Assembly (NCBI GenBank): GCA_016191385.1
Contig: JACPOT010000083.1
Span: 1 to 36,564, forward strand
Length of the DNA stretch: 36,564 nt
Direction of reading: 5' to 3'
Source: Chloroflexota bacterium
GTDB taxonomy: Bacteria > Chloroflexota > Limnocylindria > P2-11E
Shown here: piece by piece, positions 1 to 36,564 of the stretch
How the letters are laid out: the number at the start of each line of letters is the position of its first letter
How positions within the stretch are numbered: the stretch's first letter is position 1
Made by a program: the position numbers and the translations under genes
Notes under the pieces: generated by a model
Database searches by the model: none
Told to the model about the DNA's origin: nothing
The model's input: only the letters and a program-made list of their open reading frames with translations

Positions 1-195
1 GAGGATCGTCAGGCCGAAGGCGGCGGCGATCGCGATCCCTCCCGCGCGAGGTGTCGGCGCGAGATGGATGCGGCGGCCGCCCGGGACGTCGAGGATCTCG
101 AGGCGGTGCGAGAGCGCGACGACGACCGGACCGGCGGCGAGCGCGAGGAGGAAGGCGAGCAGGGTCGACCCGACGAAGAGGACGACGACGGTCAT
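1..195 (-). CDS. Undecaprenyl-phosphate GlcNAc-1-phosphate transferase-like (MraY/WecA/TagO family), N-terminal fragment running off the window
   Basis: Reverse-strand translation MTVVVLFVGSTLLAFLLALAAGPVVVALSHRLEILDVPGGRRIHLAPTPRAGGIAIAAAFG; DxPxxRxxHxxPTPRxGG motif; ATGA overlap with upp stop. Confidence 0.75.
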   Translation of the reverse strand, partial: MTVVVLFVGSTLLAFLLALAAGPVVVALSHRLEILDVPGGRRIHLAPTPRAGGIAIAAAFGLTIL

Positions 196-812
196 CCGGT
201 CCCGAACTGCCGGTCGCCGGCGTCACCGAGGCCGGGGACGATGTAGCCCTTCTCGTTGAGGCGGTCGTCGAGCGCGGCGACGTGGATGGGGACGTCGGGA
301 TGCGCGTCGGACAGCGCCTTCACGCCCTCGGGTGCGGCGATGAGGCCGACGTATTTGATGCGCTTCGCGCCCCACTTCTCGAGGACGTCGATCGTCGCGA
401 CCGCCGATCCGCCCGTGGCGAGCATGGGATCGAGCACGAGGCACACCTGCACGGTCGCCTCGGTGGGGAGCTTGTTGTAGTACTCGATCGGCCGCAGCGT
501 CCGCTCGTCGCGGAAGAGGCCGATGTGCCACACCTGCGCCTCCGGCATGAGCGAGAGCGCAGCCTCCACCATCCCGATCCCGGCGCGCAGCACCGGGACG
601 AGCCCGACCTTCTCCCGAAGGCGCGAGCCGGTCCACGGCGCGAGCGGCGTGTCGACCTTGCGGTCCTCGAGAGCGAGATCGGCCGTCGCCTCGTAGAGCA
701 CGAGCGTCGCGATCTCATGTACCAGGCGGCGGAACTCGGGCGGCGGCGTCGTGGTGTCGCGGAGACGCGTGAGCTTCTCGCGGACCAGAGGATGCCGCGA
801 GACGTTGATCAC
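192..812 (-). CDS. upp: Uracil phosphoribosyltransferase
   Basis: INVSRHPLVREKLTRLRDTTTPPPEFRRLVHEIATLVLYEAT...LVPVLRAGIGMVEA...LDPMLATGGSA; full-length UPRT. Confidence 0.95.
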   Translation of the reverse strand: MINVSRHPLVREKLTRLRDTTTPPPEFRRLVHEIATLVLYEATADLALEDRKVDTPLAPWTGSRLREKVGLVPVLRAGIGMVEAALSLMPEAQVWHIGLFRDERTLRPIEYYNKLPTEATVQVCLVLDPMLATGGSAVATIDVLEKWGAKRIKYVGLIAAPEGVKALSDAHPDVPIHVAALDDRLNEKGYIVPGLGDAGDRQFGTG

Positions 813-1808
813 GCGCGCGCGTGCTCGCGCGTGATGCCCGGGACCGGATAACGCGCGGTGAGCTCGAGGACCTCGGCCGCGATCGACGCGAGAGCGGCTT
901 CGTCGCCCTTCGAGCGAAGGGTGCGGGCGATGAGGGCGCCGATGCGCTTCATCTCCGCCTCCCTCATGCCGCGCGTCGTCACCGCGGGTGTCCCGACGCG
1001 GATGCCCGAGGCGATCGCGGGCTTGTTGGTGTCATAGGGGATGGTGTTCTTGTTGACGGTGATGTTCACGGCGTCGAGCGCTTTCTCCGCGTCGCGGCCC
1101 GTCGTTCCGGCCGCGCAGCGTCTTGTGCGTCGTCGTCGTGACCACGTGCGAGTGCGGCACGGGGTTCGGATGCTCGCCGGCCGCGACGAGCCCGGCGAAG
1201 TGGGCCATGTCGGTGACGAGCAAAGCGTCGACCTCGTCGGCGATCTCGCGCAGCAGCCGGAAGTCCCAGAAGCGGGGGTACGCGGTGGCCCCGGCGACGA
1301 TCACGCGCGGCCGGTGCTCGCGTGCGAGCGAGCGGATCTCGTCGTAGTCGAGCGTCTCGGTATCGCGCTTCACGTGGTAGGGGATGAACTTGTAGAGCTG
1401 CGCGGAGAAGTTCACCGGCGACCCGTGCGTGAGGTGGCCACCCTGGTCGAGCGCGAGGCCGAGGAACGTGTCGCCCGGCTTCGCGATCGCCGCGTACGCG
1501 GCCATGTTGGCCTGCGCGCCGGCGTGCGGCTGCACGTTGGCGTGCTCCGCGCCGAAGAGCGCCTTCGCGCGCTCGATCGCGAGCGTCTCGGCGACGTCGA
1601 CCCACTCGCAGCCGCCGTAGTAGCGCTTGCCTGGGTAGCCCTCGGCGTACTTGTTGGTGAGGACGCTGCCGACAGCCTCGAGAACGGCCGCGCTCGTGTA
1701 GTTCTCGGAGGCGATGAGCTCGATCTTCTCGACCTGGCGCTGCTCCTCGTTCCGCATCGCGGCGTACAGCTCGGGATCCGTGTGCTCGACGTGCGACAGG
1801 TCGGTCAT
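809..1808 (-). pseudogene. glyA: Serine hydroxymethyltransferase, disrupted: internal deletion of roughly 100 codons plus frame change near 1100
   Basis: N-part ...[13 protein letters not shown] then C-part in another frame ([44 protein letters not shown]); segment between these conserved blocks is absent. Confidence 0.85.
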
Positions 1809-2257
1809 GTCCTGACCTCCCTTTTCTCCAGCGCCATGATCTGCTCGCGCCGGCGGGCGTGGCGACCGCCTTCGGGCTTCGCGCTCATATAGGCGTCCAC
1901 GATGCTCTTCGCGACCTCGCTGCCGATCACGCGCTGGCCGAGCGTCAGCAGGTTCACGTCCACGTGCGAGACCGCGTCGCGCGCCGACCACTCGTCGGTC
2001 ACGACGGCGGCGCGAACGCCCGGGATCTTGTTGGCCGCGACGGCCGGGCCGATGCCGGAGCCGCAGCAGAAGATGGCGCGCTCGACCTTCCCGCTTGCGA
2101 CCGCGTGAGCCAGCGGCACGACGATGAGCGGGTAGTCGTCGTCACCCGTCCGCGCGCCGTCGAAGTCCACGACCTCATGACCCTGAGCCTTGAGGTGCTT
2201 CCCGAGGATGTCGCGCAGCTCGACGCCGGCATGATCCGAGGCCATCCCGACCTTCAT
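1805..2257 (-). CDS. rpiB: Ribose-5-phosphate isomerase B
   Basis: [22 protein letters not shown]...[28 protein letters not shown] overlaps on both sides. Confidence 0.93.
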
Positions 2258-2850
2258 GCGGCCGCGTCCCGGAGCGCCTGCTCGATGTCGCGCGCGGCGA
2301 TCGCGCCCTCGCGAAGGATCGTGACCACAGGTCCGCTGCAGTCGACGATCGTCGACGGAACGCCGCCGGGCGTGCGCCCGCCGTCGAGGATCAGCGAGAT
2401 GCGGCCGTCGAGCTGCGCGATGACCTCCTCGGCCGTCGTCGCGTCGCGCTCGCCCGACAGGTTCGCGCTCGTCACGGGCAGGCCGCCACCGCTCGCCGCG
2501 ATGAGCCGGCGCGCGACGTCGTTGGCCGGAACGCGAAAGGCGAGGGTCCCGCGGCGCGGGGCGACGAGGACGATCGTCAGCGGCCCGGGCCAGTAACGCG
2601 CCGCGAGGATGCGCGCTGACGGCGTGACCATCGCGCTGGCCTCGAGGTGAGATGCGTCGGAAAGCATGACCGGGATGCGTTTGTCTTTGGGCCGGCCCTT
2701 CACCTTGTAGAGGTCGCGAATGCGATCGTGAGCGACGGCGAGGCCGTAGACCGTGTCGGTCGGGAACGCGATGACCTCGCCGCGCGCGAGCGCCGCCGCG
2801 GCTTCTTCCACCGCTCCTCGCGCGTTCGCGTCGAGGAGGCGCGTCTTCAC
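2254..2850 (-). CDS. L-threonylcarbamoyladenylate synthase (Sua5/YwlC/TsaC)
   Basis: GEVIAFPTDTVYGLAVA...KGRPKDKRIPVML...YWPGPLTIVL...PVTSANLSGE. Confidence 0.93.
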   Translation of the reverse strand: MKTRLLDANARGAVEEAAAALARGEVIAFPTDTVYGLAVAHDRIRDLYKVKGRPKDKRIPVMLSDASHLEASAMVTPSARILAARYWPGPLTIVLVAPRRGTLAFRVPANDVARRLIAASGGGLPVTSANLSGERDATTAEEVIAQLDGRISLILDGGRTPGGVPSTIVDCSGPVVTILREGAIAARDIEQALRDAAA

Positions 2851-3701
2851 GGTCGGATGATACCGACGACGCGCGGTGCGCCCATGAGATCGAGGTGCAC
2901 GTGCGTGTTCGCACCGAGCGCTTCGCTCAGCATCGCGGAGAGCGGGTCGACCTGAGGCGGATCGCACTCGAAGAACGCCGCGCCTCCGCGCTCGAGCTTC
3001 GCGGGAAGCTGCGCCACACAACGCCGAATGAGGTCGAGGCCAGCGGGTCCGGCGAAGACCGCGACGCGCGGCTCGAAGCGCAGCGACGTTCGCTCCGCGG
3101 TGAGCTCGTCGACCGCACGCTCGGTGAGGTATGGGAGGTTCGCGACCACGAGGTCGACAGGCCGCTCCAGCGGATCCAGCAGATCGCCCAGGCGCAGGTC
3201 GATCCGCCCAGCCAACCCGTGGGCGGCGGCGTTCAGCGCCGCGACCTCGAGCGCGTCGGCGGACACGTCGGTCGCGACGATGCGCACGCGCGGCTGGTGG
3301 ACGGCGATGGCGACGGCGATCGCGCCGGATCCCGTTCCGACGTCGACGACGCGAGTGCGCTCCGTGGCATCGAGGTACGCGATGGCTGCTTCGACCAGGA
3401 CCTCCGTCTCCGGTCGCGGGATCAGCACGCGATGGTCGACGACGAAGCGCAGTCCGAAGAATTCCTTGAAGCCACGCAAATAGGCGATCGGCTCGCCCTC
3501 GCCGCGGCGCTCGACAAGCTCGTCGAGGTCGCGTTGCTGCGCGGGGTCGAGCGGAACGTCGAGGTGGGCGTAGAGCTGCTCCCGCGAGATCCCGCAGACG
3601 TGCGCGAGCAGCAGGTCCGCGTCGAGGCTCGCGGTGGGATCGTCCATCTCGCGCAGCCGCGCCGTCGCCCGCGCGCGCGCCTCGCCTCGCATCACGCGCA
3701 T
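2847..3701 (-). CDS. prmC: Peptide chain release factor N5-glutamine methyltransferase
   Basis: YLRGFKEFFGLRFVVDHRVLIPRPETEVLVEAA...VDVGTGSGAIAVAIA...VVANLPYL (NPPY-like). Confidence 0.93.
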   Translation of the reverse strand: MRVMRGEARARATARLREMDDPTASLDADLLLAHVCGISREQLYAHLDVPLDPAQQRDLDELVERRGEGEPIAYLRGFKEFFGLRFVVDHRVLIPRPETEVLVEAAIAYLDATERTRVVDVGTGSGAIAVAIAVHQPRVRIVATDVSADALEVAALNAAAHGLAGRIDLRLGDLLDPLERPVDLVVANLPYLTERAVDELTAERTSLRFEPRVAVFAGPAGLDLIRRCVAQLPAKLERGGAAFFECDPPQVDPLSAMLSEALGANTHVHLDLMGAPRVVGIIRP

Positions 3702-3712
3702 ATCCTCGCCCC

Positions 3713-4723
3713 GTGGCGCTCCCCGTGACGGGCGAGGACATCGTCGCCGCGCGGCGCATCGTGGACCGCTACCTTCCGCGGGCGCCGCTGGAGCGCTCCC
3801 CCCTCCTCTCGGGTGAGCTGGGAGCCGAGATCCACCTCAAGATCGAGACCTTCAAGCCGACACGCACGTTCAAGGTGCGGGGCGCGCTCAACAAGGTCGC
3901 TTCCCTCGACGAACGCGCTCGCGCGCGCGGGGTCGTCGCGGCGTCGGCGGGGAGCCACGCGCAGGGGGTCGCGTATGCGGCCTGGGCGCTCAGCGTGAGC
4001 GCGACGGTCGTCATGCCCAACGAGGTCTCGCCCACGATCGTCGGTGTCTGCCGCGCGTACGGCGCGACGGTGCGGCTCGAGGGCGACCTCTACGACGACA
4101 CCCTTTCCCTTGCCCACCGCATCGAAGAGGAAGAGGGGCGCACGTTCGTCCATCCCTATGCGGATCCGCTCATCGTCGCGGGTCAGGGCACGATCGGGCT
4201 CGAGATCCTCGAAGAGCTCCGCGACGTCGACGTGGTCATCGTCGCCGTCGGTGGCGGCGGCCTCATCTCGGGCATCGGCCTGGCGATCAAGGCACAGCAG
4301 CCCGGTGTGCGCATCGTCGGTGTCGAGCCCGAAGGAGCCGACGCTTTCGGCCGATCGCTGCGCGCAGGCCGGCCCGTCGTGCTCGACGAAGCGCACAGCA
4401 TCGCGGACAAGCTCGTCGTGAAGACCACGAGAGACCTGAACGTGGAGATCGGCCGTGCCGTCGTCGACGACATGGTCACCGTGACCGAGACCGCCCTTGC
4501 GGACGCGACGTACGAATACCTGGACCGCCTTTCTCTCATGGTCGAGCCCTCCGGCGCGGCGCCGCTGGCCGCGCTGCGCAGCGGGAAGGTCCGCGTGGCC
4601 GGGAAGCGCGCCGTCCTCGTCCTCAGCGGCGGGAACGCCGCGCCTGCCATGTTGGCCAAGATCCTGTCCGATCGGACCAGCGACGTGAGTCGATCGGGCA
4701 TCGAGGAGAGCGCTCCGGCCTGA
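3713..4723 (+). CDS. Threonine/serine dehydratase, PLP-dependent
   Basis: LKIETFKPTRTFKVRGALNKV...ASAGSHAQGVAYAA...VAVGGGGLISGIG. Confidence 0.92.
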   Translation: MALPVTGEDIVAARRIVDRYLPRAPLERSPLLSGELGAEIHLKIETFKPTRTFKVRGALNKVASLDERARARGVVAASAGSHAQGVAYAAWALSVSATVVMPNEVSPTIVGVCRAYGATVRLEGDLYDDTLSLAHRIEEEEGRTFVHPYADPLIVAGQGTIGLEILEELRDVDVVIVAVGGGGLISGIGLAIKAQQPGVRIVGVEPEGADAFGRSLRAGRPVVLDEAHSIADKLVVKTTRDLNVEIGRAVVDDMVTVTETALADATYEYLDRLSLMVEPSGAAPLAALRSGKVRVAGKRAVLVLSGGNAAPAMLAKILSDRTSDVSRSGIEESAPA

Positions 4724-4805
4724 TCGCGATCGATCCGCGTCCATAACCTGCATCGGGGACGCGCTGCAATAACATTCGTCGCTCAACGGGGAGGGCGATC
4801 GTCTC

Positions 4806-5765
4806 TTGAGCTCCTGGCGCGCGTTGCTACGTGGCGATCCATTGCCGTGGCTGCTCGAGAAGCGCGACCCCTCCGTGCGCGCTATGGCCCTTCGCAACAT
4901 CTTCGACAAGAGCGCGCGCGATCCGGAAGTGCGCGAAGCCGCCACACGAGCGATGAGCTCGCCGCCTATCTCCACGATCCTCCACCGGCAGAAGCCTGAC
5001 GGCCGCTGGAACGGTGGTGAGATGTACGCGCCCAAGTACACCGGTTCGCACTGGTCGATGCTCCTGCTCAGCGAATACGGCATCGAGGGCTCCGACCCGC
5101 GCGTCCGCCTGGGTGCTCGCCGCATCCTCGAGGATCTCGGCGCCGGCAAGGCCAAGATGGAGTGGGCGACCGAGCGCGACCACGGCGTGTCGTGCTTCTT
5201 CGCCAACGTCGTGCGCTACGTCGCCACCGCCGGCTATGGAGCGGACCCCCGCCTCGAGCCCTTCGTCCAGCGGCTGGTCCGGGACGCGAAGAAATTCGAC
5301 GCCGCCTGCTTCATCAACAACGAGCAGCCCTGCGCCTGGGGCTACGCCCGCCTGGTGTGGGGCCTCGCGGCGCTCCCGGAGGCCGTGCGCACGCGCGAGG
5401 TCGAGCGCGCCATCCGCCGCGGTGTCGAGTTCCTGCTCACGTACCGGCCGGAACGCGGCGACTACCCCGCCCCGTATGGGGCGAGCCACCTCTGGCGCCA
5501 GCTGAGCTTTCCACTCTTCTACCAAGCGGACGTCCTCTTCGTCCTTCGTGCCCTCGACGCCGCCGATGCGCTCGACGACCCGCGCGCGCAGTCGTCCATC
5601 GCCTGGCTCCTCGCGCGGCAGGACGAGCGCGGCCGCTGGGGCGGCCGCGCGCCATACGCGGATCGCATGCCCTCGAAGATCGACGGCAGCAAGTGGGTCA
5701 CGCTGCAGGCCATCACGCTCCTCAAGCACGCCTTTCCCGGCCCGGTGGGGGCACAGGGGGCATAG
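4806..5765 (+). CDS. Prenyltransferase/squalene-cyclase repeat (alpha/alpha toroid)-like protein
   Basis: LHRQKPDGRWNGGEMYAPKYTGSHWSMLLLSEYG...QDERGRWGGRAPY repeats; ends ...GAQGA-TAG. Confidence 0.65.
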   Translation: MSSWRALLRGDPLPWLLEKRDPSVRAMALRNIFDKSARDPEVREAATRAMSSPPISTILHRQKPDGRWNGGEMYAPKYTGSHWSMLLLSEYGIEGSDPRVRLGARRILEDLGAGKAKMEWATERDHGVSCFFANVVRYVATAGYGADPRLEPFVQRLVRDAKKFDAACFINNEQPCAWGYARLVWGLAALPEAVRTREVERAIRRGVEFLLTYRPERGDYPAPYGASHLWRQLSFPLFYQADVLFVLRALDAADALDDPRAQSSIAWLLARQDERGRWGGRAPYADRMPSKIDGSKWVTLQAITLLKHAFPGPVGAQGA

Positions 5766-5770
5766 CCCCC
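5756..5770. repeat. Perfect inverted repeat GGGGGC-ATA-GCCCCC at a stop/start junction
   Basis: Sequence gggggcatagccccc read directly; loop is the ATA. Confidence 0.7.
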
Positions 5771-6769
5771 CTGCTAGAGGAACTGAGACCGCTTCCCATT
5801 GCCCGACTGAGGACGGGTGAGGGCCGCGAATGCAGCCTTCCGGCGTGCCTCGCTGCCGCCTCCGGAGCCGAGTACGACGACCTCATGGGCGCGAGCGGCG
5901 CTGCTTTCACCGCCGCCATCGACCTCGACACCTGGGATCCGCTCGCGGCAGCACCGCTCGACGACGCCACGCTCGGTCGCGCCGCCCGCGCGGCCGGTGT
6001 GCGCACCGATCGCGTGACGCCTCCCTTCGACGAGGAGATGCGCGAGCTCGTCCTGGACCGGGTACAGGGATCGCTCGAGGCGAAGCTCGCTCCGCTCATC
6101 CAGGGAGCCGTCGGCCCCGCCGAGTTCGGGCTGATCGTCGGGCTAGCGGAGCGAGCGGCGAGGCCGCAGGCCGAGCGCGAAGAGCAGGTCGAGAAGGGGC
6201 CGACCTTCCTGCTCAGGACGTACTTCGACCGGGGCGAGGAGCCGACCCGGGCGGGCTGGGAGGTGTTCGCGGGACCCGGCCAGGGCGAGCCGGTGTTCCT
6301 CGATCGCGCGGAGAAGCCGCCTCGCGAGACGCTGGCCCGGGAGGCCGTCGTCCTCGCGTGCGAAAGCGCGGATGCCAGCGACGCGACCCTGCGAGCTTGG
6401 CTCGCGGCACTGCGCGACGAGGCGCGATGGACGGACGCGAAACACGGCGGCGTCGCCGCCTACGCTGACCACGCGATGCGCACGATCCTCGCGGACAAGC
6501 GGCGGTCGGCCGCGCGATACCTGCGCTCCGTCCGCGGGTCGCTGCCGCCGCGGGCGGGCGGCGACGTGCTGCGGGCGGCGGAGGCGTATGGGCACGTCGC
6601 CGACGCCGCGGATCGCGCCGGCGCCGGCGCGTTCGATCCGGCGATCGCGCTGCGGTTCATCGAGGGCGGCCAGCGCCGCGCGTGGGCCAACCTTCTCGAA
6701 GGTGCCATCGCTCACGAGACCGAGGCGCATGAAGCGCTGCGCTCGGCACGCGCGGCCCTGCGGGCGTGA
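5762..6769 (+). CDS. Conserved hypothetical protein; likely start ATA at 5762 overlapping the upstream TAG
   Basis: Open frame from ATA: (M)APLLEELRPLPIARLRTGEGRECSLPACLAAASGAEYDDLMGASG...; no ATG/GTG/TTG before 5885; 3' end overlaps uppP as GTGA. Confidence 0.7.
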   Translation: MAPLLEELRPLPIARLRTGEGRECSLPACLAAASGAEYDDLMGASGAAFTAAIDLDTWDPLAAAPLDDATLGRAARAAGVRTDRVTPPFDEEMRELVLDRVQGSLEAKLAPLIQGAVGPAEFGLIVGLAERAARPQAEREEQVEKGPTFLLRTYFDRGEEPTRAGWEVFAGPGQGEPVFLDRAEKPPRETLAREAVVLACESADASDATLRAWLAALRDEARWTDAKHGGVAAYADHAMRTILADKRRSAARYLRSVRGSLPPRAGGDVLRAAEAYGHVADAADRAGAGAFDPAIALRFIEGGQRRAWANLLEGAIAHETEAHEALRSARAALRA

Positions 6770-7563
6770 GCGATCTCGCGATCGCCACGCTCCTCGGCCT
6801 CGTTCAGGGACTCACCGAGTTCTTGCCGGTCTCATCGACGGCGCATCTGGTGATCGCCGAGAAGCTCTTCCATCTTGACCCCGAGCGCTTCGGCCTCACG
6901 TTCGACGTCGCGGTGCACCTCGGCACCGCGCTCGCGGTGCTCCTCTACTTCGCGGGGACGTGGATCGGCCTGGTCCGCGACGTCTTCTCCGGACGCTGGC
7001 GGCTGCCGCTTCTCGTGGTCGTCGGCACGCTGCCGGCCGCGATCGCCGGCGTCCTCTTCCAGTCCGCGGTGGAGGACCAGCTGCGCGACGTGCGCGTGGT
7101 CGCGGCCGCGCTCGTGATCGGTTCGCTCGTTTTCCTCGCCGCCGAGCGGATGGCGACGCAGCGCGTGGATCTCGCGCGCATCGGCTGGGGCACGGCGATC
7201 TTCATGGGCGCGGCACAGGCCATCGCGCTCATCCCCGGCGTCTCGCGCTCGGGGATCACGATCTCCGCGGGTCTCGCCGCCGGCGTCCAGCGGATCGACG
7301 CCACGCGGCTCAGCTTCCTCCTGGCGACGCCGGTGATCATCGGGGCCAGCGCCAAGACGCTCCTCGACGCCCGCGATGCCAGTGGCCTGCTCGCGGAGCC
7401 GCAGCTGGCGGTCGCCGGGTTCATCGTGTCGTTCGTGTCCGGGTTCTCGGCCGTCGCGTTCCTCGTGCGCTTCCTTCGCGCCCACTCGCTGAACTGGTTC
7501 ATCCCCTACCGGCTGCTGCTCGCTGCCGCATTGCTCTTGGCGGCGTTCCTCGGGGTGGCGTGA
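6766..7563 (+). CDS. uppP: Undecaprenyl-diphosphatase (BacA/UppP)
   Basis: LLGLVQGLTEFLPVSSTAHLVIAEKL...ALIPGVSRSGITISAGL. Confidence 0.96.
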   Translation: MSDLAIATLLGLVQGLTEFLPVSSTAHLVIAEKLFHLDPERFGLTFDVAVHLGTALAVLLYFAGTWIGLVRDVFSGRWRLPLLVVVGTLPAAIAGVLFQSAVEDQLRDVRVVAAALVIGSLVFLAAERMATQRVDLARIGWGTAIFMGAAQAIALIPGVSRSGITISAGLAAGVQRIDATRLSFLLATPVIIGASAKTLLDARDASGLLAEPQLAVAGFIVSFVSGFSAVAFLVRFLRAHSLNWFIPYRLLLAAALLLAAFLGVA

Positions 7564-7628
7564 GCAGCAGCGGATCGAAGTCCAAGAAGGGACACTGAGC
7601 GTCTGATCACATCGATAGCGAGGACAAC

Positions 7629-8423
7629 ATGGACCTAGGACTGGTCGGAAAAGTGGCTTTCGTCGCCGCGGCCAGCAAGGGCCTCGGCCGCGCCATCGCC
7701 GAAGAGTTCGCGCGCGAGGGCGCCAAGGTCGTCATGTGCAGCCGCGACGAGGCCGCGATCGGGACGGCCGCGCGCGAGATCGCGGCGGCGACGAAAGGCG
7801 AAACGCTCCCGGTCGCCGCGGACCTGTCGAAGAAAGAGGACTGCGAGCGCTTCATCAACGCCGGTCTCGAGAAGTTCGGCCGCATGGACGTGCTCATCGT
7901 GAACGCCGGCGGCCCGCCGCCGGGGCGATTCGAAGAGCTCGACGAGGCGGCCTGGGACAAGGCCTACCAGCTCACGCTCATGTCGGCGGTCCGGCTCGTG
8001 AAGCTCGCGCTTCCCGAGCTCAAGAAGACGAAGGGCAACGTCGTCTTCTCGACGTCGACGTCCGTGCGGCAGCCGACGCAGTACGTCGCGCTGATCCTCT
8101 CGAACGCGCTGCGCGCCGCGGTGCACGGGATGCTGAAGACGCTCTCGAAGGACCTCGGCAAGGACGGTATCCGCGTCAACGCCGTCCAGCCCGGACGCGT
8201 CCACACCGATCGCATCGACTCGCTCGATGCCGATACCGCGAAGCGCACCGGCCGCAGCCAGGAGCAGGTCGCGACGGGCTGGCACGCGCAGATCCCGCTG
8301 GGCCGCTACGGCGACCCGAGGGAGTACGCCGCGGCCGCGGTCTTCCTCGCGTCCGAGCGCGCGTCCTACATCACCGGGGTGTCGCTGCAGGTCGACGGGG
8401 GAATGCTCCAGGCGATGTTCTGA
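7629..8423 (+). CDS. SDR-family oxidoreductase
   Basis: LVGKVAFVAAASKGLGRAIAEEFAREGAKVVMCSRD...NAGGPPPG...ITGVSLQVDGGMLQAMF. Confidence 0.92.
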   Translation: MDLGLVGKVAFVAAASKGLGRAIAEEFAREGAKVVMCSRDEAAIGTAAREIAAATKGETLPVAADLSKKEDCERFINAGLEKFGRMDVLIVNAGGPPPGRFEELDEAAWDKAYQLTLMSAVRLVKLALPELKKTKGNVVFSTSTSVRQPTQYVALILSNALRAAVHGMLKTLSKDLGKDGIRVNAVQPGRVHTDRIDSLDADTAKRTGRSQEQVATGWHAQIPLGRYGDPREYAAAAVFLASERASYITGVSLQVDGGMLQAMF

Positions 8424-8439
8424 TGCCCCAGGCGCGGCC

Positions 8440-9117
8440 GTGACAGAGATCGTCCCCGGCCTCCACCGCGTCCCCCTTCGGGGCAGCGCCGCGTTCCTCG
8501 TCGTCGAGGACGAGATCACCCTCATCGATGCGGGCCTGCGCGGGTCAGGCCGTTTGCTCCGCCACTACCTCGACAGGATCGGTCGCTTGCCCCGCGAGGT
8601 CGCTCGCATCGTCTGCACGCACGGTCACCCCGACCACATCGGCGGCGTTCGGGAGATCGCCGCGATGACCGGCGCGCAGGTGCTCATGCATCCCGCCGAC
8701 GCCGAGCGGCTGCGCATGAGCGTGCGCGACGCACTGCGGCACCTGCGGCCATGGACGCTCCTGGCCGCGATCACGCGCGGGCCGGAGGACGCCAAGCCGC
8801 TCGATGACGGAGCCGTGCTCCCGGGGCTCGGGGGGCTGGAGGTGGTCCACACGCCCGGTCACACGCCGGGCAGCGTGTGCCTGTACTCGCGTAGCCGGCG
8901 CGTCCTCATCGTCGGCGACGTCCTTCAAGTCATGCGGGGCCGGCTGCACCCGCCCAGCCTCGTCTTCTCCGAGGACATGGAGCTCGCGAAAGCCTCCATC
9001 CAGCGGCTCTCCAGGCTCGACGTTGACACGATCTGCTTCGCGCACTACTCCACGTGGCGGGAAGGGGCCCGCGAGGGGCTCGCGGCGCTGGCGGGAGGGA
9101 CACCACGGAGACCCTGA
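8440..9117 (+). CDS. MBL-fold metallo-hydrolase
   Basis: IVPGLHRVPLRGSAAFLVVEDEITLIDAGLRGSG...CTHGHPDHIGG...VVHTPGHTPGSVCLY. Confidence 0.9.
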   Translation: MTEIVPGLHRVPLRGSAAFLVVEDEITLIDAGLRGSGRLLRHYLDRIGRLPREVARIVCTHGHPDHIGGVREIAAMTGAQVLMHPADAERLRMSVRDALRHLRPWTLLAAITRGPEDAKPLDDGAVLPGLGGLEVVHTPGHTPGSVCLYSRSRRVLIVGDVLQVMRGRLHPPSLVFSEDMELAKASIQRLSRLDVDTICFAHYSTWREGAREGLAALAGGTPRRP

Positions 9118-10961
9118 ACGACATCGTGCCCGCGTCGGCGCTCCGATTCGGCGGCAAGGACGCGTTCGTGATCAAGCCCGGCTTCCGCACACGCACATGG
9201 ACCTACCGCGACCTCGCCGACGTCGTCCCGCGCGCCGCGCAGGTGCTGGCCGGGGACGGGGTCCACAAGGGCGACCGCGTGCTCATCTGGGGCGTCAACC
9301 GTCCCCAATATGGGATCGCGTTCCTCGCCGCGCTCCATAGCGGAGCGGTGCTCGTCCCCATCGACGTCGGCTCGCTCACCGACTTCGCACAGCGGATCGC
9401 GGAGCGCACGCGCGCGAACGCCGCCATCGTCTCTTCGCAGACGCGCGAGCGGGCCCGCGCTCTCGGCCTGCGGCTGATCGAGATGGAGGCGCTGCCCGAT
9501 CGCGCGCGCGGCCGGGACCCGCTCCCTGCGGCCGACGTCGCCGCCGACGACCTCGCGGAGGTGGTCTTCACCAGCGGGACGACGGGCGACCCCAAGGGCG
9601 CGATGCTCACCCACCGCAACATCCTTTCGAACGCGATGGCCGCGACGGAGATCTTCCCCATCGGACCGGAGCAGCGGCTGCTCTCGTTCATCCCGCTCTC
9701 GCACATGTTCGAGCAGCTCGCGGGCTTCTGGACCGTGCTGCTCTCGGGGGCCAGCGTCGTGTACCCCACGAGCCGCCAGCCCACGGTCGTGCGGCGAACG
9801 TTCCGCGAGAGGAAGGTCTCGATGATCCTCATCACTCCCGCGGTCGTTCGCTCGCTGCTGCTCGCCATCGAGCGCAACGCCGAAGCGCAGGGCCGCGGGC
9901 CGCTGCTTCGCAAGCTGCGCCGCTTCGCGCGGCGCCTGCCGATGCGCGCGCGGCGGATCCTGTTCACCAGCGTGCACCGCCAGTTCGGCGGGCGGTTCCG
10001 CTACATCGTCTCGGGCGGAGCGGCGCTGGATCCCGCACTGGGCCAGGCCTGGGCCGAGCTCGGCATCGACGTCCTCCACGGATACGGAACGACCGAATGC
10101 GCGCCCGCCGTGACCTTCAACCGCCTCGACCGCAACCGCCTCGGATCCGTCGGCGTGCCGCTCCCCGGCGTCGACGTGCGCATCGCTCCGGATGCGGAGG
10201 TCCTCGTGCGCGGGCCGAACGTCTTCAAGGGGTACTGGGAGAACGACGAAGCGACGCGCGCGGTGCTCGATGCGGACGGCTGGTACCACACGGGCGATCT
10301 CGGGGAGATCGACAAGGACGGATTCCTGTGGCTGCGCGGACGGAAGAAGGACATCATCGTCCTCGCCGACGGACTCAACGTGTACCCCGAGGACATCGAG
10401 AACGTCCTCGCCGCGGATGCGCGCATCCAGGCGGCGGCGACGCCGCAGCGTCCCGCCATCGCCACTGTCGTGGGCCTCCAGCGTTCGGGCGAAGAGGTCC
10501 AGGTGCACGCCGTCTTCCTGCTGAAGGACGAGCGCCTCGTGCGGGCCATCGTTCGCGACGCCAACACGAAGCTGAGCGGAAGCCAACAGATCCGCGGCTG
10601 GAGCATCTGGCCCGACGACGACTTCCCGACGACCCCGACGCAGAAGGTGAAGAAGCGCTTCGTGATCGAGCGGCTGCTCGAGCTCGGCCGGGCGGAGACC
10701 GCACCGGCCCCCGCCGCGGGAACGCCGGCACGCGCTCTCTCCGACGTGGAGCGCCTCGTGTCGCAGGTCGCCGAGGTCCCGGACGTTCGCGTCGTCGCCG
10801 AGGCGCAGCTCTCCGCGGACCTCGGCCTCGACTCTCTTCAGCGCGTGGAGCTGCTCGGCCTGATAAGGAGGAGCTGGGCACGTACATCGACGACGCGGCG
10901 CTCGATCCGAACGCGACCGTCGCCGATCTCGAGCGGATGGTCGCGAGCACGCGCGACCTGA
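9114..10961 (+). CDS. Long-chain acyl-CoA/AMP-dependent synthetase with C-terminal acyl-carrier domain; N-terminal part of a frameshifted ligase-ACP-acyltransferase gene
   Basis: VVFTSGTTGDPKGAMLTHRN...GYGTTECAP...WYHTGDLGEIDKDGFLWLRGRKKDIIVLADGLNVYPEDIE; then LSADLGLDSLQRVELLGLI (Ppant serine motif). Start uncertain (CTG 9114 or GTG 9126). Confidence 0.85.
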   Translation: MNDIVPASALRFGGKDAFVIKPGFRTRTWTYRDLADVVPRAAQVLAGDGVHKGDRVLIWGVNRPQYGIAFLAALHSGAVLVPIDVGSLTDFAQRIAERTRANAAIVSSQTRERARALGLRLIEMEALPDRARGRDPLPAADVAADDLAEVVFTSGTTGDPKGAMLTHRNILSNAMAATEIFPIGPEQRLLSFIPLSHMFEQLAGFWTVLLSGASVVYPTSRQPTVVRRTFRERKVSMILITPAVVRSLLLAIERNAEAQGRGPLLRKLRRFARRLPMRARRILFTSVHRQFGGRFRYIVSGGAALDPALGQAWAELGIDVLHGYGTTECAPAVTFNRLDRNRLGSVGVPLPGVDVRIAPDAEVLVRGPNVFKGYWENDEATRAVLDADGWYHTGDLGEIDKDGFLWLRGRKKDIIVLADGLNVYPEDIENVLAADARIQAAATPQRPAIATVVGLQRSGEEVQVHAVFLLKDERLVRAIVRDANTKLSGSQQIRGWSIWPDDDFPTTPTQKVKKRFVIERLLELGRAETAPAPAAGTPARALSDVERLVSQVAEVPDVRVVAEAQLSADLGLDSLQRVELLGLIRRSWARTSTTRRSIRTRPSPISSGWSRARAT

Positions 10962-11635
10962 AGCGCGACACGGGGATCTTCGGCTGGCCGCTGAACCCCC
11001 TCGTGCGGTCGCTGGGGATGCTCATGCAGCAGCTGCTGGTGTGGCCGCTGGTGACGATCTTCTACCGCGTGACGGTGACCGGACGCGAGAAGCTGCACGG
11101 CCTGCGCGGACCGGTGATGTTCGCGCCGAACCACACGCTGCACTGGGACAACGGGATCATCCTCACGGCCATCCCGCTCGGGTGGCGGTGGCATCTCGCC
11201 GTCGCGGCGGCCGCCGACGACGTGTTCGGCAACCGGCTCAACGGGCTCTTCTCGGCGGTCCTCGCGAACGCGTTCCCGCTCGCGCGCGAGGGCGCGATCC
11301 GCCGCAGCCTCGAGCTCCTCGGCGCGCGGCTCGATCGCAAGTTCAGCGTCCTCATCTACCCCGAGGGCGAGCTCACCGTCGGTGGCCCGATGCAGCCGTT
11401 CAAGTCTGGCACCGGACTGATCGCCGTGGAAGGCGCGACGCCGGTGGTGCCGATGAAGCTGAAGATCCGGAAGGTGTCGGTGCTGGACCGTGGCGACCGG
11501 CGCTGGGACCGCTCTCAGGTCAACGGATTCCGCGGGGATGTCGAGGTCGTTTTCGGCGACCCGCTGTGGTTCTCCGCCGTCACCGACCCGAATGATGCGA
11601 CGAGGAGGATCGAGTCCGCCGTCGCGGCGCTCTGA
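10865..11635 (+). CDS. PlsC-type 1-acylglycerol-3-phosphate acyltransferase domain, continuation of the preceding gene after a 1-nt frame change at ~10865
   Basis: KEELGTYIDDAALDPNATVADLERMV completes the ACP domain; then GPVMFAPNHTLHWDN (NHxxxxD) and IYPEGELTVGG. Confidence 0.85.
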   Translation, partial: KEELGTYIDDAALDPNATVADLERMVASTRDLKRDTGIFGWPLNPLVRSLGMLMQQLLVWPLVTIFYRVTVTGREKLHGLRGPVMFAPNHTLHWDNGIILTAIPLGWRWHLAVAAAADDVFGNRLNGLFSAVLANAFPLAREGAIRRSLELLGARLDRKFSVLIYPEGELTVGGPMQPFKSGTGLIAVEGATPVVPMKLKIRKVSVLDRGDRRWDRSQVNGFRGDVEVVFGDPLWFSAVTDPNDATRRIESAVAAL

Positions 11636-11688
11636 ACAGCGCTGCACTCTCGCGCGGACGGCTTAGCATCCCTCGCGGAGGTGCCGAT

Positions 11689-12396
11689 ATCGCGCGATCA
11701 GACCAGACGCTGCTTGGTGTAGGCCTCTACTCGGTCCCAGAGGCGTCTCGTCTCCTCCGGCTGCCTGCGACAACCCTCGTGCGGTGGATCAACGGTTATA
11801 GCTTTCCGCTGTCGCGATGGTCGAAGAGTCATAAGCCGCCTGTCTTTGCCCCGGCCCTGCCGCGAGCACATGGCCATTTGGGACTGACGTTCCTTGACCT
11901 CGTTCAACTGCGCTTAGTACAGGGGTTCCGCGGCGCTGGTGTCCCGCTGCAGAAGATCAGGACCGCCGGTGTCACCGCCGCCGACGTCTTTAGGACATCG
12001 CACCCATTCGCGTCCGAGCGGTTCAAGACGGACGGACGGGACATTTTCGCCGAAGTCGTCGTCGACGCGACCGACGTCGGCTTGCTGAACCTCAGTGCAG
12101 CTGGCCAGAGGACCTTCCCGGAGCACGTCGAGCGGTCCCTGCGCGAACTCACATTCGCCACCGAAACGCGTCTCGCGCGCCGCTGGCATGCGGCCGGCGT
12201 GGGCGGAGGGATCATTGTCGATCCAGGCATCGCCTTTGGGCGGCCCGTGGTGGAAGGGACAGGTGTCCCGACGAGCGTCATCTGGGAGCAGTCCCACACC
12301 GAGTCGGAGGCATCCCTTGCGCAATGGTTCCGCCTCGAGGAGAAGCAGATCCGTGACGCGCTGAGGTACGAAGAGACCCTTCTCGCAGCGGCGTGA
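11689..12396 (+). CDS. DUF433 antitoxin with MerR-like N-terminal HTH
   Basis: ARSDQTLLGVGLYSVPEASRLLRLPATTLVRWINGY...GGIIVDPGIAFGRPVVEGTGVPTSVI; no ATG/GTG/TTG start before GTG 11779; ATC 11689 follows GGAGGT by 6 nt. Confidence 0.75.
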   Translation: MARSDQTLLGVGLYSVPEASRLLRLPATTLVRWINGYSFPLSRWSKSHKPPVFAPALPRAHGHLGLTFLDLVQLRLVQGFRGAGVPLQKIRTAGVTAADVFRTSHPFASERFKTDGRDIFAEVVVDATDVGLLNLSAAGQRTFPEHVERSLRELTFATETRLARRWHAAGVGGGIIVDPGIAFGRPVVEGTGVPTSVIWEQSHTESEASLAQWFRLEEKQIRDALRYEETLLAAA

Positions 12397-12770
12397 CCTT
12401 CTTCTTCGATAACAATCTCAGCCCTGTTCTCGTCCAAGGGCTTCGGGCTTTCGGCGAAGACGTCCAGCATCTGCGTGACTCCTTCGCCGCGGAAGCGCCC
12501 GACACGGAGTGGATCCCCGAAGTGGCTCGCCGTGGATGGGTCGTGGTCACGCGCGACAAGCACATCCGAACGCGGCCGCTCGAGCTGGACGCACTTCGAT
12601 CCCACGGCCTCCGAGTCTTCATCTTTTCCCAGAAGAGGGATCCCGATCGATGGGGCTGGGTTGAGCTCGTTGTCCGCCGCTGGCTGGAACTCAAGCGCTT
12701 CACAGAGACCAATGGGCGTCCGTTCGTCGCCCTCATTCCGGAGCACGGCAGAATTCAGAAGGTCAGGTAG
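12393..12770 (+). CDS. PIN-like (DUF5615/VapC45-type) toxin partner of the DUF433 protein
   Basis: TFFFDNNLSPVLVQGLRAFGEDVQHLRD...GWVVVTRDKHIRTRPLE; GTGA overlap with antitoxin. Confidence 0.8.
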   Translation: MTFFFDNNLSPVLVQGLRAFGEDVQHLRDSFAAEAPDTEWIPEVARRGWVVVTRDKHIRTRPLELDALRSHGLRVFIFSQKRDPDRWGWVELVVRRWLELKRFTETNGRPFVALIPEHGRIQKVR

Positions 12771-12828
12771 ATGAAGTCGGCCGAGAGCTCGACGCCGGTC
12801 ACGCCGATGAAGCCAAAGACCGGTAGGC

Positions 12829-15021
12829 CTAGGAAAATCTCCTCTTGAGATACTGCTCGGCTTCGGGCAACCCGAACGACCGTGTCGTATTTCCCGACCT
12901 TACGAACAGCTTCTGAGTCCCATCGGCCCCCACATAGACCGCCTGGGTAGCCCGCGGGACCTGCAGCAAACACACGGTCAGCTCGTCCATCTGATGGAAA
13001 GAGATCCTCAGCTCCGAGGTTGGGACCTTCCCGAGCACTGCACCGAGGGTCGATCGGAGGAACTGCTCGTACGCATCCTCCGGCTTCCTCCCATCGAGTC
13101 CGACCACATCGTGTTCTATCCCTACGACATCGCCGTTGTCACTCACACCCACCACGACTGAGCCGCCATCCGCATTCATCAGTCCCGCGACCGCCTTGGC
13201 CAGTGACAGCCGCAAGGTCCGGTCTTCGCCCGCGGTATGACGATTGACGCGTGCGGACTCCTTGAACTCCGCACGGTCGCCTTCTCCCGAAGCGAGAAGT
13301 CCTTCGATGTCCACCGCTTCTTCGGGCTGGGTGCTCACACTGTCGAGGAACTCGTTGACCGTCGTCGCCAGCGCCGTACGGCGGTACGCAAGAAACTCGC
13401 GATATCGATCGATCTCCCAGAGCTCGCCGGACAAGGGCACGCATTGAGAGGTGAGGGCATCGGCTCCACGTTTTGCAACGATCGCGGGAAAGTAGACCGA
13501 AGGTGGCTTGTTCCCGATCGACCGGTTCGCTCCGCCGCCGACGAACGCGAGGTTGGCGATCTCGTTGATCTCCCGCCGCTCATATTCCTTCTTGGCAAGA
13601 AGGGACTTCGGGAAGATGTGGTGCTCCTGCACGAAGTGAAAGCGGCCCTGATGAGTCAGTGATATCCCGAGACCGGTCCACCAATCCTTCGCTCCGGCGT
13701 GGCGCAGAGCGAGATAAGTCGTCTGGAAGAGGGGGTTGCGCGCGCTGCGCCCGGCGAAGTCGCTCGCCTCGAATCGCAGTCGGCCGTGCTGCTGCTGAAG
13801 CAGGGCGGTCAGCTCGTCCGGGCCTCCGCCTGCGAACAGCACACCGAGATCCTTATCCAGGGTGGTCTCTGTCGCGCCCGAGTAGTGACCCAGCGCATTC
13901 GCGGTGAAGAGCCAGTGGAGGAGTGCCCGTTCATCAGCCCGGCTAAGGCGCATCTGACGGAGGACCGCGAAAACGGCGACGGGGACGACGAGCAGGGGTG
14001 ATGAGAGGAGTGACTCGTCCTCTATCCCCGCATTGCTGCGAAGGAAGTTCACAGCGAAGTCGAGCCCGCGCTTGGCGTCCTGCCACGAGTCTTGCAGCCT
14101 CTTGATCGGGATCCGCCCGACGGTCCGGAACCGGCTCTGCCTCGTCGCGAAGACGACAAGCGTTCTCACGATCATCCCGAGGTCGAACGTGAACCACACC
14201 TTCTCGCAGTGTTCGAGAAAGTCCTCGAACAGCTGTACTGCGGCCGGCCACCGCGAGGTGATCAAGGCGAGGGCCAGATCAGAACTCCTCAGCTTCATGC
14301 CCAAGGAGTTGACCCGAACGAAGATCTCCGTAACTTCCTCGTAGCTTAGGTCACGCTCCAGCACATGCATGACATACGGGTAGTCGCGGATGGCCCGGAC
14401 CCTCTGTAGACGCTTGGTGTACTTCTCCCATTCGGGCTGGTCAGGCGTCAGGTTGAGAGGCTTCAGCAGATGCCAATCGGTCACGGTGGTGTCGAAGATC
14501 CGCGAGACCGGGATCCAGTGAGGGTCCTTCAGCAGGAACCGGTTGGCAACGACGAAGGCCAGGCCGCGAACCCTCTCCTGAACGCTGACCTCATCCTCGC
14601 CGTCCTCGTCGTCGTCTTCGGAGGCAGCGTCGCCCTCGACTTCTGTCGCCTCAGAGGGCGCTCCCTCCGGATGGTCCAGGTTGAAGGCGATCTCCACGGG
14701 CCTAACGCGTTTCAGCTTCAGCGGCACGCCTCGCGTGATCGCGGACAGCGAGGTCAGCCTCTGCTGACCGTCGAGCAACAGCTTGTAAGCCCGGAACGTG
14801 CGATCATCCTGCTCCACCGCGAACTCCCGCTCGGGTACATCCTTGTCCGTCTCCCAGACGAGGATGCTTCCCGAGGGATAGCCGCGGTAGAGGGAGTCCA
14901 TAAGGTCGCGCACACGCGTAACTGGCCAGACGTATCTGCGCTGGATCGATGGCAGCCGTAGATCACCCTGCTGCACCATATCCACCAGGCTCGAAACGGA
15001 GATGTCGATCTTCTTCGCCAC
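12829..15021 (-). CDS. DUF262 (GmrSD/ParB-like) + HNH + C-terminal AlbA_2 (Schlafen-type) domain fusion, putative defence protein
   Basis: LRLPSIQRRYVWPVTRVRDLMDSLYRGYPSGSILVWE...LLDGQQRLTSL; HNH-like EHHIFPKSLL; AlbA_2-like EFKESARVNRHTAGEDRTLRLSLAKAVAGLMNADGGSVVVGVSDNGDVVGIEHD. Confidence 0.8.
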   Translation of the reverse strand: MAKKIDISVSSLVDMVQQGDLRLPSIQRRYVWPVTRVRDLMDSLYRGYPSGSILVWETDKDVPEREFAVEQDDRTFRAYKLLLDGQQRLTSLSAITRGVPLKLKRVRPVEIAFNLDHPEGAPSEATEVEGDAASEDDDEDGEDEVSVQERVRGLAFVVANRFLLKDPHWIPVSRIFDTTVTDWHLLKPLNLTPDQPEWEKYTKRLQRVRAIRDYPYVMHVLERDLSYEEVTEIFVRVNSLGMKLRSSDLALALITSRWPAAVQLFEDFLEHCEKVWFTFDLGMIVRTLVVFATRQSRFRTVGRIPIKRLQDSWQDAKRGLDFAVNFLRSNAGIEDESLLSSPLLVVPVAVFAVLRQMRLSRADERALLHWLFTANALGHYSGATETTLDKDLGVLFAGGGPDELTALLQQQHGRLRFEASDFAGRSARNPLFQTTYLALRHAGAKDWWTGLGISLTHQGRFHFVQEHHIFPKSLLAKKEYERREINEIANLAFVGGGANRSIGNKPPSVYFPAIVAKRGADALTSQCVPLSGELWEIDRYREFLAYRRTALATTVNEFLDSVSTQPEEAVDIEGLLASGEGDRAEFKESARVNRHTAGEDRTLRLSLAKAVAGLMNADGGSVVVGVSDNGDVVGIEHDVVGLDGRKPEDAYEQFLRSTLGAVLGKVPTSELRISFHQMDELTVCLLQVPRATQAVYVGADGTQKLFVRSGNTTRSFGLPEAEQYLKRRFS

Positions 15022-15069
15022 TGCTGTGGATCGCAGGCTATCCCGCGACGGGCGTCAGCGGAAGCCGCC

Positions 15070-15604
15070 TCAGATCTGGGAAGCGCGGTATTGCGTCTCT
15101 TGCACGACCCGCCTTGCCAGGAGGCGCGGCGCTTCCATGTCGCTCGTCATGACCGCGAACTGCTGTCCGGCGCGGTTCGTCGCGGAGGCGAAGGTCCCGT
15201 CGCGCGCGAGAACCACAGACCTGGCGCGTGCGTGGCGTGAGCAAGCGCGCGCGCTCCGCGCCGATCTCGGCCGCGAACCGCATCGCGCCGTCGCCGACCA
15301 ACATCACGTGCGGGAGGCGCTGCATGACGGCGCGGGCGATGGAGATCGGGTAGAGGTAGCCGCGCACCGCGCCGACGGATCCCGCGCGCCGCGTCGTTCC
15401 GTCCATGATCGACGCGTCGACCTCGACCTCGCCGAGGATGTTGGGCCACCCGCCGCGGCCGACGCTCGTGTCGCGCGGGTCCGCTTCGGCGATCCGCGCT
15501 GCGGCCTCGACCGCGTCGAGCGCGCTGCCACCGCGCCGGCGGATGCGCATCGCTTCGGGCAGCGCGCCCGCGCCGTTCGCGCTCGCGACGATCGCGACCG
15601 ACAC
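15070..15604 (-). pseudogene. Isoaspartyl peptidase/L-asparaginase (Ntn hydrolase) remnant with internal deletion and frame change near 15221
   Basis: GGSALDAVEAAARIAEADPRDTSVGRGGWPNILGEVEVDASIMDGTTRRAGSVGAVRGYLYPISIARAVMQRLPHVMLVGDGAMRFA...LLTPRTRQ, then another frame VVLARDGTFASATNRAGQQFAVMTSDMEAPRLLARRVVQETQYRASQI*; catalytic Thr region not present. Confidence 0.75.
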
Positions 15605-16011
15605 TAGCGGCCGGTCATGGAGCGGACCACACGGAACCCGGCGCCGCTCGGATCGCTCGCGTGCCGGCGCTTGGCGACGTCCTCGCCACCGCGGAGGATC
15701 CGGGCGCCGTCGGCCCACGAGTTGGTCCACTCGAGAGCGAGCACGTCCTCGAACACGCCCGCGCGCGCGGCCTTCTCCCATTCCCGCTCGTCGGGGAGCC
15801 GATAGATGTGGCCGGTGTTCGTCGTGAGCCAGCGGCAGTAGCTCACGGCGTCCGCCCAGGTGACCCCGAGCATCGCGCCCTCGCTCCCGTCGCCTTCCTT
15901 GAAGCGGGAGTATTCGGCGCCGGTCACCGGCCGTTTCGCGATGGCGAAGACGTTCACGTGCTCCGTGCGCGGCGGGTCGCCGAGCAGGGCGTCGCCCGCG
16001 CGGACGACCAC
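15604..16011 (-). CDS. SUMF1/EgtB/formylglycine-generating-enzyme-like domain protein, short
   Basis: VVRAGDALLGDPPRTEHVNVFAIAKRPVTGAEYSRF...VTWADAVSYCRWL...YRLPDEREWEKAARAG...RILRGGE...SGAGFRVVRS; frame open upstream to CTA 16029. Confidence 0.75.
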   Translation of the reverse strand: MVVRAGDALLGDPPRTEHVNVFAIAKRPVTGAEYSRFKEGDGSEGAMLGVTWADAVSYCRWLTTNTGHIYRLPDEREWEKAARAGVFEDVLALEWTNSWADGARILRGGEDVAKRRHASDPSGAGFRVVRSMTGR

Positions 16012-16025
16012 GGTCTCGGGCTCCG

Positions 16026-17723
16026 CTAGTTGGCGCGCTTCGCGCGCTCCTCTTCGGCGAGCTGGCGGCGCAGCACCTTCCCGATGAGCGTCTTGGGCAG
16101 TGAGGCGCGGAACTCGACCTCTTTGGGGATCTTGAATGGCGCGAGGCCGGTCCGGCAGTGGCTGGTCAGGTCGGCCGCGGTGGCGGTCATCCCGGGCTTG
16201 AGCACGACGAATGCCTTCACCTCTTCGCCCTTGATGGGGTGCGGCACGCCGATGGCCGCGCTCTCCATGACCGCGGGGTGCGTCGCCAGCATCTCTTCGA
16301 CCTCGCGCGGGTACACGTTGAAGCCGGAGACGATGATCATCTCCTTCTTGCGGTCGACGATGAAGAAATAGCCCTCATCGTCCCTGCGCGCGATGTCGCC
16401 GGTGTGCAGCCAGCCGCCTCGAAGCGCCTGGGCCGTCGCCTGGAGGTCGCGGTAGTACCCGTCCATCAGCTGCGGCCCGCGCAGCACGAGCTCGCCGGCC
16501 TCACCGTTCGGCAGGTCGTGCTCGCCGGTCTCGAGGTCGATGATCTTCGCATCTACATCGGGGAACGGGACGCCGATGCTCCCGACCTTCTGCTTCCCGG
16601 GGCCGAACAGCGGATTGCAGTGGGTGACCGGGGCTGCTTCGGTCAGGCCGTAGCCCTCGACGAGGTGTCCGCCGGTGATCTCGCCGAACCGCCGCGCTGT
16701 CTCGACCATGAGCGGCGCGGACCCGGAGATGCACGCGCGGATCGAGCGCAGGTCGTACTTCGCCGCCAGCGGCGAGTTGATGATCGCGTTGTAGATGCGC
16801 GGCGCGCCGGGGAAGGTGTCCGGCCGGTACTTCTGGATGTCCTTGAGGATGCGCTCGAGGTCGAACTGCGGCTCGAGGATGAGCGCCGCCGCGCCGTTGA
16901 CCGCGAGGAGCATCGCCACCGTGAGCCCGTACACGTGGAAGAGCGGCATCACCGTCATGAGGGCGCTCTGCGCTTCCCGGATGCTCGTGAACCAGGCGCG
17001 GCACTGGAGCGTGTTCGCCACCAGCGCGCGGTGCGACAGCATGGCGCCCTTGGGCACTCCGGTGGTGCCGCCCGTGTACTGCAGCACGGCGATGTCGGAG
17101 GAGGTGACCTCGGCCGGCTGCGGGTCGGCATCGACGAGCAGGTCGGCGAAGGCGACCGCGCCGCTGTCGCCGCGGAACGGCTGGCGGTGGCCGTCCTTCT
17201 TCTCCTTCGCCAGGGTGAAGAGCAGCCGCAGGAGCGGCGGCATCTCCTCCTTGATGTTGGTGACGACCACATTGCGGACCCGCGTGCCTTCGCGCGCCCG
17301 CTTCACGACCGGATAGAGGCGCGAGAGGACGACCGCGGTCTCCGCACCGGAGTCGTCGAGCTGGTGGCGGATCTCGCGGTCCGTGTAGAGGGGGTTCGTC
17401 GGGACGACCGTCGCGCCCGCCTCGAGCGCACCCCAGAACGCGATGAGGAACTGGGGACAGTTGGGCAGGACGACGGCGACGCGGTCGCCCTTCTTCACTC
17501 CGAGCCGCTGCAACCCGGCGGCGAAGCGGCGCACGTCGCGGTAGAGCGAGGCGTACGTCCGCTTGCGGCCGAAGAAGATGGTCGCGGTCGCGTCGCCGTG
17601 CCGCGCCGCGGTGTCGCGCAGGAACGCTGGCAGGGCGACATCCGGATAGACGACCGTCGCGGGAACGCCCACGTCGTAGTGGCGCGTCCACGCTCGCGCG
17701 CTCGTTGCCGCCCCTCCGATCAC
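16026..17723 (-). CDS. Long-chain-fatty-acid-CoA ligase / AMP-binding protein
   Basis: LQYTGGTTGVPKGAMLSHRALVAN...EGYGLTEAAPVTHCNP...GWLHTGDIARRDDEGYFFIVDRKKEMIIVSGFNVYPREVEE. Confidence 0.93.
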   Translation of the reverse strand: MIGGAATSARAWTRHYDVGVPATVVYPDVALPAFLRDTAARHGDATATIFFGRKRTYASLYRDVRRFAAGLQRLGVKKGDRVAVVLPNCPQFLIAFWGALEAGATVVPTNPLYTDREIRHQLDDSGAETAVVLSRLYPVVKRAREGTRVRNVVVTNIKEEMPPLLRLLFTLAKEKKDGHRQPFRGDSGAVAFADLLVDADPQPAEVTSSDIAVLQYTGGTTGVPKGAMLSHRALVANTLQCRAWFTSIREAQSALMTVMPLFHVYGLTVAMLLAVNGAAALILEPQFDLERILKDIQKYRPDTFPGAPRIYNAIINSPLAAKYDLRSIRACISGSAPLMVETARRFGEITGGHLVEGYGLTEAAPVTHCNPLFGPGKQKVGSIGVPFPDVDAKIIDLETGEHDLPNGEAGELVLRGPQLMDGYYRDLQATAQALRGGWLHTGDIARRDDEGYFFIVDRKKEMIIVSGFNVYPREVEEMLATHPAVMESAAIGVPHPIKGEEVKAFVVLKPGMTATAADLTSHCRTGLAPFKIPKEVEFRASLPKTLIGKVLRRQLAEEERAKRAN

Positions 17724-17737
17724 CGCGCTGGAGGATA

Positions 17738-19222
17738 GTGCTCGCCGTGTCACGCCTCGGTCCCGGCGCGCTGGTGTGGTCGAGCTTCGACGGGCCCGAG
17801 GTGCCCGGACCTCTCCTCGATGCCATCGCCGCCGGGACGATCGGCGGCCTGATCGTCTTCTCCGCCCGTGGGAACGCACGCTCCAGAGAACAGGTCCGCG
17901 CCATGCTCGCGGACGTCGCGGCGGCCGCGCAGCGGGGCGGCGTTCCTCCGGTCCCCGTCGCCGTCGATCAGGAGGGCGGCGGGGTGATCCGGATCGCCTA
18001 CCGCGCGGCCTTCCCGAGCGCCATGGCGATCGCGGCCACCGGCGATCCCGCGTACGCCGAGCGCGTCGCGCGCGCGACGGCCGAGGGCCTGCGCGCCGAC
18101 GGCATCACGGTCGATCACGCGCCGGTCTGCGACGTGAATGTCGAGCCGCGCAATCCGGTCATCGGCACGCGCTCGTTCGGCGACGACGCCGAGCGCGTCG
18201 CCGCGTTCGCGGCGGCGTGGGTGCGCGGATCGCAGGCGGCTGGCGTTGCGAGCACGCCGAAGCACTTCCCCGGCCACGGCGCGGCGCGCCACGACACGCA
18301 CATCACCACCGTCGACGTGCGCGCCGACCGGGCGACGCTCATGTCACGCGAGCTGGTCCCGTTCCGGGCGGCCATCGCGGCCGGCGCGAGCGGAGTGATG
18401 GCCGCGCACGTGCGTTATCCCGCGATCGACGAGGACGACATCGCGACCTTCTCGCCGAAGGTCCTGCGCGGCCTGCTGCGCGATGAGCTCGGGTACACCG
18501 GCCCGATCCTCACGGACGCGCTCGACATGGCCGGCGTCACGCACATGGAGACGCCGGAACGCATCGTGCCCCGCGCCATCGCCGCGGGCATCGACTGCGC
18601 GCTCCTGGTCGGACCCATCGAGCGCGCGCTCGCGGCAGCCGAAGAGATCGCGCTGGGCGTGCCGGCTCCGCGGGTGCTCGAGGCCATCGGGCAGGCCGCG
18701 AAGCTGCGAGACCGCTTCGGATCGATGGGCCCCCGCGAAGACATCGACGACAGCGCGGCGCGCGCGCTCGCGCGCGAGGTGGCCGAACGCGCGATCACCC
18801 ACGTCGGTCCGCCGCTGCCGCTGGTCGAGGGCGGGCTGCGCGTGAGCGTGTTCCCGCTCGCGCACAGCTCTCTCGCCGAGACGCCGTATGACCGGACGGA
18901 GGACCTCATCGCCGCCCTGCGCCGCCGGTTCGGCGACCGCGCCCACATCGAGCGCGACGGGCGCGTACCCGAGGGCGAGGGACCGCTCGTGGTGTGCACC
19001 GCCAGCGCGTGGTTCGACGATGACCAGGCCGCGCGGGCGCGCGCATTGCTCGCGAACGACGGCGTGCTCTGCGCCATGCGCTCGCCCTACGACGCGGCGC
19101 TGGTCCCTGGTCGGCCCGCGCTCCTCAGCTACAGCGATGTTCCGGCGTCGCTCGAGGCGCTCGTGGCCGTCCTCGCGGAGGACCGCCCCGCGCGGGGGCA
19201 CCTCCCGGTCCGGCTGCCATGA
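17738..19222 (+). CDS. nagZ: Beta-N-acetylhexosaminidase, glycoside hydrolase family 3
   Basis: VAVDQEGGGVIRI...GVASTPKHFPGHGAARHDTHITT...TDALDMAGV (GH3 NagZ KHFPGHG motif). Confidence 0.88.
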   Translation: MLAVSRLGPGALVWSSFDGPEVPGPLLDAIAAGTIGGLIVFSARGNARSREQVRAMLADVAAAAQRGGVPPVPVAVDQEGGGVIRIAYRAAFPSAMAIAATGDPAYAERVARATAEGLRADGITVDHAPVCDVNVEPRNPVIGTRSFGDDAERVAAFAAAWVRGSQAAGVASTPKHFPGHGAARHDTHITTVDVRADRATLMSRELVPFRAAIAAGASGVMAAHVRYPAIDEDDIATFSPKVLRGLLRDELGYTGPILTDALDMAGVTHMETPERIVPRAIAAGIDCALLVGPIERALAAAEEIALGVPAPRVLEAIGQAAKLRDRFGSMGPREDIDDSAARALAREVAERAITHVGPPLPLVEGGLRVSVFPLAHSSLAETPYDRTEDLIAALRRRFGDRAHIERDGRVPEGEGPLVVCTASAWFDDDQAARARALLANDGVLCAMRSPYDAALVPGRPALLSYSDVPASLEALVAVLAEDRPARGHLPVRLP

Positions 19223-19980
19223 GAAGGCTGATCGTCAACGCGGACGACCTCGGGCGCGCGCCGGGGGTCGACCGTGGGGTCCTTCGCGCGCACCGTGACG
19301 GCATCGTCACGTCCGCGACGTTCATGGCGAATGTGCCCGGCGCGGAGCGGACCGCGATGCTGGCGCGCGAGTCGCCGACGCTCGACCTCGGCATCCATCT
19401 CTCGATCACGTTCGGAAGGCCCCTCAGCGATGCGCTCCAGGTGCCGTCGCTCCTGCGCCCGGACGGGACGTTCCACCCCCGGCCGAGCGACATCGTCGGC
19501 CGGGGGATCGTCACCAGAGACGACGTCCTTCGCGAGTGCCGGGCGCAGCTCTCCCGCGCCAGGGCGTTGCTGGGTCGCGATCCCTCCCACGCCGACACGC
19601 ACCACTTCGTCCACGACGACCCCGCCGTCTTCGAGGCGCTCGTCGAGCTCGCGCGCGAGCACGGCCTGGCCGTTCGGCATCACACGGTCGCGCAGCGCGA
19701 GCGCCTGCGCGCGGAGGGCATCCGCACGCCCGACCACTTCCGCCGGGAGTTCCAGTTCGCGGGCCACATCGATGTGCCCGCGCTGGTCGGGCTGATCTCG
19801 TCGCTGGACGATGGCGTGACCGAGCTCATGTGCCACCCCGGCGAGCCCGACGACGAGCTCGAGCGAACGTCGACGTACGGGCGTGAGAGGCCCGTGGAGC
19901 TCGCCACCCTCACCCACCCGGACGTCCGGGCCGCCCTCGATGACGGCGGAGTGACCCTCGCGAGCTTCGCCGACCTCTGA
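19219..19980 (+). CDS. ChbG/YdjC-family carbohydrate deacetylase
   Basis: RRLIVNADDLGRAPGVDRGVLRAHRDGIVTSATFMAN...LDLGIHLSITFGRPL...DTHHFVHDDPAVFEALVELA; ATGA overlap with nagZ. Confidence 0.88.
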   Translation: MRRLIVNADDLGRAPGVDRGVLRAHRDGIVTSATFMANVPGAERTAMLARESPTLDLGIHLSITFGRPLSDALQVPSLLRPDGTFHPRPSDIVGRGIVTRDDVLRECRAQLSRARALLGRDPSHADTHHFVHDDPAVFEALVELAREHGLAVRHHTVAQRERLRAEGIRTPDHFRREFQFAGHIDVPALVGLISSLDDGVTELMCHPGEPDDELERTSTYGRERPVELATLTHPDVRAALDDGGVTLASFADL

Positions 19981-20667
19981 TCACGCCCGCGCGACGTGGA
20001 TCGCGGCGATGCCGAACGTGAGCCGCTCGAAGCGCACGTCGCGGAAGCCGGCCTCGCGCAGCATCGCCGCGAGCCGCTCCGCGCTGGGAAAGGCGCGCAG
20101 CGAGCGCGGCAGGTAGCGGTACGCCTCGGGGTCGCCGCCGAGCATCGCGGCGATGACCGGGAGCACGCGCTCGAAGTACGCGAGGTAGATGCGCCGGACC
20201 GCCGCGTGAGGTGGATGCGACAGCTCCAGGACCACGGCAGTGCCACCCGGACGAAGGACCCGCCGTATCTCGCGCAGAGACCGCGCGAGGTCGCCGACGT
20301 TGCGCAGGGTGAACCCGCTGATGACACGGTCGACGCTGCGGTCCGCCAGCGGAACGTGCTCCGCGTTGGCGATCGCGACGGCGTAGCGCTCCGACGGCCG
20401 GGTCCGTCGCGTCGAGATGGCCAGCATCCGCGGAGCGAGATCGATGCCGAGGACCGCGGCACCAGGTGCGGATCGCCGCAGGAGGCCGAGCGCGAGGTCG
20501 CCGGTACCCGCGCCGACATCGAGGGCGCGCTCGCCGGTGCCCAGGCGCGCGAGCGCGAGGGCGCGGCGCCGCCACAGGACGTCGGTGCCGAAGGAGATGA
20601 CACGGTTGAGCGCGTCGTACTTCGGCGCGATCCGGTCGAACATGTCCGCGATCTCTCTGTCCCTCAT
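19981..20667 (-). CDS. Demethylmenaquinone methyltransferase (UbiE/MenG)
   Basis: MFDRIAPKYDALNRVISFGTDVLWRRRAL...DVGAGTGDLAL...ISGFTLRNVGDLARSLREIRRVLRPGG. Confidence 0.92.
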   Translation of the reverse strand: MRDREIADMFDRIAPKYDALNRVISFGTDVLWRRRALALARLGTGERALDVGAGTGDLALGLLRRSAPGAAVLGIDLAPRMLAISTRRTRPSERYAVAIANAEHVPLADRSVDRVISGFTLRNVGDLARSLREIRRVLRPGGTAVVLELSHPPHAAVRRIYLAYFERVLPVIAAMLGGDPEAYRYLPRSLRAFPSAERLAAMLREAGFRDVRFERLTFGIAAIHVARA

Positions 20668-20769
20668 TGACCCCCTCGGTCGGGCAAAGCCCTCCTCGGG
20701 GCTCGGGTGCTCGACCTCGTCGCTCCGGCGCCTCGGTCTGCGCGCCCGAGGGACGATAGCCTTCGTGCG

Positions 20770-21579
20770 ATGCCGTTGAGCACGTTGCCGCTCGTCCTCA
20801 TCGTCGTGCTGCTCGAGCTCGCGGTCGGCGGCGCCTTCGTTCTGTGGGCGCTCGATCGCACTCGCCTCGCGCCGGGCGGCTTCCTCAAGGTGACCGCCGC
20901 GGTGAATGCCGCGGCCGGCGTCCTCGCCTTCTTGCTGCTGCCGGTGATCCCGCGCGGCAGCGCCGCGGAGGCGGCGGCGCTCAAGCCGGGCGCCCTGGAT
21001 GCCCTCGCGCAGGCGGTCCCGGTGCTCTTCGTGCTGCTGATCGCGCAGCTGGTCACGACGTTCCTGCCGTTCCGTCCGCTGCGCGCGGTCATCGGCGCGG
21101 CGACGATCATCGGCGGCGGCCTCACGCTCATGGCCGCGACGGTGGCGCGGCCGTCGGACGCGCCCTACGACGTCTTCGCGCTCCTCGCCCTCCCGCTCGG
21201 CGCGCTCGCCCTCGGCGGGGTGGACGCCGCGATGCTCCTGGGGCACTGGTACCTCGTGACGCCGAAGCTCTCCCCAAAGCCGCTGCAGCGCGCGGCCCTC
21301 ATCGCCGCGGCCGCCGTGCTGCTCCAGGCCGGGATCGTCGCGGTGACCCTCGCGCGGGGTCAGCTGCTCGGCACCCTCGAGTCCACCCTCGTCGTCCCGA
21401 TCGCCATCCGCATCGGGGTCGGGCTGCTCATGACGTTCGCGCTCGTGCTCGCGGCGTGGTGGACGGCGCGCATGAACACGCAGTCGTCGACGGGGCTGCT
21501 CTACGTGGCCCTGGGAACGGTCATCGCGGGAGAGGTCGCGGCGCGCGTCGTCTACTACCTGACGGGAGTTCCCCTCTAG
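20770..21579 (+). CDS. Multi-spanning membrane protein of unknown function
   Basis: MPLSTLPLVLIVVLLELAVGGAFVLWAL...; repeated hydrophobic segments. Confidence 0.7.
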   Translation: MPLSTLPLVLIVVLLELAVGGAFVLWALDRTRLAPGGFLKVTAAVNAAAGVLAFLLLPVIPRGSAAEAAALKPGALDALAQAVPVLFVLLIAQLVTTFLPFRPLRAVIGAATIIGGGLTLMAATVARPSDAPYDVFALLALPLGALALGGVDAAMLLGHWYLVTPKLSPKPLQRAALIAAAAVLLQAGIVAVTLARGQLLGTLESTLVVPIAIRIGVGLLMTFALVLAAWWTARMNTQSSTGLLYVALGTVIAGEVAARVVYYLTGVPL

Positions 21580-21640
21580 TTCTTCGGCCGTCGGCTCGGC
21601 CTTCGGCCTCGCTTCGCGGCCCCCGCTTCGCTCGCTCGTG

Positions 21641-21679
21641 CGGACTCGCTCGGACCGGCGGCGCCGGATCCTCGCTCGG
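21641..21679 (+). repeat. Dispersed palindromic (REP-like) element, copy A
   Basis: cggactcgctcggaccggcggcgccggatcctcgctcgg; 38/39 identical to 36328..36366; ccggc-gccgg inverted repeat. Confidence 0.8.
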
Positions 21680-21680
21680 T

Positions 21681-21899
21681 CTACCTCTTCCTCTTCGCCT
21701 TGATGACCTTGGCCTTCTTGGTCGCGTTGATGCGGTCACGGTCCTTCAGGGCGTCGCGCACCGCCGAGAACTCGCTGAGCGTCCCGCGACGGTCGGCCGC
21801 GACGTTCTTGCGGAACTCCTTGGACTGGCTCTCGCGGCGCGCGATGTCGGCGTCCTTGCCGGCCGTCTCGAACACGCGCGCGATCTTCCGTAGCGGCAT
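21681..21899 (-). CDS. Small Lys/Arg-rich hypothetical protein (72 aa)
   Basis: MPLRKIARVFETAGKDADIARRESQSKEFRKNVAADRRGTLSEFSAVRDALKDRDRINATKKAKVIKAKRKR; ATG start, between genes. Confidence 0.5.
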   Translation of the reverse strand: MPLRKIARVFETAGKDADIARRESQSKEFRKNVAADRRGTLSEFSAVRDALKDRDRINATKKAKVIKAKRKR

Positions 21900-21932
21900 T
21901 ACCGGGTCACCCGCATGGAGGATGCCACCGGA

Positions 21933-22421
21933 CTAGGCGCGCCGCCGGTGATGGCGCTCACGTATGACCTCTTCGATCTCTTCCCACTCGCGCGCGGCGT
22001 AGAGGAGCGAGCCGAGGCCTGAGCCGACGAGGAGCACGATGAGGCCAGCGAGCGCAAGCAGCAGCGCCGGGGGCGTCGCACCCGCCGCGTTCAGGTCGAA
22101 CGAGCGCAGGATCGCGCTCCCGGCATACAGGAGCATCGCCACGCCGACGCCGGCGAGGTCGAGCCGCGCGAGCTGACGGTCCTCGAACGGAACGTCGGCG
22201 TTCTCCGCGTAGGCGGCGAACATCGCGAGCAGGGCCACCAGAGCCGCCGCAACGCACAGCCAGGACGCGGCGATGACGAACCCGTTCGTCTCGCGCGAGC
22301 CCCAGGCGAACCAGGCCATGAGGTCGAGGAGCGTGATGGCGAAGGCGAGCCCCAGAGCGACGCCGCCGAGCAGCGGACGCAGCGCGAAGCCGAAGCGACG
22401 GCCCTCGAGGAGCTCTCTCAC
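21933..22421 (-). CDS. Membrane protein of unknown function
   Basis: RELLEGRRFGFALRPLLGGVALGLAFAITLLDLMAWFAWGSRE...; four hydrophobic segments. Confidence 0.65.
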   Translation of the reverse strand: MRELLEGRRFGFALRPLLGGVALGLAFAITLLDLMAWFAWGSRETNGFVIAASWLCVAAALVALLAMFAAYAENADVPFEDRQLARLDLAGVGVAMLLYAGSAILRSFDLNAAGATPPALLLALAGLIVLLVGSGLGSLLYAAREWEEIEEVIRERHHRRRA

Positions 22422-22475
22422 GACGTTCCGATGCTAGCCCGCGGCGTGGATGCGCGCCTGCCATCCTGTACGTGA

Positions 22476-23990
22476 ATGAACGCCCTCGCCGCGACCGCCG
22501 GCGTGATCGCGATGGCCTTCGCGATCCTGGTGACATACCTCGTGAGCGTCAGCGGCGTGCCGTTCGCGCCACTCGCGTTGGGGCAGGCGATCATCGAGGC
22601 CATGCCCGGGTGGATCAGCGTGCCGCTCATCGAGGCGCTGCGGTACTGGGCGCAGCGCCTCCTGGTACTGGGGGTGATCGGGCTCTACCTCGTCGACGGT
22701 GCCGCCACCGGGATCGCGGCGGCCGATCGCCGCGTGCGCACCAGCGCGGTCGCCGGGCTCGCCGCCCTGCCGTGGCTCGCGACGGTAGTGCTCGGCGTGC
22801 TGCTCGCGGGCGAGAAGATCGATCTCGCGAGCGCCCTGCTCGGATCGGCCATCGGCGCCGCCGCGTTCTTCGGCGGGCTCACGTTCCTGCTGTCCGCCGA
22901 GCGCGTGTCCACGGCCGCCGCGGCCACGCGCAGACGGGCGCTGCTCACGGGCGCGGCCGCGGCCGCAGCGCTCGCCGTCCTCGCGATCGTCCTCGGCGGG
23001 ACGGTCCGCGCCGCGCGCGCGCAGGTCAGCACGGTCGTGACCGCCGCGCGACGGCTGCGCTCGCGCGAGCCGGTCGCCGCGGGCGCGGCGGCATTCGAGG
23101 CGATCGACCATCTCGAGAAGCGCATCACCGCCAACGAGGACCACTACACCGTCGACACGACGCTCATCAAGCCGCGCGTCGATGCGAGCACGTGGCAGCT
23201 CGCGTTCGGTGGCGAGGTCGAGCGCCCGTTCTCGATCTCCTACAACGAGCTCCTCGACATGGAAGCGCTCGAGCGCCCGCACACGCTCGAGTGCATCAGC
23301 AACGAGATCGGCGGCGACCTCATCTCGACCGCAGTGTGGACGGGCGTTCCGCTGGCCGACCTTTTCGCGCGCGCCGGTCCGAAGGCCAGCGCCTACGACG
23401 TGGTCCTCACCTCAGTTGATGGCTACACCGACTCCATCCGCATCGCGAAGGCGCTCGACCCCGACACGATGGTCGCGTACCTCATGAACGGGTTCCCGCT
23501 GCCCGAGGCGCACGGCTACCCCGCCCGCGCGCTGATCCCCGGCATCTACGGGATGAAGAACGTGAAGTGGCTCTCGAAGATCGACGTCGTCACGTTCGAC
23601 TTCCAGGGCTACTGGATGGAGCGCGGCTGGAGCGACATCGCGACCTACAACACGCACGTCCGCATCGACGCGCCGCCGGTGTCGACGCGCGCGGTCGACG
23701 GAAAGATCGTCATCGCCGGGATCGCCTTCGCGGGCCAGCGCGGCATCTCGCGGGTCGAGGTGTCGACGGATGGCGGCGCGAGCTGGACCGCCGCGGAGCT
23801 CGAGCCCGCGCCAGGCCGGCACACGTGGGTCCGCTGGCGCTACGTGTGGACGCCGGCGGCGGCGGCGCGCCATCGCCTCGTCGCGCGCGCCACCGACGGG
23901 ACGGGCGCGGTCCAGACCAGCGTCCGGCGGCCGCCCTTCCCGAACGGGTCCACCGGCTACGACTCGCAGGAGATCAGCGTCACGGCTTAG
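22476..23990 (+). CDS. Molybdopterin-dependent oxidoreductase (sulfite oxidase/YedY family) with N-terminal transmembrane domain
   Basis: N-terminal TM helices, then FSISYNELLDMEALERPHTLECISNEIGGDLISTAVWTGVPLADLFARAG...HGYPARALIPGIYGMKNVKWLSKIDV and Ig-like C-term. Confidence 0.88.
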   Translation: MNALAATAGVIAMAFAILVTYLVSVSGVPFAPLALGQAIIEAMPGWISVPLIEALRYWAQRLLVLGVIGLYLVDGAATGIAAADRRVRTSAVAGLAALPWLATVVLGVLLAGEKIDLASALLGSAIGAAAFFGGLTFLLSAERVSTAAAATRRRALLTGAAAAAALAVLAIVLGGTVRAARAQVSTVVTAARRLRSREPVAAGAAAFEAIDHLEKRITANEDHYTVDTTLIKPRVDASTWQLAFGGEVERPFSISYNELLDMEALERPHTLECISNEIGGDLISTAVWTGVPLADLFARAGPKASAYDVVLTSVDGYTDSIRIAKALDPDTMVAYLMNGFPLPEAHGYPARALIPGIYGMKNVKWLSKIDVVTFDFQGYWMERGWSDIATYNTHVRIDAPPVSTRAVDGKIVIAGIAFAGQRGISRVEVSTDGGASWTAAELEPAPGRHTWVRWRYVWTPAAAARHRLVARATDGTGAVQTSVRRPPFPNGSTGYDSQEISVTA

Positions 23991-24002
23991 GCTCCGCTCG
24001 CA

Positions 24003-24386
24003 GTGGCCAAGCGGCGCTTCTCGATCACCGTGACGCTCCCGCCCTACGCCCGTCCGCGCAACGAATGGCGGCGTCGCGTCCATGCGGCAGCGCTCGAGGC
24101 CCTCGCCCGGCGCGGCGTCGGATACCACGACGCCGACCGCCTGGAGCTCCGGCTCACGCTGGCGCTGGAGGCCCGCCCCCTCGCCGTGCACGCCATCGAC
24201 GACCGCGTCCAGGACGTGATCGACGCTCTCGGGGGCCGCATCGCCGGCCCGCGCAGCTCCCGACGGATCGCACCCATCGTGGCGGACGAGCAGATCGAGC
24301 GCATCGTTCTCGAGCGGACCACCGGCCGGTCGCGGCGCAGCGTCGGCGAGCTCGCCATCACGCGATATCGGGCCCGGGGTCACTGA
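24003..24386 (+). CDS. RusA-like Holliday-junction-resolvase-fold protein (tentative)
   Basis: FSITVTLPPYARPRNEWRRRVHAAALEAL...LAVHAIDDRVQDVIDALGGRIAGPRSSRRIAPIVADEQIERIVLERT; resembles RusA D-x-D..(V/L)xDAL..ADxQI pattern. Confidence 0.5.
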   Translation: MAKRRFSITVTLPPYARPRNEWRRRVHAAALEALARRGVGYHDADRLELRLTLALEARPLAVHAIDDRVQDVIDALGGRIAGPRSSRRIAPIVADEQIERIVLERTTGRSRRSVGELAITRYRARGH

Positions 24387-24856
24387 TGGCGCGGATCTCA
24401 TACAAGGAGGGCACCTCGTCCTTCCGCCGGCTGCTGAACCACAGCCCCGAGGTCTCCGAGGCGTACTGGGGGCTGCGCGACGCGCTGAACGCCGGCGTCC
24501 TCACGCCGAAGATCCGCACGCTGTCGTTCCTGGCGTGCGACATCACCAACCACTGCCGCTACTGAACGAAGGCACATACCGCCTCGGGCCGTGCGCTCGG
24601 GATCACCCAGGAGATGGTCGAGGCGATCCCCGACCATTTCGAGCGAAGCGAGGCGTTCACGGACGCCGAGAAGGCCGTGGTCGCGGCATCCGTCGAGCTC
24701 ACGAAGAAGGCGGAGCTCTCCAATGAGGCCTTCGACCGCCTCGCGAAGCATTTCGACGAGCGCCAGCTCGTGGAGCTGGTCATGAACATAGGCGTCGCGA
24801 ACATGAACAACCGCGTCACCGACGCGTTCTGGGCAGACATCGAGGACGCCGAATAG
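24386..24856 (+). CDS. AhpD/carboxymuconolactone decarboxylase-family protein, probable selenoprotein (Sec60 encoded by TGA 24563..24565)
   Basis: ORFs 24386..24565 and 24614..24856 share a frame separated only by TGA: ...LACDITNHCRY[U]TKAHTASGRALGITQEMVEAIPDHFERSEAFTDAEKAVVAASVELTKKAELSNEAFDRLAKHFDERQLVELVMNIGVANMNNRVTDAFWADIEDAE; TGA replaces second Cys of CxxC. Confidence 0.75.
24567..24625 (+). promoter_or_regulatory. Candidate bacterial SECIS hairpin region just downstream of the TGA
   Basis: Two alternative hairpins by eye: 24567..24599 (CGA/TCG + GCAC/GTGC + CC/GG, loop GCCTCG) and 24580..24625 (perfect 7-bp CGCCTCG/CGAGGCG). Not folded computationally. Confidence 0.35.
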
Positions 24857-25887
24857 CGATCACCTCCCAGGCGCGGGCGGCCATCGACGCCGCCATCGGG
24901 ACCGTGTGCACCGCGTGCGTGCTTCTCGTCGAGCAGGCCGGCCAGCGCGACGTCTACGCCGCCGGCACCCTCTGCCCCGATCCAGAAACCGGCCCCGACG
25001 CGCCGTGCGCTGAGACGAGCGTCTTCGATCTCGCGTCTCTCACGAAGCTGTTCACCACGGCACTCTGCCTGGCTCTCGTGCGCGAGCGCGTCCTCGCTCT
25101 CGACATGCCCTTCCGCGAGATCGTCCCCGACTTCCGCGGCGGCAAGAAGGACGAGGTCACGATCGCGCACGTGCTCACCCACACCGCGGGCCTGCTGTGG
25201 TGGAAGCCGATCTATAAGGAAGCCGCCACCATCGACGAGGCGGTGTGGCTCGCGGCCGAGGAGCCGCTCGCGCACGACCTCGGCACGTTCGTCTACAGCG
25301 ACCTGGGCTACATCATGCTGACCGCCGGCCTCGCGAAAGCCGGAGGCGCACCGTTCGCGGATCTCCTCAAGGATCGCGTGCTGGGTCCCATCGGCGCCGA
25401 GACCTGTGCGTTCGGCCCGCGACCGCCCGACGTGTGCGTCGCGACGGAACGCGACAGCGAGTGGCGCCGCAAGCGGCTGCGCGGCGAGGTCGACGATGAG
25501 AACGCCTACGCGATGGGCGGCACGTCAGGGCACGCGGGACTCTTCGGCACCGCGGCCGATGTCGCGGCCCTGGCGTCCGTGTACCGCGACGGCGCGGTCA
25601 TCGGCAACGAACTCGCGACGCTCGCGAGGCGCGAGCACGTTCGCCAGGGGATCGTGCGGCGCGGGCTGGGCCTTGCGCTCCGCGCGACCGAGGGCCCCAT
25701 GGTCGGCCGCCACTTCAGCGAGGACGCGTGGGGCCACACCGGCTTCACCGGCACGACGCTGTGGGCCGACCCGGCTCTCGACCTCACCGTGGTGCTCCTG
25801 ACGAACCGCGTGTATTTCGGCCGCGGTAACGACGAGGACGTCTACCGCTTCCGCATCGCGGTGCACGAGGCGGTCTCGGGTGGCTGA
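24853..25887 (+). CDS. Serine hydrolase, beta-lactamase/class C PBP family; likely ATA start at 24853
   Basis: ETSVFDLASLTKLFTTALCLALVRERVLALDMPFREIVPDF...VTIAHVLTHTAGLLWW; only canonical start is GTG 24904, which would trim (M)AITSQARAAIDAAIGT. Confidence 0.85.
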   Translation: MAITSQARAAIDAAIGTVCTACVLLVEQAGQRDVYAAGTLCPDPETGPDAPCAETSVFDLASLTKLFTTALCLALVRERVLALDMPFREIVPDFRGGKKDEVTIAHVLTHTAGLLWWKPIYKEAATIDEAVWLAAEEPLAHDLGTFVYSDLGYIMLTAGLAKAGGAPFADLLKDRVLGPIGAETCAFGPRPPDVCVATERDSEWRRKRLRGEVDDENAYAMGGTSGHAGLFGTAADVAALASVYRDGAVIGNELATLARREHVRQGIVRRGLGLALRATEGPMVGRHFSEDAWGHTGFTGTTLWADPALDLTVVLLTNRVYFGRGNDEDVYRFRIAVHEAVSGG

Positions 25888-26974
25888 CCTCGCCATCGGC
25901 ATCATGTCGGGAACGTCGGCCGATGGCATCGACGCCGCGCTCATCGCGGTCGGCGACGGCGATCCGCCTTCGATCGACGCGATCGCGCACATCGAGATGC
26001 CTTTCACGTCGGAGCTGCGGCAGCGGATCCTGAGCGCTGGCGCGGGCGACCTGCTGAGCGCGCACGACCTGGCCCGTCTGCACGGCGACCTCGGCGACCT
26101 GTACGCCGAGGCGGCGCTCGCGCTGATCAAGGCCCGGCGCGCGCGGCCGGTCGTCATCGGGCTTCACGGCCAGACGGTCGCGCACCTGCCCGGCGATCAC
26201 GTCACGCTGCAGATCGGCGACGCCGCGCGCGTCGCGGTGCGCACCGGCATCGCGACCGTGGACGACCTCCGGTCGGCCGACATCGCCGCGGGGGGCCAGG
26301 GAGCGCCGCTGACGCCCTTCGCCGACCACCTGCTCTTCGCCGCGGGCGCGCCGCGCGTGGTCGTGAATATCGGCGGGATCGCGAACGTCACCTTGCTCCT
26401 CGACAACGAACGCGATCACGTGACCGGCTTCGACACCGGACCCGGGAACATGGTCCTGGACGCCATCGCGCGCATGGACGGACGCCGCTACGACACGGAC
26501 GGCGCCGGCGCCCGGCGCGGCCGCGTGGTCGATGCGGCGCTCAACGCCGCGCTCGCGCATCCCTACTTCGCCCGGCCATCGCCGAAGAGCACCGGACGAG
26601 AGGAATTCGGCGAGGCCTTCGCGCAGGACCTGGTCCACGACGTCCGCGCCGCTGGCGGGAGCCTCGACGACGCCCTCGCGACGGCGACGGAGCTGACGGC
26701 GCGCACGATCTCGCGCGCGATCGCGGGCAAGCCGTGGCGCGAGATCCTGATCGCCGGAGGCGGCGCGGCGAATCCCGCCCTCCGCGACGCGCTCGCTCGC
26801 CACGTCGCACCCGCACCGCGCAGCACCAGCGAGCTCGGGATCCCGACCGAAGCGCGAGAGGCCATCGCCTTCGCACTGCTCGCGCTGTACCGCGTGCGCG
26901 GCCTGCCCAATACGCTGCCGCGCGTGACCGGAGCATCGCGCGCCGTCGTCGCCGGCGCGCTCCACCTGCCGTGA
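25880..26974 (+). CDS. anmK: Anhydro-N-acetylmuramic acid kinase
   Basis: LAIGIMSGTSADGIDAALIAVGDG...VIGLHGQTVAHLP...VVNIGGIANVTLL...GFDTGPGNMVLD. Confidence 0.95.
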   Translation: MADLAIGIMSGTSADGIDAALIAVGDGDPPSIDAIAHIEMPFTSELRQRILSAGAGDLLSAHDLARLHGDLGDLYAEAALALIKARRARPVVIGLHGQTVAHLPGDHVTLQIGDAARVAVRTGIATVDDLRSADIAAGGQGAPLTPFADHLLFAAGAPRVVVNIGGIANVTLLLDNERDHVTGFDTGPGNMVLDAIARMDGRRYDTDGAGARRGRVVDAALNAALAHPYFARPSPKSTGREEFGEAFAQDLVHDVRAAGGSLDDALATATELTARTISRAIAGKPWREILIAGGGAANPALRDALARHVAPAPRSTSELGIPTEAREAIAFALLALYRVRGLPNTLPRVTGASRAVVAGALHLP

Positions 26975-27879
26975 TCGAGATCGTCGCGGGCATCGACGCC
27001 GGAGGTACGAAGACGCGCGCCTTCGCCATCGACCGCGCCGGCGAGATCGTCGGGCGCGGGGCCGGTGGAGGCGGGAACCTCCTCACCTCGCCCGACCCGC
27101 AGGGATCGATCATGGCCGCGCTCACGGAGGCGCTCGCTGGGCGGGGCCCGCAGGCGGTGGTCCTGTCGTGCGCGGGCGGCGACCGCGCCGCGGAGCGCGA
27201 GCGCGGGCGCGCGATCCTCGGTGGCCTCGTCGGTCCGGGTGTGCCCATCGACGTCACGCACGACGCGCAAGCCGCGCTCTACGCCGGCGACCGCAGCGGG
27301 TGCGGCGTCGTGCTCATCGCCGGCACGGGCTCGATCGCGTACGGCCGCAATGCCGAAGGCGACGAAGACCGCGCCGGCGGCTGGGGTCACCTCATCGGTG
27401 ACGAAGGCTCGGCCTACTGGATCGGGGTCGAAGGCTTGCGCGCCGCCGCGCACGCCGCTGACGGCCGCGGCGCGCCGACGTCGATCACCGCGAACGTGCT
27501 GCGCGAGCTCGGCCTCGCGGACATGACCGAGGTGCTCCCCCGCGTCTACGGACAGGCGCACCCCGCCTTGGCGATCATTGCCGCGGCGCGCGCGGTGGCG
27601 ACGGCCGCTGCCGCCAACGACGCGATCGCCGTCGGCATCCTCCGCCGCGGAGCGAACGCGCTCGCCCGGAGCGCCAGTGTCGTCGCGATGTCGCTCGGTC
27701 TCTCCGATGGCCCCATCTATCTCGCGGGCGGTGCGTTCGAGCAGATCCCCGCTCTCGCCCAGCACGTCCGGATGGAGCTGCTCACGCTCCTGCCCCGCGC
27801 CGCCGTCGAGCCCGTCAAGGAGGAGCCCGCGATGGGCGCCGCGCGGTTGGCCGCGCGCCTCGCGTGGGGCGCGGCGTGA
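26971..27879 (+). CDS. N-acetylglucosamine kinase-like (BadF/BadG/BcrA/BcrD ATPase family)
   Basis: IEIVAGIDAGGTKTRAFAIDRAGEIVGRGAGGGGNLLTS...VLIAGTGSIAYGRN...GGWGHLIGDEGSAYWIG. Confidence 0.9.
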   Translation: MIEIVAGIDAGGTKTRAFAIDRAGEIVGRGAGGGGNLLTSPDPQGSIMAALTEALAGRGPQAVVLSCAGGDRAAERERGRAILGGLVGPGVPIDVTHDAQAALYAGDRSGCGVVLIAGTGSIAYGRNAEGDEDRAGGWGHLIGDEGSAYWIGVEGLRAAAHAADGRGAPTSITANVLRELGLADMTEVLPRVYGQAHPALAIIAAARAVATAAAANDAIAVGILRRGANALARSASVVAMSLGLSDGPIYLAGGAFEQIPALAQHVRMELLTLLPRAAVEPVKEEPAMGAARLAARLAWGAA

Positions 27880-28694
27880 CCGAGCCGCCGCGCACCGAAA
27901 GGCGCAATCCGAAGGCGTCGCGCCTGGGCAGCCTGACCACGCGCGAGGTGCTCGATCTCATGAACGAGGAGGACGCGACCGTGCCCACCGCGGTACGTGG
28001 CGCGATCGGCGCGATCGAGCGCGCGGTGGAGGCGGTCGTCGCCGCGATCCAGGCCGGAGGCCGGGTGCGCTACGTGGGCGCCGGCACCAGCGGCCGCCTC
28101 GGCGTGCTCGACGCGAGCGAATGGCCGCCGACGTTCGGCGTCGCGCCAGACCTGGCGCGCGGGATCATCGCCGGAGGCGACCGCGCTTTCCGCGAGAGCG
28201 TCGAGGGCGCCGAGGACGACGCAGCGGCGGGTGAACGAGACATCCGCGCCAGCGCGCGCCCCGGCGATGCGGTGGTCGGGATCTCCGCGAGCGGTCGCGC
28301 ACCCTACGTGATCGCCGCAATGCGGGCCGCGCGCGCCGTGGGAGCGCGGACGATCGCGGTCACGTGCGAAGGATCGTCTGAGCTGGCGGCAGCGGCCGAG
28401 ATCGCGATCGCCCTCGACGTCGGTCCGGAGGTCGTGGCGGGGTCGTCACGGCTCAAGGGCGGCACCGCGACGAAGCTCGTGCTGAACATGATCTCGACCG
28501 CGGCGATGATCCGCCTCGGTCACACGCGCGACGACCTCATGGCCGACCTGCGCGCCGTCAACGCGAAGCTCCGCGACCGTGCGATCGCCATCGTCTCGTC
28601 GGAAGCAGGCATCCCGGCGGCGGATGCGCGCGCGCGTCTCGAGCGCGCGGACTGGGACATCCGCCGCGCGATATCGGAGGCGCGGAAAGGCTAG
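27876..28694 (+). CDS. murQ: N-acetylmuramic acid 6-phosphate etherase
   Basis: TERRNPKASRLGSLTTREVLDLMNEEDATVPTAV...VRYVGAGTSGRLGVLDASEWPPTFGV...IISGG-like IIAGGDRAF. Confidence 0.95.
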   Translation: MTEPPRTERRNPKASRLGSLTTREVLDLMNEEDATVPTAVRGAIGAIERAVEAVVAAIQAGGRVRYVGAGTSGRLGVLDASEWPPTFGVAPDLARGIIAGGDRAFRESVEGAEDDAAAGERDIRASARPGDAVVGISASGRAPYVIAAMRAARAVGARTIAVTCEGSSELAAAAEIAIALDVGPEVVAGSSRLKGGTATKLVLNMISTAAMIRLGHTRDDLMADLRAVNAKLRDRAIAIVSSEAGIPAADARARLERADWDIRRAISEARKG

Positions 28695-28721
28695 GCGGCC
28701 TGTGCCATAGTCGCCCCTCCG

Positions 28722-29195
28722 ATGCTCGAAACGCGACCACCCTCGGTGTCAGCGGCGCCCGGAGCGACGCCTGGTGTGCCGCCGGACGGGCAGGAGCACG
28801 AGCGCCCGGACGCTCTCGCCGCGGACGTCGCGAAAGCAGTGCGCGAGCTGCGCGTGGGCCTCGGATTGTCCGAGCGCGCAGCCGCACGCCTGCTCGGTAC
28901 GTCGCAAACACAGCTCCGCCGGATGGAGGATCCGCGGTACCTGCCGTCACTTCGATCGCTCTCGCGGCTCGCGATCGTGTACGGACAGAAGCTGCGCATC
29001 GCTTTCGAGCCGCGCGACAAGCCGGCGCGGGATCGATACGCGCGCGCGCGTCCCCCTGAAAAAGCCGATCTGTTAGGCTCGGCGCGCCCGAAGAGGGCGG
29101 CGCAAGGGACCACGCGATCGTCGCGCGAGGCTCGCCTCCCGAGGACCCGCGGAGCTCAAGTGCCACAAAAAAAGGGGAGGAAGTCTCAGACGTGA
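28722..29195 (+). CDS. XRE-like helix-turn-helix protein
   Basis: VRELRVGLGLSERAAARLLGTSQTQLRRMEDPRYLPSLRSLSRLAIVYGQKLRIAFEPR. Confidence 0.75.
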   Translation: MLETRPPSVSAAPGATPGVPPDGQEHERPDALAADVAKAVRELRVGLGLSERAAARLLGTSQTQLRRMEDPRYLPSLRSLSRLAIVYGQKLRIAFEPRDKPARDRYARARPPEKADLLGSARPKRAAQGTTRSSREARLPRTRGAQVPQKKGRKSQT

Positions 29196-29524
29196 GCTCC
29201 ACCGACAAGACCCTGACCTGCAAGGACTGCGGTCAGGAATTCATCTGGACCACGGGAGAGCAGGAGTTCTATCAGTCCCGCGGTCTCGTCAACGAGCCCG
29301 GTCGTTGCCCGACGTGCCGCGCCGCGCGCCGTTCGTCCGGCGGAGCGGGTGGTTACGGCGGCAGCCGCGGGATGAGCGGACCCCGCGAGTTCTTCACCGC
29401 GACGTGCAGCAACTGCGGTGGCGAGGCGCGCGTTCCGTTCCAGCCACGCGGCGACAAGCCGGTGTACTGCAGCAACTGCTTCGAGCAGGTGCGGCCATCG
29501 GCGTCGCGGGGTAGCCGCTACTAG
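29192..29524 (+). CDS. Zinc-ribbon protein with zf-Tbcl-like and CxxC-x17-CxxC modules
   Basis: LTCKDCGQEFIWTTGEQEFYQSRGLVNEPGRCPTCRAARR...CSNCGGEARVPFQPRGDKPVYCSNC (17 residues between CxxC pairs); GTGA overlap with HTH gene. Confidence 0.85.
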   Translation: MSSTDKTLTCKDCGQEFIWTTGEQEFYQSRGLVNEPGRCPTCRAARRSSGGAGGYGGSRGMSGPREFFTATCSNCGGEARVPFQPRGDKPVYCSNCFEQVRPSASRGSRY

Positions 29525-29547
29525 ACGCTCTGTCGCGAGGATCATCG

Positions 29548-29571
29548 AAGCCTCGGGGCGACCCGGGGCTT
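29548..29571 (+). terminator. Intrinsic terminator-like hairpin
   Basis: aagcctcggg-gcga-cccggggctt followed by cttcctt, 24 nt after the zinc-ribbon stop. Confidence 0.65.
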
Positions 29572-29776
29572 CTTCCTTGCCTCCGTTAGCCTCCGGCGCG
29601 TGATCCCCGACACGCGCTATGCACGGCTCGACCAGGACTCGGTCGCCGGGATCCCTGGCCCGAGACCTGCTGTTTCGCCTGGCCGCCTGTTGCGGGGCCG
29701 CCCGTCCGCTCCCTAAGATGGCGTCGCCTGCCGCCTGGGGAGCGGCGTCGGAGCCCTGCGGAAAGCGGAGGCTGAG

Positions 29777-31534
29777 ATGCTCCTCGGGTACGTCGCTTGT
29801 CATCCCCATCAGCGTCCCTTCGTTCTGCCCCTCGTCGTCGCGATGCTCGTGGCGATCCTCACCCTTGCCGGACCCGCGCAACCCGCGGCCGCCGCGCTCG
29901 CGTGCACGACCCCGAACCCCGGTGAGGTCACCGTGTACTGGTTCGACGTCGAGCAGGGCGACGCCCAGCTCATCGTCGGGCCCACCGGCAAGACGCTGCT
30001 CATCGACCTGGGCGAGATCGCGTGGAACAGCAAGGGCGCCAACACGATGGCGGCGCGGACCGAGGCGAAGATCCGTTCGATCTGCGGTACCGGCTCGAAC
30101 CCCGTCGCTCTCGACTACGTCATGGGCTCGCACCTCCATCTCGATCACATCGGCTACGCGTGGAATCCCCAGGACGCGCCCGGCGCCGTCGGGAACGGGC
30201 TCTACCAGCTGCTCACGCCCACGACATCCGGCGGTTTCGGCTTCACCGTCGGGACGCTGCTCGACCGCGACGGCGGGACGTGGACCGACGCCAACGGCGA
30301 CGGCCGCTGCACGGTGGGTACCGCGACCAGCCCCGACCCGGAAGTCGCGTGGAGCAACGCCGGCACGACGTCGCAGACCGCGCGCCGCTGGATCTGCTGG
30401 CTGTACGGACCCGCAGGCCAGGCCGACCGCGCGAACATCGCAGGTAAGGTCGTGACGCTGACGAACAGCGGACCGTGGCCCAGCATCGACCTCGGTACCG
30501 GCGTCACCGCGACGATCATCAACGCGAACGGAAAGGACACGATGGAGGTCGATGGATCCACCCCCGTCAGCGGAGACCACACGAGCGAAGCGACCCCGCC
30601 ATCCGAGAACGACTACTCGGTCGCCGTGAAGGTCACCTATGGCCTGTGGGAGTACGCCACCGCGGGCGACTCCGACGGCGAGTACAGCACCAGCGGGAAC
30701 GGCTACACGTACAACGACGTCGAGGCGAAGATCGGCCCGCTCTTCGGCAACGTCGAGACGATGCGGGCGAACCACCATGGCAGCGACAAGTCTTCGTCGG
30801 CGAGCTACGTGAACACGCTGAAGCCGGAGACCACGTTCATCTCTTGCGGGAACAACAGCTATGGCCACCCCGGCAACCGGATGCTCGACGCGCTGCGCAG
30901 CGTCGTGAACGAGCGCGGCACCGGCGCCGACATCTATCTCGCGAACAACCCGTGCGACCCGTTCCAATCCGATGGGACCACGCCCACGAACTACACCGGG
31001 CTCCTCAACACCAACGGCGACGTCCTCCTCGTCACGACCGGCACTGGGACCGGCTATGTCATCTACTACGGCGCGAGCAGCCGGACCTACGCCGCGTACG
31101 ACGAGGTCGCCCCCGACCCCTCGCAGGTGCGGATCAACGAGTTCCTCATGGCGCCGAACCCGAGCGGCAACGGCGAGTGGGTCGAGCTGTACAACCCGAC
31201 GTCGTCCGCGATCGACATCTCGGGGCTGTACATCGACGACGTCGCCGGCGGAGGCGGCGCGCCTCGTCAGATCCCGGCGGGGACGACCATCGCCGCCCGA
31301 AGCCGCTGGGTCATGGACATCCCGTCCGGGTTCCTCAACAACACCGGCGCGGAGTCGGTGCGCTACCTGAAGATCGTCGGCGGCGTCGACACCGTCTACG
31401 ACACCTACGACTACAGCCTCGGCTCGACGCAATACAACAAGGTCTTCCATCGCACCGGCGACGGCGGCGCGTGGTGCAACACCATCTCGTCGAACGTCAC
31501 GAAGGGGACGGCCAACCCGACGACCTGTCCCTGA
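29777..31534 (+). CDS. Secreted MBL-fold (ComEC/Rec2-like) hydrolase with C-terminal lamin-tail (LTD) domain
   Basis: Signal-peptide-like N-term; VYWFDVEQGDAQLIVGPTGKTLLIDLGE...GSHLHLDHIGY...ANHHGSDKSSS; LTD-like VRINEFLMAPNPSGNGEWVELYNPTSSAIDISGLYI. Confidence 0.88.
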   Translation: MLLGYVACHPHQRPFVLPLVVAMLVAILTLAGPAQPAAAALACTTPNPGEVTVYWFDVEQGDAQLIVGPTGKTLLIDLGEIAWNSKGANTMAARTEAKIRSICGTGSNPVALDYVMGSHLHLDHIGYAWNPQDAPGAVGNGLYQLLTPTTSGGFGFTVGTLLDRDGGTWTDANGDGRCTVGTATSPDPEVAWSNAGTTSQTARRWICWLYGPAGQADRANIAGKVVTLTNSGPWPSIDLGTGVTATIINANGKDTMEVDGSTPVSGDHTSEATPPSENDYSVAVKVTYGLWEYATAGDSDGEYSTSGNGYTYNDVEAKIGPLFGNVETMRANHHGSDKSSSASYVNTLKPETTFISCGNNSYGHPGNRMLDALRSVVNERGTGADIYLANNPCDPFQSDGTTPTNYTGLLNTNGDVLLVTTGTGTGYVIYYGASSRTYAAYDEVAPDPSQVRINEFLMAPNPSGNGEWVELYNPTSSAIDISGLYIDDVAGGGGAPRQIPAGTTIAARSRWVMDIPSGFLNNTGAESVRYLKIVGGVDTVYDTYDYSLGSTQYNKVFHRTGDGGAWCNTISSNVTKGTANPTTCP

Positions 31535-31560
31535 CGAGACTGTCCTCGCGGGCCCTCGCG

Positions 31561-31596
31561 GCCGCGGGTCTCGCTCCAGTGAGCGGGACCCGCGGC
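31561..31596 (+). terminator. Strong hairpin, terminator-like
   Basis: gccgcgggtc-t-cgctc-cagt-gagcg-g-gacccgcggc downstream of the MBL-LTD gene; no clear U-tract. Confidence 0.55.
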
Positions 31597-31637
31597 TCGC
31601 TGGACCGCTGTGGGCGCCCGCTAGCATCCGCGCCCTC

Positions 31638-32651
31638 ATGGAATTCGGCTTCACCCTCAAGCCCAACGTCGCCTTCGACCGCCTTGTCTCGCTGACGCGG
31701 CTCGCGGAGCGGAACGGCTTCGCGTACGGCTGGATCTTCGACAGCCACGTCCTCTGGAAGGAGGCCTACACGCTCCTCACGCTCATGGTCCAGAACACCG
31801 AGCGCATGCGTCTCGGCACGTGCGTCACCAACCCCGCCACGCGCGACCCGTCCGTGACCGCGAGCGCGCTCGCCGTCCTGCAGCTCCTCTCGAAGGGACG
31901 TATGGACCTGGGCATCGGGCGCGGCGACAGCGCGCGGCGGGTCATGGGCAAGAAGCCGACGACCCTCGAGGACCTCGAGCGCGCGACGCTGCTCATCCGC
32001 GACCTCTGCGAGGGCCGCGAAGCCGATCACGAGGGCACGCGCATCCGCCTCGACTGGGCCGGGCCGTACGACCTGCCGGCGTGGATCGCCGGCTACGGGC
32101 CGAAGGCGCTCGCGATCACGGGGCGGGTGGCGGACGGCGCGATCATCCAGCTCGCTGACCCCAGCCTCGTCGGCTGGTGCGTAGGCCTCGCGCGTGACGG
32201 CGCGCGCGCGGCGGGCCGCGACGTGCGCGAGCTGCGGATCATGTCCGCGGCGCCCGCGCACGTCGGCAAGCGCGAGGCCGTCCGCGATCGCGTCCGCTGG
32301 TTCCCTGCCCTCGTGAGCAACCACGTCGTCGACCTCGTGAAGCGCTACGGCGAGTCGTCGCTCCCCGCGGACCTCACGGCGTACGTGCGCGGCCGGCCGG
32401 GGTACGACTACCAGCACCACGCGGAGTCGGGATCGTCCAATGCGGCGTTCGTGGACAACGAGTCCGTGGACCGCTTCTGCGTCATCGGTGAGGTCGAGGA
32501 GCACGTCGCGAAGCTGCGCGCGCTCGCCGCCGCGGGCGTCACGCAGTTCAATGTCTACCTCATGAGCGGCGAGGAGGAGAAGGTCCTCGAGGCCTACGGC
32601 CGCGAGATCATCCCGGCGCTGAAGGAGCTTCAGCCCAGCGCGATCGCCTGA
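31638..32651 (+). CDS. LLM-class (F420-dependent-type) oxidoreductase
   Basis: MEFGFTLKPNVAFDRLVSLTRLAERNGFAYGWIFDSHVLWKEAYTLLTLMVQNTERMRLGTCVTNPATRDPSVTASALAVLQLLSKGRMDLGIGRGD. Confidence 0.9.
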   Translation: MEFGFTLKPNVAFDRLVSLTRLAERNGFAYGWIFDSHVLWKEAYTLLTLMVQNTERMRLGTCVTNPATRDPSVTASALAVLQLLSKGRMDLGIGRGDSARRVMGKKPTTLEDLERATLLIRDLCEGREADHEGTRIRLDWAGPYDLPAWIAGYGPKALAITGRVADGAIIQLADPSLVGWCVGLARDGARAAGRDVRELRIMSAAPAHVGKREAVRDRVRWFPALVSNHVVDLVKRYGESSLPADLTAYVRGRPGYDYQHHAESGSSNAAFVDNESVDRFCVIGEVEEHVAKLRALAAAGVTQFNVYLMSGEEEKVLEAYGREIIPALKELQPSAIA

Positions 32652-32654
32652 CCG

Positions 32655-33089
32655 CTACTCGGGGACGGTCACGTCGGTACCGTCGTGCTGGATCACGGCG
32701 AGCCCTGGGATGTCGTACTGGTCGCGGTCAAGCGTCGCGAGAGGAAGTCCGTATCGCTTGGCGGTCGCCGCGATCCAGAGATCGTTGTCGTTCTTGGAAC
32801 GCCCAAGCCTGTCGCAACGGACGCGCATACGTGCCCACTCCTCGGCGATGTCGCGGTCGATCGATAGGGCGACGTACAGCCGCAGATGGTCTTCGAGCTC
32901 GCGCGTTCTGCGCTCGCCGAAGCTCGCCGCGATCGCCCCGCGCTTGAGCTCAGCCACGGTGACCACGGACACTCCCAGTAGGTCCACCGTGAGGCGGGCC
33001 TTTATCAGGGAGACACGCCCGTCCTCTCGAAGCGTGGAGGAGACGACGGACGTGTCGCACAGGACGGTCGGCGCGGGCTCTTGGGCTAT
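32655..33089 (-). CDS. PIN-domain (VapC-like) toxin; likely ATA start at 33089
   Basis: (M)AQEPAPTVLCDTSVVSSTLREDGRVSLIKARLTVDLLGVSVVTVAELKRGA...KNDNDLWIAATAKRYGLPLATLDRDQYD; first catalytic Asp (CDTS) lies upstream of the first canonical start, GTG 32987. Confidence 0.85.
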   Translation of the reverse strand: MAQEPAPTVLCDTSVVSSTLREDGRVSLIKARLTVDLLGVSVVTVAELKRGAIAASFGERRTRELEDHLRLYVALSIDRDIAEEWARMRVRCDRLGRSKNDNDLWIAATAKRYGLPLATLDRDQYDIPGLAVIQHDGTDVTVPE

Positions 33090-33529
33090 ATCTTTTCAGG
33101 CTCGGTCTGTTCGCGCGCGAGCATCTCGTGCTCCATGCGCTCGAACTCGTCCATGGCGCGACCAAAGGCCTCCCGCTCTTCCTTGGTCAGCCGCGGAAGG
33201 TTCAGCGGAGGAAAGCCCTGTGGCTTGGTGATGCCTTGCGCCTTCGCGATCGACGCGAGGTCGTTGTTCCCCCACACGCCCTGCGGAAGCAGCTTCTTGT
33301 CCCAGGTGAGCTGTTCGCCCACACGGAACTTCCCTCCGAGAAGCGTCTCCATCTGTATCTGGAAGCGCTTGGACCCGGGGTGGTCACCGCGGATGACGCG
33401 ACGGATGTGCTCGACCGTGTACCCAGAGCGCTCCGCCAGCTCCGCCACCGTAAGGCCGCGCCGCTCCATGAGCTCCCGCATCGTCGGAAGCTCATTCGTC
33501 GTTCCCGAACGTGTCTTTCGCAACACCAT
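33086..33529 (-). CDS. XRE-family HTH protein, putative antitoxin of the PIN toxin
   Basis: MRELMERRGLTVAELAERSGYTVEHIRRVIRGDHPGSKRFQIQMETLLGGKF; ends ...PEKI-TAG. Confidence 0.8.
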   Translation of the reverse strand: MVLRKTRSGTTNELPTMRELMERRGLTVAELAERSGYTVEHIRRVIRGDHPGSKRFQIQMETLLGGKFRVGEQLTWDKKLLPQGVWGNNDLASIAKAQGITKPQGFPPLNLPRLTKEEREAFGRAMDEFERMEHEMLAREQTEPEKI

Positions 33530-33547
33530 GCAGTGACAGGGTATCGG

Positions 33548-34957
33548 CTAGGTCTGGAGGAGAGGGCTCCCGCGCTTGATGAACCGCCCCCGGCCCTTCT
33601 TCCCTAAGAACCTGCCGTCGTCGACGATCACTTCGCCGCGCGAGAGGACGGTCGTGGCCTTGCCCTTCACCTTGCGGCCCTCGTAAGGGCTGTAGTCGAC
33701 GCGCATGTGATGCGTCTTGGCGGAGAGCGTCTGCGTCGCCTTCGGGTCCCAGATGACGATATCGGCGTCGCTCCCGGCCGCGATCGTCCCCTTCCTCGGG
33801 AACATGCCCATGATCTTCGCGGGGCTCGTCGAGCACAGCTCGATCCAGCGGTTGAGCGTGATGCGCCCGCCCACGACGCCGCCGTCGAAGAGCAGGACCA
33901 TCCGTGTCTCGACCCCCGGCGCGCCGTTCGGGATCTTGGAGAAGTCGCCCTTGCCGAGCTCCTTCTGCTTGGGCAGCCCCGCGAAGCCCTCCTTCATGCA
34001 GAAGGGGCAGTGGTCGGTGCTCACGACCTGCAGGTCGTTGCGCGCGAGACCCTTCCACAGCTCGTCCTGGTGCCACTTCGGGCGCAGCGGCGGCGACATG
34101 ACGTACTTGGCGCCGTCGAAGCCGGGCTCCTCGTAGTTGTCGTAGGAGAGGAAGAGGTACTGAGGGCAGGTCTCCGCGTACGCCGGGAGCCCGCGGTCGC
34201 GGAACTGCCGCACCTGCTCGAGCGCCTGCGATGCCGAGAGGTGGACGATGTACAGCGGCACGCCGCCGGCCATCTCCGCGAGCTTGAACGCCCGTCCCGT
34301 CGCTTCACCTTCGGCCTCCGGGGGCCGCGTGAGCGCGTGCCACTTGGGCTCGGTCTTGCGCTCGGCGAGCGCCTTCTTCACGAGGACGTCGATGACCCCG
34401 CCGTTCTCGGCGTGCATGCAGATGAGGCCGCCCACCTCGGCCGATCGCACGAGCGCTTTGAAGATCGAGGCGTCATCGACCATGAACACGCCGGGGTAGG
34501 CCATGAAGAGCTTGAAGCTCGACACGCCCTCGCCGACCATCGTGCCCATCTCCCTGATGACCTTGTCGGAGACGTCACGCACGATCATGTGCAGCCCGTA
34601 GTCGATGACGGCCTTGCCACGCGCCTTCCCGAGCCACGCGTCGCGCGCCTTTTCGAGAGGCTCGCCGAACCCCTGGACCGCGAAGTCCACGATGCTCGTC
34701 GTCCCGCCGAACGCCGCGGCCACGGTTCCGGTGTGGAAATCGTCCGAGGCCATGGTCCCGCCGAACGGCAGCTCCATGTGGGTATGCACATCGATGCCGC
34801 CCGGGATGACGTACTTCCGCGAGGCATCGATCTTCTTCGCCCCGCTCGCCTTGAGGTCCGTCCCCACGGCCACGACCTTCTCGCCGTCGATGAGCACGTC
34901 GGCCTTGTGCGTGTCGGTGGCGGTCACGACGGTGCCGCCCTGGATGAGGGTCCTCAT
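33548..34957 (-). CDS. Dihydropyrimidinase/D-hydantoinase
   Basis: LIQGGTVVTATDTHKADVLIDGEKVVAVG...YVIPGGIDVHTHMELPFGGTMASDDFHTGT...VSTDHCPF. Confidence 0.95.
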   Translation of the reverse strand: MRTLIQGGTVVTATDTHKADVLIDGEKVVAVGTDLKASGAKKIDASRKYVIPGGIDVHTHMELPFGGTMASDDFHTGTVAAAFGGTTSIVDFAVQGFGEPLEKARDAWLGKARGKAVIDYGLHMIVRDVSDKVIREMGTMVGEGVSSFKLFMAYPGVFMVDDASIFKALVRSAEVGGLICMHAENGGVIDVLVKKALAERKTEPKWHALTRPPEAEGEATGRAFKLAEMAGGVPLYIVHLSASQALEQVRQFRDRGLPAYAETCPQYLFLSYDNYEEPGFDGAKYVMSPPLRPKWHQDELWKGLARNDLQVVSTDHCPFCMKEGFAGLPKQKELGKGDFSKIPNGAPGVETRMVLLFDGGVVGGRITLNRWIELCSTSPAKIMGMFPRKGTIAAGSDADIVIWDPKATQTLSAKTHHMRVDYSPYEGRKVKGKATTVLSRGEVIVDDGRFLGKKGRGRFIKRGSPLLQT

Positions 34958-35421
34958 CGCAGCGCGCTCGCGACCTCGATGAGCTGCGAGATGGAGAGCG
35001 TCGGTGATCGGAGCCAGTAGTAGTAGCCCGATTCGGTCCAGGCGATCTCGGACGGCGCGTCTACCGACGCGAGACCGCTGGTGAAGCGGATGTTCACCCC
35101 GATCCGCAGGCGCGCGGCCGGCTGGTCATTGAGAAGCTGATCCGGGATGGCGGCGAGATCCACGCCGATCACTCCAGGCGGGAGCGCGAGCTGGCGCGCT
35201 AGCGGGATGAGCCCGGGAGAGATCGTCGTCGTGACGACGGCCCTGCTCACGGGGATCACGAACGATGTCCGCGCGGAGGGCACGCTCGCAGAGCTCACGG
35301 GCCACGAGCTGATGACGAGCCCGATGGCCACGCCGACGACCGCGGCTGCGCCTCGGCGCGAGCGCCGCGGCCGCGAGCGCGGGACGGCGGATCCGTCGTC
35401 CCCAAGATCGACGATGGCTAT
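34954..35421 (-). CDS. Single-TM hypothetical protein between nitrilase and dihydropyrimidinase; likely ATA start at 35421
   Basis: (M)AIVDLGDDGSAVPRSRPRRSRRGAAAVVGVAIGLVISSWPVSS...SEIAWTESGYYYWLRSPTLSISQLIEVASALR; ATGA overlap with downstream gene. Confidence 0.65.
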   Translation of the reverse strand: MAIVDLGDDGSAVPRSRPRRSRRGAAAVVGVAIGLVISSWPVSSASVPSARTSFVIPVSRAVVTTTISPGLIPLARQLALPPGVIGVDLAAIPDQLLNDQPAARLRIGVNIRFTSGLASVDAPSEIAWTESGYYYWLRSPTLSISQLIEVASALR

Positions 35422-36254
35422 GGCTTCACCAGGGGCTCGTACATGTCCGGGCGGCGGTCGCGGTAGAACTGCCAGGTGTTGCGGACCTCGCGCACGAGGT
35501 CCATGTCCAGGTCCGCGCACACGAGCTGCTCGTCCTTGTCGGATCCCTCCGCGACGATCTTGCCGCGCGGATCGGCGAAGTAGCTCGTCCCGTAGTAGTC
35601 GTTGGGACCGAAGTCGGCCTCCTTGCCCACGCGGTTGATGGTCCCGACCCAGTAGCCGTTGGCGATGGCGTGCGCGGTCTGCTCGATCTTCCAAAGATGC
35701 ATCGACAAGCCGCGCGAGGTCGCGGACGGGATGAACACCATCTCTGCGCCCGCGAGCCCGAGCGCCCGCGCTCCCTCGGGGAAGTGGCGGTCGTAGCAGA
35801 TGTACACGCCGACCTTGCCGACGGCGGTGTCGAAGACGGGGTAGCCCATGTTCCCGGGACGGAAGTAGAACTTCTCCCAGAACCCGTTCACCTGCGGGAT
35901 GTGCGTCTTGCGGTACTTGCCGATGTACTTCCCGTCGGCGTCGATGACCGCGGCGGTGTTGTAGTAGACGCCGGGTCCGTCCTCCTCGTACATCGGCGCG
36001 ATCAGCACCATGCCGTGCTTCTTCGCGAGCACCTGGAGGAGCTTGGTCGTCGGACCGTCCGGGATGGCCTCGGTGTAGGCGTAGTACTTCGTGTCCTGCA
36101 CCTGGCAGAAGTAAGGCCCGTAGAAGAGCTCCTGCAGGCACATCACCTTGGCGCCCTGCTGCGCGGCCTGCTCGATGTACTTCACGTGCTTCGCGACCAT
36201 CGCGTCCTTGTCGCCGGCCCACGCGAGCTGCGCGAGCGCCGCCTTCACCTTCAT
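35418..36254 (-). CDS. Nitrilase-superfamily amidohydrolase (beta-ureidopropionase/N-carbamoylputrescine-amidase-like)
   Basis: VMCLQELFYGPYFCQ...GKYRKTHIP...VGVYICYDRHFPEGARALGLAGAEMVFIPSATS (Glu-Lys-Cys triad). Confidence 0.93.
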   Translation of the reverse strand: MKVKAALAQLAWAGDKDAMVAKHVKYIEQAAQQGAKVMCLQELFYGPYFCQVQDTKYYAYTEAIPDGPTTKLLQVLAKKHGMVLIAPMYEEDGPGVYYNTAAVIDADGKYIGKYRKTHIPQVNGFWEKFYFRPGNMGYPVFDTAVGKVGVYICYDRHFPEGARALGLAGAEMVFIPSATSRGLSMHLWKIEQTAHAIANGYWVGTINRVGKEADFGPNDYYGTSYFADPRGKIVAEGSDKDEQLVCADLDMDLVREVRNTWQFYRDRRPDMYEPLVKP

Positions 36255-36327
36255 CTATCCCTCCTGCTCTATATCCGTCGGCCGCGGCCCTTCGGGCTGC
36301 GGCTCGCGGATAGCCGCTCCGCTCTGT

Positions 36328-36366
36328 CGGACTCGCTCGGACCGGCGGAGCCGGATCCTCGCTCGG
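36328..36366 (+). repeat. Dispersed palindromic (REP-like) element, copy B
   Basis: cggactcgctcggaccggcggagccggatcctcgctcgg; one mismatch to 21641..21679. Confidence 0.8.
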
Positions 36367-36387
36367 CTTGATCCGGGAGACTAATCC

Positions 36388-36564
36388 TCAGCGGAACATG
36401 TCCTTCTCGCGCGGCCGCACGTACGCCTGCGCCGTCTCGGCCTCGCCGGGCAGCTCTATGCCACGGGCGACGGCGACCGGCACGCGGTCCAGCTTCCCCA
36501 TGACGAGCTCCGCGGCGGCGGCGATCTCGTCGGCCAGGGCGATCTCCGTGACTCGCAGCTCGTA
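36388..36564 (-). CDS. Coenzyme F420-0:L-glutamate ligase (CofE/FbiB)-like, C-terminal fragment
   Basis: Reverse translation [58 protein letters not shown]. Confidence 0.7.

Follow-up and report, generated by a model that had tools for sequence, protein, structure and literature searches.

Our analysis indicates that two overlapping genes on the minus strand of a 36,564-nt stretch of Chloroflexota DNA (the whole stretch analysed, referred to here as the window) are best explained as a toxin-antitoxin pair of the XRE-PIN (VapC-like) type, whose toxin is probably translated from an AUA codon through stop-start coupling. The anatomy of the junction, the lack of a canonical start codon and the occurrence of ATA, within the lineage, at the orthologous start of RsmI are established. 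Taken with the rarity of ATA and a further ATAG junction at a beta-lactamase-family gene, the ATA starts of RsmI make AUA initiation via stop-start coupling the favoured explanation.

The coordinates of the features are collected in Table 1. The XRE ORF ends in GAA AAG ATA TAG, and the PIN frame, following an in-frame TGA (33098-33096), reads AAA GAT ATA GCC CAA GAG CCC GCG CCG ACC GTC CTG TGC GAC, where the final GAC (33056-33054) encodes the catalytic Asp. As an earlier note on this DNA had claimed, the toxin-frame ATA overlaps the antitoxin stop and no ATG, GTG or TTG lies between the TGA and this Asp; the interval contains just two near-cognate codons, ATA 33089-33087 and a CTG, which the note had placed at 33059, a few bases away from its actual position at 33062-33060. 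The toxin ATA is distinct from the final ATA codon of the antitoxin (33091-33089), from which it is shifted by two bases, and has the same geometry as the common ATGA overlap, with the non-canonical AUA as the overlap codon. Since the first in-frame ATG, GTG or TTG is the GTG at 32987, past the Asp, automatic annotation would yield a truncated PIN protein of 110 amino acids. An A precedes the stop in 8.6% of the TAG-ending genes of the window's genome, so that ATA at this junction is not improbable by itself, and the unusual feature of the locus is the missing canonical start rather than the ATA at the overlap. In addition, the XRE and PIN genes contain more ATA than host genes, which makes an incidental ATA likelier there and counts against AUA initiation.

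Table 1. Features of the XRE-PIN junction, its genomic slot and the second ATAG junction in the window.
Feature	Coordinates	Strand	Details or basis
PIN-domain (VapC/FitB-like) predicted toxin	32655..33089	-	144 aa if ATA-started; acidic Asp/Glu/Asp intact
XRE-type (HTH_31/HTH_3) protein, putative antitoxin	33086..33529	-	147 aa; stop TAG 33088-33086
ATAG stop-start overlap	33086..33089	-	toxin ATA 33089-33087 over antitoxin TAG 33088-33086
TGA closing the PIN frame upstream	33096..33098	-	sequence
Near-cognate CTG	33060..33062	-	two codons 5' of catalytic Asp
A_AAG tetramer, potential -1 slippery site	33092..33095	-	sequence; PMC4066793
GTG, first canonical in-frame start of PIN frame	32985..32987	-	past catalytic Asp
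Variable slot holding the XRE-PIN module	32652..33547	.	between LLM-type oxidoreductase 31638-32651 (+) and dihydropyrimidinase 33548-34957 (-)
Second ATAG junction: stop of an AhpD-like ORF overlapping the ATA of the beta-lactamase-family gene (24853-25887)	24853..24856	+	sequence

The predicted toxin matches the PIN domain of Pfam PF01850 over its whole length (E=3.7e-15), its residues Asp12, Glu47 and Asp103 are invariant in a 10-sequence alignment, and the XRE protein matches HTH_31 (E=1.1e-7). Both the intact acidic positions of the PIN protein and the adjacent upstream gene for a putative DNA-binding antitoxin, as expected of a type II toxin-antitoxin system, were found. Like VapBC and FitAB, the pair combines a PF01850 domain with an antitoxin gene that comes first and a 4-nt overlap, and VapC/FitB chains are the nearest solved structures to the PIN protein; unlike VapBC and FitAB, the window's XRE partner is without known homologues and the toxin without a canonical start. 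PIN-Xre pairs have been described as under-represented (PMC2701414).

Homologues were sought in 177 genomes of the class and 400 genomes of the phylum, as well as among GTDB contigs, viral contigs and plasmids. No homologue of the XRE protein and no orthologue of the XRE-PIN pair turned up in these collections, and this lack of orthologues in which the PIN ATA could be conserved counts against AUA initiation. The PIN relatives that were recovered share only 30-48% identity with the window's protein. In 46 of 47 distinct relatives a canonical ATG, GTG or TTG lies at most 16 codons before the Asp, and 30 of these 46 show an xTGA 4-nt overlap with the upstream gene; in the remaining one (L006) the start, a TTG within a TTGA overlap, is located slightly farther upstream. 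One relative, among the best matches (L072), starts MSQPPPRDRVVVDTD in an ATGA overlap 12 codons before the Asp; comparably, the window's PIN protein would begin (M)AQEPAPTVLCDTS, at a distance of 11 codons from the Asp. None of the 47 relatives uses an ATA start. We count in favour of AUA initiation both the placement of the ATA in the same 4-nt geometry as the xTGA overlaps of these 30 relatives and the combination of an intact active site with the absence of a canonical start. A kinship between the XRE tail and the antitoxin tails of PIN relatives looked plausible by eye but gained no statistical support, the profile comparison showing no similarity.

The gene for RsmI, compared in 23 genomes of the window's family (loci L251-L273), is the key case for AUA initiation in this family, and a stronger one than PIN, which the earlier note had considered the strongest single case. 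The codon immediately before GKLYLVATPIGN is ATA in 7 of the 23 genomes, GTG in 10, ATG in 4 and TTG in 1, with one further genome carrying a GTG two codons earlier, so that the ATA occupies the very site of ATG, GTG or TTG in 15 others. No canonical start was found upstream of the ATA in G000, G002 and G006, and each of the seven genomes with ATA has its next canonical codon only inside the gene, 15-28 codons downstream and past the conserved first motif. Five of the seven (G002, G004, G005, G006 and G007) display an ATAG overlap with an upstream ORF, whose conserved end in these five is RRIVSWGLEGERRSATVRP followed by the stop. ATA is so rare in the window's genome (0.67 per 1000 codons; 0.13% of trinucleotides) that its presence at the RsmI start is not compositional, and its recurrence in seven separately assembled genomes cannot be accounted for by errors. 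Six of the seven belong to one genus, indicating few independent origins. Since the same family evidently uses AUA as the start of at least one other, unrelated conserved gene, the odd start of PIN is probably real. Moreover, RsmI has no need of toxin-style dosage control and yet is ATA-started, which speaks against a toxin-specific device.

The window itself holds a second ATAG junction, at a beta-lactamase-family gene whose expected N terminus lacks a canonical start; in the congeners G019-G022 this gene has a GTGA overlap, and its upstream gene differs from the window's AhpD-like ORF. Because two frame lesions in the window urge caution, the survey was widened to about 608 kb of the window's own genome, 300 kb of congeners and 242 kb of a control genome from another family of the same class. 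Coding ORFs lacking a canonical start in the vicinity made up 37 of 491 in the own genome and 20 of 275 in the congeners, compared to 4 of 196 in the control (Fisher p=0.005), an excess that we count in favour of AUA initiation. The figure of 37/491 does not give the number of non-canonical starts, given that the startless set includes the prfB programmed frameshift (L215), a frameshifted lipoprotein (L171) and antisense ORFs. Clean N termini in the startless set comprised RsmI with ATA and three genes with CTG in a CTGA overlap, namely a response regulator (LKLLVVDDD, L181 18661(-)), a glycosyltransferase (LTLSVILPAYNEA, L182 890(-)) and a second PIN protein (LTAEYLVDTS, LTAEYLVDTSAF, L193 3505(+)). 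The start of the dihydropyrimidinase gene is canonical in 16/16 genomes, which marks AUA as an exception and not a general change of the code. We also observed in the own genome a likely 3-methyladenine glycosylase with its expected N terminus at a CTG in CTGA (L163 4287(+)), and in the congener G020 an MreB-like N terminus, IFTKQIGIDLGTANV, at ATC with no canonical start near (L232 1379(-)).

To our knowledge, few bacterial genes are known to start at AUA. Those shown experimentally include infC, ccpN and citZ of Staphylococcus aureus, whose AUA starts reach about 10-30% of the output of AUG and depend on extended Shine-Dalgarno sequences (PMC13009471). These natural AUA starts count in favour of AUA initiation in the window, where PIN would share the start codon; the lowering of output is a feature of the S. 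aureus genes. Unlike them, the window's PIN gene has a stop-start overlap, and no Shine-Dalgarno sequence was detected before its ATA (-2.2 kcal/mol, compared to a background mean of -3.8), a difference that counts against AUA initiation. ATGA and GTGA overlaps are served by termination-reinitiation (PMC6728339, PMC10666635), and the PIN junction resembles them in its 4-nt overlap between adjacent, co-directed genes of one module, while differing from NUGA overlaps in its AUA start and UAG stop.

Re-initiation after termination on the overlapping UAG would be the simplest route to an AUA start. Having completed the antitoxin, a ribosome would step back by one base and start again on the AUA of the AUAG overlap. 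The usual CAU initiator tRNA would decode this AUA, as it does the starts of AUGA and GUGA overlaps, but less efficiently. Toxin would thus be made only once the antitoxin had been translated, and the antitoxin would be produced in excess. The earlier note had proposed that a poor AUA start coupled to antitoxin translation keeps toxin output low; AUA initiation is supported by the family-wide ATA starts of RsmI and the second ATAG junction, coupling agrees with the lack of a Shine-Dalgarno sequence and with the 4-nt overlap, and a toxic PIN protein kept below its antitoxin by such a dosage device may be the outcome. We rejected a UAU-anticodon initiator tRNA as the reader of AUA, since only the CAU type was found in 15 genomes, the remaining genomes being incomplete or off-pattern; the restriction to the CAU type counts against AUA initiation. 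A promoter scan found nothing. At L188 17559-17704, two tandem CAU tRNA genes overlap by one base, the second having a poorer anticodon stem.

With slightly less than even confidence, we extend this reading to the whole family, in which AUA (and CUG) may be working starts at AUAG and CUGA overlaps, independent of Shine-Dalgarno sequences and read by the CAU initiator tRNA, in conserved genes such as RsmI as well as in toxins, and missed by standard gene finders. AUA starts and 4-nt overlaps are each already known, and the part that seems new is their combination in AUAG, which was not found in a small literature search. If recurrent in one family, the AUAG overlap would show that coupling can replace both a Shine-Dalgarno sequence and a good start codon, and such starts would explain 'missing' N termini in automatic annotation. 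RsmI and PIN would also offer a simple, testable system for how strictly initiation factors police re-initiation.

The main rival, which we consider unlikely, is that the toxin start has been lost near the junction, either by real mutation in a decaying or silenced toxin or by assembly error, and it holds this place because the contig carries two frame lesions elsewhere. A conserved, fused AMP-ligase/acyltransferase gene, unbroken in G019, is split by a one-base deletion at 10864, and glyA (812-1811 (-)) lacks about 290 nt, with a change of frame near 1100, relative to four congeners, which reflects either deletion or misassembly. For instance, one A missing from the AAAA at 33096-33093 would fuse XRE and PIN into one open frame. 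This rival is also favoured by the draft state of the genome assembly, which is fragmented and 70% complete. Against it, the rest of the PIN frame is unbroken and keeps the conserved active-site positions, the ATA sits exactly in the 4-nt overlap geometry, no XRE-PIN fusions were seen among the PIN relatives, and the ATA starts of RsmI recur across separate assemblies. An ancestor with a standard ATG toxin start, one insertion or deletion away, was rejected because no single indel yields such an ATG in the right frame. Another lesion of the draft genome lies at L171 713-830, where a lipoprotein signal with a lipobox (VRGLALAAILIAGCS) is followed by a frame change.

A toxin start at CTG 33062-33060 appears very improbable. 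In its favour, the codon is near-cognate, and the own genome has CTG-like starts in CTGA overlaps that look real. A toxin started there, however, would have nothing but Met-Cys ahead of the catalytic Asp and would lose most of the first strand, and the codon lies off any stop-start overlap, with no Shine-Dalgarno sequence (-2.1); no PIN relative has its sole start so near the Asp. Marginally less probable still is a -1 ribosomal frameshift at A_AAG yielding an XRE-PIN fusion: this tetramer is the best -1 site in E. coli (PMC4066793) and lies within a 10-nt stretch open in both frames, PIN being in the -1 frame, but tetramers alone shift at only about 0.15% (PMC4066793). The slippery site is not accompanied by the close up- or downstream stimulator of programmed -1 frameshifts, with no Shine-Dalgarno sequence upstream and a stem-loop that does not start until about 35 nt downstream; this stem-loop (z -2.7) was rejected as a regulator or frameshift stimulator because 45% of sequence windows here are equally stable. 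Read-through of the TAG cannot reach the PIN frame.

Finally, the slot that holds the XRE-PIN module, in which the XRE ORF starts 18 nt after the dihydropyrimidinase stop, was compared in congeners (L062, L063). In the sister genome G022 the same slot carries a different PIN-toxin module on the opposite strand with a TTGA overlap, and in G020 it carries a DinB-like gene and an ATPase-like gene. This difference in cargo between sister genomes marks the XRE-PIN module as exchangeable cargo. The GC content at third codon positions is lower in the module than in the neighbouring genes, a composition that is consistent with import.
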